Below, in pieces: positions 1 through 64,000 of a stretch of DNA of 64,000 bases. A program made the position numbers and the translations under genes. Each line of letters opens with the position of its first letter. Within the stretch, counting starts at the first letter, position 1. Source of the stretch: Octadecabacter sp. B2R22 (lineage in GTDB: Bacteria > Pseudomonadota > Alphaproteobacteria > Rhodobacterales > Rhodobacteraceae); assembly GCF_018861045.1 (NCBI RefSeq), contig NZ_JAHKQJ010000010.1, positions 372,001 through 436,000 on the forward strand. Direction: 5' to 3'. The notes under the pieces are model-generated. The model was not told the origin of the DNA. It worked only from the letters and a program-made list of their open reading frames with translations, and did no database searches.

Positions 1-321
1 GGCGCGTTGCAAGCGTTGATCGCGTGTTTGAAGTCCGAAGAGGTTGCGTTGGCTACGATTGCCCAGAAGAACGAGCAAGAAGGCAAGGACATGCCACTGC
101 CAGATGTTGATTGGCACAACGATGAGTTCTTGCAGTCAATCGTGTTTGCGGTGGGCAAAGTGCACGGGTTTGATCCGCTGCGGGCTTGGTTCTCGTGTCT
201 GTATGAGGTGCTTCTGGGCGCGAAACAAGGTCCACGTTTTGGTGGGTTTATTGCGCTCTACGGTGTTGAGGAATCTATCTCTCTAATCGAGGCCGGTTTG
301 GCTGGTGATTTGGTGAAATGA
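1..321 (+). CDS. lysK: Lysyl-tRNA synthetase, class I type, C-terminal end (partial)
   Basis: The frame is open from the window edge to a TGA at 319-321, so the gene begins upstream and only about 106 C-terminal residues are present. The visible part is a helical tail ending in a GPRFGGFIALYGVE-type segment, which I recognise as the extreme C-terminus of the class I lysyl-tRNA synthetase used by many alphaproteobacteria (lysine + ATP + tRNA-Lys to lysyl-tRNA, cytosolic). The HIGH and KMSKS motifs are outside the window, so the call rests on the tail only. A hairpin follows directly after the stop. Confidence 0.7.
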   Translation, partial: GALQALIACLKSEEVALATIAQKNEQEGKDMPLPDVDWHNDEFLQSIVFAVGKVHGFDPLRAWFSCLYEVLLGAKQGPRFGGFIALYGVEESISLIEAGLAGDLVK

Positions 322-330
322 AACCAAATC

Positions 331-367
331 CCGTTTGGCTCCGTATCTTAGGTATGGAGACAAACGG
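331..367 (+). other. Hairpin between the lysyl-tRNA synthetase gene and the DUF4864 gene
   Basis: CCGTTTG (331-337) pairs with CAAACGG (361-367), and inside it CTCC pairs with GGAG. It lies 10 bases after the upstream stop. The 3' arm runs into the GGGAG ribosome binding site of the next gene, so it could end transcription (no clear T-run) or modulate translation. The structure is seen directly; the role is inferred. Confidence 0.45.
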
Positions 368-376
368 GAGCGCGAC

Positions 377-778
377 ATGAGATCGATAAAAGGTGCTTTT
401 CTAACGTTGGCTTTGTTCGCAACAGCGGCCAGCGCACAAGACCAGTCAATCGAAGACGTTATCAACAATCAGCTGCAAGCGTTTCGGGATCGCGACGTTC
501 AAGAGGCTTGGCAGTACGCCAGCCCGATGATCCAAGGCATATTCAGAACGCCCGAGACGTTTGGCCGGATGGTCGAGAACGGGTATCCGATGGTGTGGGA
601 CAATTCGGACATACGGTTTCTGGACAGGCAAGAAACCGGTTCTCAAACCCGCCAAGAGGTTCAGATACAAGGGCCGGATGGACTGTTTTACATCCTTGAT
701 TATGAAATGATTGAGACCCCTCAGGGCTGGTTGATCAATGCTGTGCAAGTGATCCCCGCACCCGAGATGTTTTCCTAA
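377..778 (+). CDS. DUF4864 family secreted protein
   Basis: Encodes about 133 residues. I chose the ATG at 377 because GGGAG precedes it by six bases and it starts a clean signal peptide (basic start, hydrophobic core, cleavage after ASA-Q around residue 20). A longer in-frame start at 335 lies in the upstream hairpin. The mature part (helical start QSIEDVINNQLQAF, followed by a beta-rich cone) matches my memory of the DUF4864 family, small exported proteins of Rhodobacteraceae with an NTF2-like fold. Function is unknown; location is probably periplasmic. It seems to be a single-gene unit. Confidence 0.75.
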   Translation: MRSIKGAFLTLALFATAASAQDQSIEDVINNQLQAFRDRDVQEAWQYASPMIQGIFRTPETFGRMVENGYPMVWDNSDIRFLDRQETGSQTRQEVQIQGPDGLFYILDYEMIETPQGWLINAVQVIPAPEMFS

Positions 779-923
779 GCATAGCCCTTGTCGTTGCGCT
801 GAGCGTCGGCGCACCGTGACGGTGCTGTCAGAGGCCGTTTACCCCTAACGACTACCCATATGAGCTGTTGATCTGCGCGCCCGACGGGCCGTTGGGTCTT
901 GTTTTGGCGGGGTTGTTTAAATG

Positions 924-941
924 ACCCCTATTAAAAGGGGT
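924..941 (+). promoter_or_regulatory. Hairpin that covers the ribosome binding site of the beta-helix gene
   Basis: ACCCCT (924-929) and AGGGGT (936-941) are perfect inverted repeats around an ATTAAA loop. The 3' arm is the only Shine-Dalgarno candidate for the ATG at 947, so if it folds it hides the ribosome binding site. This could be a thermosensor-like or protein-bound translational switch. Confidence 0.45.
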
Positions 942-946
942 TTCCT

Positions 947-3232
947 ATGAACAAGGTGATTACTGACGGGCTGGTGTTTATGCCGCCACCATTTTCAGAC
1001 GGCTTGGATGTGTGGTCGAGCGGGGATGGAACACCGGGGTCGGATACCTATGATCAGTCCGGCGGCGGGGCATATGTTCCTGCGGATCAAGATTTTGCAG
1101 GGTGCATTGAGATTGTAAAAACCAGCTCGGTGACAAAGCTGCGGTACATGGGAGAAACGTCCGTGTTGCCGGGGTGTTATTTGCGTGTGACGGCCAAAGT
1201 CAAATGCGTTTCAGGTGCCTTACCGGATGTTCGGATTGCGGGCTGGGCTGGGCAATCCGGCGGGGCTGAACTGACTGGCGTTGTGACCAATGGACCATCG
1301 GTTTCGATCACCAGCTATGGTGAGGTGTTTGAAGTCACAGCAATCATCGGCACAGGTGCGCGCACTGGTGTTGATATGACATGGGCAAACGCCAGCTACG
1401 GGCATTTTGGGATTGATTTGACGGGCGCGAACGGGGGTGTTGTGCGTGTTGATGATATTACCATTGAGGACGTGTCATCCGTGTTCCTGCGAGATCAGGT
1501 GGGCATCGTGGATGTGCGCGATTACGGCGCGCTGGGCGATGGTGTCACGGACGATTCAGCGGCCTTTGAAGCCGCGGATCAGGATGCGGATGGCCGCGAG
1601 GTTTTGGTGTCTGAGGGGACTTATTTCCTTGGTGGGTCGGTGACGTTCAACAACCAGGTTCGGTTTCAGGGCACGGTCACAATGGGCGACGAACACCGGC
1701 TGATTTTCCAGAAGAATTTCGACTACCCGACCTATGTTGATGCCTTTGTCGACGAAGAGCTGGCATTCAAAAAAGCGTTTCAAGCGTTGTTGAATTTTGC
1801 GGACCACGAAAGCCTTGATTTATGTGGCCGCCGTATTTCGCTTTCTGAACCTGTCGATATGCAGGCAGCGGTCAACAATAAGGACAAGTTCGAAGTCCGC
1901 CGCGTCATCCGAAACGGGCAATTCCAGCCCATCGATGGCTCTGCGTGGGACAGTGATGTTGTCGTGGCGCAGGCGACGTACAGTGCGTCGGAGTCGATAA
2001 AACTGACCAACGTGGCTAATATCAGCGCAATTCAACCGGGATCTTTGGTGACGGGGAATGGCGTGAGCCGCGAGATTTATGTGACGTCGGTGGATGTCGC
2101 GAACTCCGAAGTGACGTTGAATGCGCAAATGTATGACGCGATCGGCACGCAGGAATTTACCTTTACGCGGTTCAAATATCTGTTGGATTTCAGCGGGTTC
2201 ACGAAGATGTCCGACATGATCCTAGATGACATTGAATTCAGCTGTGGCGGCGAAGCCAGCGGCGTGTTGCTGCCGCCCAACGGTTTAGTCTTTCAGGTTC
2301 GTGATTGTAGTATCAAGCGTCCCAAGAACCGCGGTCTGACGTCTCACGGGACGGGGTGCCAGGGTGTGATCATTGATCGCAATATGTTTGTGTCGGACGA
2401 GCAGGATATTGAATCCCGCAACCGTCAATCCATTGCGTTCAATGTGAATGCGAACGATCCGAAAATCCGCAACAACCGTGGTGTGCGGTTCCGTCACTTC
2501 TGTGTCTTGCAGGGCAACGGCAATATCATCGCGAATAATCACTGGTTCCAAGGGGATAATCAGGATGACGGGCCGCGTTTGGCGGGCGTTGTTTTGACGT
2601 CACCCAACTGTCTGACAACCTTCGTTGGCAACTACATCGATAACAACTTTATCGAGTGGACGAACGAGCACGACGCGACGCCCGACGCCACGGGATATTC
2701 GTTTGGAGGGCTGACGATCACGGGCAATATCTTTTTGGTCAGCGAGGTCACGACTGCCTTTTCGTGGATCGTGATCAAACCCCACGGAGAAGATCACGCG
2801 ATCAATGGGTTGTCTGTGCAGGGCAACGTGTTTCGCACCAACTCGGCGACTGTCGGGCGGGTTGAGCAGATCGACACGACCTATGCCGACCTGCGCTATG
2901 ATTTGATGCGCAACATCATTTTCCAAGGCAATGCGTTCAACGGGATCAGCCAGCCGACGCGAAATCCGCATATCGATACGCACAGCGAAAACTCGGTCGA
3001 TGCGACGTGGACGATTGATACCGAAGGTTATCTGCCATTCGGGGGCTGGGCGCGCACGATTGATGCCTTGGTGCCCGTCGGTGCGATCCGCAACGGGTCA
3101 AACACTGCGGTGTTTTCGATGCCCTATGCAGAGCCTGTGAACGGGTCCAACTCGGATGCGTTTGATATCATCTGGCCCGAACCGGTGAAGGGTGAGATCA
3201 GGTATTCGGCACGGATGGACAATCCGGCTTGA
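947..3232 (+). CDS. Pectate-lyase-superfamily right-handed beta-helix protein
   Basis: 761 residues. Residues about 1-185 form a beta-rich domain that looks carbohydrate-binding. From about residue 188 comes VDVRDYGALGDGVTDDSAAF, the hallmark entry motif of the Pectate_lyase_3 / glycoside-hydrolase-28-related beta-helix, followed by many short N-rich beta rungs (GNVF, NNHWF, GNYIDNN types) to about residue 650. Such proteins bind or cleave acidic polysaccharides or form phage-tail-like spikes. No signal peptide is visible, which is odd for a polysaccharide-active protein; a type I route or a cell-associated role is possible. Catalytic residues were not assigned. It is a single gene closed by a strong terminator. 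Confidence 0.75.
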   Translation: MNKVITDGLVFMPPPFSDGLDVWSSGDGTPGSDTYDQSGGGAYVPADQDFAGCIEIVKTSSVTKLRYMGETSVLPGCYLRVTAKVKCVSGALPDVRIAGWAGQSGGAELTGVVTNGPSVSITSYGEVFEVTAIIGTGARTGVDMTWANASYGHFGIDLTGANGGVVRVDDITIEDVSSVFLRDQVGIVDVRDYGALGDGVTDDSAAFEAADQDADGREVLVSEGTYFLGGSVTFNNQVRFQGTVTMGDEHRLIFQKNFDYPTYVDAFVDEELAFKKAFQALLNFADHESLDLCGRRISLSEPVDMQAAVNNKDKFEVRRVIRNGQFQPIDGSAWDSDVVVAQATYSASESIKLTNVANISAIQPGSLVTGNGVSREIYVTSVDVANSEVTLNAQMYDAIGTQEFTFTRFKYLLDFSGFTKMSDMILDDIEFSCGGEASGVLLPPNGLVFQVRDCSIKRPKNRGLTSHGTGCQGVIIDRNMFVSDEQDIESRNRQSIAFNVNANDPKIRNNRGVRFRHFCVLQGNGNIIANNHWFQGDNQDDGPRLAGVVLTSPNCLTTFVGNYIDNNFIEWTNEHDATPDATGYSFGGLTITGNIFLVSEVTTAFSWIVIKPHGEDHAINGLSVQGNVFRTNSATVGRVEQIDTTYADLRYDLMRNIIFQGNAFNGISQPTRNPHIDTHSENSVDATWTIDTEGYLPFGGWARTIDALVPVGAIRNGSNTAVFSMPYAEPVNGSNSDAFDIIWPEPVKGEIRYSARMDNPA

Positions 3233-3238
3233 GATGAG

Positions 3239-3261
3239 AGGGCGCCGCAAGGCGCCCTTTT
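3239..3261 (+). terminator. Rho-independent terminator after the beta-helix gene
   Basis: An 8-bp GC-rich stem, AGGGCGCC (3239-3246) with GGCGCCCT (3251-3258), has a GCAA loop and continues into a short T-run. It sits between the convergent beta-helix and uvrB genes. Confidence 0.8.
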
Positions 3262-3301
3262 GCCTTAGGAAAGAAAATGAATGAGGGTCAGATGAACTAC
3301 C

Positions 3302-5512
3302 TCACCCACCCCGTTTCTTCCTCGGCTTGATCCCACCGCGTTGGCCGGGCCTGCCGGCTTGTGATCGGCCTTCCGCTTTCTTGGCGTCATTCACCGCCTT
3401 ATCAACCTGATATTGCCGCGCGAGGGGGTCGTCGGAGACCACCAGATCCACGGCTTCCAGACGTTTGACTTCGTCGCGCAGGCGGGCGGCTTCTTCGAAT
3501 TCGAGGTTCTCGGCGGCTTTGCGCATGTCGCCTCGCAGCCCGTCCAGAACGGCCTCCAGATTGGCACCGTGTAGGGGGTTGTCGACCGTGGCCGTGACGC
3601 GGTTCATGTCGACGTCGCCTTTGTAGAGGCCCGCCAAGATATCCTCGACGTTCTTTTTGACCGTCGCAGGGGTGATGCCGTGTTCTTCGTTATAAGCGAT
3701 CTGTTTGGCACGGCGGCGGTCGGTTTCGCCCATGGCGCGTTCCATGGACCCCGTTATGCGATCCGCGTACATGATGACGCGGCCTTCGGCGTTACGGGCC
3801 GCGCGGCCAATTGTTTGGATCAAAGAGGTTTCGGAGCGCAGGAACCCCTCTTTGTCCGCGTCCAGAATGGCGACCAGTCCGCATTCAGGGATGTCCAAAC
3901 CTTCGCGCAGCAGGTTGATCCCGATCAGCACATCGAACGCCCCAAGGCGCAGATCGCGCAGAATTTCGATGCGCTCGATCGTGTCGATATCGCTGTGCAT
4001 ATACCGCACTTTGATGCCGTTCTCGTGCAGGTATTCGGTGAGGTCTTCTGCCATTCGCTTGGTCAATGTGGTGACCAAGGTGCGGAACCCATCCGCAGTG
4101 ACTTTGCGAATTTCGTCCATGACATCATCGACTTGCGTGTCCACTGGTCGAATTTCGATCATGGGGTCGAGCAGCCCCGTGGGGCGAATGATTTGTTCGG
4201 TGAACACGCCGCCGGTCTGTTCCATTTCCCACGAAGCGGGAGTGGCGGAGACGAAGACAGATTGCGGGCGCATAGCGTCCCATTCCTCAAACTTCAGCGG
4301 GCGGTTGTCCATGCAAGACGGCAGGCGGAAACCGTGTTCGGCCAGCGTCATCTTGCGGCGGAAATCGCCTTTATACATGCCGCCGATTTGGGGCACGGAA
4401 ACGTGGGATTCATCGGCGAACACGATTGCATTGTCGGGGATAAATTCGAACAGGGTAGGGGGCGGTTCACCCGGCGCGCGGCCCGTCAGGTAGCGGGAAT
4501 AGTTTTCGATGCCGTTACACACGCCCGTCGCCTCGAGCATCTCGAGGTCAAAGTTGCAGCGTTGTTCAAGGCGCTGCGCCTCGAGTAACTTGCCTTCGTT
4601 TACCAGTTGATCGAGCCTGATCTTCAGCTCTTTCTTGATGCCAACAATCGCTTGCTTCATCGTCGGCTTGGGCGTCACGTAGTGCGAGTTTGCGTAGATA
4701 CGGACCTTTTCGAACGTGTCAGTCTTCTCTCCCGTAAGGGGATCGAATTCAGTGATGGTTTCCAGTTCTTCACCAAAGAACGACAACTTCCACGCGCGGT
4801 CATCAAGGTGGGCGGGCCAGACCTCTAATGAGTCGCCCCGTACGCGGAACGTGCCGCGTTGAAACGCTTGGTCGTTGCGTTTGTAGGCCTGCGCGATGAG
4901 ATCCGCCATGATGCCGCGTTGGTCGTATTCACCGCCGACGTGCAAATCCTGGGTCATCGCGCCGTAGGTTTCAACAGACCCGATGCCGTAGATGCAAGAC
5001 ACGGACGCGACGATTATCACATCATCGCGTTCCAAAAGCGCTCGCGTAGCCGAGTGGCGCATGCGGTCGATTTGTTCGTTGATTTGGGATTCTTTCTCAA
5101 TGAAAGTATCTGATCGCGCGACGTAGGCTTCGGGTTGGTAGTAGTCGTAGAAGGACACGAAATATTCCACCGCTGCGTCAGGAAAGAAGCCTTTGAACTC
5201 CCCATACAGCTGCGCCGCGAGGGTCTTGTTAGGGGCCAGAATGATCGCAGGACGTTGAGTTTCCTCAATCATTTTCGCCATGGTGAACGTTTTGCCAGTA
5301 CCAGTCGCGCCCAGCAAAACCTGATCGCGTTCGCCGTCTCGGATACCTTGGGACAGTTCTTTGATCGCTGTGGGTTGATCACCAGCCGGGTCAAATTCAG
5401 TCACCAGTTTGAACGCGCGTCCCCCTTCGAGTTTCTCGCGTGTTTTCACGTCCGGCGCCGGATTAGCGAGGAATTGTTCGGCTTCGGATTTGTCGGTCTG
5501 GGCGTATGGCAT
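3302..5512 (-). CDS. uvrB: Excinuclease ABC subunit B
   Basis: UvrB is the damage-verifying helicase of UvrABC nucleotide excision repair in the cytosol: it receives DNA from UvrA, probes the lesion with its beta-hairpin and recruits UvrC. The 736-residue product shows Walker A GATGTGKT (about residue 69), the beta-hairpin segment [11 protein letters not shown] (about 125), the DESH Walker B box (about 367), helicase motifs V-VI ([22 protein letters not shown]) and a C-terminal UVR domain (about 650-685), with a basic tail. The ATG at 5512 has GGAG six bases upstream. I saw no LexA-type GTTC-N7-GTTC box just upstream. Length is normal for alphaproteobacterial UvrB. Confidence 0.98.
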
Positions 5513-5565
5513 GAAGGCTCCTGTCAGCCCTTAATGTGACATCTGAGCGTGTGGGTTCAAGGGGG

Positions 5566-5591
5566 GCTGCTGACAGCTCCATGTCAGCAGC
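5566..5591 (-). terminator. Perfect inverted repeat between uvrB and the 5611-6045 gene
   Basis: GCTGCTGACA (5566-5575) pairs with TGTCAGCAGC (5582-5591) around a 6-base loop. It lies downstream of the 5611-6045 gene and upstream of uvrB. There is no T-run on the minus strand, so termination is possible but not certain; it could also be an operator for uvrB. Confidence 0.35.
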
Positions 5592-5610
5592 GTGTCCTTC
5601 AATTCAGTTT

Positions 5611-6045
5611 CTAAAGTGTCATGATCGTTTCTTCACCGCTGAGGACCAAAAACATGTCAGCAGTCGCACCCTGCGAGATGCGATCTGCACGCGCCAAAGC
5701 CAAGCCGATTTCGTTGGTGACGGGATGCTCCCCGATGCATTCAATCGCGGGGCGCGGGACGAAAAGGGTGGGGTCAAAGGCGACGCCAAGTGTAAAGCCA
5801 TCGAGCCCTGTTGCCATGGGAACGCTTAAGTCGTGAAACACCAGCGCGGTTTCCTTTACGCGTAGGCGGGTGAGCCGAGGGAATTCCCCGATGGGTTCAT
5901 CATTGACTGAAATAATCTCGAAGAGTGCGTCCGCCAGCGGGTCGTTCGCGTTTATGGACATGTGAGAATTCTGTTGCGCAGAAACGATGCTCGCGAGGGA
6001 AAGTAGCGCAAGGGTGCTTAGGTTGGCGGCAAGACGGATTTTCAT
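5611..6045 (-). CDS. Hypothetical secreted protein
   Basis: 144 residues starting MKIRLAANLSTLALLSLAS, a clear Sec signal peptide with probable cleavage after VSA (about residue 23). The mature part is acidic and beta-rich, contains one cysteine (IECIGE) and no motif I recognise. It is probably periplasmic. It is a single gene divergent from the complex I subunit at 6201. Family unknown. Confidence 0.65.
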   Translation of the reverse strand: MKIRLAANLSTLALLSLASIVSAQQNSHMSINANDPLADALFEIISVNDEPIGEFPRLTRLRVKETALVFHDLSVPMATGLDGFTLGVAFDPTLFVPRPAIECIGEHPVTNEIGLALARADRISQGATADMFLVLSGEETIMTL

Positions 6046-6200
6046 GGTGAAGTTCCTGATATTAAGTGCTGGAAAATAGGACGTGAGCGACAGGGCATTC
6101 CTTGGAAAACTGTCTATATTTTCTCACCATGCTGCCGCGCAAAGGGATTGCGTCACAGGCGCATTTGTCCGATATAAGCCCTGTCAAACAGGAGCCAATC

Positions 6201-6512
6201 ATGCGCGCACGTATTTATCAGCCAGCACGAACCGCTATGTCGTCAGGTACTGCCAAGACCAAGCATTGGGTGTTGGAATATGCGCAGACGTCTGCGCGCG
6301 ACGTTGACCCGTTGATGGGCTGGACGTCATCGAGCGATACGCAGACGCAAGTTAAGATGTCTTTTGAGACCAAAGAAGCGGCGTTGGACTACGTAGAAGC
6401 CCACGGGATCGAAGCCACGGTTCAAGACCCAAAATCACGTCGCGCCAATATCCGCGCTGGCGGTTACGGCGAAAATTTTGCGACAAACCGTCGTGGCGCT
6501 TGGACGCACTAA
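6201..6512 (+). CDS. ETC complex I subunit, NDUFS4-like
   Basis: 103 residues from ATG 6201, which has AGGAG at 6190-6194; an in-frame extension to 6102 lacks a binding site and resembles nothing. The body (ARIYQPA, KHWVLEY, DPLMGW, then KEAALDYVEAHGIEATV) is the conserved 'ETC complex I subunit' domain shared with mitochondrial NDUFS4 and found in alphaproteobacteria. It would be an accessory subunit on the peripheral arm of NADH:ubiquinone oxidoreductase. As is usual in this group, it is encoded away from the nuo operon. Confidence 0.85.
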   Translation: MRARIYQPARTAMSSGTAKTKHWVLEYAQTSARDVDPLMGWTSSSDTQTQVKMSFETKEAALDYVEAHGIEATVQDPKSRRANIRAGGYGENFATNRRGAWTH

Positions 6513-6752
6513 GAATATGTAAGACCGACCCTTTGGGCGATACCCGAGTTCCATCGGACCGCATTAACGTGTTTTGGTTGATCGCATAGTCGTCATACAT
6601 GAGCAGCGTCGCGGCACCCTAAGAGGGCAAAGAAGACGCTTGAATTTAGTACGGTACCACCGCCAACGAATGTAACGACGAACAAATAGACGACGTCGGT
6701 CTTGTCCAGATGCTGCCCTTACAATAGCTCCGCCACGCAAGCCGAGGTTCCG

Positions 6753-9095
6753 TCATTTGCGACGACCACACGCGCTCCTGTTTAGGCTCAATAATGTATG
6801 TCTCTGGCTGATTACTCCCGCCGATGAGATAGGCATCGCTAAATGAAACCCTTGAAGGATGTCGCATCCGAGTGCCGCGAGCGCCGTTGCCTGCTCTTCA
6901 TTCTCAACGCCTTCTGCGACGACCTCAATCTTTAGAGCCTGCGCGATATCCACAATCGATTTCACGAGGCTGACCATTGCGTCGTCGGTGCTCACATTGC
7001 GGATCAAAGAACGGTCAATTTTCAGCCGCTTCGGGCGCACATTTACGAGCCCTAAAATTGACGCGTACCCACTTCCAAAATCGTCAATCTCAAATTCCAC
7101 CCCAAGGGTTCTGAGCTGATCGAGTGCCTGCGAAACTTCGTCATTTATGACGTCCAGGAACACCGTCTCGAGAAGTTCAAAGGACAAGTATCTTACGTCG
7201 TCACCGAGCGCTTCGACACATTGGATCATTTTAGGATCAACCAATCGCTGGCTGGAAATATTCACCGAAAGCCGGGGCACCCTAAACCCTTCGCGCCGCC
7301 AACTGCGAAGGCAATTCACCGCACCTCGCAAGATTTGCCGATCGAGTTCCGCGACACAGTTCGATTCTTCTGCAAAGCCGAGAAAATCCGCGGGAAGAAG
7401 CAAGCCGCGGTCAGGGTGTTGCCAACGTGCGAGCACTTCAAACCCAACGAACTGTAAGGTTTGAGCGTCAAACTGGGCTTGGAAATAAGGCACGATCTGC
7501 CCGTCATCCGCCAAAGCCTGGTTCAGTTGGTCTTTCATGATGCGGTTGTATTCGACTTTTTCGCGCAACTTGGGGTGAAATTTGCGGCTGGTACACCGTC
7601 CCGATCGCTTGGCTTCGTAAAGCGCAAGATCCGCGTCCCTCAGTCTTTGCCAGATGTCGATCTTCCTTCTGGAACAGACCGTAACACCGATACTGGCGGA
7701 CACTGCAATGCTATGCCCCTCAATCGTTTTCGGCTTGGACAATAGATTGTTAAGCTCAACGCAGAATGCCGTAGCCCTTGCTCCTCCGGGGACGTCATCA
7801 AGGATGGCGACGAATTCATCGCCACCGATACGGGCCACAAATTCTGCCGGATGTCGAAGCGCGTTAAGCTGTCTGGCAACATGGACGAGTGTCGCATCCC
7901 CAATCGCATGCCCGAACTGGTCATTCACGTCCTTGAAATTGTCCAAGTCGATTTGAAGGATAGATACAAATCGTCGATCCAAACTTTGGTCCGAACGGAA
8001 CTGTTTGCAAACCCGTTCCAGATTCCTTCGATTGGGGAGATCGGTCAGAACGTCATGGAGCGCATTGTTCTCCACATTTCGATTTGCCAAAACGAGCTCT
8101 TGGTTGCGCTGCTTCAGTTCGGTTTGCGTCTTGATGAGGTCAGTGACATCCGAGTTCGTTCCAACCACGCGAACGGTGCGATCGTTTGCATCACGCAGGA
8201 CCTGTCCTCGTGATCGCCACCAACGCCACGTTCCGTCACTGTGTTTTATGCGATAGGTCTCATCAAAAGGGGAATTGAGTTTGATGTGGTCATCAAACGC
8301 CTTGAGTACGCCAGTGGCATCGCCAGGGTGAACGCGATCTTCCCACCAAGAGAATTTATCGGGTACAATTACGTGAACTTCACCCAAAAGAGTGAAATTC
8401 TGCGTCGAGAAAAAGACGTGGTCGTTGGCCAAATCAAAGTCCCAGATTCCGTCAACCGCCGCATCCATTGCAAGGTCATACCGTTCGTTTACTTCCTTCA
8501 GCTGCGAAAGGTTGGTCGCACGCTCCTCGCGATCCATGGAGAACCCAATCAACTCAGAAACTGAGGCTGCATAGGCCACTTCGTCGGGAGACCAGTTGCG
8601 AGACGTGTTGACGGTCTCGATACAAACGACACCTCTGGGACCAGCGGCGGACCTGATCTGCGCATCCAGCATAGAGAAGATATGATTTGGCTTTAGGTAA
8701 ACCTCGGTAAAATCGCATGTCCGTGGGTCGGTTCTCGCGTCATTTGCTGCAATGACTCGTTCCGTAAGAAACGCATTGAAATATTGCGGAAAGTCTTTTT
8801 CTTGGAGCAACAACCCCGACTGATGTTCATCTGTTTCAGCAAGGTACAAATCCATACATTCGATCGTGGTGTGATCTTCGGACAGCGCCCACGCGCTCAC
8901 CCGGGCCACGCCCAACTGGTCGGCTGCTTCCTTTGTGACGATGCGCGAAAATTCAGCCTTACCTACAGAATCTCTTGTATAAAGCCTCATCAGTCGATCC
9001 AAAGATGCATTGAATTCGCGAATGCGTCCGAGAATATGCTCTTCGCCGAAAGCAGTGGGTTTGGATTGGATCAGATTTGGCCTCGCCACGTTCAC
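6753..9095 (-). CDS. GAF-PAS-GGDEF-EAL cyclic-di-GMP signalling protein
   Basis: 780 residues, start GTG at 9095. Domains in order: an N-terminal GAF (about 30-190), a PAS-3 type domain (about 210-325, ending in the TWRWWRSRGQ strand), GGDEF (IGGDEF at about 421) and EAL (EVL at about 551; DDFGSG at about 670; VAEGVE near 730). The substrate and metal residues of the phosphodiesterase look intact apart from the common EVL variant, so c-di-GMP hydrolysis is likely. The GGDEF motif is intact, without an RxxD inhibitory site just before it. There is no signal peptide or membrane segment, so it is cytosolic. It may set the balance for exopolysaccharide or motility. It is a single gene. Confidence 0.9.
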   Translation of the reverse strand: MNVARPNLIQSKPTAFGEEHILGRIREFNASLDRLMRLYTRDSVGKAEFSRIVTKEAADQLGVARVSAWALSEDHTTIECMDLYLAETDEHQSGLLLQEKDFPQYFNAFLTERVIAANDARTDPRTCDFTEVYLKPNHIFSMLDAQIRSAAGPRGVVCIETVNTSRNWSPDEVAYAASVSELIGFSMDREERATNLSQLKEVNERYDLAMDAAVDGIWDFDLANDHVFFSTQNFTLLGEVHVIVPDKFSWWEDRVHPGDATGVLKAFDDHIKLNSPFDETYRIKHSDGTWRWWRSRGQVLRDANDRTVRVVGTNSDVTDLIKTQTELKQRNQELVLANRNVENNALHDVLTDLPNRRNLERVCKQFRSDQSLDRRFVSILQIDLDNFKDVNDQFGHAIGDATLVHVARQLNALRHPAEFVARIGGDEFVAILDDVPGGARATAFCVELNNLLSKPKTIEGHSIAVSASIGVTVCSRRKIDIWQRLRDADLALYEAKRSGRCTSRKFHPKLREKVEYNRIMKDQLNQALADDGQIVPYFQAQFDAQTLQFVGFEVLARWQHPDRGLLLPADFLGFAEESNCVAELDRQILRGAVNCLRSWRREGFRVPRLSVNISSQRLVDPKMIQCVEALGDDVRYLSFELLETVFLDVINDEVSQALDQLRTLGVEFEIDDFGSGYASILGLVNVRPKRLKIDRSLIRNVSTDDAMVSLVKSIVDIAQALKIEVVAEGVENEEQATALAALGCDILQGFHLAMPISSAGVISQRHTLLSLNRSACGRRK

Positions 9096-9530
9096 AACTC
9101 ATTCTAAGAAATTTATTAAACAATCTATCTTTTCATTCTACTTCTTGGAGCGGTTAACAATTTGTTAACGCCTTCCGCTTTTTCGCAAGGCAACAGGCCG
9201 TCGAAACGCTCTTCGTTTCGCTGGATAATCCCACATAGCAAAAAATTTGTTAAGCCAAACCAAACGGCTGAGACGCCTCAAAGGTCACCCCACCCATAAG
9301 GATCGGCGGGGAGGCTGCTAAAACGTCTCAATGCTAAGCCAGAAGTCCGCTTTGGAACCGCTACGTTGTAGCGCAAGTTTGAGCATCGGCGCCGTTCCCG
9401 TACGCGTTTTCAATCATCGCGACGTCGTAAACGATACTTGAGGAATGGGTCGTATGATCAATGCACGAGGGCCTCTGTGCCGCGGCCCTCGTGTTCGTAT
9501 GATGGTTCTGCTTTGGCAGGATTGGTTAAA
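9096..9530. other. Non-coding stretch with a 10-bp inverted repeat
   Basis: No credible gene. CACGAGGGCC (9464-9473) and GGCCCTCGTG (9484-9493) form a perfect inverted repeat with a 10-base loop, but no T-run follows. The first 90 bases (AT-rich, with GTTAACAATTTGTTAAC at about 9153) may hold the promoter of the GGDEF-EAL gene. Confidence 0.4.
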
Positions 9531-9561
9531 AAGGCGCCCCGCTTTTGCTGTGGGGCGCCTT
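9531..9561 (-). terminator. Terminator after the fasciclin gene
   Basis: AAGGCGCCCC (9531-9540) pairs with GGGGCGCCTT (9552-9561). On the minus strand the stem is followed by TTTTT, and it lies seven bases after the fasciclin stop codon. Confidence 0.8.
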
Positions 9562-9567
9562 CTTCAG

Positions 9568-10083
9568 TTAGTGACAGGCAGGGCGCGTGCCCGGCAAAAG
9601 CACTTTGTCGATGACGTGGATGACGCCATTGTCAGCCATAATATCGGCAATGATGACATTTGCCATTTCGCCAGTTCCGTCAGCGATCGTCACGCCGCCA
9701 CTGCCAGCCGTAATGCAAAGTCGTTCGCTGTCTAGGATCGGGCGGAAGTAGTTTGAGCCAGCGGGGATCATATTTGCAGACAGCTTTCGGTCATCGACAT
9801 GATAAAGCAGCACATTGGTTAGCTGATCCTTGTTCTCGGGAAGTAGAAGGGTCTCAACTGTTCCCTCAGGCAGCGCTGCAAATGCGTCATTCACGGGCGC
9901 GTAAACCGTGAAAGGGCCCGGGCCCGACAATGTGTCGACAAGGCCAGCGGCAGAAACCGCGGCGACAAGGGTTGAAAAGCGCTCATCGCCAGCTGCGATT
10001 TCTACGATGGTTTCGGCACTCGCGGCGGCGGCTGCAAGGCTGAGTGTGAGGGCTGCAGCGGTGGCTTTCAGGTTCGTTTTCAT
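9568..10083 (-). CDS. Secreted fasciclin (FAS1) domain protein
   Basis: 171 residues from ATG 10083 (GGAGAA upstream); a longer in-frame start at 10170 would bury the signal peptide. The signal peptide is residues 1 to about 23 (ending ASA-E). The rest is one FAS1 domain with both conserved boxes: FTVYAPVNDAF (H1) and GVIHVIDKVLLP (H2). FAS1 proteins mediate extracellular adhesion or act as exported stress proteins. It lies next to chrR-rpoE but has its own terminator and is separated from chrR by another terminator. Confidence 0.88.
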   Translation of the reverse strand: MKTNLKATAAALTLSLAAAAASAETIVEIAAGDERFSTLVAAVSAAGLVDTLSGPGPFTVYAPVNDAFAALPEGTVETLLLPENKDQLTNVLLYHVDDRKLSANMIPAGSNYFRPILDSERLCITAGSGGVTIADGTGEMANVIIADIMADNGVIHVIDKVLLPGTRPACH

Positions 10084-10216
10084 CTTTGTTCTCCGTGTTG
10101 CCGGACGATCATGTCCGTTCTGATTTGCGTTTCGTACAAAGGTTACGGAGGGCGATGAAGCTTGGTTCACAGGGTCACAAAAACGTGAAGATGAACTGAT
10201 TAAGCTGTTGTAATAA

Positions 10217-10248
10217 CGAAAAAAACCACCGGATATCCGATGGTTTTT
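10217..10248 (-). terminator. Terminator of the rpoE-chrR operon
   Basis: On the minus strand, AAAAACCA-T-CGGATATCCG-G-TGGTTTTT forms a long hairpin ending in a T-run, about 30 bases after the chrR stop. The flanking A- and T-runs are symmetric, so it could work in both directions. Confidence 0.8.
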
Positions 10249-10275
10249 GGTCAGTCGAGTGTGATGTCTTGACTG

Positions 10276-10911
10276 CTAAATCCGAAACAACGGCTGAAGC
10301 AAACGCGGGATGAGTGAATTGAACCGCAATGGCGCGTCCGTGGCCGCAAGACAAATGCAAGGTGCGCCAGCGTCGGCAACCGGCGTGTGTTCCACTGTTT
10401 GATCTGCAACCTCAAGATCACCAACGCCGAACCGTCCGGTTTCATCGCTGAAGCTGCCTTGCAGGACCAAAGTCAGTTCCAAACCGTTATGGCTATGGTC
10501 CGGTACGGCGCGTCCTTGTGGGATATAGAGCAGACGAACGGACCCATCGCGCCCATCCGACAAAATGCTCTGGCGGACCCCCATTCCGAGAGATTTCCAG
10601 CGCGGCGGCTTGCCTTTCAGCGCTTCCATCACAGGACCCGGGAAAGCCCCCGAACGCTGATAAACGGGTTTCTCGGCAATTGGTGCGTCCAATAGATCAA
10701 GCACATTAGATTTCAGACCGTCTGATACGGCTTCGGTGCTGGCCGTTTCCAAGACCGCGCCTCCGGTCGCTAGGTGGGCCTCGTAAGCCGCGCGACAGTC
10801 CAAGCATAGCGATATATGGGCGGCCACGGCCAAGGCAAAGGGCTGAGGCAGGCTTCCTCCAGCGTAAGCCGCCAGCAGGGCGTCGGGGGCATGGTGGGTA
10901 ATAGTCGTCAT
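10276..10911 (-). CDS. chrR: ChrR-type zinc anti-sigma factor with cupin domain
   Basis: 211 residues. The N-terminal zinc anti-sigma (ZAS) part has ligands H6, H32, C36 and C39. The C-terminal cupin (about 105-195) has H139, H141, E145 and H175, each two residues lower than the published Rhodobacter sphaeroides ChrR positions as I recall them, and the CxC pair C185/C187. In that family ChrR holds RpoE inactive until singlet oxygen triggers its turnover. The ATG follows the rpoE stop by one base, so the two are translationally coupled. A terminator follows. Confidence 0.95.
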   Translation of the reverse strand: MTTITHHAPDALLAAYAGGSLPQPFALAVAAHISLCLDCRAAYEAHLATGGAVLETASTEAVSDGLKSNVLDLLDAPIAEKPVYQRSGAFPGPVMEALKGKPPRWKSLGMGVRQSILSDGRDGSVRLLYIPQGRAVPDHSHNGLELTLVLQGSFSDETGRFGVGDLEVADQTVEHTPVADAGAPCICLAATDAPLRFNSLIPRLLQPLFRI

Positions 10912-10912
10912 C

Positions 10913-11470
10913 TTATCGCAGTTCCTTCAACTCGTGACGTAGCTTTTCAAGACCCAGACGGATTCGGGACTTGATGGTGCCAAGCGGCAGGCCGGTTTGG
11001 GTGCTGATTTCCTGATGGGTCAGTTCGCCCAGATAGGCCTTTTCAACCATTTCGCGCTGATCCGGCTTTAGTCTACCTAGTGCATCTCTCAACTGCCCAG
11101 CTTCTTGCTCAACGGCCAGGATTTGGCTTGCGTCGGGCTCTGCGCTCGGATCTTCGCCCAGCTCTTCCGGGAGCGGTTTATTTTCCTTACGGATCACATC
11201 GATCTGGCGGTTTCGCGTGATTTGATAGACCCATGCTGACACTTGCGCGCGCTCAGGATCAAACTGCTCTGCCTTGCGCCAAACGGTCAGCATGACGTCT
11301 TGCACGATCTCTTCTGCCTGTCCTGACCCCGTGCCAGTGCGCATGATGAACCCCTTCAGCCGAGGCGCAAAGTGATCAAACAACAGGGCAAAGGCATCGC
11401 GGTCCCGATCATTGCGAACGGCAATCATTGCGGCCGTCAGATCGGATATCTGTGGGGACGATTGCTTCAC
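10913..11470 (-). CDS. rpoE: ECF sigma factor RpoE (ChrR-controlled, singlet-oxygen response)
   Basis: Sigma-70 ECF protein, about 185 residues. Region 2 is LLFDHFAPRLKGFIMR to WVYQITRNRQIDVIRK; region 4 is LPLGTIKSRIRLGLEKL. The open frame extends to 11623, but the predicted promoter's start site (about 11543) lies inside that extension. The GTG at 11470, ten bases after AAAGGA, is therefore a better start and aligns with known RpoE N-termini. It directs RNA polymerase to TGATCC-type promoters and is held by ChrR. It forms an operon with chrR and is probably autoregulated, since a matching promoter precedes it. Confidence 0.93.
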   Translation of the reverse strand: MKQSSPQISDLTAAMIAVRNDRDRDAFALLFDHFAPRLKGFIMRTGTGSGQAEEIVQDVMLTVWRKAEQFDPERAQVSAWVYQITRNRQIDVIRKENKPLPEELGEDPSAEPDASQILAVEQEAGQLRDALGRLKPDQREMVEKAYLGELTHQEISTQTGLPLGTIKSRIRLGLEKLRHELKELR

Positions 11471-11549
11471 TAAAGATCGGTCCTTTCGCGATGCCACTAA
11501 AGGGCGCCGCTCAGCTTGTTCGATATCTATGCATTCTGTCAACATAGCC

Positions 11550-11579
11550 CAATTACGGAAGGGATCATTTCTTGGATCA
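11550..11579 (-). promoter_or_regulatory. RpoE-type promoter of rpoE-chrR
   Basis: On the minus strand: TGATCC (11579-11574), an 18-base spacer, then TAATTG (11555-11550). This fits the TGATCC/TAA pattern known for RpoE of Rhodobacter sphaeroides. A second TGATCC lies within the spacer (11567-11562). Confidence 0.75.
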
Positions 11580-11584
11580 TTTTT

Positions 11585-11614
11585 TGATCCGAATTGCTTG
11601 AGCGCACGTAAACT
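11585..11614 (+). promoter_or_regulatory. RpoE-type promoter of the divergent oxidase/cfa operon
   Basis: TGATCC (11585-11590), an 18-base spacer, then TAAACT (11609-11614). It has the same geometry as the promoter facing rpoE; the two -35 hexamers are only five bases apart on opposite strands. The first gene starts at 11639. Confidence 0.75.
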
Positions 11615-11638
11615 ATCTAACAACCAACCGGAGTTACG

Positions 11639-12919
11639 ATGTCTTTAGATGCACTTCCGACCCGCCCGCAACGGATTGCCATTATCGGCGGCGGTATATC
11701 TGGGCTTTCCGCGGCCCACCTTCTGTCCCCACATCACGCGGTGACATTGTTTGAGGCCGCTCCAAGGCTGGGTGGCCACGCTCGCACCGTTTTGGCGGGC
11801 CTCAACGGCAATCAGCCAGTCGACACGGGTTTCATTGTCTTCAATTACGCGAACTACCCGCACCTGACACGGATGTTTCAGGAGCTAGACGTGCCCGTTG
11901 TCAAAAGTGACATGAGCTTTGGCGCTACGATAAATGGCGGGGAAATCGAATACGGGTTACGCGATTTGGGCGCGCTTACGGCTCAAAAACGCAATCTGCT
12001 GCGGCCTGGATTTGTCCGCATGGTCCGAGATATCCTGCGATTTAACGACAAAGCCGAAGCGCTCGCGACGGACGATGCCGCCACAATCGGCGATCTCATG
12101 AATGATCTAAGTTTGGGGGACTGGTTCCAGCGCTACTACTTGATGCCCTTGTGCGGCGCGATCTGGTCGACGCCGCCGGATGAAATTCGCGGTTTTCCTG
12201 CTCGCGCTTTGGTGCAATTCTTTCGAAACCATGCACTGTTAAGCTCATCGGGCCAGCATCAGTGGTGGACCGTGGACGGCGGTAGCATCGAATACGTGCG
12301 CCGTTTGGAACACAGCCTGCGCGGGCGTGGTGTTGCGATCCGAACCGGAACCGCCGTGCAAAGTGTCAGTCGTGATGGTCAAAAAAGCACCGTTCACAGC
12401 AGCGCGGGCCCGCTTGAACCGTTCGACCAAGTGATTTTCGCCTGCCATTCCGATCAGGCTTTACGCCTTTTGGAACAGCCGACGCCACAGGAACGAGCTG
12501 CCTTGTCCGCGATCCGGTTTCAGGACAATCAGATGATCCTGCACAGAGACGAAAATCAGATGCCCAAGCGCCGCTCTGTCTGGTCAAGCTGGGTCTACAA
12601 AGCAGATACAACCCGTCCGGAACCCGCCATAGGGGTGACGTATTGGATGAACCGTTTGCAGAACATCCCGTCAGATGACCCGCTCTTTGTGTCTTTGAAC
12701 CCGTTCGAGCCCGTGCCCGATGAATTGATCTACGATCAAAAGACATTTCGACATCCGGTGTTTGATGCACCGGCGTTGGTTGCCCAGCGGCAGCTGACCG
12801 AAATGCAAGGTCATAACAACACGTGGTATGCTGGGGCCTACACACGGCACGGATTTCATGAAGACGGGTTTGCAAGCGCGGCCCGTATAGCTCGAATGAT
12901 GGATCGGCAACTCGCATGA
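11639..12919 (+). CDS. FAD-dependent amine oxidase / desaturase-like protein
   Basis: 426 residues. An N-terminal Rossmann dinucleotide fold IAIIGGGISGLSAAHLL (about 13-29) and FEAAPRLGGHART follow the flavin-containing amine oxidase pattern. This family lies beside DUF1365 and cfa genes in many alphaproteobacteria, and relatives in the Rhodobacter RpoE regulon act on membrane fatty acids (methylated or furan fatty acid synthesis). Lipid desaturation or oxidation is therefore the likely role, by inference. It is the first gene of a six-gene operon with CCGGAG just upstream, and its stop overlaps the next start (ATGA). Confidence 0.85.
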   Translation: MSLDALPTRPQRIAIIGGGISGLSAAHLLSPHHAVTLFEAAPRLGGHARTVLAGLNGNQPVDTGFIVFNYANYPHLTRMFQELDVPVVKSDMSFGATINGGEIEYGLRDLGALTAQKRNLLRPGFVRMVRDILRFNDKAEALATDDAATIGDLMNDLSLGDWFQRYYLMPLCGAIWSTPPDEIRGFPARALVQFFRNHALLSSSGQHQWWTVDGGSIEYVRRLEHSLRGRGVAIRTGTAVQSVSRDGQKSTVHSSAGPLEPFDQVIFACHSDQALRLLEQPTPQERAALSAIRFQDNQMILHRDENQMPKRRSVWSSWVYKADTTRPEPAIGVTYWMNRLQNIPSDDPLFVSLNPFEPVPDELIYDQKTFRHPVFDAPALVAQRQLTEMQGHNNTWYAGAYTRHGFHEDGFASAARIARMMDRQLA

Positions 12920-13671
12920 CGCAACAGCCAGAACTTGTAGTTGGTGTGACGACCCATGCGCGTCGTGGGGCGATCAAGCATGGCTTTCGCTATGGTGTCG
13001 ACTTTGTTCTGATAGATCCCGAAACAGGTGCCAGTGGTCCACGCTTGTTTTCGCGCAATCGTTTCAATCTCGCCGCGGTCCATGATCGCGATCACGGCGG
13101 GCCACTTAAGGACGGACGAGGCGCCCAATGGGCCCGTGACGTGTTAACGGCAAACGGACTTACCGCGGCGGACCATCAGCTACAGCTGCTCACTCAACCA
13201 CGCCTGTTCGGAAATTGCTTTAATCCAGTCAGCTTCTGGTTGGCAAAACGCGGCGAAGATCTGGTTGCCGTCATCGCCGAGGTTTCAACGCCGTTTGGCG
13301 ACCGTCACTCGTATCTGTGTCACTTACCAAATTTTTCCCCCATCACGTCTGACAGTCGCATCACCACGCCAAAATCGCTGCACGTGTCGCCGTTCCAAGA
13401 GGTGAAGGGCAATTATGAATTCAGCTTTGACATTCAGCCCGATCGCATCGCCATCCGCATCTTTTACCGCCACGGCGATGAAGGCGTGATTGCCACTCTT
13501 GCTGGGTCCCGCGCGCCCCTGACAAATGCGAATTTGATCAAAGCCGTTCTGCGCCGTCCTTTGGGCGCCTTTCGGACAATAGCGTTAATCCACTGGCAGG
13601 CCGTTCGATTGAAATTGAAGGGTGCCCGATACCGCACCCGCCCGACACCCCCCAAGACCGAGGTCACATAA
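12916..13671 (+). CDS. DUF1365 family protein
   Basis: 251 residues of the DUF1365 family, recognised by the FRYGVDFVLID start, LLTQPRLFGNCFNPVSFW, HVSPFQEVKGNYEF and the position between an amine oxidase and a cfa gene. The reaction is unproven; co-occurrence points to modification of acyl chains in phospholipids. It is cytosolic, with no signal peptide. It overlaps the previous gene by 4 bases and the next by 1 (TAATG), so translation is coupled. Expression is probably RpoE-dependent through 11585-11614. Confidence 0.9.
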   Translation: MTQQPELVVGVTTHARRGAIKHGFRYGVDFVLIDPETGASGPRLFSRNRFNLAAVHDRDHGGPLKDGRGAQWARDVLTANGLTAADHQLQLLTQPRLFGNCFNPVSFWLAKRGEDLVAVIAEVSTPFGDRHSYLCHLPNFSPITSDSRITTPKSLHVSPFQEVKGNYEFSFDIQPDRIAIRIFYRHGDEGVIATLAGSRAPLTNANLIKAVLRRPLGAFRTIALIHWQAVRLKLKGARYRTRPTPPKTEVT

Positions 13672-14828
13672 TGCTCTTCCTGACAAAACGCGTGAAACAC
13701 GATTTCTTGGAAACCTGCGCGCAGATTCATTCCGGAAGTCTGCAACTAAGAACGCCAGAGGGCGAAGTGTTCAACTTTGGTCAAGGCAGCCCAGCTGCCG
13801 ATATGCAGATCCACGACTGGTCCGTGGTGACCGCGATCGCTTCGCGCGGCGACATCGGACTGGGGGAGGCCTATGTCGCTGGCTTGTGGGACACATCTTC
13901 AATCGAAGACCTGACAGCCGTTGCTTTGAAAAACCTCGAACAGTTTCGTGGCTATGCCTATGCAGGGTTCTGGAGCAGCCTGAAATTTCGCGTCGTAAAC
14001 CGGCTCATGCGTACCAATTCGTTAAAGGGGGCCGCGCGCAACATCAGGGCGCATTATGATGTTGGCAACGAGTTCTACCAACTCTGGCTGGATGAAAGCA
14101 TGACATACTCTTCCGCGATGTTTGCTGCGGGGGACGATGACCTCGAACGCGCGCAAAATCGCAAATATGATCGTGTTTTGAACCAAATCGGGTCTGCAGA
14201 ACGTGTTCTTGAGATCGGTTGCGGTTGGGGTGGATTTGCTGAACGTGCGGCGGACAATGGGCGTCACGTAACCGGACTGACAATTTCCCCCAGCCAAAAG
14301 GGGTATGCCGATGCACGGCTAGACGGGCGCGCGGAAGTTCGTCTGCAGGACTATCGTCAATGCACGGGCCAGTATGACAGCATTGTTTCCATCGAAATGA
14401 TCGAAGCGGTCGGGCAAACCTATTGGCCAACCTATTTCGCCACCCTCAAAGCCCGACTTTCAGAAGGCGGGCGGGCCGTTATCCAAGCGATTACGGTGCC
14501 CGATGACTATTTCGAAACGTATCGGCGCAGTGCCGACTACATCCGGCAATATACCTTCCCCGGTGGCATGTTGCTGTCAGACGCCGTGATCGCCGATCAC
14601 GCCAAACGTGCGGGTCTTGTGGTTCAGGGAAATCATGCATTCGGCCAAGATTACGCCCGCACCTGTGCCCACTGGAGTGATCGATTAACTCAGCAATCGG
14701 TCAAGGTGAACAAATTGGGGTATGGCCCCGAATTCTTGCGCAATTGGCAGTTTTACCTTGGGATTTGTGCGGGATCTTTCGCGGTCGGACAGACTGACGT
14801 TGTTCAAGTGGAGCTGGCCCATGCCTAA
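13671..14828 (+). CDS. cfa: Cyclopropane-fatty-acyl-phospholipid synthase family methyltransferase
   Basis: 385 residues. S-adenosylmethionine-dependent enzyme that adds a methylene or methyl group to the double bond of membrane acyl chains. Visible are HYDVGNEFYQLWLDESMTYS (about 127), the SAM motif VLEIGCGWGGFA (about 179) and the conserved SIEMIEAVGQTYW and YIRQYTFPGG blocks. In Rhodobacter cfaA is part of the RpoE singlet-oxygen response, which fits this operon. Whether the product is a ring or a methylated (furan precursor) chain cannot be read from the sequence. Confidence 0.93.
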   Translation: MLFLTKRVKHDFLETCAQIHSGSLQLRTPEGEVFNFGQGSPAADMQIHDWSVVTAIASRGDIGLGEAYVAGLWDTSSIEDLTAVALKNLEQFRGYAYAGFWSSLKFRVVNRLMRTNSLKGAARNIRAHYDVGNEFYQLWLDESMTYSSAMFAAGDDDLERAQNRKYDRVLNQIGSAERVLEIGCGWGGFAERAADNGRHVTGLTISPSQKGYADARLDGRAEVRLQDYRQCTGQYDSIVSIEMIEAVGQTYWPTYFATLKARLSEGGRAVIQAITVPDDYFETYRRSADYIRQYTFPGGMLLSDAVIADHAKRAGLVVQGNHAFGQDYARTCAHWSDRLTQQSVKVNKLGYGPEFLRNWQFYLGICAGSFAVGQTDVVQVELAHA

Positions 14829-15558
14829 GTCTGAGACAATTTGGATTATCGGCGCCAGCGAGGGCATCGGTGCCGCATTGGCGCGTGAATGGGCGCAACG
14901 AGGTGCGCGCGTGATTTTGTCTGCACGCTCACAAGATCGGTTGGATGTTTTGGCGGCGGAACTGGGGGCAGGGCACATACCCCTTGCTCTGGATGTCTCA
15001 GATCGTGGCAGCATCGATGAAGCCGCCACCAAGATCAGCCAGATCGGCGCACTGGATCGCATTGTGCATCTGGCCGCGATCTATGATCCGGGCAAGATCG
15101 CCGATCTTGATCCCGATAAGGCTGCGAAAATCGTCTCAACCAATCTGACGGGGAGTTTTTACATTGCGCAGGTCGGCCCAACACTGCTGAAGGAAGGCGG
15201 GCAACTGGCGCTGTGCGGATCGGTGGCAGGATATATCGGCTTACCCCAAGGCCAGATCTATTCAGCAACCAAGGCTGGTGTGATCAATCTAGCAGAATCC
15301 CTGCGAGCAGAGCTTTCGGAGCGCATCGACGTCCGCCTGATCAACCCCGGCTTTGTCGACACTCGCCTAACACAGCGCAACGACTTCCGTATGCCTGCGA
15401 TGGTGACACCCCAACGCGCCGCCGCCGCGATCATCGACGGGCTTTGCTCAAGACGTTTTGAGGTCCATTTCCCACGCCGCCTGACTTGGAGCCTGAAATT
15501 TCTAAGCGCGCTTCCCTATTGGGCGGCGATGCCCTTAACCAAGAGGCTAACACAATGA
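14821..15558 (+). CDS. Short-chain dehydrogenase/reductase in the RpoE-linked operon
   Basis: 245 residues from ATG 14821, which overlaps the end of cfa by 8 bases; an upstream in-frame start only re-reads cfa. It has the SDR cofactor loop GASEGIG (about 10-16) and the active-site YSATK. An NAD(P)H-dependent role on a fatty-acid or aldehyde product of the operon is likely but not shown. It is cytosolic, perhaps membrane-near because of a hydrophobic C-terminus. Its stop overlaps the next start (ATGATGA context). Confidence 0.85.
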   Translation: MPKSETIWIIGASEGIGAALAREWAQRGARVILSARSQDRLDVLAAELGAGHIPLALDVSDRGSIDEAATKISQIGALDRIVHLAAIYDPGKIADLDPDKAAKIVSTNLTGSFYIAQVGPTLLKEGGQLALCGSVAGYIGLPQGQIYSATKAGVINLAESLRAELSERIDVRLINPGFVDTRLTQRNDFRMPAMVTPQRAAAAIIDGLCSRRFEVHFPRRLTWSLKFLSALPYWAAMPLTKRLTQ

Positions 15559-16271
15559 TGAAATACCTCCCGCACGTAGTGTTAATTGCAACGGTAACGT
15601 TCGTTTTGTCGCCGCTGGCATCGAGTGGATTCAACGGCTTCACCGCAGATCAGTTTCCTGTCGCACAGATTGATCCACCTGTGCAGCCCGCAGGCTACGC
15701 GTTCTCGATTTGGGGAGTCATTTACCTGTGGCTGGTCATCGGGGCGGCATATGGCCTCTGGCGTAAAGCGGATGATCCCGACTGGCAGGCCATGCGCTTG
15801 CCGCTCGCGATTAGCTTGATCATCGGGACGTTCTGGATCGCAGCAGCGAACGTCGCACCAATTTTGGCCACGGTCATGATTATTGCGATGGCGGCTTCGG
15901 CAATACTCGCCTTGTTTCGCGCCGGTCATCAACAGCCTTGGCTACAGGCCCGCCCTGTCGCGCTTTATGCCGGTTGGTTAACTGCAGCCAGCGGTGTGGG
16001 CATTGGCGTCCTCCTCGGGGGCTACGCAATACTGTCGGCCCAAATCGCGGCGATCGTTTGTCTGTCAGGCGTTTTGGTCGTCGCGCTATTCGTGCAATCA
16101 GTAAGACCCCGAGAATGGGGCTACCCCGTTGCCGTCATTTGGGCGCTGGTCGGTGTGATTGTCCAAAACGCGTCCAGCGCGAACTGGTCGGCAATTGCAT
16201 TGGCCGCCATTGGCATTGCCGCGTTGACGTTTCGCGCCGTTTTCTCATTCATGAAAGGTCCAAGCTCATGA
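15555..16271 (+). CDS. TspO/MBR-like (tryptophan-rich sensory) membrane protein
   Basis: About 238 residues from ATG 15555 (overlapping the previous stop; ATG 15558 is an alternative). Around seven hydrophobic segments are visible, with the segment QPAGYAFSIWGVIYLWL that recalls the PPxWxFxxxWxxLY region of TspO-family proteins. It is longer than classical TspO (about 160), so it belongs to an extended related group. TspO proteins bind tetrapyrroles and respond to oxidative stress, which fits a singlet-oxygen operon. Inner membrane. Confidence 0.65.
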   Translation: MMKYLPHVVLIATVTFVLSPLASSGFNGFTADQFPVAQIDPPVQPAGYAFSIWGVIYLWLVIGAAYGLWRKADDPDWQAMRLPLAISLIIGTFWIAAANVAPILATVMIIAMAASAILALFRAGHQQPWLQARPVALYAGWLTAASGVGIGVLLGGYAILSAQIAAIVCLSGVLVVALFVQSVRPREWGYPVAVIWALVGVIVQNASSANWSAIALAAIGIAALTFRAVFSFMKGPSS

Positions 16272-16666
16272 ACATTCTGATACTCTATCTCTCAACTGCT
16301 GTGATCTTTTTAGCAGCCGACGTTGTGGGCTTGCGCCTGCTTATTAAGCCAGTGTTTGAACGCCATGTCGGGCACCTGTTCGTTGATCCGTTTCGTGTGG
16401 GACCAGCCGCCGTTTTCTATCTGGGTTATATCGCTGGGGTGCTGTGGTTCGTTTCGGCCTCGGCTCTCCGAGATAACGATCCAACGGCAGCTTTCTTCGG
16501 CGGCATAGCGTTGGGGCTTTTGGCCTATGGGACCTATGAGTTCACGAACTATGCGACACTTCGAGACTGGTCGTTCCAGCAGGTTGCCCTCGACACGATC
16601 TGGGGCGGCATTCTGACCGGGTTCGCCGCATGGGCAGGGGTGATGGTTACCCGCTCCATAGGGTAA
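16268..16666 (+). CDS. DUF2177 family membrane protein
   Basis: 132 residues, four predicted membrane helices. The start MNILILYLSTAVIFLAADVVGL and the YGTYEFTNYATLRDW block are typical of DUF2177. Function unknown. The ATG overlaps the stop of the TspO-like gene (ATGA) and it is the last gene of the RpoE-linked operon. An in-frame extension upstream lies inside the TspO-like gene and is rejected. Confidence 0.85.
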   Translation: MNILILYLSTAVIFLAADVVGLRLLIKPVFERHVGHLFVDPFRVGPAAVFYLGYIAGVLWFVSASALRDNDPTAAFFGGIALGLLAYGTYEFTNYATLRDWSFQQVALDTIWGGILTGFAAWAGVMVTRSIG

Positions 16667-16684
16667 GTCGGTTCATACCACGCC

Positions 16685-16706
16685 TGAAAACTGGCCGGTT
16701 TTCATT
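16685..16706 (+). terminator. Likely terminator of the oxidase-to-DUF2177 operon
   Basis: TGAAAAC (16685-16691) pairs with GTTTTCA (16698-16704) around TGGCCG, and the 3' arm is T-rich. It lies about 20 bases after the last stop. Confidence 0.45.
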
Positions 16707-16837
16707 CACTGTGACTGAAGTTTGCTCCTAATCTTCAAAAGCTTTGAATGTCCGCTTTGTCCGCATCCTGTGAGTTCAGGCACCCCAGTCCAACATTCGT
16801 CCATAAGTGAAATTTTTATAATATCCAAATAACGGGC

Positions 16838-16870
16838 TTGACCCTGACACTAGTGTTAGGCCGCTAAGGC
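16838..16870 (+). promoter_or_regulatory. MerR-type promoter/operator before the SDR gene
   Basis: A near-perfect 18-bp palindrome CCTGACACTAGTGTTAGG (16843-16860) starts at the end of a TTGACC -35 hexamer (16838-16843) and is followed by TAAGGC (16865-16870). A palindrome filling an over-long spacer is the hallmark of promoters that MerR-family activators untwist. The MerR gene at 17786 is the obvious candidate. Confidence 0.7.
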
Positions 16871-16920
16871 TGTCTGCTCACCATAGGTGATTACGTATTT
16901 ACAGACAGGAAGAACACGAC

Positions 16921-17685
16921 ATGACACAAAATAACATTTGGCAAAACAAGGTCGCAATTGTGACCGGCGGCAGTTCCGGTATTGGTAAGGCGACGGCGCT
17001 TGAGCTTGTTGCACAGGGCGCGAAGGTTCTGATCACCGGACGCAACGCTGATAAACTTACCGAGGTGGCAACGATGAGCGATGCGATTGAAGCACTGCAA
17101 GCAGACAGCGCGGACCCAAAGAGCGGAATGCAGATCGTCGAGGCAGCAACTAGCAAGTGGGGACGCCTCGACCTGATCGTCAATAATTCTGGGGCGGGTC
17201 AACCGCACCCGATGGCCGGTTACGATGCCGATGTCATCGCCAATATGTCTGCAGTTAATATCGTTGCGCCTTCCCTTTTGGTAAAGGCAGCGCGCACCGC
17301 CCTAAGCGAAAGCAAGGGGGCCATTGTGAATATCGGTACAGCTGCTGCCCAAAACGCGGTGCCGATGATTGCCCACTACGCCGCAACCAAAGTCGCTCTG
17401 GAAAGTTTGACCAAGTCTTGGGCCATCGAATTGTCCGGTGACGGCATTCGTGTAAACGCGATTGCGCCCGGTCCCGTCAAAAGTGGCGCGCTTACGGGAA
17501 TGATGGGATTACCAGACGAAATGGCGCAACAGATCGAAGAACAAGAGGCTGCTCAGGTTCCTCTTGGGCGTCGCGGTTTGACAAGCGATATCGTGCCATG
17601 GATCCTCCAATTGGGCAGTTCTGACAACCAATGGCTGACGGGTCAAATCTTGACCGTAGACGGCGGTTGGTCTTTGCGAACCTGA
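16921..17685 (+). CDS. Short-chain dehydrogenase/reductase under MerR-type control
   Basis: 254 residues, classical SDR: cofactor loop TGGSSGIG (about 16-23), the NNSGAG motif, catalytic S and YAATK (about 158), and the C-terminal LTVDGGW. It uses NAD(P)H; the substrate is unknown. The start is the ATG at 16921 after AGGAAGAACACGAC. The MerR-type operator 60-80 bases upstream and the MerR gene downstream suggest induction by an electrophile, metal or redox stress, so detoxification of reactive carbonyls is a reasonable guess. Confidence 0.88.
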   Translation: MTQNNIWQNKVAIVTGGSSGIGKATALELVAQGAKVLITGRNADKLTEVATMSDAIEALQADSADPKSGMQIVEAATSKWGRLDLIVNNSGAGQPHPMAGYDADVIANMSAVNIVAPSLLVKAARTALSESKGAIVNIGTAAAQNAVPMIAHYAATKVALESLTKSWAIELSGDGIRVNAIAPGPVKSGALTGMMGLPDEMAQQIEEQEAAQVPLGRRGLTSDIVPWILQLGSSDNQWLTGQILTVDGGWSLRT

Positions 17686-17697
17686 GGTGCAAATGGG

Positions 17698-17720
17698 CTG
17701 GAGGAAATCATTTCCTCCAG
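17698..17720 (+). terminator. Hairpin after the SDR gene
   Basis: CTGGAGGAAA (17698-17707) pairs perfectly with TTTCCTCCAG (17711-17720) around TCA, 13 bases after the stop. There is no long T-run, so it may attenuate rather than fully terminate before the MerR gene. Confidence 0.5.
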
Positions 17721-17785
17721 TTCCGCCCTTGACGAACAATGAACACCTTCACATGTGTGTATGGGGTGGATGAAAAGGGATAAAG

Positions 17786-18232
17786 ATGCAGGCTAAAGAA
17801 GCGTCCGAACGGCTTGGCATAACGCAACGCATGTTGCGCCACTATGAAAAACAAGATCTGATGTCCGTTGGACGCACGCTCAATGGTTATCGTCGATATA
17901 GCGAATGCGATCTGCGTCGCGCTGGTCGCATTCGTGACTTTATTGCGACCGGATTTTCCACTCGCGAAATCCGTGCCATGAGCGCCTGCCTATCCGATGA
18001 CGGCTCTGGCCCTTGTGAGGGTGGAATTGAAAAAATGTTGGAAAAGCTAGAGCATATTGAACGGCTCAGGGCTGATCTGGACGATCGCCGCGCGGCGGTT
18101 CTTGAGCGCCTTGCCGTCTTTAAGAACGGTATTTCAAGTTCGGAAGATTCAGTTGAGACAATGGAAACCACGACCGACTCCTTTGTGCGTCGTGAGACAC
18201 CTGCCGACTTAGGCGCGGCTGGCCCCAGATAG
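17786..18232 (+). CDS. MerR family transcriptional regulator
   Basis: 148 residues. N-terminal winged helix (KEASERLGITQRMLRHYEKQDLM, GYRRYSECDL, about 3-40), then a coiled-coil dimerisation helix (about 80-115). There is no paired cysteine cluster of the SoxR or metal-sensor kind; two cysteines (CLSDDGSGPC, about 72-81) lie just before the coiled coil and might sense thiol-reactive compounds. It probably activates the SDR gene at 16921 through the palindrome at 16843-16860. Confidence 0.88.
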   Translation: MQAKEASERLGITQRMLRHYEKQDLMSVGRTLNGYRRYSECDLRRAGRIRDFIATGFSTREIRAMSACLSDDGSGPCEGGIEKMLEKLEHIERLRADLDDRRAAVLERLAVFKNGISSSEDSVETMETTTDSFVRRETPADLGAAGPR

Positions 18233-18394
18233 AACCAAGCGACAATTGCTTCGAGCGGAGCGTTTTACCCATCATCAAATCTCGAAAGCGGACGTCGACC
18301 TAATGTTCAGCAAAGTCCGTTTTGTCCGCACTTTGGACGTTATGGCAAAGCACGCTTGAAACTTCCGCCCGTCCGCCGCTAGAAGGGCCTTAGC

Positions 18395-18471
18395 GGTCCG
18401 GTAGCTCAACTGGATAGAGCACCTGACTTCTAATCAGGATGTTGAGGGTTCGAGTCCTTCCCGGATCGCCA
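18395..18471 (+). tRNA. tRNA-Arg, anticodon TCT
   Basis: A full cloverleaf: acceptor GGTCCGG/CCGGATC, D-arm GCTC...GAGC, anticodon stem CCTGA/TCAGG with loop CTTCTAA (anticodon TCT), T-arm GAGGG-TTCGAGT-CCTTC, and encoded CCA at 18469-18471. Confidence 0.95.
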
Positions 18472-18517
18472 ATTTGAAATGAGCCAGTGACGTCCGACAT
18501 CCAAAGACCGTCTTTCC

Positions 18518-18550
18518 GACAAAAAACGGCTTTTTGGAGGGTTTTTTGTC
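18518..18550 (+). terminator. Terminator after tRNA-Arg
   Basis: GACAAAAAAC (18518-18527) pairs with GTTTTTTGTC (18541-18550). The T-rich 3' arm and the position about 45 bases after the tRNA support termination. The rest of 18551-18782 shows nothing I can name. Confidence 0.6.
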
Positions 18551-18782
18551 TTGATTTGGATTTAATGGCTATATTTCAGTAGTTTGCTTGAGTTTCTCAG
18601 GCGATTTCGCCTTGGAAACATTCGGGCCAGTTTCACGGTTTCAGCGCGTTGACATCCGTTCCGGATGCGGTTCACCTTATGTTCTCACAGGTTCCGGAAC
18701 CTTTCATATCCCATTGCCTCAACAGTCATTGATCGTCGGGCGGCAGCGCTGGGTATTTCCTGCGTTATGAAAGGCAACCGAC

Positions 18783-19883
18783 ATGACCCAATCTCAATCC
18801 AAGATTCCGTTTCATAATCTGACCTTCTACGACGACCTGCCCAAAATGCGCGATGTGGAGGCTCGGTTAAAGACGTTCCTCGAGACAACACGCAGAAGGG
18901 CGCAGCGGATTGAGATTGAGGCGGGCCGCATGGCGGAAGAAGACCGGGTGTATCCATATGACTTGGTCGGTGATGCGGACATGGGGCGCATCGGGCGTCG
19001 TGCAGTGTGGTTCCTAGAACGCAAGCAACTTTCAACCGGCATGCATCACCTCAGCGATGAGAACCGTGTCAGGCTCACATCCCTCAGAGGCGGGTTGCCT
19101 GTGGCCCGCATCGCCACCGAGCACGAGGCTGACGAGATCGCGGCGGCGTTGCACGCCGAGATGCCGTGGATGTCACCCGCAACTGAAGCTGTCTGGCACG
19201 GGCTTCGTGCATCGGCGCGCGAGGGGCTGGCGGGGCTGCGGTTTACTCCGCTCGCTTTGGTCGGGTCTCCCGGGATCGGCAAAAGCCATTGGGCGCGCCG
19301 TCTTGCGCATCACCTTGCCGTGCCAACGACCATGATCGACGCGACGGGCGAACCCGCTACGTTTGCCATCGTCGGGTCCCAGCGCGGCTGGTCCAACGCG
19401 ACACCGGGCAAGCTGCTGCAGACTATTCTACGGGAGCGTCATGGTGGGCCTCTCGTCATCGTTGATGAGGTCGAGAAGTCAGGTGATATCCATTCCAGCA
19501 AAGGCACACGTCATGCGTTGACCGATGCCTTGCTGCCGCTGCTTGAACGTATGACAGCCGCAACATGGGAGTGCCCGTTTTTCCAGATCAAATGTGATAT
19601 GTCTTGGGTGAATTGGGTGATGACAGCCAACAGCCGCCAAGGCTTGCCTTAGCCGCTGCAAAGCCGTTGCGTCGTCTTGGACCTTCCAGATCTTACGACT
19701 GATCAGCTGCGGGATTTTGCGCAGACCGAAGGCATGCGCCGTGACTTGCCAGCCCCTGCGATGGCCGCCTTGATGGATATCATTGATTGTGGCGCAATCA
19801 TCAACGCTGGGCTGAGCCTCCGCACAGTGAGCCGGATGCTTGATCGCGCACAAACGCTGGCCTACAAGCCGCTGCTGAATTGA
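18783..19883 (+). pseudogene. AAA+ ATPase (Lon-like ATPase core) interrupted by one in-frame TAG
   Basis: The frame from ATG 18783 encodes an AAA+ ATPase with Walker A GSPGIGKSHWAR (about 160), GSQRGWSNATPGKLLQ, Walker B PLVIVDEVEKSG (about 222) and sensor-1 NWVMTANS (about 280), as in Lon-type ATPase cores but without the peptidase domain. A single TAG at 19650-19652 interrupts the motif that normally reads LPEPLRSRC (here LP-stop-PLQSRC). The same frame then continues to a natural end at 19883. GAG to TAG is a one-base change. The 366-residue whole is probably a recent pseudogene, or the 289-residue product lacks sensor 2. Confidence 0.85.
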
Positions 19884-20711
19884 GTTTGCGCCATGGATTA
19901 TCAAACTATTCCGTATCACAGCGGTGAAATTGCAGTCTTAAGCAGATATCTGGCCTAATGGTTGCATCAAATGTCCAGAATCACACTAAGGGCGGGAAGC
20001 GGCCGTTCGCTGCATGTGTGAAACTTGGCTTTATCGTATTGAGAAGCAGACGTTTGGCGGCAATTGACCCGCTTAACCGCAGCGATGGACAGTTTTGCGA
20101 CAATTTTACCAGATGCGCCGGCGCGCAATAAAGTCGGGATATGATAGTGCGCCAAAAGCGATGTTATTTCTGGTGAAGGTTCTGCTTGTACACAGGGTAT
20201 TGGCTTGCCAATTTCCGTTCTTTGAGTGGTGGCTTCTGCTTCAGAAGCAGCGTTTGATCGGCTAACGTTGTAACTCAGCCTCTAAGAGACTACGTAGAGG
20301 GTACAAACGTTGTGGTCTTCTGAGGCGCAGGCGCATCGCCAGCCCGAGCGAACCACGATTTTTTATCATGAAAATTCAGCTGTCACGTCCTCGTGCAAGG
20401 ATCTGACGTTTGGGGAGTTTGCCTGTCGTATCGCGCACGAGCACAACACTTGTGATGCGTGTTCACCCGTTGCTTCGGGTTGGGCATTGAGATGAACTTC
20501 GGGCAAGCGGTTATGAGCTTTCAGCCGAATACAATGGCTTGTTACATCTTCGTTTCATGGTCTTCGATCAAATGCAATACGACTGGAACGTCCGAAAACC
20601 AAAAGGTCTGGGCGTTTCTGGCAACCAATCTCCGGACAATGCGGCGGCGGTTTTGAAACGCTCAAACGAGCGTTGCTTTGCCGTTAACGAGCCCACCAAA
20701 AAGGAAATAAT
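19884..20711. other. Gene-poor stretch with repeat-like sequence
   Basis: No convincing gene over about 800 bases. Around 20046-20072 the sequence GCAGACGTTTGGCGGCAA resembles one near 24090 (GCAGACGTTCGGCAGCAA), so a copy of the degenerate dispersed repeat is present. A 52-codon frame (20557-20715) ends in ATGTGA at the start of the next gene and was not accepted as a gene. Confidence 0.4.
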
Positions 20712-21911
20712 GTGAAACCCGAACTTCAAACAATAGATACCATCCGTCGCCCTGTTAGAGGCGCGCAAGCGCCGCCGTTGCCCTCCGCAACAAACGCACA
20801 ATCGGCTCCAATCTCTCAAATTACGTTGCCGCCATCAGCGATTGTCTATTGCGAGGGTAACTTTGCCAAGATTGATGGCAAAACTGCAAATGGCCTTGTC
20901 CGTCATTCAGAAGCCTACCGAATTCTCTCGGTCATCGACAGTGACCACCAAGGCCGCAACAGTGGGCTGGTTCTTGATGATACGATGAACCACATACCTA
21001 TCTTCGAAGACTTAAATACTGCTATCGCCCATGAAGCCGTTATCCCTGATACCTTGATCTATGGCATGGCCCCCTCATCGGGGCGGCTGTCGTTCTCTGA
21101 TCGGGCCGTTGTGCTGAATGCGATCACGCGAGGAATGAATATCGTCAGCGGCCTGCATGAATATCTTAGCGATGACGCTGAAATTGCAGGCGCGGCGTCC
21201 GCCCAAAACGTCACGATCCGTGACATTCGCAAGCCCAAGCCTAGCAAAGACATGCGGTTGTTCGACGGCCGTGTCGCAGATGTTGACGCGTTGCGCATTG
21301 CGGTTCTCGGGACTGATTGCGCAATTGGTAAGCGGACAACTGCGACAGTTTTGGCGCGAGCTTTGAACGCAAAAGGCATCAAGACCGTGCTCGTCGGCAC
21401 CGGCCAAACTGGTTTGATGCAAGGTGCGAAATATGGTGTAGCTATGGATGCAGTTCCACCGCAGTTCTGCTGTGGCGAACTTGAAGGCGCGATTGTTGCA
21501 GCCTCGGAGGCTGAGAAACCTGATGTCATTTTGATCGAAGGCCAAGGCGCGTTGAGCCATCCGGCCTTCTGCACGTCGGCCTTTATTTTGCGGGGCAGCC
21601 AGCCGGATGCCGTCATTCTACAGCACGCACCAAAACGCGCCCATCGCTGCGATTTTCCCAATATGCCGATGCCCACCCCTGCAAGCGAAATTAAGTTGAT
21701 CGAGGCATTTGCCGATACAAAAGTCATCGGTGTTACGATCAATCATGAAGGGATGTCAGAGGCAGAGATTACAGACACTATCGCCGGACAATCGCATAAG
21801 CTTGGATTGCCCGTTACAGACGCACTTAGCCGACCAGCGGCGCATTTACTGTCGATGGTTGTGGCTGCCTATCCTGGTTTGCAGCAAGGAAAACCCGTGG
21901 CTGTGATATGA
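20712..21911 (+). CDS. DUF1611 family protein (DgcN-like)
   Basis: 399 residues, starting at the GTG inside ATGTGA with AAGGA seven bases upstream. It has an N-terminal domain (about 1-180) and a P-loop domain beginning LGTDCAIGKRTTATVLA (about 198), with HPAFCTSAF and the HAPKR block, all typical of DUF1611. One member, DgcN, acts in D-glutamate breakdown in marine bacteria. Here the partner is an alanine/ornithine-racemase-like gene whose start overlaps this stop (ATGA), so D- or modified amino acid metabolism is likely; the substrate cannot be read. Confidence 0.8.
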   Translation: MKPELQTIDTIRRPVRGAQAPPLPSATNAQSAPISQITLPPSAIVYCEGNFAKIDGKTANGLVRHSEAYRILSVIDSDHQGRNSGLVLDDTMNHIPIFEDLNTAIAHEAVIPDTLIYGMAPSSGRLSFSDRAVVLNAITRGMNIVSGLHEYLSDDAEIAGAASAQNVTIRDIRKPKPSKDMRLFDGRVADVDALRIAVLGTDCAIGKRTTATVLARALNAKGIKTVLVGTGQTGLMQGAKYGVAMDAVPPQFCCGELEGAIVAASEAEKPDVILIEGQGALSHPAFCTSAFILRGSQPDAVILQHAPKRAHRCDFPNMPMPTPASEIKLIEAFADTKVIGVTINHEGMSEAEITDTIAGQSHKLGLPVTDALSRPAAHLLSMVVAAYPGLQQGKPVAVI

Positions 21912-23029
21912 GTAGTCCGCGCATAGAGGTGGATCTCAGTAAGATACGCCACAACACGAGAACTATTGTTGAGCGGTTGAAAGCGCGTGGCATCCATGTG
22001 ACCGGAGTGACCAAAGCAGTGTGCGGGCATCCAGCCATCGCACAGGCTATGCTCGACGGTGGTGCTGCGGGCCTTGCGGAGGCGCGGTTGAGCAATGTGC
22101 GCAGGTTACGCAAAGCTGAGATAACATGTCCAATTACACTGATCCGCACCCCCATGCTGAGCCAAGCCGAAGATGTCGTCCAAGTTTGTGAGGCGAGCTA
22201 CAACACAGAGTTAACCGTGATCTCGGCCTTGGCAGTTGCTGCGATCCGGCAAAAAAAGGTTCACGAGGTTATCCTGATGATCGAGATGGGCGACCTGCGC
22301 GAAGGCATTTTACCACAAGATCTCGGGGGCATAGCCCAACAGGTGGTGGACATGCCCGGTGTGGCGCTGAAAGGGATTGGCGCCAATTTTGCCTGCCTAA
22401 GCGGCGTCGCCCCGACAGCCACAAAAATGCAGGATCTGTCTGACCTTGTGAAAAACATTGAAGGACGGTGCGGTTCTGTTCTTCAGGCGGTATCTGGTGG
22501 CAACTCTGCAAACCTGCCTTGGGCACTCGGGGAGCTTCCTATTGGACGGATTAATGATCTCAGGATTGGTGAGGCAATCCTTTTGGGCGTCGATCCGGTT
22601 TCTGGAAATCAGATTGGCGGGATGTATCGGGACGCCTTTACGCTTTTTGCCGAAGTTATTGAGACTAATGCAAAGCCTTTGTCTCCCCCCATCAGCTTTG
22701 CCAATCCTGTGTTGGCAAAGCTGCATCTGGTGCCAGAAATTGAGACGGGCGAACGTGCGATCCTCGCCATCGGTCTCCAGGATACAGATATCTCGGGGCT
22801 TTCATTGCCGCTTGGAAATACATTCATCGGCGCAACGAGCGATCACCTCATCCTTGGCACCAAACTTGAAACGCGGCGCCTTGGTTCGGAAATGAGGTTC
22901 AAGATGAATTACAGCGCGTTGATGCGTGCCATGGCCGCCCCCGACGTTCAAACCAATCTGTTGCACGATCGGCCCGCACCAGACGTGCGGGATTCCCACG
23001 GCCCCAATAAACATCTCGCATTGGTCTAA
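21908..23029 (+). CDS. Alanine/ornithine racemase family PLP enzyme
   Basis: 373 residues. The fold-type III barrel start (RIEVDLSKIRHNTRTIVERL) and the PLP lysine in VTKAVCGH (K36) match the alanine racemase N-terminal family, of the group that includes ornithine racemase. It interconverts L and D forms of an amino acid with pyridoxal phosphate in the cytosol. A typical alanine racemase C-terminal catalytic tyrosine was not located, in line with the ornithine-type subgroup. It is translationally coupled to the DUF1611 gene; together they may form a D-amino-acid salvage or breakdown step. Confidence 0.85.
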   Translation: MSSPRIEVDLSKIRHNTRTIVERLKARGIHVTGVTKAVCGHPAIAQAMLDGGAAGLAEARLSNVRRLRKAEITCPITLIRTPMLSQAEDVVQVCEASYNTELTVISALAVAAIRQKKVHEVILMIEMGDLREGILPQDLGGIAQQVVDMPGVALKGIGANFACLSGVAPTATKMQDLSDLVKNIEGRCGSVLQAVSGGNSANLPWALGELPIGRINDLRIGEAILLGVDPVSGNQIGGMYRDAFTLFAEVIETNAKPLSPPISFANPVLAKLHLVPEIETGERAILAIGLQDTDISGLSLPLGNTFIGATSDHLILGTKLETRRLGSEMRFKMNYSALMRAMAAPDVQTNLLHDRPAPDVRDSHGPNKHLALV

Positions 23030-23078
23030 ACGATCTCGTCCGGACCGGCTTGGATTAAATCAAATAGGAGAATGCCCC

Positions 23079-23270
23079 TTGGCAAAGCTAACAAAGAAAA
23101 GCGCGTTCAAAGCGCAAGGTCCCAATGCGGAAACGCCAATGGACAGGACGTCACGCATTGTCAGGAAAATGGTGGATGAGGAAGCTGAAGAACGGAAAGT
23201 TAAGATGGAACGCCTTCGCAATGCCCGCCTTGAGCGGGAAGCAAGCACGCCGAGGACGCCAAAGCGGTAG
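23079..23270 (+). CDS. Small conserved basic/coiled protein
   Basis: 63 residues from TTG 23079, which has AGGAG eight bases upstream. The core NAETPMDRTSRIVRKMVDEEAEER followed by a charged helix is, as I recall it, conserved in Rhodobacteraceae proteins of about 60 residues. Function unknown. The ATG at 23072 opens another frame and is not used. It follows the racemase gene by 49 bases. Confidence 0.6.
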   Translation: MAKLTKKSAFKAQGPNAETPMDRTSRIVRKMVDEEAEERKVKMERLRNARLEREASTPRTPKR

Positions 23271-23375
23271 CGCATAAGAGTGGTTCACCCACAGCCCCTA
23301 CAATGCGATGATCATAGTGTTGCCCGCTCATTTCTAGGCGTCAGTAGCGCCCCCATAGTCTCCAAGGATTTTCCC

Positions 23376-23657
23376 ATGTCAAACTCAGACGAGAGCGAAG
23401 CAAAAGTTCACTATATCTGTCAAACATATGTGGAACAGAAGCCCGGGAGAGACGGGCAAGCAAGCCTGAAAATTGGCAAGCAATTCCAATATTCAACTGC
23501 TTCAGAGGCCCAGAATAGAGCCGAAAGGGAAGCTCAGTTGGAGGACTGCGCAGGTGCTGATGCCTATATGATCAGTGAGGACCCGAACAGCGGCGAAGTC
23601 GGCTCACCCAGCTTTCTTGTCCGGCTTGGAAATGTTCCTGAATTTGATGATTTCTAA
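23376..23657 (+). CDS. Hypothetical acidic protein
   Basis: 93 residues from ATG 23376, with AAGGA upstream at about 23363. It is acidic, has no signal peptide and contains the pattern YICQTYVEQKPG...LKIGKQFQY followed by an alanine/glutamate-rich helix. I do not recognise a family; it could belong to the small uncharacterised proteins common in roseobacters. A longer frame to 23280 lacks a binding site. Confidence 0.5.
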   Translation: MSNSDESEAKVHYICQTYVEQKPGRDGQASLKIGKQFQYSTASEAQNRAEREAQLEDCAGADAYMISEDPNSGEVGSPSFLVRLGNVPEFDDF

Positions 23658-23808
23658 AGTTTCGGGTCTGCCCTCGGCTTTCCTCCAAAACCAATAACAC
23701 TTCACACGCGACACGGCGTCCGACAAAATGCGGGACGATACTAAGGAAGCGAGCGTTGGCGAATATCGACATGGTCCCGCGTATTGTTAATTCGCCTCTC
23801 AGCTGACT

Positions 23809-24033
23809 TTGCCATCACGGCGAATGTCCGGAATGACGGGCCGCACCGCAGCATCCAAGATGGTTGCTGGAGGTCCGGAAGGTGAACGACGTGGACTTCC
23901 TGAACCAAGCCTTTCCGCATTAGACGACGTATTTGAACATGGAATGTTGGCAGACCGGACCCTTAGCTTGCGCACAGTATCCAGGATGCTGGATCGGGCT
24001 GAGGCGCTGATTTCGAGGCCTATCCTTCAGTGA
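23809..24033 (+). pseudogene. C-terminal remnant of a second AAA+ ATPase copy
   Basis: The frame ends ...RRGLPEPSLSALDD...LSLRTVSRMLDRAEAL...ILQ. The last ~50 residues align without gaps to the C-terminus of the broken ATPase at 18783-19883 (RRDLPAPAMAALMD...LSLRTVSRMLDRAQTL...LLN). The ATPase core is absent and nothing upstream resembles it, so this is the tail of a decayed paralogue, about 4 kb from the other copy. Confidence 0.75.
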
Positions 24034-24364
24034 GGGCGGAAACCAGACCTTCGCCGCAGTTGCGAAGAATAGGCTCGCCGTATGAAAAAGCAGACGTTCG
24101 GCAGCAAGTGGAACTCTCAACTGCAGCGAACGGCGGCAACGAGCCCATCGGAGACCAACAGATTTCTCGCTGCATGCGCTCGCAGCACGGTTTATGCTGC
24201 AACGGCTAAGAACTCGGCGTCGCGACGCGGCGTGAAGACCGGCCATTCATACAAAGGGCAGCGAGAACGAAACGCTCAAGGATCGAGTCGCGGACAAAGC
24301 GCCATTTCGCTGCATTGTGCGTAAATGACCGCTTTGGATATCAGCGGATGCAGCTATCGCACAA
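24034..24364. repeat. Copy of a degenerate dispersed intergenic repeat
   Basis: No gene. The segment at 24123-24149 (GCAGCGAACGGCGGCAACGAGCCC...) matches 34038-34064 and 50079-50105. The part near 24300-24355 (cgctgcattgtgcg, aatgaccgctttgg) echoes motifs at about 34090 and 34920. Confidence 0.5.
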
Positions 24365-24952
24365 TCACTTGGACGTTGTTTTCGTTGCCATACTGCAAAT
24401 CATACTGACATGTGCATCAAGCCACTCGGGAGTGAGTGGCAATCCGGCTACGAGCTTTCGGAAATAAGGAATGGCAATCGCCATTTCGACCAGTTGTTCG
24501 ACTGGGGCTCCTTCACTGAGTTCACCACGTGCATGTGCCGCAGTGAAAACGGATTCCACGTCACCCTTCCGGTCTGCGATCCATCTATTCATCAAGTCTC
24601 GTGATTGCTTGTCGGTGGCTGCGGCGGCAATGACTTGTGGCGCAATTTTACCCCAAGGGGTTTCGTTCAACGCCATCACGAGCCTTCCAATCATCCAAGT
24701 CAGGTCGATCTTTAACGGGCCATCCGTGCGGGGCTCGTCTTTTGGACCAGTTGCCGCACGGCCAAAAGCAGCGTTTCGCAGCGCGTCGAGCTTTGGCCAA
24801 TGCCTATACAACGTGCTCCGTGAGATTCCAGTTCGGGCGCTTATGGCCGCGTGGGTCACCGCCAAGGCACCCTCTTCTTGAAGAAGGGTCAGGGCCGCAT
24901 CCAAAGCCTGCGTGCGTGTCGCATCTAATCGGGGGTCGGGCAATCGTTCCAT
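24365..24952 (-). CDS. TetR/AcrR family regulator
   Basis: 195 residues from ATG 24952. The N-terminal TetR helix-turn-helix is clear: TRTQALDAALTLLQEEG, AISARTGISRSTLYRHWPKLDAL (about 10-55). The C-terminal ligand domain has no known effector. The frame is open to 25225 but the extension overlaps the operator region and lacks family similarity. It is divergent from the metallo-hydrolase at 25131, with TTGTATC-type palindromes between them that it probably binds, repressing itself and the hydrolase operon. Confidence 0.85.
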   Translation of the reverse strand: MERLPDPRLDATRTQALDAALTLLQEEGALAVTHAAISARTGISRSTLYRHWPKLDALRNAAFGRAATGPKDEPRTDGPLKIDLTWMIGRLVMALNETPWGKIAPQVIAAAATDKQSRDLMNRWIADRKGDVESVFTAAHARGELSEGAPVEQLVEMAIAIPYFRKLVAGLPLTPEWLDAHVSMICSMATKTTSK

Positions 24953-24991
24953 GGATTGTGTGTAACCCAAACCTCCACCAAAGGGAACGCT

Positions 24992-25030
24992 TTGTATCGC
25001 TTTAATACAATTTGTTGCGTTACGATACAA
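24992..25030. promoter_or_regulatory. Tandem TetR-type operators
   Basis: TTGTAT-N7-ATACAA at 24992-25010 is a perfect inverted repeat, and TTGTTGCGTTACGATACAA at 25012-25030 is a related second site. Both lie between the divergent TetR and metallo-hydrolase genes. Confidence 0.65.
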
Positions 25031-25130
25031 TATGTACCACACACAAGAGCAGCGTTTGGATTCGGATGAGCCTCGCGAAGGGCTGTGTCCATAATCTGAA
25101 GCTTGAAATAGACAACTGGAGGAGACCGAA

Positions 25131-26045
25131 ATGAAACTCACGAATCTAAAAGCTCTTGCAACCGCATCAGCGCTCGCGCTAACAGCAGCCGCGCCTTTGC
25201 AGGCTGAAACCTCACTTGAATACACAAACGAAATAGCACCCGGCGTTTATAGCTATAGCAGCGGCGGCGGGTATCACTCCATGTTTATGGTCACCGACGG
25301 CGGTGTAGCCGTTTTTGAAACGGTCAACTCCGCCCATGGCGAAAAAATGATCGAAGCTATTCGCGGTATCACCGATCAACCCATCGAATATGCGATGCAC
25401 AGCCATAACCATTGGGACCATGCCAGCGGCGGCGGCGTGTTCCAGGCAGTCGGAGCTGAGACAGTCGCTCATGATTTGGCTGCTCAGTATTTAGCCGCTG
25501 TCCCTGGGCAAGATACTTCTACTGTCGATATCGTTTGGGACGGCAACCGCCACGACATCGAAATTGGTGGGGTCACCGTTCAACTTCACTATTTGGGCCT
25601 CAATCACGGCCTTGGCATGACGGTCTTTGTCGTCCCAGAGAAACGGGTGGCTTACATCGGCGATCTGGTCACGCCGAACCGCGTTGGGTTCAACATCATG
25701 CCAGATTTCAACATCGGTGAATGGGAACGTTCGCTGGGCCAAATCCTAGAGCTCGATTTCGATGTCGCTGTGTGTTCACATACTGGGCTGTCTGCAGAGG
25801 AAGCGCCAAATGGTTGTACCAAGGCGCATGTGGAAGAGGAGAGACAGTTTATCGGTGACCTCAGAGGTGCTATTTTTGCTGAATTCCAAAAGGGTACACC
25901 AGGCGAACAAGTTCCGGCTGCCGTAGAACTGCCGCAATACGCTGAGTGGGTCGGATACGACGACTGGCTTGAGATGAACGCGTGGCGGATCATGCTTGAT
26001 ATGGGTATGGGCCCATATCCTTGGGTTCCCGGAGCCAGCCAATAG
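25131..26045 (+). CDS. Secreted MBL-fold metallo-hydrolase
   Basis: 304 residues with a signal peptide (1 to about 25, ending LQA-E). The metallo-beta-lactamase metal motif HSHNHWDH (HxHxxDH, about 87-94), the later H in LNHG and GDLVTP give a two-metal site. It would be a periplasmic hydrolase; the substrate is unknown (many such proteins act on lactones, thioesters or quinoproteins' partners). The start has GGAGG upstream (25119-25123). It is probably regulated by the divergent TetR. Confidence 0.85.
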   Translation: MKLTNLKALATASALALTAAAPLQAETSLEYTNEIAPGVYSYSSGGGYHSMFMVTDGGVAVFETVNSAHGEKMIEAIRGITDQPIEYAMHSHNHWDHASGGGVFQAVGAETVAHDLAAQYLAAVPGQDTSTVDIVWDGNRHDIEIGGVTVQLHYLGLNHGLGMTVFVVPEKRVAYIGDLVTPNRVGFNIMPDFNIGEWERSLGQILELDFDVAVCSHTGLSAEEAPNGCTKAHVEEERQFIGDLRGAIFAEFQKGTPGEQVPAAVELPQYAEWVGYDDWLEMNAWRIMLDMGMGPYPWVPGASQ

Positions 26046-26060
26046 GCATCTGATATAAAA

Positions 26061-26089
26061 GTCTCTTCCAACAACAGTTTGGAAGAGAC
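26061..26089 (+). terminator. Terminator after the MBL-fold gene
   Basis: GTCTCTTCCAA (26061-26071) pairs perfectly with TTGGAAGAGAC (26079-26089), 16 bases after the stop; AATTTTC follows. Confidence 0.65.
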
Positions 26090-26131
26090 CACAATTTTCA
26101 CCAACGCGACCGATTGTATAGGATCTGAAAA

Positions 26132-26671
26132 ATGCGCCTTTCACAAGTGAAGCAGTTTTGCGTGCCCCTTTTACTGACGGCAATGACGCCAGCCTTGGCA
26201 GATGCGGAAAGCCTGCCACTACGCCCAACTCCAATTCCTCAGACGACCAATGGCGTGCCTCACATGCAAATTGGCATTGATGTGGTTCCTGATCTCGCAG
26301 AAAAGTTGCTGCAGCGGGTTGCTCAGTTTCCTGGGGTCAGTCTTGGAGAAACGCGAATATCGATGCCGGGTGTGGTCGGGTTTCAGTTCGACGAAGGTGT
26401 GTCGCTTGCCCGTCCAGACGTAATTGTCGGTGGCCTTGAATTTGCCCACCTGCATGCAGACGGAAGTTTGCACGCCTCGCTGGACCCTCAACTTGCGCGC
26501 ACCGCTATTGATGCAGGCTGGGCTGTCGCGCATCCTTGGGCAATGCAACGAGACGGTTGGGAAGGCTTCGTCATGATTTTCACGCCTACGACCGAAAGCG
26601 AGCTTGAGGTCGTCGTCCAGCTTGTCGAAAACTCTTACACTTTCATCACGGGTCGCAGCTTGGCCAACTAA
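26132..26671 (+). CDS. DUF5519 (luciferase-domain) secreted protein
   Basis: 179 residues. The N-terminus MRLSQVKQFCVPLLLTAMTPALA is a signal peptide. The rest contains EFAHLHADGSLHASLDPQLA and AGWAVAHPWA, features of the DUF5519 'luciferase domain' family, whose members show H-x-H-x-DGSLH. Despite the name, no light reaction is implied and the function is unknown. It lies between a terminator and the glutamate-synthase-like gene (41 bases), so it may head that unit. Confidence 0.7.
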   Translation: MRLSQVKQFCVPLLLTAMTPALADAESLPLRPTPIPQTTNGVPHMQIGIDVVPDLAEKLLQRVAQFPGVSLGETRISMPGVVGFQFDEGVSLARPDVIVGGLEFAHLHADGSLHASLDPQLARTAIDAGWAVAHPWAMQRDGWEGFVMIFTPTTESELEVVVQLVENSYTFITGRSLAN

Positions 26672-26712
26672 AAGGTCCGCACACCCGACGCCATTCACCG
26701 AAGGACAATAAT

Positions 26713-28245
26713 ATGACCAAATCCGTACCAATCATTGCCGCAAAACACCCTGCCAAGGTCGATCTTGAAAAGGGGAAGGATTATTATTGGTGTCAGTGTG
26801 GCATGTCCAAAAGCCAGCCGTTTTGTGATGGGTCTCATGCCGGAACCGACACAACGCCTCTCAAGTTCACCGCTGAAGAAACGGGTAGTGCGGCGCTATG
26901 TCAGTGCAAGGCGACAGCGAACGGTCCATTCTGCGATGGAACACATGCCAGCCTTGGCGATTTGGCAGCCGGTGATCCATCCCCAAAGCCGAAATCGGAC
27001 GTCCCAACGGCTAACCCAACCCCAGAGGAACCGACAGTCGCCCGTATTCATGCGCTGGCGCGTGACGGGCTTTCCAAATTGGGCCACCACGGTGAGATGG
27101 GTTCGATGGGCGTGCCTCGTAAAGACCTGCCGCATTGGGATGACATTCAGGTATTGCCCGCACAAATGGCCCGCAAACCATTGCTGGACCACGTTCCGGT
27201 AACGACTTCCGTGACCATCGGCCCGCGTGCCGCGAAACCCTTGCAACTCGACATCCCACTGTTTGTCTCCGACATGAGCTATGGGGCTTTGTCGGAAGAG
27301 GCGAAGACCGCACTTTCGCGTGGCGCACAGATGGCAGGCACGGGTATTTGTTCCGGCGAAGGCGGCATGTTGCCTGAAGAACAGGCCGAGAATAGTCGCT
27401 ATTTTTATGAACTCGCGTCCGCGAAGTTTGGCTGGGACCTAGACCTAGTCGCCCGTGTTCAAGCGTTCCACTTCAAAGGCGGCCAAGGTGCCAAAACAGG
27501 CACTGGTGGGCATCTTCCGGGTGAAAAAGTGCAAGGTAAGATTGCGGAAGTCCGTGGATTAGAACCCGGCCAGGCCGCAATTTCCCCCTCGACCTTCGCT
27601 GATCTGGAAACGCCCGCAGACTTCAAACGCATTGCGGATCAAGTGCGCGAACGCTCCGGCGGCATTCCCATAGGTTTTAAACTGTCCGCCAACCACATCG
27701 AAGACGACATCGACTTTGCCTTGGAAGCAAGTGCGGACTACATCATTTTAGACGGGCGCGGCGGTGGAACCGGGGCGGCCCCGTTGATTTTCCGCGACCA
27801 TATCTCGGTCCCGACAATACCTGCCCTTGCGCGTGCCCGTGCGCATCTCGATGCCAAAACAGGTCGCGAAGTCTCCCTTGTCATAACGGGTGGTCTGCGC
27901 GTCGCCGAAGACTTTGTGAAAGCGATGGCAATGGGTGCAGATGCCGTCGCGGTCAGCAATTCCGCCATGCAAGCTGTCGGTTGCATCGCCGCCCGAATGT
28001 GTAATTCCAACAATTGTCCCGTCGGTGTTGCGACGCAAAAACCAGAGCTTCGCAAACGGCTTGATGTGCAGGTAGGTGCTGAACGTTTGTCGCGGTATTT
28101 CGGAGCCAGCGTGGAAATGATGCAAGTCCTCGCACGGGCCTGTGGACATGCGTCGTTGAGCGATCTGAATGAACGTGACATCACGACATGGAAACGAGAA
28201 ATGGCGGATCTTTCCGGGGTCCGGTTTGCTGGCGTTAAACGGTAA
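26713..28245 (+). CDS. Fusion of two CDGSH iron-sulfur motifs with an FMN-binding glutamate-synthase domain
   Basis: 510 residues. Residues 27-42 (C27, C29, C38, H42) and 63-78 (C63, C65, C74, H78) are two CDGSH motifs, each expected to bind a [2Fe-2S] cluster. From about residue 130 onward comes the glutamate synthase central domain: the MSYGALSEEAKTALSRGA start, GGRGGGTGAAP, the FMN-binding ITGGLR and the 3Fe-4S-type cysteines in CIAARMCNSNNCPVGVATQ. There is no amidotransferase domain, so this is a GltB2-like oxidoreductase with a built-in electron-transfer head. Substrate unknown. Confidence 0.9.
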   Translation: MTKSVPIIAAKHPAKVDLEKGKDYYWCQCGMSKSQPFCDGSHAGTDTTPLKFTAEETGSAALCQCKATANGPFCDGTHASLGDLAAGDPSPKPKSDVPTANPTPEEPTVARIHALARDGLSKLGHHGEMGSMGVPRKDLPHWDDIQVLPAQMARKPLLDHVPVTTSVTIGPRAAKPLQLDIPLFVSDMSYGALSEEAKTALSRGAQMAGTGICSGEGGMLPEEQAENSRYFYELASAKFGWDLDLVARVQAFHFKGGQGAKTGTGGHLPGEKVQGKIAEVRGLEPGQAAISPSTFADLETPADFKRIADQVRERSGGIPIGFKLSANHIEDDIDFALEASADYIILDGRGGGTGAAPLIFRDHISVPTIPALARARAHLDAKTGREVSLVITGGLRVAEDFVKAMAMGADAVAVSNSAMQAVGCIAARMCNSNNCPVGVATQKPELRKRLDVQVGAERLSRYFGASVEMMQVLARACGHASLSDLNERDITTWKREMADLSGVRFAGVKR

Positions 28246-28444
28246 GCCTGTTGAGGCGATAGCCGTTTAAGCGGTCATTCATGTGTTCTGCAGCATCGGG
28301 GGCTCTGGGCTCGACGCCGCCTTTTGCTTACGCAGAAACACTTGGTGGCGCATCCACGGCGAAGCCGACATTAGTTTTCAGGTTATAATACTCTGTCAGC
28401 GCTATGTTGATGTTTGGGCTGGAGGGTTGGATGGAGGGCAAATC

Positions 28445-29077
28445 ATGCCAAGCGTCCAACTTCCCGCCGTCGCCCCGAAACGCAGAGCTTGGAACAAGGG
28501 GCGCCTTGTCGGACAAAAGCGTCCACTACTTCCCAAGCAAGTCTGGGCCATCCGCGCGCGCTTAGAACTCGCGGGCAATCTTCGCGATCTAGCTTTGTTT
28601 AACGTCGCAATCGACAGCAAATTGCGCGGTTGCGACTTGGTCGCGCTCAAGGTCGGTGATCTTATCAGGGATGACCGGGTGCGAGAACGCGTGTCGGTCG
28701 TTCAAAGCAAAACGAACAAGCCTGTGCAGTTTGAACTGGCTGAAAACACGCGAGAAACAGTGTCCAGCTGGATCAGATCGCCGGAAATGATCGGATGCCA
28801 ATTCATATTCCCTAGTCGTTTCCACGATCGCCCACACATATCAACACGCCAATATGGGCGTTTGGTTCGGGACTGGGTTGTTTCCATCGGGTTAGAACCT
28901 AGTGGTTATGGCACCCATTCCATGCGCCGAACAAAGGTGGCGGAAATCTACCGCAAGACAGGCAACCTGCGTGCCGTCCAGCTTTTGCTTGGACATACAA
29001 AGGTAGATAGCAACGTCAGATATCTGGGGGTCGAGCTCGAAGACGCGCTGAGCATTTCCGAGCGGATCGACATCTAA
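28445..29077 (+). CDS. Small tyrosine recombinase/integrase
   Basis: About 210 residues from ATG 28445 with GGAGGGC upstream; the frame is open to 28283 but that part is unlike any family. The catalytic set of tyrosine recombinases is complete: R61, K88, H157-x-x-R160, H183 and Y192 (RYLGVE). The N-terminal SAM-like DNA-binding domain is very short, so this is a stand-alone catalytic-domain type seen in many proteobacteria, not a phage integrase. No attachment sites or cargo were found, so its target is unknown. Confidence 0.85.
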   Translation: MPSVQLPAVAPKRRAWNKGRLVGQKRPLLPKQVWAIRARLELAGNLRDLALFNVAIDSKLRGCDLVALKVGDLIRDDRVRERVSVVQSKTNKPVQFELAENTRETVSSWIRSPEMIGCQFIFPSRFHDRPHISTRQYGRLVRDWVVSIGLEPSGYGTHSMRRTKVAEIYRKTGNLRAVQLLLGHTKVDSNVRYLGVELEDALSISERIDI

Positions 29078-29083
29078 GAACCT

Positions 29084-29109
29084 TGACGAACGGCTCCTGC
29101 CGTTCGTCA
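29084..29109 (+). terminator. Terminator after the recombinase gene
   Basis: TGACGAACGG (29084-29093) pairs perfectly with CCGTTCGTCA (29100-29109), directly after the stop and followed by TTTCG. Confidence 0.65.
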
Positions 29110-29210
29110 TTTCGAAGCGGTCACGGCCGCTTGATAACTCTTACGGCAGTGCTGAGCCCTATCTGTGAATTCAGTTTCCAAGCTGCGCGCGCCTCATCAA
29201 AAGTATCCAA

Positions 29211-30107
29211 TCACAATTGGTCAAGTAAGTGGTCTCTCAGGCGCGCGAACGATGGCTTGTCGAGAAGCTCTTCGCGGTAAACAAGGTAGTATCCAAAGCC
29301 ATCCCGAGTGATTGGCGTGCCGACGCGAACGATAGCGCCTGATGCGACCAGATCATCCTCTAACCCCATCGTTCCAATGCCTATACCTTCGCCCGCACTT
29401 ACCAAGTCAAGCATCGTCGGGTAACTGCCGATCTTGGAAATTTGACCGCGATCCGGCAAGGACTGTCCTGTTAATTCACACCAAACGGACCAAGTGACCC
29501 AGCCTACATCATGCGGGTCGCCATGATCAAAAATGAGACGCGGATCAAGTGTCGCCAGTGGCGCATCGGGATCAAATTCCGGATGCTGATCCAAAAACTT
29601 GGGTGCTACGATAATCTGGCAGTGTTCGCGGAACAGCAGATCTGCGCAATTCACACCAAAAGATCCACGACCAAAGCGGATCGAAAAATCGACAGACGGG
29701 TCATCGAAGGCGCGGTAATCATCGGCGGTCAGGAAGTTTACCGTGGCCTCCGACGCCATGCGCAGCGCGCTGATCTTTGGCATCAACCACAGATGTGCAA
29801 TGCCAAAGGACGCACCGACAACCAATTCATCTTTGCCGACGCGTGTTGCATCCCGAATGCCAAGTTCAAGTCGGTCCAGAAGGGTTGTCGCGAGATCCGA
29901 CAAAACGGCACCTTCACGGGTCAACTGGACAACACTGCCGTTGCGGCGAAACAACGGTGAGCCGATCCAGTCTTCCAGCCGTGCCACATGCCGGGTGACG
30001 GCGGGTTGGGCGACAGACAGTTCCTGCGCCGCACGGGTGAAATTGCTATGGCGTGCAGCGGCTTCAAAGGCCAGAAGCGCGTTGAGAGGAGGGAGTTTGC
30101 GCCGCAT
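29211..30107 (-). CDS. LysR family regulator (GcvA-like)
   Basis: 298 residues from ATG 30107 (AAGGCG upstream). N-terminal winged helix: LPPLNALLAFEAAARHSNFTRAAQELSVAQPAVTRHVARLEDWIG (about 4-48), the GcvA/AmpR-like version. The C-terminal substrate-binding domain follows. It is divergent from the three-gene operon starting at 30217 and separated from it by TGTGATA-N9-TATCACA, so it most likely controls that operon. Longer frames upstream run through the operator. Confidence 0.9.
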   Translation of the reverse strand: MRRKLPPLNALLAFEAAARHSNFTRAAQELSVAQPAVTRHVARLEDWIGSPLFRRNGSVVQLTREGAVLSDLATTLLDRLELGIRDATRVGKDELVVGASFGIAHLWLMPKISALRMASEATVNFLTADDYRAFDDPSVDFSIRFGRGSFGVNCADLLFREHCQIIVAPKFLDQHPEFDPDAPLATLDPRLIFDHGDPHDVGWVTWSVWCELTGQSLPDRGQISKIGSYPTMLDLVSAGEGIGIGTMGLEDDLVASGAIVRVGTPITRDGFGYYLVYREELLDKPSFARLRDHLLDQL

Positions 30108-30120
30108 GAACGTATCGCCT

Positions 30121-30143
30121 TGTGATAACAAAAAGGTATCACA
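30121..30143. promoter_or_regulatory. LysR-type operator between the divergent genes
   Basis: TGTGATA (30121-30127) and TATCACA (30137-30143) are perfect inverted repeats with a 9-base spacer, between the LysR gene and the HD-domain operon. Confidence 0.6.
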
Positions 30144-30216
30144 ACATTCCACTTTTGTGGATCGCGGTAAAGCCGATTGATCTGCATAGTTTTGCAAAGC
30201 CAGTGGGAGACGAACA

Positions 30217-30840
30217 ATGGAAAAAGTCGCGTTCACGCAGATGAAAGACGGCACGAAAGAGGAATACGATTTCCTCACCGAACATGAGACGGACTATGCC
30301 AAGGACACGGCGAAGCGGCTTATGAAAGCGATGGTAGAACTGGACGAAGGCCTATCAGGCTACCTCGTCACGCGGCTGGGCCATTCGTTGCAATCCGCGA
30401 CGCGTGCGTGGCGGGACGGTGCGGATATCGACTGGGTCGTCTCCACGCTGCTCCATGATATTGGCGACATATACGCCCCCTATAACCATGATGAATACGC
30501 GGCGACCATTCTGCGCCCGTTTGTGCGCGAACAATGTGCATGGTGCGTTCAGACCCATGGGGATTTCCAGATGATCTATTACGGGCATCACGTTGGCGGC
30601 GACCCCAACAAGCGCGATCGGTTCAAAGATAGCCCCTTTTTCGACGATTGCGCGGTGTTTTGCGAACGCTGGGATCAGGCGAGTTTTGATCCTGAGTATG
30701 ACAACCTGCCACTCTCGTTCTTTGCGCCGATGGTCGAAGAGGTGTTTGCGCGCACGCCCTATGATCCAGATGTGATAAAGGCCGGCGTTCGCGCGCCGTT
30801 GGCAGATGCGGGTGTGGCCGCAAGCCGCGCTGCCGCCTAG
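30217..30840 (+). CDS. HD-domain protein resembling PhnZ/TmpB mixed-valent diiron oxygenases
   Basis: 207 residues. HD-fold metal residues appear in GHSLQSATRA, LLHDIGDIYAPYNHDEYAA (about 85-103), QTHGDFQMIYYGHHVGG, and the C-terminal CERWDQASFDPEYD. The last block and the GHSLQSATRA start are what I remember for TmpB/PhnZ-like oxygenases, which cleave or oxidise hydroxyphosphonates using a mixed-valent diiron centre. No phosphonate genes lie nearby, so the substrate may differ; phosphohydrolase activity is an alternative. It is the first gene of an operon with a sterol desaturase and a PanB-like gene. Confidence 0.75.
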   Translation: MEKVAFTQMKDGTKEEYDFLTEHETDYAKDTAKRLMKAMVELDEGLSGYLVTRLGHSLQSATRAWRDGADIDWVVSTLLHDIGDIYAPYNHDEYAATILRPFVREQCAWCVQTHGDFQMIYYGHHVGGDPNKRDRFKDSPFFDDCAVFCERWDQASFDPEYDNLPLSFFAPMVEEVFARTPYDPDVIKAGVRAPLADAGVAASRAAA

Positions 30841-30858
30841 CCCCTCGGAAATGTACCT

Positions 30859-31860
30859 ATGACCGACCGTCCCGAAACACCGCCCCGCACCCCGCGCCGT
30901 ATCTGGAACTTTACGCCTGCGCTGCCGTTGCAGCTTGCCCCCTATTGGGATTGGCCGCTGCGTCCGCTCGCGTCACTGGTTTACCTTCTCAAAAGCTGGA
31001 ATCCAGTCGGGATGCGGCTCATGTTCCTTGCGCTTGCCGTGATCGTTTGGGCGTTCTTCACCCCCGAAATATCGCGTGCCCAAACGGTGCAATTCGATTG
31101 GGTGTTCGAAGTTTGGCTGCGCAATGTTATCTTGTTGACCGCTGTTGCCGGCGGGCTCCATTTGCTGCTCTGGCGGTTTGCAACGCAGGGCGACGACTAC
31201 CGCTATGACATGCGACCCATGATGAAAGGGGCCAAGGTTTTTTGGTTCAAAAATCAGGTCTGGGACAACATGTTCTGGTCCTATGTTGCCCTGCACTTCT
31301 GGACGTTCTTTGAATGCCTGATGTGGTATTCTTACGCGAATGGTTGGGCGCGCATGATCACGTTTGACAATAATCCGGTCTGGTTCGTCCTGCTGATCGT
31401 GTTGATCCCAATCTATGCGGGCCTGTATTTCTATGCGCATCACCGCGTGCTGCACATGGGGTTTATGTATCGCCACGTGCATTCATGGCACCACCGCAAC
31501 ATCAATACCGGCCCATGGTCCGGCCTTGCAATGCATCCGGTCGAAAGCTTTATCCTGATGACCGATGTGCTGATCTTTCTGCTGATCCCTGCGCATCCCA
31601 TCCATATCCTGTTCATGATGTTCCATCACGGGATCGGTGCGCCCACTTCCCACGCGGGATTCGAAAAGGTAAAGCTGGGACGCGGTATGGACATCGAAGT
31701 CGGTGACTTCTTTCACCAGCTTCACCACCGATTTTTCGACTGCAACTATGGAACGGGGGAAACGCCTTGGGACAAATGGTTCGGGACCTTCCATGACGGC
31801 TCGCCCGAGGGGAACGCTTTGGTCAAAGAACGGCGTCGTAAAATCTGGTCCAGCCAGTAG
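30859..31860 (+). CDS. Sterol desaturase / fatty acid hydroxylase family membrane protein
   Basis: 333 residues with about four to five membrane helices. The diiron histidine clusters of the family are present: HHRVLH (about 194-199), HSWHH (about 207-211), and the later HQLHH (about 289-293). Such integral-membrane enzymes hydroxylate or desaturate lipids with O2. It lies 18 bases after the HD gene and 11 bases before the PanB-like gene, in one operon. The substrate is unknown; a lipid-like intermediate is suggested by the family. Confidence 0.88.
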   Translation: MTDRPETPPRTPRRIWNFTPALPLQLAPYWDWPLRPLASLVYLLKSWNPVGMRLMFLALAVIVWAFFTPEISRAQTVQFDWVFEVWLRNVILLTAVAGGLHLLLWRFATQGDDYRYDMRPMMKGAKVFWFKNQVWDNMFWSYVALHFWTFFECLMWYSYANGWARMITFDNNPVWFVLLIVLIPIYAGLYFYAHHRVLHMGFMYRHVHSWHHRNINTGPWSGLAMHPVESFILMTDVLIFLLIPAHPIHILFMMFHHGIGAPTSHAGFEKVKLGRGMDIEVGDFFHQLHHRFFDCNYGTGETPWDKWFGTFHDGSPEGNALVKERRRKIWSSQ

Positions 31861-31871
31861 GGAGTTTATCA

Positions 31872-32696
31872 ATGAAGAACATCTACACCTTCGGGCGCAA
31901 GCCCGCGCAGCGCAACTATACCGTCGCAGACCTGATCGCGCTCAAGGGGTCGGGCAAGCGGCTGACCATGTGCAATCCAGCAACAGAGGCCGAGTTCAAG
32001 GCCTGCGTCGAGGCTGATATTGACCTGCTGACGGTCTGGGATGTGCATCTGGAAATGACCCGTCAGATTGCGCCAACCCATTTTGCAGGCACCGCAATGA
32101 ACTGGGGCCAATTTGCGACCAACGACGAAATTCTGCGCCACGCCATCGGGTGTATGGAAGCAGGCGCGGACATGTATTTCACAAACCGCAGCTTTGATGT
32201 GGTCGAGATGTTGGCGCGCGAAAGCATCCCAGTTCAGGTGCATATGGGCCTCGTGCCATCGCTGTCACACTGGGCGGGCGGCCTGCGCGCATTCGGGCGT
32301 ACGGCGGATGAGGCGATGCAAATCCTGCGCACGTTCAAACGCTACGAGGATGTAGGAGCCTTCGCCTGCGAGATTGAATGCGTTGCCGAAGATACCTTAC
32401 GTCTGCTCAATGACCGCACGTCGATCGTCACAATTTCACTTGGGTCGGGCAATGCAGGTGATGTGATCTTCCTGTTCATGGCCGATATTTGCGGCGAGGC
32501 CGAGAACCCGCCACGTCATGCCCACGCCTTCCGCGATCTCGCACCCTTGCACCAGCAATTGCACACCGAACGGGTCGCAGCCCTCAAGGAGTTCCAGTCA
32601 GAAGTGCGCGGGATGGCCTTTCCTTACCCAGCTCAGTCGATCAGCATGCGGACAGGCGAATTGGACAAATTGCACGAAGCGCTTGAGAAAGTGTGA
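31872..32696 (+). CDS. PanB-like (ketopantoate hydroxymethyltransferase family) protein
   Basis: 274 residues. The start YTVADLIALKGSGKRLTMCNPATEAEFKACVEADIDLL resembles the PanB/PEP-mutase TIM-barrel family, with VQVHMGLVPS (compare the PanB GHxGLxPQ box, here less canonical) and a distinctive HAFRDLAPLHQQLHTERV tail. Several residues of true PanB are not evident, so it is probably a divergent carbon-carbon bond enzyme acting with the HD and desaturase-like proteins, not the housekeeping panB. Confidence 0.7.
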   Translation: MKNIYTFGRKPAQRNYTVADLIALKGSGKRLTMCNPATEAEFKACVEADIDLLTVWDVHLEMTRQIAPTHFAGTAMNWGQFATNDEILRHAIGCMEAGADMYFTNRSFDVVEMLARESIPVQVHMGLVPSLSHWAGGLRAFGRTADEAMQILRTFKRYEDVGAFACEIECVAEDTLRLLNDRTSIVTISLGSGNAGDVIFLFMADICGEAENPPRHAHAFRDLAPLHQQLHTERVAALKEFQSEVRGMAFPYPAQSISMRTGELDKLHEALEKV

Positions 32697-32703
32697 CTGA
32701 AAG

Positions 32704-32723
32704 CTGTTGCGACAGCAGTTTTT
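32704..32723 (+). terminator. Possible terminator of the HD/desaturase/PanB-like operon
   Basis: GCTGT (32704-32708) pairs with ACAGC (32713-32717) and is followed by AGTTTTT. Confidence 0.4.
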
Positions 32724-32859
32724 GATGATGTCAACGGCATCTTGACGCCAGCATAATGTGGACCCCATACCCATCACTATGGACAGCTCGATTGCCCTTG
32801 CTAAGTCTGGTTTTCGTCAGTTGGGAGCGATCGTAGCGAGTGATCGGTTTGGATTCGAC

Positions 32860-33080
32860 CGTTTCTGGCTCGATTGAATGGCTGGTTCAGGGAAACCTGC
32901 TGCATTGCGTAGCTTCTTGTGCTGCACCTGCGAGAGAATGCTGCGTCAGCGAAGGCGGAAAGTCCAAGGTCGGCTTCGGTCCGCGAAGCAGACTTTCAAC
33001 CATCAGAATGCACTCAGAACGGTTTGCTCGTGCAGCGAAGGTCTGCTTAGAGCCCAGATTACAGATTTTCTGCAGCGCCG
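32860..33080. repeat. Degenerate dispersed intergenic repeat copy
   Basis: No gene in 32724-33090. It holds repeat-like segments such as gctgcattgcg, tcggtccgcgaagcagac and, at 33032-33058, GCAGCGAAGGTCTGCTTAGAGCCC, comparable to copies at 24123, 34038 and 50079. Confidence 0.45.
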
Positions 33081-33090
33081 CGAATGTCTG

Positions 33091-33876
33091 CTACTGAAAC
33101 GGTTGCTCGTTCCGGTTCCAAAAGACATGACTTACGTACTCCTTTTTGGAATCATAGATCTCCCCGAAGATTTGAACCCGCTCTTGGGCGTTGGCTGGGA
33201 TTTCGGTCAGCCCAGTTAAACCGCACGCAACAAGATGGGCGAAAAGCGTTTGATTCATCGATAGATAGCCGCCCCAGTCCTCAAGAAGGGGGAATGTTTC
33301 TGACAGGTACTCAAGTGCTCCATGTGTCCAATAAAGTGCGGGGAGAAACTTGCCTGTTGGACCGTCGGACTCTGTATAATCAGGCGCATCCCAATTGCGC
33401 TTTTGTGTCGTAAATATCTTTCGCTTAGGTAAGCACACCCAATAAGTCTCGTTCAAGGGTTTCCCCGTTCTCGCATTTGAAAGCCGCGCGGGGTAAAAAA
33501 GGGCGAGATCAGAGTCGAACGCCTCGATAGCTACTTTTGCTTTAGCGCTGAATATGGGCGTCTTGACCATGAATATATCTGGCAACGAAGCCGATGATTT
33601 CGGTGTAACGGTGACGTCGACAAAAGCGTCGCACAAATCGTCGTCATCCATAAGGTGCCTTACAACTCGGAGTTTGCTTCCTAACCATTCTGGAACGTTC
33701 TCAACAACAAACGTCTTGTTTTCGTTGTCCGGTGTGATCTGTGGCATCTTTAGGATTTGCGGAAACGCTGTGCCTTTCATTGCGTTGGGAAACCGCGCTA
33801 ACGCTTCTTGACCCACAAATAGAACATAATAAGCCGCATCAACCGCTACCCGTCTATGTTCGGCTTTATTGCTCAT
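33091..33876 (-). CDS. Hypothetical protein flanked by repeats
   Basis: 261 residues from ATG 33876 (AAAGGAG five bases upstream); a GTG two codons earlier is possible. It is soluble, with no signal peptide. The shape (DIFMVKTPIFSAKAKVAIEAFD..., then a C-terminal LFAHLVACGLTGLTEIP) faintly recalls immunity-protein families such as Imm11/DUF1629, but I cannot confirm this and no toxin gene is adjacent. It lies alone between two copies of the dispersed repeat, which suggests accessory origin. Function unknown. Confidence 0.6.
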   Translation of the reverse strand: MSNKAEHRRVAVDAAYYVLFVGQEALARFPNAMKGTAFPQILKMPQITPDNENKTFVVENVPEWLGSKLRVVRHLMDDDDLCDAFVDVTVTPKSSASLPDIFMVKTPIFSAKAKVAIEAFDSDLALFYPARLSNARTGKPLNETYWVCLPKRKIFTTQKRNWDAPDYTESDGPTGKFLPALYWTHGALEYLSETFPLLEDWGGYLSMNQTLFAHLVACGLTGLTEIPANAQERVQIFGEIYDSKKEYVSHVFWNRNEQPFQ

Positions 33877-33944
33877 AAACACTCCTTTGATTATTAGGTC
33901 ACGGCGGAAAGCTGGCTCACCGAATTGCTAGGGGTTCGATAGCA

Positions 33945-34115
33945 TAGCGGACATTCGTTACGACCTCTAGCATGGCAGCTTTGGTCCGCAGAGCGGTCAT
34001 CTGTAACGCTTCCAGACGTGCTCAAGTAGATGCACATGCGGCGAATGGCGGCAATGAGCCCAAATCAACCAATGCTGCGTTTTGCTCGAATGACCGCATT
34101 TCCTTTTTTGGCATT
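33945..34115. repeat. Degenerate dispersed intergenic repeat copy
   Basis: Non-coding 33877-34218. It contains gcggacattcgtt, cagctttggtccgc, GCGGCGAATGGCGGCAATGAGCCC (34038-34064) and tcgaatgaccgc. This is the clearest copy of the family seen in this window. Confidence 0.55.
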
Positions 34116-34218
34116 TTCATGCAGAAAGCTAAGAAGTGTAAGCATTCTCTGTCCAAGAGCAGTAGCGCGCCAAGGTGAACTGGTGGAGAATGCCCGATTA
34201 GACTGTGTCAATTCCGGA

Positions 34219-34641
34219 TCATTTAGCTAAAGTTGCCAACAGGATATCAATATTCTCTTCTTGCTGACCCAGAAGGGCAAGCGCCTCGGTTTCAGAATGC
34301 TGGACCAGAGGTACAACAGCATCAACATCAGCCCAAGACCGAACAAACATAGAACTCAAGTCTCGACTAGTGGCAGTCGGTGCGATGTATACGACAAGCG
34401 ATTGCAAACCTGAGTGAGCAAGCCGTTCTGCTTTTCGGGCCTGCATTTCCATAAATTGTACATGATCTTTTTCGAAACCCGTGACTCTGGTCATATCAAC
34501 CAGTTGTTTTTGCCCCGAAGCATAGTCGGGGTGCGAAACATAGGCTTCTGACGCCGTTAGCGTATCATTGACTGAAGCGTAGCCAGAGTATCGAACTACA
34601 ACAAGGCCTCGTTCTGGGAAAATGTTAAACTCAACAGGCAT
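34219..34641 (-). CDS. Conserved hypothetical protein (STAS/SpoIIAA-like fold likely)
   Basis: 140 residues, start ATG 34641. The layout, beta-strand start (VEFNIFPERGLVVVRYSGYA), KQLVDMTRVTGFEKDHVQFMEMQARKAERL and a later LVVYIAPTATSRDL, looks like the small STAS/SpoIIAA-like proteins I associate with Rhodobacteraceae. It has no membrane segments. Function is unknown; a signalling or anti-sigma-antagonist role is speculative. It is a single gene between two repeat copies. Confidence 0.65.
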   Translation of the reverse strand: MPVEFNIFPERGLVVVRYSGYASVNDTLTASEAYVSHPDYASGQKQLVDMTRVTGFEKDHVQFMEMQARKAERLAHSGLQSLVVYIAPTATSRDLSSMFVRSWADVDAVVPLVQHSETEALALLGQQEENIDILLATLAK

Positions 34642-34814
34642 AAATATTTCTAATTATTGATAAATCTTATGTGATCGAGGAGCGATATAGCGATGCCGCC
34701 AGGTAATTTGGTGTCAAAAAATTGACCATTATGGAACGACCCCGAACGCCTCCCATGCCAAATAAGGCAGTTCAACCAACGATCGATTATTGGACCTCTT
34801 CCCAAATAGCCGAC

Positions 34815-34960
34815 ATCGGTGAATTTCCAGCGAACTCACACTTTGTCCGCTCAGCTGCCATCGGCTACATTTATGACGAAGGTCTGCTTTTCACCACTCG
34901 TATCGGCTGTCACTCACGGTCATTCGCTGCATGTGCGCCTTATGTTTCTGTCTTGCATGT
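34815..34960. repeat. Degenerate dispersed intergenic repeat copy
   Basis: Non-coding 34642-34970. It contains ccagcgaactcacactttgtccgctcagctgcc and cacggtcattcgctgcatgtgcg, related to sequences at about 19998-20020 and 24310. Confidence 0.45.
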
Positions 34961-34970
34961 TAACAGACAT

Positions 34971-36008
34971 TCAGGCTGGGTATTCGGCGACGGCGGCTAA
35001 CTCAACGTCCTTTGAGTTCGAAGCAGCTGCAATAAGCTGCAACCACGCATCTTGGAACGTCTCCATTGCCCTATTTGCCCGATACGTTGCTGGCGGTTTG
35101 TCCGCGGTGCAGGACGTTCGAAGCAAATCTTCAATGGCTGAGGCAAGGGAACCTCGTGTAAAAGACCCAAAGTATTGGGTGCCGTGCTCTTCGTGATCCA
35201 TAAGGCCATCTACCTTCGCACAGAGCAGCGGCCGCCCTGATGCCAGAGTTTCGATTGCCACCAGCCCGAATGCCTCCCAACGAGATGGCATCACAACAGC
35301 ATCGATAACCCGGAATGCGTCGTTGGGGTCGGCACAAAAGCCGACGAATTCGATCCGTTCGTCCGCTCCGGCTAGTTTGCGCAACATCTCTTCCTGCGGG
35401 CCTGTTCCTATGACCTTTAGCCGCAAGGATGGGTTGGGCAGCGTTTTAAAGGCATCGATTAGAAGATCAAACCCTTTTTGACGGTCCAGCCGCCCGATCG
35501 CTCCGAGCGTTGTGATGTGGCCCTCTATACGTGGGATCGATTGCAACGGTTTAAGGTCGACGCAAGATTGGATTGTTGTCAGCTTTTGCTCCTCGATTAT
35601 GTTGCGCGAGGTCATCCAGTCGGCCTGTGCGTGGCTTACGGCTACGACGCGATCAAACAGCGAAAATGCGACCTTCAAAAGGCTCGCGAAGCGACCCCTT
35701 CGAGTGACGTTCAGACTGACGAAAGCAGAGGTGTAGCTGTGTTCGACGTGAATGATCGGCGTATTAGGGCGTGACGCACGCAAAGCGATTAAAGCGGGCA
35801 AAGTGCGCCAGCTTATTGTGGTATGGGACACGATCACATCTACCGCTTTTGGCAATGTGCCGAACCGTCCACGCTGAGCTTTGTGGATCATATGATTACC
35901 CGTTCGGTTCAAGGCGTCGGACGTGCAGATGAAGTCAACGACACGGGTCACGCCACCGGCGGTGGTGTCATCGATCAGGTGCAGAATTTGTGGTTTAAGT
36001 GTCATCAA
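34971..36008 (-). CDS. Glycosyltransferase family 4
   Basis: 345 residues. The GT-B fold C-terminal half is clear: LGAIGRLDRQKGFDLLIDAFK (about 195), then the EX7E motif region MPSRWEAFGLVAIETLASGRPL (about 270-290). It transfers a nucleotide-activated sugar to a lipid-linked repeat unit at the cytosolic face of the inner membrane. It is the last gene of the GT2-GT2-flippase operon on the minus strand; its start abuts the stop of the previous gene. Confidence 0.88.
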   Translation of the reverse strand: MMTLKPQILHLIDDTTAGGVTRVVDFICTSDALNRTGNHMIHKAQRGRFGTLPKAVDVIVSHTTISWRTLPALIALRASRPNTPIIHVEHSYTSAFVSLNVTRRGRFASLLKVAFSLFDRVVAVSHAQADWMTSRNIIEEQKLTTIQSCVDLKPLQSIPRIEGHITTLGAIGRLDRQKGFDLLIDAFKTLPNPSLRLKVIGTGPQEEMLRKLAGADERIEFVGFCADPNDAFRVIDAVVMPSRWEAFGLVAIETLASGRPLLCAKVDGLMDHEEHGTQYFGSFTRGSLASAIEDLLRTSCTADKPPATYRANRAMETFQDAWLQLIAAASNSKDVELAAVAEYPA

Positions 36009-36983
36009 TCAGGTCGCTTTCCGTTGCATCAAGACGCTGATGGCAGTCGGGCCGCCGTAACGCAGCACCATTGTCGCCCCAAGGGTACTTAGGGTTTTGG
36101 CGGGCTCCTCGACAAACGGGCGCATGGATTGCCCAAAGGAAGCTTTGGTCATTTCGACAGCGCGATTGGAATCTAGATCGCTGATCGCGCGGCGTGCAAG
36201 GTAACGCAGTTGGTATGCGCGGGCGGGCTGGACGTGGCGGGCGAAAAAGGCTGGATGAAGCGAGGATAATTTCGTGACCATCCGCTCCCATGCAGCAAGC
36301 TGCTGATCCGTGTTCGCGGAAAGCCCTTTGGAGTTAATACGATAGCGGGTCAGCAGCCCTTCAACACCTTCAAATTCCCAATCTGTTGTCAACGCGATGC
36401 GCAACCAACACTCAATGTCTTCGGACTGGCGAAATGTCTCATCGAAATACCAGTTCCGGACGCGTTCGCTTTTGGGGCGATACGCGATTTCGCGAAAGAC
36501 CTCCCGGCGAATTACGGCGGTAGACCCATTGCCAATTGGGTTTCGCTTCAGGATGTGCGCAGCAGAAATATCTTGAAGCTGTGGGCTTTGAGCAAGGCCC
36601 ATATCTGCCCCGTCATCGTTGATGAGCGAAGACCCTGAATAGCTGATCCCGACATCTGGTCGATTTCGAAAATGCTCGATGTGAGCGGCCAATTTGGTTG
36701 GCTCCCAGATGTCATCTGCATCACAAAATCCAATGACAAGACCATCGGCAGCGTCGATGCCTGTATTTCGCGCACCAGCTAGGCCACGATTGCGTTGGTA
36801 GATAATCCGAATACGGAGATCATCGGCATAGCGAGACAATACCTTGGACGTCGCATCTGTTGATCCGTCATCAACAACGATGATTTCGAAATCTGTGAAT
36901 GTCTGCGCCAAGAGCGCGTCAAGCGTTTGCGAGACGGTCGCTGAGACGTTGAAAGCAGGTACGATAATTGAAGCAACGGGCAT
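36009..36983 (-). CDS. Glycosyltransferase family 2
   Basis: 324 residues from ATG 36983 (AGGAGG seven bases upstream). GT-A start ASIIVPAFNVSATVSQTLDALLAQTFTDFE, the DDGSTD motif (about 40) and FCDADD (DXD) for metal and nucleotide-sugar binding. A basic, partly hydrophobic C-terminus may contact the membrane. It extends an exopolysaccharide repeat unit. It is paralogous to the next gene upstream (37000-37923), suggesting duplication. Confidence 0.9.
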   Translation of the reverse strand: MPVASIIVPAFNVSATVSQTLDALLAQTFTDFEIIVVDDGSTDATSKVLSRYADDLRIRIIYQRNRGLAGARNTGIDAADGLVIGFCDADDIWEPTKLAAHIEHFRNRPDVGISYSGSSLINDDGADMGLAQSPQLQDISAAHILKRNPIGNGSTAVIRREVFREIAYRPKSERVRNWYFDETFRQSEDIECWLRIALTTDWEFEGVEGLLTRYRINSKGLSANTDQQLAAWERMVTKLSSLHPAFFARHVQPARAYQLRYLARRAISDLDSNRAVEMTKASFGQSMRPFVEEPAKTLSTLGATMVLRYGGPTAISVLMQRKAT

Positions 36984-36999
36984 GAGAGCCTCCTGTTGG

Positions 37000-37923
37000 T
37001 TACTGGGCAAAAAGGGCACGGGACAATGCTGGAGGGAAAAATGTTGCACAGAGTGCAGCCCCCAAAGTCAGCACGCCGCGTTTAGGTGAATTGAAGAAGC
37101 CAGCGGGGCTTGTCAGAATGCCAAGCAATGCGAGATTGAGAGCGTGGACCCTGCTTTCCCCGAGGCGGAGCGCCCGCCGTGCAAGGTAGCGGTAATAAAC
37201 GGCATTGGCCGCGTCATCTGGGGTATGGCCAAAGGACAGCGCGGTGCGGATTGCCGCGTGGCGACCCAATTGCATGGCGATCAGATCGCTGGACAACCCG
37301 TTAAGGCTTGTACGGTAATACGTTTGCAGAGCGTCGACCCCGACAACTCTCGCACCTCCCCCAACGAGCCGGATCATCCAATCCAAGTCTTCGTTGTGGA
37401 CCATCTTTTCATCAAATCCGCCTGTGTCGCGGAACGCGCCTGCACGCACAGCCAAATTTGACATTGTGCAAACGGGATTTTCGGCGAGCAGCATTGGGAT
37501 TGTAAGGTCGATGTCAGGGACGGTTGAGCGGGTGCGGCTGTCCGTTGGCGTATCTTGGAAGAAAGCGATTTGGCCGTAGATGGCGTCCACGGTCGTGTCA
37601 CTGAACTCCGCTTTCAACTGGGCGAGTTTTTCAGGGGTCCAGATGTCGTCCGCGTCGCAGAACGCGAGCACATCGCCAACAGCCCAACTCAGTCCAATGG
37701 AGTTTCGCGCACAGCTTGGTCCATGACCGGTTGTGGAGCCAATCGTGATGCGAGAATCCATCGCCGCATAGCGTTCGATAACAGCGCGTGTTGCATCCGT
37801 AGACCCATCGTCAACACATATGGCTTCCCAACAGGTGTAAGTTTGTGCCCGGATCGCATCGAGAGTTTGAGGCAGAGACTCTTGCGCGTTGAAGCACGGG
37901 ATAATTACGGAAAATAGGGTCAT
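37000..37923 (-). CDS. Glycosyltransferase family 2 (second copy)
   Basis: 307 residues from ATG 37923, which overlaps the flippase stop (ATGA); the open frame to 38211 only re-reads the flippase gene. GT-A features: FSVIIPCFNAQESLPQTLDAIRAQTY, CVDDGSTD and FCDADDIWTPEKLAQL. It resembles the 36009-36983 product along its length. Sugar and acceptor are unknown. It is part of the exopolysaccharide assembly operon. Confidence 0.9.
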   Translation of the reverse strand: MTLFSVIIPCFNAQESLPQTLDAIRAQTYTCWEAICVDDGSTDATRAVIERYAAMDSRITIGSTTGHGPSCARNSIGLSWAVGDVLAFCDADDIWTPEKLAQLKAEFSDTTVDAIYGQIAFFQDTPTDSRTRSTVPDIDLTIPMLLAENPVCTMSNLAVRAGAFRDTGGFDEKMVHNEDLDWMIRLVGGGARVVGVDALQTYYRTSLNGLSSDLIAMQLGRHAAIRTALSFGHTPDDAANAVYYRYLARRALRLGESRVHALNLALLGILTSPAGFFNSPKRGVLTLGAALCATFFPPALSRALFAQ

Positions 37924-39158
37924 ATTGTTACCGATCTGTTTGGTAATTTGAACGTGGGATGCAAAATGAGAATGGCCGCGAGGAGCATCACAGTCGTCGA
38001 TGTGATGACGTAGCCAAGTGTCAGTGTCGGCAGGCCGAACGGACCAAGGACGAGAGCGTTTGCGATCACGACGGTGGCCAAGATTGCTGTCACCATAAGC
38101 TCGACATGGGCGCGATTGGTCGTGCGCAGCCAGCTTGCGGTGGTCGCCCAAAGGGTCGTCGGGATCGCAAGAAGGCACAGGAGTTGAACAAGGGTTTCGA
38201 TGCCGTCCCAACCGTCCCCCAACAGGATTGGAACGTAGATCGGGGCAAGCACGGTTTGTAAAACGACCAGCGGTGCTATCATTCCCACGCCAATGAGGAG
38301 GCTTTGGCGCAGGGTTACGAGGCGGTCGGTTGACTGGGAAAAGAGTGGGAACAGGACTGTGGAAAGGGCGGTTGTGAATGCGTTGGAAAGGCTAAGGCCC
38401 GCGTTGAAGGCCATAAAGTAAAGCCCAAGCGTTTCCGCCCCGAGCGTCGCACCAACCACAAGCTTGTCGGCTTGTAGGCGCATAACTTTGACCACTTCGA
38501 CGCCGAGCACGGCCCAACCGTAGTTAAGGAACGGGCGCAACGTTGCGCGTTGCTGGCTTTGGTTCGTCCACGGGTGCAGGCGACGCACAGCAATCAGCCA
38601 AATCGGCGCCGACAAAATGCGCGGCAAGACAAGCGCAATAGCTGTCGGCCAAATCAACACCAGAACAATCGAGATCAGGTTCGCACCAACAACCTGCGCG
38701 CCCGCAATAGCGGCGGTCTGCTTGAGCTGACCAGCGCGCATCGCCAGTGCGACCTGCACCAAACCCGCTGGCATAAACAGGTATTCAATTCCCATAAGAA
38801 GAACGAGGCCCGCAAGAAGCGATCCAGTCCCGTAGACATAAAGCGCTGCAGCGATGCCAGCTTGTGCGAGGAACAGGCCAACACACCAAACCCAAAAAAT
38901 GCGATGTGCCGTTGCGCAGGTTTCATCCAGATCTTCATCACGCGCCGCGATGATGCGCTGCCCCACGCCGTTTTCCGTCAGCGATTTCAGGATGTCACCC
39001 GCAGCCAGTGCGGCCGCCGCAACCCCGATCTGTGTTAGATCAAGCGTGCGCGCAACGGCTACGACAACCAAAAGGCGCGACGCCTTAGACGCCACTTCGG
39101 ACGCACCATAGGCGATCAAGTTCGTCGCAAAGGATTTGGAGTGGTTGGGCCGTATCAT
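37920..39158 (-). CDS. wzx: Polysaccharide flippase (Wzx/PST family)
   Basis: 412 residues from ATG 39158, with about 12 hydrophobic helices. The ATNLIAYGASEVASKASRLLVVVAVAR start and the LSNAFTTALSTVLFPLFSQ block are typical of the MOP/PST flippases that move undecaprenyl-linked repeat units across the inner membrane. It is the first gene of a minus-strand operon with three glycosyltransferases. The control region (39159-39359) is shared with the divergent wza and contains the CTATCC-N4-GGATAG box. Confidence 0.85.
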   Translation of the reverse strand: MIRPNHSKSFATNLIAYGASEVASKASRLLVVVAVARTLDLTQIGVAAAALAAGDILKSLTENGVGQRIIAARDEDLDETCATAHRIFWVWCVGLFLAQAGIAAALYVYGTGSLLAGLVLLMGIEYLFMPAGLVQVALAMRAGQLKQTAAIAGAQVVGANLISIVLVLIWPTAIALVLPRILSAPIWLIAVRRLHPWTNQSQQRATLRPFLNYGWAVLGVEVVKVMRLQADKLVVGATLGAETLGLYFMAFNAGLSLSNAFTTALSTVLFPLFSQSTDRLVTLRQSLLIGVGMIAPLVVLQTVLAPIYVPILLGDGWDGIETLVQLLCLLAIPTTLWATTASWLRTTNRAHVELMVTAILATVVIANALVLGPFGLPTLTLGYVITSTTVMLLAAILILHPTFKLPNRSVTI

Positions 39159-39256
39159 GGAACATCTTTCAATTTCGATGCCCCAACACTGGCGCACGAA
39201 ACACCCCGTTGTCAGCCGCGCGGACGGCCAGTTTCAGCCCCCAAAAGCATCGTGAT

Positions 39257-39272
39257 CTATCCGTCGGGATAG
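39257..39272. promoter_or_regulatory. EPS palindrome 1: CTATCC-N4-GGATAG between wzx and wza
   Basis: CTATCC GTCG GGATAG, perfect 6-bp arms, in the divergent control region about 88 bases before wza and 99 bases from wzx. Confidence 0.7.
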
Positions 39273-39359
39273 GCGAATTAGCCGTTGGCGCACTCGCCCC
39301 ATGGGGGTGCGCACAGCTATTGTATCTTGAAGTAAATCGTAAGTTTCTCGGAGGCCGAC

Positions 39360-40583
39360 ATGGCTAAATCGTTCACAACACTTAGCGTCATTGGCGCATT
39401 ACTAATGTCATCGGCCTGTGCCAGTTTTGATCCACCAGATAATATTGAACCCGTCGCCCAAGGGGGCGGATATCAAGCGCAATATCGCGAACCTCATGTG
39501 ACGCGTAATAACGCTGATTTCCTGCGCTCCGCCGAATTGAACGCGCAGAAATGTCTGCCCTATGGCGCGGGTGAAGGCGGTGAAGGGGCAGGAAAAGGTA
39601 GCACACTCGCAGCGATTTCCCTTCGCGGTGAGCGTCTATCACGCAACGATTTGCTCGACGTGCGCGTTGCTGATGACGATACGTTCAATGGCGACTACGT
39701 CATCTCACGCGATGGGATGTTGAAGTTGCCGTTTTTGCAACCGATTCCGGCGCAGGGTCGGTCAACCGATCAGGTCGAAGCGGATATTGCAAATGCATTA
39801 CTTGCTGAAGATTTCTACGGCACCGCACCGCGTATTTCTGTCCGCGCGTCTGACTTCGCATCTGTTACGGTCGGTGTGTCAGGCGCTGTGTTTGAGGCAC
39901 ACGCTGTCGAAATTGGCGGTGTTCGCGGCGATAGCGTAGATGGCCGTCGCCAAGACGCGATGGGAGCTTCGACCGAGGGGCGCAACCTGTCTGCAGCCTT
40001 GCGCGCGGCGGGAGGCGTGCGACCCGATGCTGATATTTCATCTGTTGAAGTGCGCCGTGGCTCAGACGTCTACCGCCTTGATATGCGAGGCGTATTTGAA
40101 GGCGAGAACAACGTCGATATCATGTTGCTGACCGGAGACGAGGTTTTCGTACCAAGCCGCCAGTGTTTCCAAGAAGACCTGATGCGCCCAAGCCCCATCA
40201 GCCCTCCCGGTGTCAGCTTGTTCCTCTCGAACCTCACCCAACCGGCACAAAACAACGCTGCGTCCGCCATAGGTCAAACCGTCCGCGAGGTGCCTTACGG
40301 GACGCGCTACATGCAGGCTGTAATTGACGCGAACTGTGTCGGCGGACCACGCAGCACCAGTGCTGACCGCTCATCCGTCCTGTTTTCACGCAACCCAACC
40401 AATGGCCTCTCGGTCGTGATTGAACGTGACATCGAGGATCTACTGCGCCGCGCGGATCGTGACGATTACGATCCTTATCTTCTGCCTGGTGACGCTTTAG
40501 CGTGTTACGACAGCACCATTACGAACATCGCCGAGATTGGCCGTGTGTTCGGGATCGTAGGAGCGGTTACGCTGGGTTTATGA
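39360..40583 (+). CDS. wza: Polysaccharide export lipoprotein, Wza/GumB family
   Basis: 407 residues with a lipoprotein signal (lipobox SSAC, C20). The Poly_export domain is at about 85-165 (RLSRNDLLDVRVADDDTFNGDYVISRDGMLKLPFLQPIPAQGRS contains its core; only the first part is needed for recognition), and an SLBB-type domain follows (LSAALRAAGGVRPDADISSVEVRR). It would form the outer-membrane exit channel for exopolysaccharide. GGAGG precedes the ATG. Its 3' end overlaps the convergent kinase gene by 17 bases. Confidence 0.9.
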   Translation: MAKSFTTLSVIGALLMSSACASFDPPDNIEPVAQGGGYQAQYREPHVTRNNADFLRSAELNAQKCLPYGAGEGGEGAGKGSTLAAISLRGERLSRNDLLDVRVADDDTFNGDYVISRDGMLKLPFLQPIPAQGRSTDQVEADIANALLAEDFYGTAPRISVRASDFASVTVGVSGAVFEAHAVEIGGVRGDSVDGRRQDAMGASTEGRNLSAALRAAGGVRPDADISSVEVRRGSDVYRLDMRGVFEGENNVDIMLLTGDEVFVPSRQCFQEDLMRPSPISPPGVSLFLSNLTQPAQNNAASAIGQTVREVPYGTRYMQAVIDANCVGGPRSTSADRSSVLFSRNPTNGLSVVIERDIEDLLRRADRDDYDPYLLPGDALACYDSTITNIAEIGRVFGIVGAVTLGL

Positions 40584-43068
40584 GTACAGCCTGTGTCAGG
40601 GCATCGCGAGTGTCCTGACACACGCCCAAAACGAAGGGCCGCATTGCATCAACGCTGTCTTTGTCGCCCGCCTTCGCGCTGTCTTCCAAAGACAAGAAGG
40701 CCTTTTTGACTGCCGTGGCACCAAAGAGAGACGCGGAGCCTGCAGTCTTATGGGCAAATGCTGCAATCTCATCCAAGTCTGCACCAGGGGAAAGCCACTG
40801 CGAAACCGCCGTTAATTCAGTGTCGAACTTTGCCAGCAAAGGGGTGAAATTATCGGCACCAACCGTCTCACGGGTTTCGGTAAGATGCGGGATGTCCAAG
40901 AGTTGTGTTTGGTCGGCATTCTGAACGACGGCCTCGCCTGACATAACAGCCCGCAGTGCGGACTTTGTAAGTGGCTTTGTTAAAACCGCATCCATTCCAT
41001 TTGCCAAGAAGTCGGCTTGTTCATTGGCAAGCGCATTCGCGGTGAGGGCGACAATACGCGTTTTCGCTGACGCTCCATTGCCAGATCGAATTTTCGCTGT
41101 CGCTGCACGCCCATCCATGACGGGCATCGAAATATCCATCAAGATCAGGTCAAATTTTTCACCGTGAGCTCTATCGACCCCCTGTTGGCCGTCAAAAGCC
41201 TCGGTGACATCGTGTCCATCAGCGATCAGCATGTTGCGCACTACGAAACGATTGATCTCGTTGTCTTCAACAATCAGCACTCGCTTTGGCGCACCAACGA
41301 GTGAGATAGCGTCTACTGTGGTTTCTTGTGCAGCGGGTTCAGCGACTGTCGCTGGAACTTCAACGAGGAAAGTGCTCCCGTCCTCTTGCGTGCTTTCAAC
41401 AGTGATATTCCCGTCCAAGGCTTCTACAAATCGGCGAACAATCCCCAACCCTAGTCCTGTTCCACTGACATCGCGGTCATAAGATGTGTCGCCGGTGGTG
41501 AAATCGTCAAAGATACGTTCCAATAGGTCCGGCGCAATTCCGATGCCCGTGTCTTCAACGACAAAGTGCAATTGGTTATCCTGCCATGAGGCCGTGATTG
41601 AGACGCGCCCGTTCTTAGTGAACTTCACCGCATTGCCGATCAGGTTCATCAAGATGTGTTGAAGCCGTTCAGAATCCCCGTTGATCCAATGCTGGGCGGG
41701 GCCGTCCCAGCCCCAGTCTAACGTCGTATCTTGCGCTGCTGCCATGCCGCTTTGATTGTCGACGATATCTTGCAGCAAGGCTGAGATATTCAACGGTTCA
41801 AAGCGCACGCTGACTTTGCCGCTGTCATACCGCGCAATGTCTAACACATCGGAGACATGGCTCATCAAAAGCCGACCGGAAGTCTCCATATTGCGCAGGA
41901 ACGTGTCCTGTTTGGCGCTCAGCGGCGTGTCCCGCAGGAGGCTCATGTTGCCTAGAAGGCCGTTAAGTGGCGTTCTGATTTCGTGGCTCATCGTTGCCAG
42001 AAAATCCGAGCGGCTTTTCTCTCCGGCGATGGCTTTGTCACGTGCCTCAATCAGCTCCAGCTCATCTGCGACGCGCTGCGAAACGTCCCGCAGGAACGCG
42101 ATGAAGATTTCGCCTTCGTCGGTTGTTGCGGATTGGATGGCAAGCTCCACAGGGAACGTAGATCCGTCCGCATGCTTTGCCTCAAGCTGCACGCGGCCTT
42201 TGCCAACCACGCGTTTTTCACCCCCTTGACGCATCCGTTCCATTCCAGCGTTATGGGCGTCGACCATGTGATCGGGAATGATGACCTTTCCGATTTCCCT
42301 TCCCATCACGTTTTGCCCGATGTGCCCAAATATTTGTTCTGCAGCGGAATTAAAGCCGGTAATTCTACCCTTAGCGTCGCTTACGATAACGCCGTCTAAA
42401 GACGTGTTCATGATCGTGTTAATGCGAGTTGCTGCTTGAACTTGTTCACGTTCCCGCTGACTGATCTGCCCGTTAAGCCGAACGAGATAGGCAACCCCCA
42501 ATCCAAGCGCGGTGATAAGGGCGACAAGTGCCAAAGCAAGCTGGGTCATCGTACGGGTCACTGTTTGACGTTGCGCGTCTGCTTGTTGTGCAAATAGGTT
42601 TAGCCCTGCGTTTGATAGACCACGAACATCTGGCCGAGCATCCTGGGCTATCCCTGAAAGCAGGGGTAGGTTTCGTGTTAGTTCGATATCGTCAACGTCG
42701 ACAAGTTGTACCGCGTCACTCAGGAAGGTTTCGATTTGCGACAAGCTGGCTTCGAAAGCTTCGTCCGCACGCAGGACCTCAAAGACTTTTGCCTGACGGA
42801 TCGTTGTGATGCGGCTGTAAAAAACGTCAAATCGTTGTCGAACTGCCGCTGGGTTCACACCAACACGCAACCGGCTGTTGAATTCCTGAAATTCAACTTC
42901 AGTCTGTGACAAAGCCCATTGCACGTTATCGGATTGCGCAGTGCTTTGCGCCTCAATCTCTTGGGTCACGTTCCATGTCAGGATAGCGATAGATGCTAAT
43001 GCCAGAAGGCCGGCCAGCACTACAAGAGTGCGGCCAGCCCTTTGACGCCGGTAAGTTTTATTTGGCAC
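40567..43068 (-). CDS. Hybrid sensor histidine kinase with REC and Hpt domains
   Basis: 833 residues, start GTG 43068. It has an N-terminal helix (about 14-35), a periplasmic sensor of about 140 residues, a second helix (about 176-198), PAS (about 220-335, NTSLDGVIVSDAKGRITGFN), HisKA with MSHEIRTPLNG (H about 362), HATPase (GTGLGLGIV), REC (MDISMPVMDG, D about 645) and a C-terminal Hpt (AHKTAGSASLFG, H about 773). All phosphorelay residues are present. It probably passes phosphate to the NarL-type regulator at 46268. The SUOX-fold gene at 43107 lies just upstream in the same operon and may be its periplasmic partner. Confidence 0.93.
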   Translation of the reverse strand: MPNKTYRRQRAGRTLVVLAGLLALASIAILTWNVTQEIEAQSTAQSDNVQWALSQTEVEFQEFNSRLRVGVNPAAVRQRFDVFYSRITTIRQAKVFEVLRADEAFEASLSQIETFLSDAVQLVDVDDIELTRNLPLLSGIAQDARPDVRGLSNAGLNLFAQQADAQRQTVTRTMTQLALALVALITALGLGVAYLVRLNGQISQREREQVQAATRINTIMNTSLDGVIVSDAKGRITGFNSAAEQIFGHIGQNVMGREIGKVIIPDHMVDAHNAGMERMRQGGEKRVVGKGRVQLEAKHADGSTFPVELAIQSATTDEGEIFIAFLRDVSQRVADELELIEARDKAIAGEKSRSDFLATMSHEIRTPLNGLLGNMSLLRDTPLSAKQDTFLRNMETSGRLLMSHVSDVLDIARYDSGKVSVRFEPLNISALLQDIVDNQSGMAAAQDTTLDWGWDGPAQHWINGDSERLQHILMNLIGNAVKFTKNGRVSITASWQDNQLHFVVEDTGIGIAPDLLERIFDDFTTGDTSYDRDVSGTGLGLGIVRRFVEALDGNITVESTQEDGSTFLVEVPATVAEPAAQETTVDAISLVGAPKRVLIVEDNEINRFVVRNMLIADGHDVTEAFDGQQGVDRAHGEKFDLILMDISMPVMDGRAATAKIRSGNGASAKTRIVALTANALANEQADFLANGMDAVLTKPLTKSALRAVMSGEAVVQNADQTQLLDIPHLTETRETVGADNFTPLLAKFDTELTAVSQWLSPGADLDEIAAFAHKTAGSASLFGATAVKKAFLSLEDSAKAGDKDSVDAMRPFVLGVCQDTRDALTQAVLINPA

Positions 43069-43106
43069 GATTAGGTTCCCATGTCGTTTCCGGCTTTCTT
43101 TAAGGG

Positions 43107-43622
43107 TTACTCAACAACTTCAATCCTGTCGAGTTGCCAGATACTACGCGAGTAAATGACCTCGGTGCGGTAACTTGATGATGCATCGTAGGGATAGATG
43201 ATCCAAAGGGGACCCTTGTCACGGACCGTCATTCTTTCGCCGTTCATCACAAAAGCAATGATTGGTCCGTTTTCCACTGCGTCACTGACTGGTATTTCGA
43301 CGGTGTAATCGTTGATGGCCGTGGCAAATAAAGTACCGTCTTCAATGCCCAATGAGTCGATGAATGACTTGAGCGAGACGCCCTCGAACGTCTGCACCCC
43401 ATCGGTCCAGATTGTTGAGGTATCGATACGATCAAGCCCAAGCGCGCTGAGAGATTCATAATCAAATTCTCGGTTAAGTGCTTCATCAGAAGACTGTACG
43501 GTCCCAGTCACCGTGAGGATAACGTCCCCATTGGGGGGGGGGACGTCATCTGCACGGGCCGCACCCGCCATGACCAAAGCCACTACTGCTGCGGATGCGA
43601 AAGCGAAAACTCGAGTAAACAT
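43107..43622 (-). CDS. Periplasmic molybdopterin-oxidoreductase-fold (SUOX-like) protein
   Basis: 171 residues with a signal peptide (1-24, ending ARA-D). The rest resembles the oxidoreductase molybdopterin-binding (SUOX) fold: GVSLKSFIDSLGI, YTVEIPVSDAVENGPIIAFVMNGERM, and GPLWIIYPYD. It is much shorter than real sulfite-oxidase-like enzymes and no ligand cysteine to molybdenum is visible, so it may be a ligand-sensing protein rather than an enzyme. Immediately after the signal peptide lies a run of ten C (coding strand). It is co-directional with the kinase (38 bases). Confidence 0.75.
   Translation of the reverse strand: MFTRVFAFASAAVVALVMAGAARADDVPPPNGDVILTVTGTVQSSDEALNREFDYESLSALGLDRIDTSTIWTDGVQTFEGVSLKSFIDSLGIEDGTLFATAINDYTVEIPVSDAVENGPIIAFVMNGERMTVRDKGPLWIIYPYDASSSYRTEVIYSRSIWQLDRIEVVE
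43533..43542 (-). repeat. Homopolymer tract of ten C in the coding strand
   Basis: G(10) on the plus strand, encoding V-P-P-P right after the signal peptide of the SUOX-like protein. A tract of this length can slip; a gain or loss of one base would shut off the protein. Confidence 0.85.
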
Positions 43623-43697
43623 GTCAAATCCTTTGGATGGTTAAAGGATGTTTGACACAGCTTGCGTCGTTTCGCTTGTGGGTATCGGGATAGGCAC

Positions 43698-43713
43698 CTA
43701 TCCGAACGGATAG
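43698..43713. promoter_or_regulatory. EPS palindrome 2: CTATCC-N4-GGATAG before the SUOX/kinase operon
   Basis: CTATCC GAAC GGATAG, perfect arms and embedded in an 18-bp palindrome, about 76 bases before the SUOX-like start. A further GGATAGG half-site precedes it at 43688-43694. Confidence 0.7.
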
Positions 43714-43723
43714 GTTTCGCCTC

Positions 43724-44611
43724 CTATGCCGTCATTTGTTCAGGAAGTTTGCGTGTTTCCATAAAGGCTGCGAAGTCTTTTCCCAGATCTACACGGTCCA
43801 GTGCGAAAGCCGCTGTCGCTTGGACGAAGCCCTGAATTGAACCGCAATCAAAGCGCTCGCCGGCAAACTCGTAGCCTGTCACGCTTGCGTTCGACAGATC
43901 GGCGTTGATCGCGTCAGTTAATTGAAGTTCACCACCGACGCCGGGGCCAAGGTCGGCGAGACGCGCGAAAATGGATGGCTGCAAGATATACCGCCCGACC
44001 ACGGCTTGCGTCGAAGGCGCGATGTCAGGGCGAGGTTTTTCAACCATGCCGCGGGCATGAAAGACGCGGCCTTGCCTACGTTTTACGTTAAGAACACCAT
44101 AAGATGACGTCGCTGCGCGCGGAACGTCCATGGTTGCAACCATATGCCCGCCGACGTTTCGGTGTGCCTCAACCATTTGCGACAGCGCCCCTATTGGCCC
44201 TTTGATGACGTCATCTGGCAAAAGCACGGCAAAGGGATCATCCCCGATCAGGTATTTGGCCTGTCTGACGGCATGACCAAGCCCCAACGCGCGGCCTTGG
44301 CGCAAGATCGTTAGGGCACCCTCACGCATGTGGGAAGGTTCAAGCGCGGCAAGCGCGTCGGTCTTACCTTTGGCCTTCAGTGTCATTTCCAGGGCGGCGG
44401 CGGTGTCAAAATAGTCCTCAAGCGCGCCTTTGCCTGCTGCGGACACGAAGATGAACTCTTCAATTCCTGCCGCGCGGGCCTCGTCCACTGCATATTGGAT
44501 CAGGGGGCGGTCAATAAGCGGCAACATTTCCTTTGGAACGGATTTGGTAGCTGGCAGGAAACGTGTGCCCATTCCAGCGACAGGGAAGACGGCTTTGCGA
44601 ATACGTGACAT
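43724..44611 (-). CDS. galU: UTP-glucose-1-phosphate uridylyltransferase
   Basis: 295 residues from ATG 44611. Nucleotidyltransferase signature FPVAGMGTRFLPATKSVPKEMLPL (about 8-31), FVEKPRP-like MVEKPRPD and the LPDDVIKG strand are diagnostic. It makes UDP-glucose, a precursor for the exopolysaccharide and other glycans. The frame extends upstream to 44782 but that part re-reads the neighbouring gene. It is probably in one transcript with the WecG/sugar-transferase gene (23 bases apart). Confidence 0.95.
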   Translation of the reverse strand: MSRIRKAVFPVAGMGTRFLPATKSVPKEMLPLIDRPLIQYAVDEARAAGIEEFIFVSAAGKGALEDYFDTAAALEMTLKAKGKTDALAALEPSHMREGALTILRQGRALGLGHAVRQAKYLIGDDPFAVLLPDDVIKGPIGALSQMVEAHRNVGGHMVATMDVPRAATSSYGVLNVKRRQGRVFHARGMVEKPRPDIAPSTQAVVGRYILQPSIFARLADLGPGVGGELQLTDAINADLSNASVTGYEFAGERFDCGSIQGFVQATAAFALDRVDLGKDFAAFMETRKLPEQMTA

Positions 44612-44634
44612 GAACTTAAACCTTTCAATTTGTA

Positions 44635-46014
44635 CTAGTGTGCGCCGCGGCCGGAAATCACGGCGCGGAATGTCATTGCTATTAGAATGAGATCGAGGAG
44701 GACTGTTCGGGACGTCGCATACGCCAGATCCATGTCGACCATTTTGTCGAAACCCACGTTGGCGCGACCCGATACCTGCCACACGCCTGTGATCCCAGGT
44801 TTGACTGCCAAACGGCCGTAAGCGCGTTTTGGGTAAGCTGCCACTTCGACAGGGAGCGCGGGGCGTGGACCAACAACCGACATCTCGCCGCGCAATACGT
44901 TCAGAAACTGCGGAAGTTCATCAATCGAGAAGCGCCGAATGAAGCGGCCAACCCGTGTGATGCGCGGATCGGATTTAGATTTGAAGCAGATACCAGCGCG
45001 ATCAGACGTCGCAAGCAGGTCTGCACGTCGGTTTTCCGCATCAACACACATCGAGCGGAACTTCAGCATCGGAAACTCCCGGCCATCCTTGCCGACACGG
45101 TATTGTTTGAAGAACACAGGCCCACGGCTTTCGGCCTTGATCGCAATGGCGGTCGCGGCAAGCAGAGGCGCGAGGAGGATCGCCGCTGTGCCAGCAACCG
45201 CCACATCCAACCCGCGCCGAATGATCGAGGTCATCGTCATTTGGCGGGCAGCATTGCGCCCTGCGCGGGTAAGAAAAGTAGCGTTCCCAATAAGGTAACG
45301 TTTCGCTAAGCGCCGTGGCTCAAGTCCTAAACGCCACAACCACTCACCACCTATCCGACGCAGCGCACGTGGTGCTCGGCTGACATTACCGGCAAGAAAA
45401 TCAAAACATGCGCCGACCCCCATTGTCAGATCTGCATGGATGCGATGCGCATTGCGATGCAGCCAAAGATCTTGCATTGGCACACCCAAAGCGACCAGAA
45501 CGATATCGGCCTCACAGGCATTCATATAGGCGACAACAGCGTCTTCATCTTTCGCTTGGTCGTAACCATCTAGCGTGCCGACGATCCGCAGACCCGGGTT
45601 TTTAATCGTCAGGGCGCGGGCCGCAGCATCAGCCGTTCCTGGTTTGCCGCCAAATAAGAACACCGATTTCCCGTGTCTTGCAGCTTGTTCCATGAGAGCA
45701 GGAACCAAGTCGGTTCCGTTGAGGTTTGCAGTCAGTTTCTGGCCGGACATTTTCGCGGCCATGGAAACGCCTGATCCATCTGGCAGCAGCAAATCCGCAG
45801 ATTGAATGGCCGCGGCATACGTGTGATCGGACGCCATTACGTTAAAGCAATGCGCGTTCATATACGCGACGCGGCGTCGCCCTGCGGACAACAAGGCGGC
45901 AACAGTTTCTGTTATTGCTGCATCCACTAATGAGACACGAAGACTCGGGATGTAGGTTTGCGGCAGGGCCTGAACTGGTGTCAGTGTGCCGGTGAATGTG
46001 ATGTGTTTGGTCAT
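44635..46014 (-). CDS. Fusion of WecG/TagA/CpsF glycosyltransferase and initiating sugar transferase
   Basis: About 459 residues from ATG 46014 (an ATG at 46041 adds nine residues). The N-terminal half is a WecG/TagA/CpsF transferase: LPDGSGVSMAAKMSG, then LFGGKPGTA and GVGACFDFLAGNVSRAPR. After about residue 230 comes an undecaprenyl-phosphate sugar transferase of the WcaJ/ExoY type: one membrane helix, KFRSM, DELPQFLNVLRGEMSVVGPRP, and KPGITGVWQVSGR. One protein could thus start the repeat unit and add the next sugar. It is divergent from the response regulator at 46268. Confidence 0.92.
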   Translation of the reverse strand: MTKHITFTGTLTPVQALPQTYIPSLRVSLVDAAITETVAALLSAGRRRVAYMNAHCFNVMASDHTYAAAIQSADLLLPDGSGVSMAAKMSGQKLTANLNGTDLVPALMEQAARHGKSVFLFGGKPGTADAAARALTIKNPGLRIVGTLDGYDQAKDEDAVVAYMNACEADIVLVALGVPMQDLWLHRNAHRIHADLTMGVGACFDFLAGNVSRAPRALRRIGGEWLWRLGLEPRRLAKRYLIGNATFLTRAGRNAARQMTMTSIIRRGLDVAVAGTAAILLAPLLAATAIAIKAESRGPVFFKQYRVGKDGREFPMLKFRSMCVDAENRRADLLATSDRAGICFKSKSDPRITRVGRFIRRFSIDELPQFLNVLRGEMSVVGPRPALPVEVAAYPKRAYGRLAVKPGITGVWQVSGRANVGFDKMVDMDLAYATSRTVLLDLILIAMTFRAVISGRGAH

Positions 46015-46162
46015 TTGAGCAGCTTTCGTTGAACAATTCATTGCCTAATGCATCAACGATTTCAGTCCCTTGTCGCAACGGAACGGTCGGACAGGTGCGT
46101 GCCTCTTTCGGACTCAGTTTGAACCTGACGGAGGTGTTTCCACCCATTTGAGGCTGCGGAAC

Positions 46163-46178
46163 CTATCCGTTTGGGTTA
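46163..46178. promoter_or_regulatory. EPS palindrome 3 (degenerate): CTATCC-N4-GGGTTA
   Basis: CTATCC GTTT GGGTTA, one perfect and one weak arm, midway between the divergent fusion gene and the response regulator. It has the same spacing as the three perfect sites. Confidence 0.45.
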
Positions 46179-46267
46179 ACCGACTAGCTCTTTTCCCCCC
46201 GCAGTTTGCCTTTGTTTGGCCGTAAAACCGCGTATGAAGGGAGTGACCATTCCCAAGGAACCAGACC

Positions 46268-46882
46268 ATGAGAATACTGATTGCTGACGACCACGACCTG
46301 TTGCGCGACACGCTTGTCATGTTCCTTGAGGGGCAGGGCGCGATGGAAACCGCGAGTGTCGGTACCTTGCAGGACGCGATGGATCGTATCAAAGCAGATG
46401 ACGCCTATGATCTGGTGCTGCTCGATTACAATATGCCAGGCATGAACGGTCTGGATGGGTTGCGCACCGTTTTGGAGATGGAGCAAACCGACCGCGTCGC
46501 TCTGATTTCCGGTGAAGCGACCAAGCAGATTGCGGAAGATGCGCTTGAGGCAGGAGCAGCAGGTTTCGTACCCAAGTCGCTTCCGGCAAAATCATTGGTG
46601 AATGCGGTGAAGTTCATGGCAATGGGTGAGCAATATGCGCCACTTGATTTCATGACCGCCGTTGAAGAGGTGCCACAGAACGCACTCGCCGATAAATTGA
46701 CATCACGGGAACTGCAGGTCCTCGAAGGCCTGACACAGGGCAAATCCAACAAAGAAATCGCGCGGGATTTGGACATAACCGAACCAACCGTGAAACTCCA
46801 CGTAAAGACGCTCTATCGCAAAGTTGGGGCTGCGAACCGGACACAAGCCGCGCTTATCGCGCGCGAAGCGGGCCTGTTCTGA
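46268..46882 (+). CDS. NarL/FixJ family response regulator of the EPS locus
   Basis: 204 residues. The receiver domain has D7-D8, phosphorylation site D53 (LLDYNMPGMNG) and K103-like switch residues; the LuxR-type helix-turn-helix is LTSRELQVLEGLTQGKSNKEIARDLDITEPTVKLHVKTLYRKVG (about 143-186). Such proteins bind palindromes as dimers. It lies within the EPS locus with CTATCC-N4-GGATAG boxes on both sides, and the hybrid kinase/Hpt at 40567 is the only kinase in the window, so the two probably form a phosphorelay controlling capsule or biofilm genes. Confidence 0.92.
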   Translation: MRILIADDHDLLRDTLVMFLEGQGAMETASVGTLQDAMDRIKADDAYDLVLLDYNMPGMNGLDGLRTVLEMEQTDRVALISGEATKQIAEDALEAGAAGFVPKSLPAKSLVNAVKFMAMGEQYAPLDFMTAVEEVPQNALADKLTSRELQVLEGLTQGKSNKEIARDLDITEPTVKLHVKTLYRKVGAANRTQAALIAREAGLF

Positions 46883-46883
46883 A

Positions 46884-46899
46884 CTATCCATTCGGATAG
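46884..46899. promoter_or_regulatory. EPS palindrome 4: CTATCC-N4-GGATAG before wzz
   Basis: CTATCC ATTC GGATAG, perfect arms, one base after the regulator stop and 90 bases before the wzz ATG. Confidence 0.7.
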
Positions 46900-46989
46900 A
46901 GGTTGGGGCAAACGCTCCGCGAACCCAACCTTACGCCCAAATGCGTGAGCTGTGGTCTTAAGGTAATTCATCGGCCAAGGAGACCGCCG

Positions 46990-48432
46990 ATGAATACGAC
47001 ATTCAAAAACAGTATTGCCGAACTTTCCCGCCTCTCAAGGCGCGGAATGGGGCGTCGCATCATGATGGGTGGGCGCTTGGGGGATCTCAAACGTATGCCA
47101 CGTTATGCGGCGACCGCTATACTGGGTGCCACGCTTATCTGGGCGCCTTTACTCGGCTACCTCAAAACCGCCCCCCTCACTTACAGATCAACGACCTCGC
47201 TGATTTTACCGGGGTCTGGGGCATCTGCGTCCATGAACCTTAACGGGATTGGTCAAGCGTCCTCTTTCGCCAACTCTGCCTTTGCCAGTAACGCGGTTAG
47301 CCCGACGGAGACATATAAACGTTTGTTGGGCGCTGATCGCATTGTGGATGCTGCGGCGCAGTCATTAGGGCTTACTCGTGAAGAAATTGGCGCGCCGCGC
47401 ATTCAGTTGGTCGATCAAACAAGTCTGATCCATGTTGAGATGATGGGCAGTTCACCCATGGATTCACAAGCGCGCGGTGACGCGTTGCTACAAGCATTTT
47501 TCGTTGAGCTGGATGCCTTGCGAGATGACGAGGCAAGCACGCGCCAAGATAGCGGTCTTCAGGCGATCGACGAGTTCCGCACATCCGTCGCGCAAACACG
47601 CAGCCAGATCACACTGTTGCAAGAGCAAAGCGGTTTGATGTCGGTGGATCAATATGACCGTCTGGTCGACCGCCACCTTGAACTTGAGGCCGTAATCTTA
47701 GATCGCATTGCAGGTCTAAGTGAACGGAGCGCAAGTGTAGCGGCCCTTGAGACACAGCTTGGCTTGGACGCAGAAGCGGCGGCAGCCACGTTGAAGCTGT
47801 TTGCGGACGGAGGGTATCTGGCACTTCTCGAAGAAGCGGCCAGCCACGAGGTCGCGCTCGCTGACGCCAATGCGCGTTTCGGGTCGCGTCACCCTCGCGT
47901 AGAGGAGGCGCGTAGTGCTCGCGACGAAGCGGCATCGATCGCATTAGAACTGGCAATTGCTGTGACGGGCCTGGACGTGCAAACCTTATCCGCACTTGAT
48001 TTGGCCCCACAAGGCGCACGCGCCGAATTGCTCTCCGATCTTGTTCAAAAACAGGTTGAGCTGAGCGCGGCAGAGCAGGAATTGGCCACGCTACGGATGC
48101 AGTTTACTGAAGGTCAGGCAGAGATTGGTCGCCTTTCGCGAGCTGCGTCAGATTTGCAGGACCTTGAACGGGACTTCTCAGTTGCAGAGGCGGTTTTTGC
48201 CTCCGCAATTGCACGCGCTGAAACGGGAAAGTCGGACGTCTACGCATCCTATCCACTTGTTCAGGTCCTTGAAAATCCATCCTTGCCCAATCGCCCCTCG
48301 TCGCCCAACCGAAAACTGGCGTTTCTTGCGGGTGTCGCAGCAACATTGATGTTGTTGTTCGGGCTATCGCTTGGCTGGATCAGACTGGCACTCATTTCGC
48401 GGCTGACGAGCAAACCAGAGACAGATGCATGA
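46990..48432 (+). CDS. wzz: Exopolysaccharide chain-length determinant (Wzz/GumC-like)
   Basis: 480 residues from ATG 46990 (AAGGAG upstream). A membrane helix at about 38-58, a long periplasmic helical region rich in coiled coil (about 180-420), and a C-terminal helix preceded by the proline-rich NPSLPNRPSSPNRK segment, the arrangement of polysaccharide co-polymerases. No tyrosine-kinase domain is attached. It sets chain length together with the polymerase at 48429, whose start overlaps this stop (ATGA). Confidence 0.88.
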   Translation: MNTTFKNSIAELSRLSRRGMGRRIMMGGRLGDLKRMPRYAATAILGATLIWAPLLGYLKTAPLTYRSTTSLILPGSGASASMNLNGIGQASSFANSAFASNAVSPTETYKRLLGADRIVDAAAQSLGLTREEIGAPRIQLVDQTSLIHVEMMGSSPMDSQARGDALLQAFFVELDALRDDEASTRQDSGLQAIDEFRTSVAQTRSQITLLQEQSGLMSVDQYDRLVDRHLELEAVILDRIAGLSERSASVAALETQLGLDAEAAAATLKLFADGGYLALLEEAASHEVALADANARFGSRHPRVEEARSARDEAASIALELAIAVTGLDVQTLSALDLAPQGARAELLSDLVQKQVELSAAEQELATLRMQFTEGQAEIGRLSRAASDLQDLERDFSVAEAVFASAIARAETGKSDVYASYPLVQVLENPSLPNRPSSPNRKLAFLAGVAATLMLLFGLSLGWIRLALISRLTSKPETDA

Positions 48433-49682
48433 CGGATCTCAACCCCGTCGAGCGGTTTATCTATCGCATGCTTGTGTGGACATGGCCGCTATATGGTCTT
48501 GGCGCGCTTTATGTGGTTGGGCCGGTTATCGCTTGGCTGCTTGGAGGGCTGGCGGTTCTGGTTCTGTATCTTGGACCGGCAGTGCGTCCTGACATGCGCG
48601 CGACGGGTGCAATTCCGCCCGTTGTCTGGGCATGGTTTGCGGGGATGTTTGTGCTGTTGGTGGCGCTTTGGATCGGCCATCTGGACTGGTCGCTTGGCCT
48701 AAAGCAGACAATCAAATCATCAATTGGCTGGGCAAAGGGTTGGGCGCTTTTGGCACTCTTTCCGTTAATCGGTGCAGTTCTGCCGATCCGAAGATCTGTG
48801 TTGGTGCGTGGACAATGCGTCATTGGGTTATGGACGCTGATCCTCGCGCCGATCATGTTCGTTGCGCCCTACATTGGTTTACCCGAACGGATATTCACAT
48901 CCCCCCTTCAGGCGATTGGTGGTCCAGGACCTGAATACTTCTCGGTGTACTTTTTCACGTGGGACCCAGGGAGCTGGGCCCCGCGATGGCAGTTCTATGC
49001 GCCGTGGTCGCCATTTGCCGCCTTGCTTGGCGTTGTGATGGTGCTGTTTGCTCTTGAAGAGAAATGTATCAAATGGCGCAGCATCGGGATCGCCGCTGGA
49101 ACATTGATGATTTTGGCATCCAAGTCCCGCATGGGCCTTGTCGGGATCGTCGCCTGTACTATCGGGCCACGCATGATGCCACTTTTGTTGCGCAGCTGGG
49201 CGTGGCACATCGTGGCCGGATTGACAGCATCTTTGGCAATGTTCGGCGCAACTTTTGCGTCGACTGCATCTGACGCAATTGCTGCATTCAAAGGCGCGCG
49301 TGCAGACAGCACGCGTGTTCGCGAGGCTCTGCAACGCATCGCATCTGAAAGGTGGCAAAACGAGGCTTTTTGGTTCGGCCATGGCACACTTCAACCGGGG
49401 AGCCACGCCGTCGAGTACATGCTCATCGGCAGCCACCACACTTGGTTCGGTTTGCTATTCGTTAAGGGTCTTGTGGGATTGTTGGCCTTGTTGGTTCCCT
49501 TCGTGTGGCAAACCTTGCTGGCCCTAATTGATGCGGCGCGAGGCCCAAGGGGATACTTACCGCTTGGGATTATGATGACGCTGACGCTGCTGTCTTTTGG
49601 CGAGAATATTGAGATCGAAGCCTACCTTTTGTGGCCAGGCCTTATAGTGCTGGGCATTCACGCAAGGGAATGCGCGTCTTAG
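48429..49682 (+). CDS. O-antigen/exopolysaccharide polymerase-like membrane protein (Wzy-like)
   Basis: 417 residues with about ten hydrophobic helices and a large periplasmic loop. A conserved-looking PWSPFAALLGV...SKSRMGLVG pair and a GSHHTWFGLLFVKGLVGLLAL end segment resemble the Wzy/O-antigen ligase group. It would join repeat units on the periplasmic side of the inner membrane. Polymerase versus ligase cannot be told from sequence, but the operon with wzz favours polymerase. It is the last gene of the locus. Confidence 0.8.
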   Translation: MTDLNPVERFIYRMLVWTWPLYGLGALYVVGPVIAWLLGGLAVLVLYLGPAVRPDMRATGAIPPVVWAWFAGMFVLLVALWIGHLDWSLGLKQTIKSSIGWAKGWALLALFPLIGAVLPIRRSVLVRGQCVIGLWTLILAPIMFVAPYIGLPERIFTSPLQAIGGPGPEYFSVYFFTWDPGSWAPRWQFYAPWSPFAALLGVVMVLFALEEKCIKWRSIGIAAGTLMILASKSRMGLVGIVACTIGPRMMPLLLRSWAWHIVAGLTASLAMFGATFASTASDAIAAFKGARADSTRVREALQRIASERWQNEAFWFGHGTLQPGSHAVEYMLIGSHHTWFGLLFVKGLVGLLALLVPFVWQTLLALIDAARGPRGYLPLGIMMTLTLLSFGENIEIEAYLLWPGLIVLGIHARECAS

Positions 49683-50217
49683 TTCTGGCGCCAACAGCTC
49701 GCATAGGCCTTGGCGCCGATATCGATCGCGCAGTCTCTCACACGCGTTCTCTTGAGGGGGGTTCCAAAATACTTGCAACGAAACCGCCGGCGAACAGCTT
49801 GAGAGTTCACTGCTCTTTGGAGTGAATAATTAGAGTCCGAGACGCCTGAGCCCAGTTCAGGTTTCTGCAAGCTCCAGAATAAGCGAGCTGACGCCTCGTG
49901 TCCCCGGCACGATAGGTTTTTATATCGAGAACTTTTCGTCTCGAAAATTCCAAGAATGCATTAATCCGGAGCGGACATTCGACGAGAAGTGTCTCACGGC
50001 GGCTTTGTCCGCAGCGCTGACCTCCGGGATGAATACTTCGAAGGTCTGGCTTGGTGTGCGAGGCTTGGTACTTTGGGCGGCAACGAATGGCGGCTGTGAG
50101 CCACAACATCGTTCATTCTTCTTTGCAGTGCGTGACGACTTTGGTAGCCTTGTCCACACAATGTTTCGGACAAATGTAGATGCGGAACAGAAACCTTTGA
50201 ACTTCAGAAAGTTGTAG
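49683..50217. repeat. Gene-free stretch with dispersed repeat copy
   Basis: No gene seen. Repeat motifs: gagcggacattcgacgagaag and ggcggctttgtccgcagcgctgacc (about 49970-50025), and GGCAACGAATGGCGGCTGTGAGCC (50079-50105). They lie just upstream of the LuxR homologue. Confidence 0.5.
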
Positions 50218-50913
50218 GTGGGCGTGGCAGATATCGACTTGAAATCGTGTAACGTTCAGGACGCAGTTCAGCGGATAGCGGATTTCTATCAGGTTGATTA
50301 CGTGACCCTCCACCTCTTTCGTTCAGGCGAGGATGCGCAGAACAAGCCTTATGTTCGCACCAACTACCCCGATGCTTGGGTGAGCCACTATTTACTGAAT
50401 GACTACGTGCGGATTGATCCTGTCTTACAAATGGCGGAGCGGACCGCTGGGCCTTTCTGCTGGTCCACTATTTCTCCCCAAGGCGTTCAACTGGATATGA
50501 TGGAGCAAACCGCCAAATATGGCCTGGGCCAGACGGGTTTTAGCGTCCGTCATGTCGATGCGATTGGCCGCCGCAGTGTGCTGTCTTTCAACGCACATGA
50601 TGCGAAAGGCGGGGACACTTGGGAGCCATATCTGGCAGAGATGCGAGAGGGGCTCATTCATTTGGCACACGAAATTCATCTCATGGCCTTAGCCGAGATA
50701 TATGTGGACGGTGAGACGCTTCCCCAGCTTTCGCCGCGCGAGATCGAATGCCTAAAATGGACGGCTCAGGGCAAAGCGCATACTGACATCGCGATTATCC
50801 TCGATCTTTCGGATCACACCGTACGCGGTTATCTGAAAGATGCGCGGATGAAATTGGACTGCGTCACGCTTGCGCAAGCCGTTTCCAAAGCCTCGACGCT
50901 TGGGTTGATTTAA
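50218..50913 (+). CDS. LuxR-type regulator with autoinducer-binding domain (solo)
   Basis: About 231 residues; start GTG 50218 or GTG 50224 (AGGTGG precedes the latter). The N-terminal autoinducer-binding domain keeps the signature W (AWVSHY), Y, D-P (RIDPVL) and W (FCWSTI) residues in their usual order. The C-terminal HTH is LSPREIECLKWTAQGKAHTDIAIILDLSDHTVRGYLKDARMKLD. It would bind an acyl-homoserine lactone or related signal in the cytosol and regulate transcription. No luxI synthase is found in this window, so it may be a solo receptor. Confidence 0.88.
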   Translation: MGVADIDLKSCNVQDAVQRIADFYQVDYVTLHLFRSGEDAQNKPYVRTNYPDAWVSHYLLNDYVRIDPVLQMAERTAGPFCWSTISPQGVQLDMMEQTAKYGLGQTGFSVRHVDAIGRRSVLSFNAHDAKGGDTWEPYLAEMREGLIHLAHEIHLMALAEIYVDGETLPQLSPREIECLKWTAQGKAHTDIAIILDLSDHTVRGYLKDARMKLDCVTLAQAVSKASTLGLI

Positions 50914-51036
50914 CAAACCTTCCCCTTTTTCGCTTTTAGCAGCCCCCCTCAATTGCGGGGATTTCTCGAAAAGTGCCTGCAGCCTAGCTTTGACCCATTC
51001 CGCAAAGGCGGAACGTTATTAAGCAAGGAAGTAACA

Positions 51037-51411
51037 ATGGCTCAATTGGACGCTCTAAACACCGCAATCGAAACATATTTCGAGGCAATCCATGACTGCA
51101 ACGTCGAGAAGTTGGATGAAGTCTTTCATCCGCAATCCAGTCTCTTTGATGCAGATAACGGCGAGGTCTTCGTAGAACCGATTGACAGTTTTCGCGCGGA
51201 TGTCACAGGGCGAAAATCGCCGCAAAGCGCTGGCCAAGTTTTGGACGCAGAAGTCTTGCTGATCGACTTTCTGTCTCCGCTGAGCGCGACCGTAAAAATC
51301 CGCATCCGCGCACATCAGAATGTTTTCGTTGATCACTTGGGCTTCGTGAAGGGAAGCGCAGGTTGGAAAATAGTCTCAAAAATCTGGCATCTTGAACAGG
51401 TCCTATCGTGA
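51037..51411 (+). CDS. NTF2/SnoaL-like (lumazine-binding-type) protein
   Basis: 124 residues from ATG 51037 with AAGGAAG just upstream; a longer frame lacks support. The helical start LDALNTAIETYFEAIHDCNVEKLDEVFHPQSSLFDADNGE and the VKIRIRAHQNVFVDHLGFVKG strands match the NTF2-like 'putative lumazine-binding' group. No catalytic Asp-His pair is obvious. Function unknown. It lies between the LuxR homologue and a hydrolase and may be a quorum-controlled gene. Confidence 0.75.
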   Translation: MAQLDALNTAIETYFEAIHDCNVEKLDEVFHPQSSLFDADNGEVFVEPIDSFRADVTGRKSPQSAGQVLDAEVLLIDFLSPLSATVKIRIRAHQNVFVDHLGFVKGSAGWKIVSKIWHLEQVLS

Positions 51412-51451
51412 CCCATCGGGTTGTGGAAACCAACGTGTGAAAGGGATGAGA

Positions 51452-52549
51452 ATGTCCACATTCATTAAGTTTGCAAAAGTGTCATCGGTCATCTGTGTGG
51501 CGGCCGTGGTAGGTTGGGGGAGCTACGAGATTTTGCGCCCTGCTTACGACGGGTCCGTGGGTATCGCAAAAGGCGAAGCCTATGCTCCGGTTCGGGATAC
51601 GAATGTGTCCTTTGATATCTGGTACCCAGCTCATCCTGGTGGGAAGGCTGTCACTGTTGGCGGAAACGGGGTTTTCTTTGGCACCCAAGCGGGGCGCGAG
51701 GCACCTTGGCAAGAAGGCACGTTCCCGCTGGTGCTCATCTCACATGGGGCAGGGGGCAATGCTGGCCAGTTCGGTTGGATCGCGTCAGAGCTGGCGAACA
51801 ATGGGTATGTCGTTGTGCTCCCAAATCATCCAGGTACGACCAGCGGCAATGCCAGTGCGCAAGCGGCTGTTCGGGTCTGGGAACGCCCGCAGGATATCAC
51901 AGCTATTCTGGATCACATGACCAGTCATGAGGATGAGTTCTCTTATGTTGATTTTGACAACATCGGCGTTGTCGGCTTTTCGGCCGGAGGTTACACCGCT
52001 TTGGCTTTGTCAGGTGCGCGGGTTGATCCTGACCGGCTACAGCGGTTCTGTGACGAGAGCGATCACGGGATGTCGGACTGCGCGTTCTTAAGTTACTTTG
52101 GGGTCGATCTTCATCAGTTGGATCTGTCGCCCGCAGCGCAGGATCTCAGGGACGCGCGCATTACAACGGGAGTCATAGTAGACCCTGGGATCATCAGCAC
52201 TGTCACAGATGAAAGCCTGTCGACCATCGATATCCCTCTCTTTGTCATCAACCTCGGCACCAACGAAAGCGTTCCTGAAGGTGTTCATGCATTGGACGCA
52301 GCGCACCGTATTCCCGGCGCGGAGCATGTGTTTATACCCGATGCTACGCACTTTAGTTTTCTTGCAGAGTGCAAAGAACGCGGACCTGAAATCCTTGAGA
52401 AAGAGGGCGAGCTGGATCCGCTATGCATGGATGCCGATGGCCGAAGCCGAAGCGAGCTTCACACTGAATTGGCCCGACGGATTAATTCCTACCTCGACGT
52501 ACACACTGGAGAACCCGCCTTGCATGCTGCCCCCGCAGTTTCTGAATGA
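51452..52549 (+). CDS. Alpha/beta hydrolase (dienelactone-hydrolase-like), membrane-anchored or exported
   Basis: 365 residues from ATG 51452 (AAGGGA five bases upstream). An N-terminal hydrophobic helix (about 8-26) is an uncleaved anchor or signal. The nucleophile elbow GFSAGG (about 172), the oxyanion-region SHGAGGNAGQ and a late ATHFSF histidine form the expected Ser-Asp-His set. It probably hydrolyses an ester in the periplasm. Substrate unknown. It follows the NTF2-like gene by 40 bases and may share its operon. Confidence 0.8.
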   Translation: MSTFIKFAKVSSVICVAAVVGWGSYEILRPAYDGSVGIAKGEAYAPVRDTNVSFDIWYPAHPGGKAVTVGGNGVFFGTQAGREAPWQEGTFPLVLISHGAGGNAGQFGWIASELANNGYVVVLPNHPGTTSGNASAQAAVRVWERPQDITAILDHMTSHEDEFSYVDFDNIGVVGFSAGGYTALALSGARVDPDRLQRFCDESDHGMSDCAFLSYFGVDLHQLDLSPAAQDLRDARITTGVIVDPGIISTVTDESLSTIDIPLFVINLGTNESVPEGVHALDAAHRIPGAEHVFIPDATHFSFLAECKERGPEILEKEGELDPLCMDADGRSRSELHTELARRINSYLDVHTGEPALHAAPAVSE

Positions 52550-52657
52550 CTTTCCGTATTCAATTTATCTGGCTGGGTGACGGTCTCGGCTGTCCACGCT
52601 CATCTGGCGTCCGAGTGTATAGGCGCCATCGCCTCCCTGACAGCGGGCGCTACGACC

Positions 52658-53500
52658 TCAGTCCCCGTCTAGATCGTTCCAGATGTGTTGCACCCAGGAT
52701 TTGATTTGCAGGGCTTCGTCCCAGCGGTTCGACATCTCGCGCCCATCAGGCCCGGTCATCGCGTAATCTGGTGGACCCAGCTCGCATAGAAACACACAGT
52801 TGCCTTCAGGATTGCGCGCGCGCCAGCCCGCAAATCCTTCTTGCCACCAGCCTTTGAACATCTCGATCCACTTCTGGTTTTGCGGAAAGTCCAGTTGCAG
52901 CTGGATCTGGCTTCGGCTTGCCACGCGACCTTGAAAACTGTCTGACCGTGCAAGAATACGGCTCATGTGTTCGGCGTCACGCGGGCGTAGGGGGCATGCC
53001 ATTTCGCGCCCTGTGACGTAGTGGGACAAGTCGGCGCACATCCGCATCTCGGGCACCGCGTCTAGCAGACAGAGCGTTGCGAACAGATCATTGGTGATGC
53101 AATCTCGGTGGGTTTCAAACAAGATTGGCATGCCTTCTTGCTCTGACATTTCGATCCATGCGCGGATGACTGGGATCATGCCCTCCACACTCACAGGCAT
53201 CACCTGCCCTATCACAACCACGAAAGGCGCGCCGAAGTCTTTCGCCATTTTCAACGTTGGCCGAAGCCCTTCGATGGTTTTCGGAAAATCAACCAAAAAC
53301 GGTCGAAGCCCCGCGCGGGCCATCATCGGTTCAATGCGTTTCACGTCCTCAACCGAGGTCGCGCCAAAATCCAGTGCCATGCCTTGGTAACCAGCATCGG
53401 CGACCATTTCGACCACCTCTTCGAACTGCAATTTGACGCCACTTGGGTCATGGGGCTGCATCGCCCAAAGGGAGGTGTAGATATCGAGGGATTGGGTCAT
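52658..53500 (-). CDS. Sugar phosphate isomerase/epimerase (xylose-isomerase-like TIM barrel)
   Basis: 280 residues from ATG 53500, overlapping the desaturase stop (ATGA). TIM-barrel AP-endonuclease-2 family features: metal ligands in ETHRDC, DLSHY (DxxH) and CELGP. It probably isomerises a keto/aldose compound. The pairing with a fatty-acid desaturase is unusual and gives no obvious pathway. It is the last gene of the two-gene operon facing the LysR at 54575. Confidence 0.82.
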   Translation of the reverse strand: MTQSLDIYTSLWAMQPHDPSGVKLQFEEVVEMVADAGYQGMALDFGATSVEDVKRIEPMMARAGLRPFLVDFPKTIEGLRPTLKMAKDFGAPFVVVIGQVMPVSVEGMIPVIRAWIEMSEQEGMPILFETHRDCITNDLFATLCLLDAVPEMRMCADLSHYVTGREMACPLRPRDAEHMSRILARSDSFQGRVASRSQIQLQLDFPQNQKWIEMFKGWWQEGFAGWRARNPEGNCVFLCELGPPDYAMTGPDGREMSNRWDEALQIKSWVQHIWNDLDGD

Positions 53501-54480
53501 TCGGCTTCCACCCGCATGCTGCGTCCGTTCACCGGAACCACCCAGACTTCGTTCATCGGGTACTTGCTTTCGTCCTGTTGGCTCAGCTTCTTGATGACTT
53601 CGATTTGGAACTCTATCCACCCCATGCGCCAGACCTCACCGCCAATTTGCGTTTCGATTTTGTTGTTCAGGTCACGCAGCTTCCAAAATGGTACGGACGG
53701 GAATGTATGGTGCGCCGTGTGGTATGGCATTTGCCAGCACAGCCAACGGATCACGGCATTCGTGCGCGTGCTGCGAGTATTTTCCAAGATATTATCTTCG
53801 TGGCTCAATCCCAAATGCTCGATCGTATTTTGAAGCTGGTGAACGGGTTTGGTTAGGATCATCGGCAAAATCCAAAACGTCAGCCACGCCCAGCTTCCTG
53901 CAATCAATGATCCGACGAGGATCGCGACATAAAGAGCGAGGTGGATGCGGCTTTCGCGGATAACTTTGGCTTCTTCGTCAGTTCGAATAAAGGGTTCAAC
54001 GATAATCCCACGCGCCCGACGCACGACGCCAAATATACGGTTGCGCCAATAGGTAACGCCGCTGAGCCATAAAAGGTAGGTTGTCAGGGTGTAAGGTTCA
54101 CGCACCAGTTCGCCATCGCGTTCCCAATCTTGGGTCCATCTGTGGTGGGCAAAATGCATGACCTGATCAAAATCGCGTGGAAATATCATAACGAACCCGA
54201 TCACACGCCCCCAGATTTCATTAACTTTCTTGGTGGCAAAAACCGTGCCATGGGACAGTTCGTGTTGGCCTGCATATAAGAAGTTTAGCAACACCCCTAG
54301 CCCAAAACCGGTCGCCAGAACCCAAACGCTGCCCATCGCTTTGGCGTGAAGAACCGCAAACACGACAATGGCACCAACATGGCTTAGGATTTGCATCCAC
54401 CCGCGCAAGTCAGACCGCGCGTTGAGGTCGCGCAGCTCTTGGGGTTCCAACAACTTACGGCGGGAAAAGCTAGCTTCCAT
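53497..54480 (-). CDS. Fatty acid desaturase family membrane protein
   Basis: 327 residues from ATG 54480 (AAGGA upstream); a longer frame to 54510 has no binding site. The three histidine boxes of membrane desaturases are present: HELSHG (about 85), HFAHHRW (about 121) and HTAHHTF (about 255), with about four membrane helices. It introduces a double bond or hydroxyl using O2 and an electron carrier in the inner membrane. It is divergent from a LysR gene that probably controls it. Confidence 0.9.
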   Translation of the reverse strand: MEASFSRRKLLEPQELRDLNARSDLRGWMQILSHVGAIVVFAVLHAKAMGSVWVLATGFGLGVLLNFLYAGQHELSHGTVFATKKVNEIWGRVIGFVMIFPRDFDQVMHFAHHRWTQDWERDGELVREPYTLTTYLLWLSGVTYWRNRIFGVVRRARGIIVEPFIRTDEEAKVIRESRIHLALYVAILVGSLIAGSWAWLTFWILPMILTKPVHQLQNTIEHLGLSHEDNILENTRSTRTNAVIRWLCWQMPYHTAHHTFPSVPFWKLRDLNNKIETQIGGEVWRMGWIEFQIEVIKKLSQQDESKYPMNEVWVVPVNGRSMRVEAE

Positions 54481-54518
54481 GGCGTGGTCCTTATGAAGTT
54501 TGCTAGTCAATGAGTATT

Positions 54519-54577
54519 CATGTAATTATCACATGTCTAATGATTAAATTTCCCAAAAATCATGAAATAGCCACATG
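54519..54577. promoter_or_regulatory. Two CATG-N9-CATG sites between the desaturase and LysR genes
   Basis: CATG-N9-CATG occurs at 54519-54535 and again at 54561-54577, the first within the 5-7-5 palindrome CATGT-N7-ACATG. The second covers the LysR start codon, as expected for autoregulation by a LysR protein. Confidence 0.5.
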
Positions 54578-55462
54578 AGTTTACCCCCAATTTCTGCCTT
54601 GATTGTATTGGATGCGCTGGCCCGGACAGGGACAGTTCGGGATGCAGCGGTCGCAGTTCGTCTGAGCCAAAGTGCGGTAAGTCACAAACTGAAGGCGCTT
54701 GAAGCACAGCTTGGGTTTCAGCTGACCACCGCGAAAGGTCGCGGCGTTGTCCTGACATCAGATGCTCGACGTTACGTGGCCGCAATTCGGCCTGCGTTGT
54801 CGATTTTGCACGAAGCGCATAGTGGTTTGGATCAAGCCAAGGGCCCCCTTGAAATCGCTGTTGTGTCCGGGTTTGCGGCGACATGGCTGGCGCCACGGTT
54901 GACGGAATTTCGACAACGTCACCCCGCTATCTCTCTTAAACTGAGCAGCGTTGCGGCTGGCGAAGACATCCCCGATTGTGACCTTGCAATCGTGTTTACG
55001 GACCGTCCGCCAGAAGGGGCTATCCACCTGTTTGAAGTCACCTTCTTTCCAGTCTGTAGCCCCGATTTCCTCCACGCGCGTGCGCCGCTTATGTTGGAGA
55101 ACCTCACACCGGACCTGCTGTTGCATCTGAATTCGCAAGACGATTGGCGCCAGTGGTTGGCTCTAAAGGGGCAATCGTTAGAGGTCGGCGAACCGAGCAT
55201 GATTTTCACAGGCCTGTTGGCAATGTACGCCTCAGCCGAGGCCGGTATGGGGCTGTGTCTTGGTGATGCTGTGACATCGGATCACGCGCTTCGGTCTGGT
55301 CGTTTGGTTCGCCCGTTCACATATGAAATCCAAGCGCCCGCGTCTTATTGGGTCACGCCGCCACCGAACGGCTTTACCGCGCCTGCGGCTACTTTTGCGC
55401 AATGGCTACGCGCGAAGTTTCAATCATCAAGTCCAAAGCCTGTTGCAGATATGACGTTATAG
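54575..55462 (+). CDS. LysR family regulator
   Basis: 295 residues, ATG 54575. N-terminal HTH: SALIVLDALARTGTVRDAAVAVRLSQSAVSHKLKALEAQLG (about 8-48). The C-terminal substrate-binding domain follows, with a VGEPSMIFTGLLAMYASAEAGMGLCLGD end. It probably regulates the desaturase/isomerase operon opposite and itself. Confidence 0.88.
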   Translation: MSLPPISALIVLDALARTGTVRDAAVAVRLSQSAVSHKLKALEAQLGFQLTTAKGRGVVLTSDARRYVAAIRPALSILHEAHSGLDQAKGPLEIAVVSGFAATWLAPRLTEFRQRHPAISLKLSSVAAGEDIPDCDLAIVFTDRPPEGAIHLFEVTFFPVCSPDFLHARAPLMLENLTPDLLLHLNSQDDWRQWLALKGQSLEVGEPSMIFTGLLAMYASAEAGMGLCLGDAVTSDHALRSGRLVRPFTYEIQAPASYWVTPPPNGFTAPAATFAQWLRAKFQSSSPKPVADMTL

Positions 55463-55537
55463 CATGACGTGCTTGACGAGCGCGGCTTACAAATTGAACC
55501 GCAACGCATATTGAGTTTCAAACGCGCCACTCCGCGC

Positions 55538-55825
55538 TTACGCCATCGGCATTAATCCCTCACGCCTGCATAAGTCCTCAAAGAGCCCGACAAGATAGGG
55601 ATCATCAGCGGACAGGTGCAGCTTGTCGGCAAATTCATTTAGGGTCATGCCCTGATACGTCATTTCCTCGAAGCGAATATCGGACGCGACAGCCGCTGGC
55701 ACAGGCGGAATAAAAGGTAAGACCAAGACCGCCGCACACACCGAGGCACACATCGTCAGCCCGGTTTTCACGGTGTCGCGGGAGACCGCCCATCCAAGAG
55801 GACCGTCATCGCCCTTTGGAGGCAT
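55538..55825 (-). CDS. Hypothetical membrane protein
   Basis: 95 residues from ATG 55825; the frame is open to 55978 but the extra part is basic and unlike a protein start. It has one transmembrane helix (about 22-45), then an acidic soluble tail with two cysteines (LCRREG...). I do not recognise a family. A weak ribosome binding site makes the start uncertain. Confidence 0.5.
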   Translation of the reverse strand: MPPKGDDGPLGWAVSRDTVKTGLTMCASVCAAVLVLPFIPPVPAAVASDIRFEEMTYQGMTLNEFADKLHLSADDPYLVGLFEDLCRREGLMPMA

Positions 55826-56000
55826 TATTCGGGATCGGACACGATGCGCATACGATTTTATTCCGTCGAGCCTGCACGCTGATAAGTTTCTCTGAAACAA
55901 AATGCTGACCATCCTCTGATGTAATGTCGAGAAGGGTTTACCCTCCCAAAACGGCGCAAAAATGGCGAAACAAAGCAATTTTTCCTATATAATGGTGGTT

Positions 56001-56155
56001 TTAATGCCGGTTCATTGGGCAACAAACGGGGGGCGGGCCTGACGTCTTCGCTTCTGGAAATTGCGGCAGATGCCATCTACGGGTATTCGCCCCGCCAATC
56101 TACCTGCGCTTGTGACCGGACGCGACACACCTTGGTGATACGGGGTCGGTATTTC
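56001..56155 (+). ncRNA. ssrS: Structured non-coding RNA, probably 6S RNA
   Basis: A perfect TATAAT lies at 55988-55993, giving a start near 56001. AATGCCGGTTC (56003-56013) pairs along its whole length, with four G-T pairs, with GGGTCGGTATT (56143-56153), closing a domain of about 155 bases, the length and closing-stem style of 6S RNA. Inside are GC-rich stems around GGGCGGGCC and CGCCCCGCC and a CTTGTGACCGGA stretch that I recall from alphaproteobacterial 6S RNAs. It would bind RNA polymerase with the main sigma factor in stationary phase. The remaining 55826-56000 and 56156-56400 hold no gene. Confidence 0.55.
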
Positions 56156-56400
56156 GGTTTTTGGAGCCGTTTGAAGAACGCAGCTGGTAAGCACGGCATC
56201 CGTTTAGGTACGAAAGGAGCGCGTGATTTGGCAGGCTTTTGCTTTGCCTGTTATTGTGTAGTCTTACGCTGTAAAGTCAGAGCGGGGCTTTCGTAGGTCT
56301 ATGTTTTTTAGTGCGTTAATACGGTTTTGTGATGTGCTGTTAATAGACTTGTGTACGTAAATGCCCCACTCGCCGCACTGCGATTTCGGAGAATTCCCTC

Positions 56401-57660
56401 GTGAGCAATATTCAAGACCCAAATGAATTCTTACGCGACCTGTTTTCGGCCGCCGTTAAACAAGCTGACCCCATGCGGTGTGTGCCCGCGGCATTGCCAC
56501 CCAAGCCCGACGGACGGGTCGTCGTGCTGGGCGCTGGTAAGGCGTCGGCTCGGATGGCTGAGGCGGTCGAGGCTGAATGGGGCCCGTGTGAGGGCTTTGT
56601 GATTACGCGATATGGCTACGCGCGGGATTGTCAGGGGATTGAGATTGTTGAAGCGGCACATCCCGTTCCCGATCAGGCGGGCGTGGATGCGACGCAACGT
56701 TTGCTGGAAATCGCCGAGGGGCTTGGGGCTGAGGACACGGTCATCATGCTGATTTCGGGCGGTGGCTCGGCGCTTCTTTGTGCGCCTGCGGATGGGCTGA
56801 CATTGGACGACAAGCAGACATTGGCCGCGGATATGCTGGCCAGTGGGATGCCAATTGGGGATATCAACGGAATCCGCAAGGAATTATCGGCCGTCAAAGG
56901 TGGGCGTCTGGCGGCCGCTGTGTATCCTGCAAAGATTGTGACGTTGATGATATCGGATGTTCCCGGGGATGATCCAAGCGACATCGCGAGTGGTCCGACC
57001 GTTGGCCACGCAGGAAATGCCGATCTGGCAATTGCGACCTTGGCCAAATGGGACGTGACCGCGCCGCCTGCGATTGCCGCTTATCTGGAAAAGGGCGGTG
57101 ATCCATTGTCACCCGATGATCCACGTTTGGATGGGGTGGAAAACATCATCTGTGCCGCGCCTTCGCAATCTTTGGAAGCAGCAGCGAAGATCGCGCGGGA
57201 TGCAGGTGTTGATGTGCGTATTCTCGGCGATGCGCTGGAGGGTGAGGCCCGCGATCTTGCGGTTGCCCAATCCGAGATGGCGGTTCAGATCGCCGGGGAA
57301 AAGCTGTCTATACCGGTGCTGTTGTTGTCGGGCGGTGAATGCACCGTGACCCGTCGTGGGGATGGTATCGGTGGGCCCAACGCTGAATTTGTTTTAGCGG
57401 CAGCACTGGCATTGCGGGGGCATCCAAAAATCCACGTGATCGCTTGCGACACAGACGGAGTAGATGGCGCCGCGGAGGTAGCGGGTGCCGTGGCGGACCC
57501 AACGACATTGGCTTTGGCCGAAGCGATGGAAATTTCCGCTGAGGGTGCATTGTCCAATAACAACGCGCACGGGTTCTTTGAAGCCATCGGCGCGCAGGTT
57601 GTCCCTGGTCCGACATTGACGAACGTCAATGATTTTAGAGCGATTTTGGTCATGCCATGA
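56401..57660 (+). CDS. Glycerate 2-kinase (MOFRL/DUF4147 family)
   Basis: 419 residues, GTG start at 56401 with GGAG nine bases upstream. The family landmarks are GAGKASARMAEAVE (about 40), the LISGGGSALLCAP segment (about 118) and the C-terminal LLSGGECTVTRRGDGIGGPNAEF (MOFRL). It phosphorylates D-glycerate to 2-phosphoglycerate (glyoxylate or serine-cycle carbon use). Its stop overlaps the next start by 4 bases. Confidence 0.92.
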   Translation: MSNIQDPNEFLRDLFSAAVKQADPMRCVPAALPPKPDGRVVVLGAGKASARMAEAVEAEWGPCEGFVITRYGYARDCQGIEIVEAAHPVPDQAGVDATQRLLEIAEGLGAEDTVIMLISGGGSALLCAPADGLTLDDKQTLAADMLASGMPIGDINGIRKELSAVKGGRLAAAVYPAKIVTLMISDVPGDDPSDIASGPTVGHAGNADLAIATLAKWDVTAPPAIAAYLEKGGDPLSPDDPRLDGVENIICAAPSQSLEAAAKIARDAGVDVRILGDALEGEARDLAVAQSEMAVQIAGEKLSIPVLLLSGGECTVTRRGDGIGGPNAEFVLAAALALRGHPKIHVIACDTDGVDGAAEVAGAVADPTTLALAEAMEISAEGALSNNNAHGFFEAIGAQVVPGPTLTNVNDFRAILVMP

Positions 57661-58556
57661 GAAGATGGTTCAAACGACTGGCTGTTTTCTTTGCGATGTT
57701 TTTCGCGGTGCTGGGGGGCATGGTTGCGTGCAATTCTTTGCCACAACCCGTTCAGCCGCCCACTCCAGAAAACCTTCGGATCGCGACCTATAACGTCCAT
57801 TACATTTGGATGGGGCGTGAGACGGGGGATTGGTCCGTGGGCGATTGGGAACGGCGCAAGAACGCGCTGCAATTGTCCGTTCGCGCGTTGGACGCGGATG
57901 TGATCGGGTTCCAAGAGATGGAAAGCTTTGGGCGCAACATGGCCCCCGCCAATTTGACTTTGGATTATCTGCGCACAAACAACCCCGACTACGCGGCCGC
58001 CGCCGTGGGCGACCCTGCCGCGTTTCCATCAACCCAGCCAATTTTCTACCGCACAGATAGATTGCAGTTGCGCGATCAAGGGTGGTTCTTTTTCAGCGAC
58101 ACGCCTGACGTGATTTATTCGCGTACCTTTAACGGATCATGGCCTGCGTTTGCGTCGTGGGCCGAATTTGAAGATACGTCGGGAACGGTGTTTCGGGTCT
58201 ATAATCTGCATACAGAGTATCGCAGTGCATCCAATCGCCAGCTTTCAGCGCAGCTGGTGGCTGACCGCATCGCAGGCCCCGCCGCCCAAATGCCTGTGTT
58301 TGTGATCGGTGATTTCAATGCGGTCAATGGATCAACGACGCTTGGAATTCTGGAAGACGCAGGCGTTACGTTTTGGCCCGCACAGGGATCTACCTACCAC
58401 TTTAATCGCGGGCTGAACCTGTTTCCTGCCATTGATCATATAGGCGGGACCGAGGGTATCGCCCCAATGGGAAAGACGTTTTCGGTGCGTGGTAAATTTG
58501 ATGGCGAATGGCCGACAGATCACTATCCGATCGTTGGTGATTTCATTCTGCGTTAG
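57657..58556 (+). CDS. Endonuclease/exonuclease/phosphatase family lipoprotein
   Basis: 299 residues. An N-terminal helix with lipobox GMVAC (C25) makes it a likely lipoprotein. The EEP fold is evident: IATYNVHY, GFQEMESF, YNLHTEYRS, and the closing VIGDFNAVNG and TDHYPIVGDF motifs with catalytic D and H residues. The substrate may be DNA, phospholipid head groups or nucleotides outside the cytosol. It is co-transcribed with the glycerate kinase through an ATGA overlap. Confidence 0.85.
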   Translation: MRRWFKRLAVFFAMFFAVLGGMVACNSLPQPVQPPTPENLRIATYNVHYIWMGRETGDWSVGDWERRKNALQLSVRALDADVIGFQEMESFGRNMAPANLTLDYLRTNNPDYAAAAVGDPAAFPSTQPIFYRTDRLQLRDQGWFFFSDTPDVIYSRTFNGSWPAFASWAEFEDTSGTVFRVYNLHTEYRSASNRQLSAQLVADRIAGPAAQMPVFVIGDFNAVNGSTTLGILEDAGVTFWPAQGSTYHFNRGLNLFPAIDHIGGTEGIAPMGKTFSVRGKFDGEWPTDHYPIVGDFILR

Positions 58557-58558
58557 GG

Positions 58559-59497
58559 CTACATCCAGACCAGATAGGTCACGTGGTAAAAGATCGGTGC
58601 GGCGAAGATAACAGAGTCGAGCTGATCAACGAACCCGCCTTGGCCGGGGATCAGGTGTGACCAATCCTTGATGCCTCGGTCGTTCTTAATCGCTGAGATG
58701 ACCAAGTTTCCAAACATCCCGACAGTGGACGCAAGGGCGGCCATCGCCATGGCCCCAAACATGCTGAACGGCGTGAGCCATGCCAGCAGCCCGCCAATGA
58801 TCGAGGCGGAAACAACGCCACAGATCATGCCTTCCCATGTCTTGGCAGAAATTCCGGGAATGATCTGGGTTTTGCCGATCCGACGCCCAAAGAAGAAATC
58901 AAGTAAATCGCCGAATTGAACGACCATGATCAGGAACGCAATAAGAAGGACACCGCGGTCCGCAGGGTAGCCGTCAAACTCGAGGGTCAGAAGCGCGGGC
59001 ACATGACTGACGCAGAAGACCGCGATCATCAAGGCCCACTGGGTTTCTGCCACGCGGATCAAAAAGCGGTCCGAATTACCGCGAAGGGCGCTGACGATCG
59101 GCAAAAGAAGGAAGACGTAAACCGGAATGAACACGGCAAACAAAGCCTGCCAGCCGAAGCCGATAAAGAGGTATTGCAAAGGGAGAACGACAAAAAAGCC
59201 GAGCGCCAGTGACAGGTGATCTGCGCGGCGTTTGTTGGTCAGCGTCATAAATTCCCGCAGGGCCGCAAACGAGGCAAAGGCCGTCAAAATCAAAAGCCCG
59301 ACCTTTCCCGCGATCAGGGCCAACGTGAACAAGATCACTATCACCCACCAGCTTCGCACACGTGTCTTGAAGGTTTCAACGACTGGGTTGTTGTCGCCCG
59401 CCCGCATGCTGAGAACCTCTCCGACGAGGGTAAGGACAATCAAAAGGCCGCAAACCCCGATGAATAACCCGAGAATTTCGGAATCTGTCGACGTCAT
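58559..59497 (-). CDS. Phosphatidate cytidylyltransferase (CdsA family)
   Basis: 312 residues, about eight membrane helices. The family signature lies in the C-terminal part: GRRIGKTQIIPGISAKTWEG (about 189) and HLIPGQGGFVDQLDS. It converts phosphatidic acid and CTP to CDP-diacylglycerol. It is convergent with the nuclease-like gene, two bases apart, and its start overlaps the end of the acyltransferase gene (TGA/ATG, 59494-59497), so phosphatidic acid made by the latter is passed on. Confidence 0.9.
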   Translation of the reverse strand: MTSTDSEILGLFIGVCGLLIVLTLVGEVLSMRAGDNNPVVETFKTRVRSWWVIVILFTLALIAGKVGLLILTAFASFAALREFMTLTNKRRADHLSLALGFFVVLPLQYLFIGFGWQALFAVFIPVYVFLLLPIVSALRGNSDRFLIRVAETQWALMIAVFCVSHVPALLTLEFDGYPADRGVLLIAFLIMVVQFGDLLDFFFGRRIGKTQIIPGISAKTWEGMICGVVSASIIGGLLAWLTPFSMFGAMAMAALASTVGMFGNLVISAIKNDRGIKDWSHLIPGQGGFVDQLDSVIFAAPIFYHVTYLVWM

Positions 59498-60159
59498 AAG
59501 CGATCATCCTTTGGCGCGAGCGAGACGAGAGCGTTTTCGGCGCGCCGCAGGAAGGCGTCTTTATCTTCACCGTCGTCTACGTGAATTGGTTCGCCAAATG
59601 TCACAGTGCAGATCAAGGGCAGGGGAATTACTTCGCCTTTGGGCATAATCTCGGTCACGTTCGACACCCACGTCGGCACAAGGTCGACGTCTGGGCGGGC
59701 CTTACCCATGTTATACAAGCCCGCCTTGAAGGGCAGCAGCGGGTCATCTGTCATGTTGCGATTGCCTTCTGGGAAGATGATCAACGAAGACCCGTCATCC
59801 AAGGCATCAAGGATGTTTTGCATCGGATCGTGATGTGCGTCGCGGGCTTCGGGGCGACGATCAACGAGGACACAGTTGAAGACCTCCGGCCCGACGAACG
59901 CACGTAGTTTGTTTTTCAGCCAGTAGTCTGCCGCTGCAACAGGGCGCACATCGCGGCGTAAGTTGGGCGGCAGGCAGGACCAGATCATTGGCATGTCGGC
60001 GTTGCTGACGTGATTGGCGAAATACACCCGTTGCTTGTTGACCGGTTCAATGCCGCGCCAATCCGCACGAACAGCCGTCAGGAATCGCACCAACAGTGAG
60101 ATTGCTAGTCCGACGATTTTGGCAGCGCCGCGCCGAGGGAGGGACAGAAGTGATTTCAT
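59494..60159 (-). CDS. 1-acyl-sn-glycerol-3-phosphate acyltransferase (PlsC family)
   Basis: 221 residues from ATG 60159; the frame runs on to 60336 without support. The acyltransferase boxes NHVSNAD (HX4D, about 49) and FPEGNRN (about 127) are present. It makes phosphatidic acid at the inner membrane. It forms an operon with the CdsA-type gene. Confidence 0.88.
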   Translation of the reverse strand: MKSLLSLPRRGAAKIVGLAISLLVRFLTAVRADWRGIEPVNKQRVYFANHVSNADMPMIWSCLPPNLRRDVRPVAAADYWLKNKLRAFVGPEVFNCVLVDRRPEARDAHHDPMQNILDALDDGSSLIIFPEGNRNMTDDPLLPFKAGLYNMGKARPDVDLVPTWVSNVTEIMPKGEVIPLPLICTVTFGEPIHVDDGEDKDAFLRRAENALVSLAPKDDRL

Positions 60160-60200
60160 TGCAAGGACATTGGCTGAGGTTCGCACATTTGGAAAGGGGT

Positions 60201-60240
60201 GCGCCCCGCCCACCCTAGGGACTGGGTTGGGGCAGGGCGC
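60201..60240 (-). terminator. GC-rich hairpin after the yiaA-like gene
   Basis: GCGCCC (60201-60206) and GGGCGC (60235-60240) close a long imperfect stem between the YiaA-like and PlsC genes. On the minus strand it is followed by ACCCCTTTCC; the T-run is weak. Confidence 0.35.
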
Positions 60241-60271
60241 TTGCCGTGAGAGGCAAGAGGGTTGTCGGGGA

Positions 60272-60562
60272 TCAGTCTTTGACGTCGTCGCCGCCAACAT
60301 ATTCGGACAAAATGCGCTCGTTGCGGGCTTCTTCAAGGCGTGTCACACGGTCCTCTGAGAGGCGTTCGTCAAAGCGCAGTTTCACAAAGTTCACCAAGGA
60401 CAGGGTGAGAAGAAGAATACCAATGCCCCAGTAGCCTTTAGTCGAAAGAGGCACGTCAGGGGACATATAAAGCGAGAGGCCCAGCATCCCGTAGGCGACC
60501 ACGACACCAGCGCCGTTAAATAGGGTAATCATTGCGTTATCGTTTTTGTTAAAGTTGCTCAT
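60272..60562 (-). CDS. YiaA/YiaB-like two-helix membrane protein
   Basis: 96 residues with two membrane helices (about 12-32 and 44-62) in the pattern of the yiaAB two-helix domain, then a charged tail of about 30 residues. It probably acts with the PspA gene upstream in envelope stress, but no biochemical role is known. It is 30 bases from the pspA stop, in one operon. Confidence 0.65.
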   Translation of the reverse strand: MSNFNKNDNAMITLFNGAGVVVAYGMLGLSLYMSPDVPLSTKGYWGIGILLLTLSLVNFVKLRFDERLSEDRVTRLEEARNERILSEYVGGDDVKD

Positions 60563-60592
60563 CGAATTATTCCTTTTATAAATTTCAGTAAG

Positions 60593-61279
60593 TTAAGCGG
60601 ATTTCTTGGACTGTTTCAGGCGGGCCAGTACATCGTCTGCGGTGGTGCGTGTCGCTGCACCAAATCCGTGATCCGCCATACGGTCCGTCAATGTTTCGTG
60701 GCCCAAATCCCGATCGATATCGCGCAGGATCTCGGATTGCTCGAACGGGTCGTCGCGGCCCATGACACGGGTGATCAACTCTTCAGCCTCCTCGACGTTG
60801 GATGTGTGCCCGATGGTCGAGCTCAGCTTGGACTGGATCGCTTGTTCACGGCGTACAGCGCGGGCTTGGATCGCACCTTGTTTTAGATCGATGATCCGGC
60901 GGTGGCCTGCCTCGATAGAATTGCGCAAACGGATGACTTTTTGATCCAGACGGTCGCAGGTTTCATTGCGGATCGTCAGTTCGTTTTCCATCTGGGCGAC
61001 GGCCTGTGCAGCCTCTGCTGCAAGGTCTTCGCGGCCTTTGTTCAGGGCTTCTTGGGCGCGGCCCATCATGTCGGTAACGCGGTTTTTCAGGCTCGCGCGC
61101 TGCCGCTCTTCGCTGCGCTGACGCTGGATAAGAGAGGCGAGCGTGGCCTTGGCGGCCTTAAGAGAGGTTTCAGCCTCGCGAATTTTTTGGTCAATCAATT
61201 CAATCGCAAAAGCATCGCGAACGCGGTCTTCGGAGCGGGCGTTAACCCCTGCAATCAGGGTTGAGAGTGTCTTGAACAT
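60593..61279 (-). CDS. pspA: PspA/IM30 family membrane-stress protein
   Basis: 228 residues from ATG 61279 (AAAGGAAG upstream); a longer in-frame start at 61330 runs through an operator. It is a long alpha-helical coiled coil (FKTLSTLIAGVNARSEDRVRD start, then extended helices to about 170), as in PspA and IM30, which coat and stabilise a damaged inner membrane. Two GTGAAC-N3-GTTCAT sites lie between this gene and the TetR gene, so the TetR at 61394 probably controls it. Confidence 0.88.
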   Translation of the reverse strand: MFKTLSTLIAGVNARSEDRVRDAFAIELIDQKIREAETSLKAAKATLASLIQRQRSEERQRASLKNRVTDMMGRAQEALNKGREDLAAEAAQAVAQMENELTIRNETCDRLDQKVIRLRNSIEAGHRRIIDLKQGAIQARAVRREQAIQSKLSSTIGHTSNVEEAEELITRVMGRDDPFEQSEILRDIDRDLGHETLTDRMADHGFGAATRTTADDVLARLKQSKKSA

Positions 61280-61315
61280 ATCGCTTCCTTTCATGTGTCG
61301 CGGTTCACATTGTGT

Positions 61316-61330
61316 GTGAACGTTGTTCAT
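61316..61330. promoter_or_regulatory. TetR operator site 1 before pspA
   Basis: GTGAAC-GTT-GTTCAT, an inverted repeat of 6-bp arms, 37 bases before the pspA ATG. Confidence 0.7.
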
Positions 61331-61373
61331 GAATTGAAGTTAGCGAGGGTGGCGTGATGTATCAAGTATTTTT

Positions 61374-61388
61374 GTGAACGATGTTCAT
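61374..61388. promoter_or_regulatory. TetR operator site 2 between tetR and pspA
   Basis: GTGAAC-GAT-GTTCAT. The arms are the same as site 1; it lies five bases after the tetR stop. Confidence 0.7.
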
Positions 61389-61393
61389 AAAAA

Positions 61394-61990
61394 TCAGGAT
61401 TGAGAGGCTAAGTGCCTGAGAATCAATGAAATCATTTCATCAAGTTGGGCGGCGGGAACCCCCGCAGAGGCCTCATCCAGCCCCAAAAGCACAATTCCAT
61501 GCACCGATGAGAACAAGGCTTTGGTCAAAAGCTGGCGATTCTCGGCGGTGTGATCGGGGAAGATGACGGACAAGGGCGCGTCGATGTAGGCGAACAGCTG
61601 GCCCATCTCCTGTAAATACCAATCAGGCGCGGCTTCGCCAGCGGGGCGTTCAATATCAAACAGCGCGCGCCAAAGGTTAAAGTTCTTGGCCGCGAAGTGG
61701 TGATAGGCGTGCGACATCACAATCAACTGTTCGGTCGCATCTTGTGGGGCGTCAGCCAAGGCTTCGGCGACAGCAGCGCCCAGACGTTTGAAGGTGCCTG
61801 CATTCACAGCCAGCACCAGATCATTCAGATCACCGAACACATTATAGATCGCGCCAAGGGCACAGCCTGCATCCTTCGCGAGGTCCCGCGCACGCAGGTT
61901 TTTCAGCCCGTCGGTCTCAATCCGGCGCCGCGCCTGTGCGATCAGGGTTTCGCGCAAAGCGGCGCGGCGCAACTCGACTTTTCCAGCCAT
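61394..61990 (-). CDS. TetR family repressor of the psp operon
   Basis: 198 residues. The N-terminal HTH is LRRAALRETLIAQARRRIETDG, LRARDLAKDAGCALGAIYNVFGDLNDLVLAVNAGTF (about 8-60). The C-terminal part has the TetR_C-type helices with a YHHFAAKNFNLWRALFD segment. Three near-identical operators lie before pspA and before this gene, so it probably represses both. Confidence 0.88.
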   Translation of the reverse strand: MAGKVELRRAALRETLIAQARRRIETDGLKNLRARDLAKDAGCALGAIYNVFGDLNDLVLAVNAGTFKRLGAAVAEALADAPQDATEQLIVMSHAYHHFAAKNFNLWRALFDIERPAGEAAPDWYLQEMGQLFAYIDAPLSVIFPDHTAENRQLLTKALFSSVHGIVLLGLDEASAGVPAAQLDEMISLILRHLASQS

Positions 61991-62001
61991 GACGGTCTCC
62001 A

Positions 62002-62016
62002 GTGAACTTTGTTCAA
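62002..62016. promoter_or_regulatory. TetR operator site 3 before tetR
   Basis: GTGAAC-TTT-GTTCAA, the same palindrome as sites 1 and 2 with one changed base, 12 bases before the tetR ATG: autoregulation. Confidence 0.65.
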
Positions 62017-62050
62017 AGATAACAGCGCCAGAGGCGTGCGCAAGCTTGTT

Positions 62051-63286
62051 CTAGGGCTCGTCTTTGACCGGCGCGCCGCCCGCAAACAGATTAGGTGCGT
62101 GGTAGCCGATCGGATCTTCCTGCATCTGTAGATGCAGCCCGTCGTCCGTAAGTGGGTGCGCCCGTGCGAGATCTTCGTCTACTTCAATGCCAAGACCAGG
62201 TGCCGTGGGAACATTCACATAGCCATTCTCAATCGTGATCGAGGATTTGATCAGCGCGTCGTGGAACGGTGTCTCGATGGTCTCGCACATCAGAATGTTG
62301 GGTAGGGTCGCCGCGAGCTGGACGTTTGCAGCCCATTCAATCGATCCCGCGTAAAGGTGCGGCGCGACTTGGGCGTTGTAGACCTCGGCCAGTGTCGCGA
62401 TCTTTTTGGTTTCCCAAATGCCACCAGAACGCCCAAGGGCAGGTTGCAGGATATTGGCAGCCCCGCCGCGCAAGATCGGTGCAAATTCGGCTTTCGTGGT
62501 CAGACGTTCGCCTGTGGCGACAGGGATTTTGACCGCTGACGCGACCTTTGCCATTTCGGCAACTGAATCCGGTGGAATAGGTTCTTCGTACCAAAGTGGT
62601 GAAAACTTCTCGATGGCTTGGCCCATGCGGATCGCGCCACCTGTCGAAAACTGGCCGTGAGTGCCGAACAACAGATCGGCGCGCGTCCCAACGGCATCGC
62701 GAATTTTCTGGCAGAACGCGACGCTTGTTTCAATGTCATGCATCGAGGGCATATGGCCGCTGCGAATGGTGTAGGGGCCTGCAGGGTCGAATTTGACCGC
62801 CGTGTAGCCCTTCTCGACCATGCTCACCGCGACTTCGGCAGCCATGTCGGCACTGCCCCAAAATTCAGGCAGCGGGTGGTGGGGGGCGGGATAAAGGTAC
62901 GTATAGGCACGGATCTTATCGTTAAGTCGCCCACCGATCAGCGCGTGAACAGGGCGATCACGATCTTTGCCCAAAATGTCCCAACACGCGATTTCAAGGC
63001 CGGACCACGCGCCGATGACTGTTAGGTCGGGGCGTTGGGTGAAGCCCGATGAATAAACGCGCCGAAACATCAGCTCGATATTTTCGGGGTTCTCACCCTG
63101 CATGTGCCGTTCGAACACATCCTTAATGACATGGGTCATCGCATCGGGGCCTACGGATGATGCGTAGCATTCGCCCCAGCCTGTGATGCCTGTATCGGTC
63201 GTGACCTTGACCAAGATCCAATAGCGTCCACCCCAACCAGGGGCAGGCGGGGCCGTTATGATGACGTCTAGATCTTGGAGTTTCAT
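62051..63286 (-). CDS. Mandelate racemase/muconate lactonizing enzyme family acid-sugar dehydratase
   Basis: 411 residues. Enolase superfamily: N-terminal capping domain, then a barrel with the metal and base residues in FGTHGQF (about 206), the EEP motif in LWYEEPIPP and the GER (TGERLTT) motif. This set fits acid-sugar dehydratases or cycloisomerases rather than true mandelate racemase. Substrate unknown; the neighbouring alcohol dehydrogenase suggests sugar-acid catabolism. It is the middle gene of a minus-strand run (63674 to 62051). Confidence 0.88.
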   Translation of the reverse strand: MKLQDLDVIITAPPAPGWGGRYWILVKVTTDTGITGWGECYASSVGPDAMTHVIKDVFERHMQGENPENIELMFRRVYSSGFTQRPDLTVIGAWSGLEIACWDILGKDRDRPVHALIGGRLNDKIRAYTYLYPAPHHPLPEFWGSADMAAEVAVSMVEKGYTAVKFDPAGPYTIRSGHMPSMHDIETSVAFCQKIRDAVGTRADLLFGTHGQFSTGGAIRMGQAIEKFSPLWYEEPIPPDSVAEMAKVASAVKIPVATGERLTTKAEFAPILRGGAANILQPALGRSGGIWETKKIATLAEVYNAQVAPHLYAGSIEWAANVQLAATLPNILMCETIETPFHDALIKSSITIENGYVNVPTAPGLGIEVDEDLARAHPLTDDGLHLQMQEDPIGYHAPNLFAGGAPVKDEP

Positions 63287-63287
63287 G

Positions 63288-63641
63288 TCAAAGTCCCATT
63301 GCGTTGGCGAAGGCCATTAGTGCTGAATCGATATATTGGATGACCTCGACAGGCCCGAAGAAATACAGGTCTGGCGCTTGGATGTCATCCATATAGATTT
63401 GAAGCTGCAAGCCGCTTTGGGCGTTGAGAACGATGTCACGCGTTTCATCTACAGCCATAGCCCCGACAGCAGAATCGACAACCGCCAATGCGCCTTGGTC
63501 GATGGTGCCAGGGGCAAGTCCTTCAAGAAACGGCCGCACGTTTTCACTGTCGAAATTCATCGACGTTTCAGCGGCGTGGCCAGCAACCGGCTGTGCCTCT
63601 TGCGTAGGTTTATTGAACAGGCTTGATAGGAAACGGATCAT
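63288..63641 (-). CDS. Hypothetical protein between the dehydratase and dehydrogenase genes
   Basis: 117 residues, ATG 63641. The N-terminal 10 residues (MIRFLSSLFN) are amphipathic; the rest is acidic with no membrane segment or motif I recognise (IVLNAQSGLQLQIYMDD, YFFGPVEVIQYIDSA). It lies one base from the dehydratase start, so it is probably co-transcribed. Function unknown. Confidence 0.55.
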   Translation of the reverse strand: MIRFLSSLFNKPTQEAQPVAGHAAETSMNFDSENVRPFLEGLAPGTIDQGALAVVDSAVGAMAVDETRDIVLNAQSGLQLQIYMDDIQAPDLYFFGPVEVIQYIDSALMAFANAMGL

Positions 63642-63673
63642 GTATCGGCCTTCGTTTTGAAAATGGCCGCTGG

Positions 63674-64000
63674 CTAAAACACAATCACGTTGCGTTTGGC
63701 GGCCCCTGTCTTGGTATCCTCAATCGCTTCGTTGATCTGGTCAAGCGACCATGTCCCCGAGATAAGTTCGTCCAGCTTCAAACGGCCTTGTTTGTAAAGG
63801 TCAACCATCCACGGGATATCGCGTTTGATCACCACGTCGCCCATCTTTGAGCCGATCATGCTTTGGCCGGCAGCGGCGAAATTGGCCGCCTCGTATTCCG
63901 AAAAGGCACCGGATGGCGGCATTCCAACCATGACGACGTTACCGCCTTTGGCTAGGTAACGTGGCGCTTGGTCATAGACCGGTGCAACACCGACGGTGAC
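63674..64000 (-). CDS. Zinc-type alcohol dehydrogenase, C-terminal part (cut by the window edge)
   Basis: The frame is open from the window end to the stop at 63674. The visible 108 residues include KGGNVVMVGMPPSG and an end DLYKQGRLKLDELISGTWSLDQINEAIED, the C-terminal part of the medium-chain (class III / S-hydroxymethylglutathione-like) dehydrogenase family. It probably uses NAD(P) and zinc; the cofactor and metal residues are upstream of the window. It is probably the first of the three genes of the sugar-acid unit. Confidence 0.8.
   Translation of the reverse strand, partial: VTVGVAPVYDQAPRYLAKGGNVVMVGMPPSGAFSEYEAANFAAAGQSMIGSKMGDVVIKRDIPWMVDLYKQGRLKLDELISGTWSLDQINEAIEDTKTGAAKRNVIVF

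Follow-up and report, generated by a model that had tools for sequence, protein, structure and literature searches.

A conserved palindrome as the probable operator of a PruR-DTB-type phosphorelay at an exopolysaccharide locus of Octadecabacter

Kinases of the PruR-DTB type have been described as a class of regulators that putatively respond to pterins; PruR-DTB pairs were defined, and the domains of the kinases given, in a 2026 review in which Ruegeria pomeroyi is drawn as an example (PMC13259868). In the main text of that review the terms 'response regulator' and 'exopolysaccharide' each occur zero times. We analysed a stretch of 64,000 nucleotides from Octadecabacter sp. B2R22 (contig NZ_JAHKQJ010000010.1, positions 372,001 to 436,000), referred to here as the window and used for all coordinates, which holds an exopolysaccharide (EPS) locus together with a PruR-like gene, a hybrid kinase and a response regulator. 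A preliminary description of this DNA had pointed to the palindrome CTATCC-N4-GGATAG in four control regions of the locus and proposed that this box allows a phosphorelay (hybrid kinase with Hpt to NarL-type regulator) to govern the locus that encodes it. It had also noted that it did not know the motif as a described one, which agrees with our survey of the literature on the motif strings, the locus and the system, where we recognised no description of the box or of the regulator's targets; the primary PruR papers (PMC11194511, PMC4488946) lie outside this comparison.

Genes of the locus and proteins of the proposed phosphorelay

The genes considered here are the following.

37920 to 39197, minus strand: Wzx-type flippase (Pfam Polysacc_synt), first of the leftward glycosyltransferase genes
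39360 to 40583, plus strand: Wza-type export protein (Pfam Poly_export)
40567 to 43068, minus strand: hybrid kinase of DTB type, with an N-terminal WX7E motif, PAS, HisKA, HATPase, REC and Hpt (Pfam; motif residues)
43107 to 43622, minus strand: PruR-like periplasmic protein of a pterin-binding-type family (Foldseek and phmmer)
44635 to 46041, minus strand: WecG and Bac_transf fusion (Pfam, NCBIfam), followed by a GalU-like gene (ORF 43724-44782)
46268 to 46882, plus strand: response regulator of NarL/FixJ type, with REC and GerE HTH domains (Pfam), the proposed binder of the box
46990 to 48432, plus strand: Wzz-type chain-length protein (TIGR03007, E 3.5e-10, below cut-off; gene order kept in relatives)
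48429 to 49682: membrane protein after wzz, a putative Wzy by its position
50218 to 50913: LuxR protein of AHL type (Autoind_bind and GerE), 3.3 kb from box 3

The protein encoded at 48429-49682 had no match in Pfam or NCBIfam, yet is conserved in related loci. Relatives of the Wza-type protein (E ≤ 1e-40) were present in 25 of 295 genomes of the family, and these 25 comprised 22 genomes with a response regulator at least 60 % identical to that of the window, two with a more distant regulator beside the locus and one with none.

The relatives of the response regulator in the PDB were NarL, VraR, DesR and DevR, with NarL nearest, and the HTH segment TVKLHVK aligned with TVKVHVK of NarL. The protein is nonetheless not a NarL equivalog, scoring 113 bits against an NCBIfam cut-off of 250. 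The phosphorylatable residue D53 was invariant in the 16 sequences aligned. The protein at 43107-43622 had been labelled 'SUOX-like' in the preliminary description; it has a SUOX fold of PruR type, and the best matches placed the protein with PruR and not with the sulfite oxidases. The structural model (pLDDT 88.8) returned PruR structures as all seven of its best Foldseek matches, headed by PruR 7kos (E 3.7e-16, TMt 0.90), with sulfite oxidases following from E 3.6e-06, and phmmer agreed on PruR (E 1.7e-32). Pfam assigns the label Oxidored_molyb; the mature domain contains no Cys in 85 of 87 loci and the protein is therefore unlikely to be a molybdenum enzyme. Across the 87 loci the pterin-site residues specified in the review (PMC13259868) were strongly conserved (Asn in 86, Tyr in 85 with Phe in 2, and Trp in 87), and the PruR-like gene was followed by the kinase gene in 80.

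Conservation of the kinase was assessed in 82 kinases of more than 600 residues that adjoin a PruR-like gene. The residues of a relay were present almost throughout (HisKA His in 82, REC Asp in 81, Hpt His in 79), as were those of the WX7E motif, with Trp in 79 and the second position occupied by Glu in 66 or Asp in 14. The strict WX7E pattern was found in 65 of the 82, compared with 6 of 16 kinases without a PruR neighbour and 10 of 98 in a control stretch. The top NCBIfam match of the window's kinase was TorS, at 345 bits and below the equivalog cut-off of 676.5, and its core was of the TorS/BaeS-like kind. Judged by these features the kinase fits the PruR-DTB description, and a pterin would be its presumptive signal.

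Copies of the box, their conservation and placement

A pattern search of the window located three perfect copies of the palindrome, together with the weaker fourth copy of the preliminary description and an additional half-site.

39257 to 39272: box 1, CTATCCGTCGGGATAG, in the divergent wzx/wza gap, centred 95.5 bases ahead of the ATG of wza
43688 to 43693, minus strand: third half-site GGATAG, reading CTATCC on the PruR strand, at a 10-base pitch from box 2 on its promoter side
43698 to 43713: box 2, CTATCCGAACGGATAG (CCTATCC..GGATAGG), upstream of the PruR-kinase operon and centred 83.5 bases ahead of the ATG of the PruR-like gene
46163 to 46178: weak box, CTATCCGTTTGGGTTA, in the gap between wecG and the response regulator gene, centre 97.5 bases before the regulator ATG
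46884 to 46899: box 3, CTATCCATTCGGATAG, in the gap from the regulator stop codon to wzz, centred 98.5 bases ahead of the ATG of wzz (46990)

The four control regions are those originally named: box 1 lies between wzx and wza, which point away from it on either side, box 2 precedes the leftward PruR-kinase pair, the weak box separates the diverging wecG and regulator genes, and box 3 follows the regulator gene and precedes wzz. The three perfect copies were the sole exact copies in the genome of 3,317,300 bases, all inside the EPS locus, compared with none for the reversed control pattern and an expectation of approximately 0.19 per genome from the base composition of the window. The statement of the preliminary description that the window holds no others was also correct, as no other position in the whole window had fewer than three mismatches. 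With up to two mismatches allowed, the genome contained 65 matches to the box and 73 to the reversed control, a background level at which further targets in this genome cannot be named. With up to three, the window contained 17 matches against 13.4 expected. The copy at 46163-46178 has three mismatches and, taken alone, is at chance level.

Related loci were examined as two sets. The first comprised stretches centred on the regulator gene from 60 relatives (regulator identity 56-89 %) plus the window, 61 stretches and 1.11 Mb in all, and contained 43 exact and 47 one-mismatch boxes, compared with 0 and 2 for the reversed control. No box with one mismatch or fewer was present in 19 of the 61, and 14 of these 19 had a regulator 60-77 % identical. 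The second comprised 17 loci with the full gene set, from 16 genera and including the window, each with the four gaps described above. A box with at most one mismatch was present in the wzx-wza gap of 12 loci, before the PruR-like gene in 13, in the wecG-regulator gap in 6 and in the regulator-wzz gap in 13, amounting to 44 of 68 gaps, and 60 of 68 gaps had a box with at most two mismatches. The best of 59 permuted half-site palindromes reached 1 gap and 4 gaps of 68 at these two thresholds. In two of the 17 loci (L078 and L081) the best box of every gap had two to three mismatches. The wecG-regulator gap scored lowest of the four across the 17 loci, indicating that the weak copy of the window marks the position of a generally weaker site; here 13 of 17 loci had a box with up to two mismatches, and the counterpart from the same genus (L076) shares the degenerate right half. 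The fourth copy is accordingly at chance level as a sequence, and its position is one where related loci often carry a box.

A search that presupposed no motif gave the same palindrome. The stretch of 300 bases preceding the regulator gene was taken from 120 loci (one of 121 was excluded as lying outside both subtrees), divided into subtrees of 47 and 73, and all 6-mer half-sites with spacers of 0-12 were counted in it. CTATCC with a spacer of 4 ranked first in both, in 19 of 47 and 13 of 73 loci, with five shuffles reaching at most 3 and 5, and CTATAC with a spacer of 4 ranked next in the second subtree (12 loci). At the level of the family, the exact box was present in 71 of 295 genomes and the reversed control in 7. 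In 285 genomes from other families in the same class, the exact box was present in 20 genomes (23 sites) and the control in 9 (10 sites), so that the box runs at about twice the control outside the family and the reversed control is lenient.

The box was placed at a near-fixed distance from the start codons of its presumed targets, with median distances from box centre to start codon of 87 bases for the PruR-like gene (n=41), 94.5 for wza (n=14) and 99 for wzz (n=16); the distance to the regulator start was more variable (median 165.5, n=32). When 71 anchored sites were aligned toward the gene, CC at +17/+18 was present in 86 % and 77 %, and a putative third half-site on the promoter side is hence partly conserved. 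A -10-like hexamer peaked at +50-53, in 19 of 64 sites that lie 75-125 bases from a start (95 % limit of shuffles, 11), which would put the box near -60. The 14 wzx-wza sites also displayed a conserved G at -39 (100 %), -38 (93 %) and -18 (93 %), possibly reflecting more half-sites toward wzx.

These data bear on two other readings of the palindrome. Were it an RNA hairpin or intrinsic terminator, the position of box 3, which starts one base past the regulator stop codon, would be natural, as would the location of some sites far from regulator genes between gene 3' ends. This is hardly credible given the near-fixed distance to start codons, the presence of a run of four T within 12 bases after only 4 of 103 sites, and the character of the substitutions, as pairing is lost at 36 of the 56 deviating stem positions and retained at 20. 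A second reading keeps the same regulator and assigns it the opposite sign, repression or autorepression of the locus. The sign of regulation is unreadable from sequence, and one box can serve two promoters in close divergent pairs; the -10-like hexamer, however, is not covered by the box, whose centre is some 50 bases farther upstream, and an Rcs box has a comparable position, 59 bases ahead of a mapped start (PMC4325325). We regard repression as unlikely. The distance to start codons and the -10-like peak fit an activator, and suggest that the regulator would act as one.

Association of the box with the response regulator

If the box is the operator of the regulator, the two should be found together, and this was examined in 44 genomes whose regulator reaches 60 % identity or more, using an 18-base form of the site with at most one mismatch. 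Out of 100 sites, 58 had one of 48 regulator genes no more than 9 kb away, a density of 65 per Mb vs 0.24 per Mb elsewhere. The density of the 42 far sites was itself above that of the reversed control (0.028 per Mb; 5 in 179 Mb), and four of the 42 belonged to EPS loci that do not share a contig with the regulator. We examined 20 far-site stretches, two of which hold such unlinked EPS loci, and in 13 others we found no shared theme among the 20 proteins beside the sites: six had no family, and the rest included Hint_2, LysR, DUF4244, UPF0029, DUF7507 and methyltransferases. Further neighbours of far sites were MarR, HlyD, an M32 peptidase, a hydrolase, gyrase A, enolase and PNPase. Without a common theme, some far sites may be chance occurrences or other targets. 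In two stretches (L315 and L318) the far boxes lie close to a Hint-domain gene and a DUF7507 gene, which are possible extra targets.

The unlinked EPS loci were informative as to what the box accompanies. In four genomes (G006, G113, G219 and G238) the EPS locus and the regulator were on different contigs, at least about 80 kb apart by contig ends. All four loci had a box with at most one mismatch between wzx and wza, and those of G006 and G113 had a second between wecG and wzz. A distant EPS-like locus in a genome where no regulator relative was found (G054) had no box with two mismatches or fewer in the 4-kb stretch searched. Conversely, boxes precede regulator genes accompanied by a PruR-like gene and kinase in stretches with no EPS homologue (for example L093, L112 and L117). 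Neither a local repeat nor a mere part of the EPS genes would be expected to show this distribution. Outside EPS loci, too, the box marks PruR-kinase and regulator pairs, a feature absent from the preliminary description. In 59 close divergent pairs, with the PruR-like gene at most 750 bases from the regulator gene and in groups of 14 and 45, the shared gap had a box with one mismatch or fewer in 8 of 14 pairs and 13 of 45 pairs, compared with means of 0.04 and 0.02, and at most 4 and 1, for 150 permuted palindromes. Allowing CTAT[CA]C half-sites raised the counts to 10 of 14 and 26 of 45.

The boxes without EPS neighbours also bear on the reading of the palindrome as the lux box of an AHL-type LuxR, such as that encoded at 50218-50913. 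The form CTNNCC-N4-GGNNAG is similar to the boxes of LasR and CviR. Such a gene is indeed found 3.3 kb from box 3, and the HTH domains of CviR and RhlR are related to that of the response regulator. The window's LuxR had a homologue in none of 60 related stretches (tblastn, E 1e-10), most of which contain boxes, and this, with the boxes that accompany only the PruR-like gene, kinase and regulator, renders a lux box very improbable.

A different, unlinked regulator might bind the box and also control the response regulator gene; in favour of this reading, the link of box and regulator is comparative only and 19 of the 61 regulator stretches lack a box with one mismatch or fewer. The occurrence of the box nonetheless followed the regulator: the exact box was present in 30 of 44 genomes at or above 60 % regulator identity vs 41 of 251 others (Fisher p 1e-11), and among 80 named loci, a set that partly overlaps the genome set, a site was present in 26 of 31 with identity of at least 60 %, 7 of 22 at 45-59 % and 1 of 27 at 44 % or below. 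Furthermore, one locus (L086, genome G005) displayed an altered box, CTACCC-N4-GGGTAG, in three promoter gaps with 0-1 mismatch, and its regulator departs in the recognition segment, reading EAT vs EPT in the other 46 of the subtree, the sole A-for-P there. We consider an unlinked regulator improbable. In the second subtree, where CTATAC half-sites are commoner, the HTH segment is mostly EVT and often LCRK. Single HTH residues (A or V in place of P in the helix) did not predict the half-site type, and covariation of HTH and box is accordingly only suggestive. Two records, L226 (Oceanobacillus) and L247 (Exiguobacterium), carry a regulator of Rhodobacteraceae type (59 % and 48 %) and look mislabelled.

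Proposed mechanism and comparison with known systems

Taken together, the uniqueness of the box in its genome, its linkage to the regulator, its presence in the same gaps of other genera and in unlinked EPS loci, and the conserved relay residues lend comparative support to the phosphorelay first suggested for this locus. We think it highly probable that the box is the operator of the regulator in a PruR-DTB phosphorelay that would control the EPS locus and its own genes, with binding inferred from these comparisons. The PruR-like periplasmic protein would report to the DTB-type hybrid kinase, and phosphate would pass from the HisKA His to the REC Asp, the Hpt His and finally the regulator Asp. 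The two half-sites, spaced by about one turn of the helix, would each hold a regulator subunit, and the half-site on the promoter side would often be contacted by a third. For wza, pruR-kinase and wzz-wzy, the boxes occupied by the phosphorylated regulator would precede the likely transcription start by roughly 60 bases. The divergent wzx and wecG-galU units are probably served from these boxes as well, as is the regulator's own gene, whose box is poor in the Octadecabacter genome. The effect is most likely activation, such that the EPS locus and its control genes would form one small regulon.

A broader form of this proposal, which we hold to be about as likely as not, would make the box a common operator of PruR-DTB phosphorelays across the Rhodobacteraceae: pterins outside the cell or in the periplasm would directly set the transcription of a surface polysaccharide by way of a dedicated response regulator, without need for c-di-GMP, and operator and HTH would diverge together in paralogues (half-sites CTATCC and CTATAC). 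If the phosphorelay works as proposed, direct control of transcription would link pterin sensing with a polysaccharide of capsule or biofilm type, and the motif would be available for finding further targets.

NarL, the nearest structural relative, recognizes a heptamer box with 7-2-7 spacing and a consensus of its own. The regulator described here has a related HTH and a box that differs in both sequence and spacing; a search with the heptamer consensus gave 2 matches in the window vs 1.7 expected, i.e. chance level. The Rcs phosphorelay of enteric bacteria is alike in plan, with a relay leading to a NarL/FixJ-type regulator, polysaccharide or biofilm genes as output and a box about 60 bases upstream of a start (PMC4325325), and it differs in its input protein. 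The RcsAB box itself (TaAGaatatTCcta) had no match in the window with three mismatches or fewer, and the kinase scored 251 bits against the RcsC equivalog cut-off of 920. PruR-DcpA of Agrobacterium, as summarized in PMC13259868, shares a PruR-type input and a surface polysaccharide output; DcpA, however, makes or breaks c-di-GMP, whereas the locus studied here combines a kinase with a transcription factor. The PruR-DTB pairs drawn in the same review (PMC13259868) are alike in that a PruR-type gene precedes a kinase whose periplasmic domain has the WX7E motif and whose other domains run PAS-HisKA-HATPase-REC. To these features the Octadecabacter locus adds an Hpt domain, a divergent NarL-type regulator, a candidate DNA operator and a probable EPS target. 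The box and the divergent regulator would thereby give the PruR-DTB class a testable output, consisting of an operator, the promoters it would serve and a phenotype in EPS.
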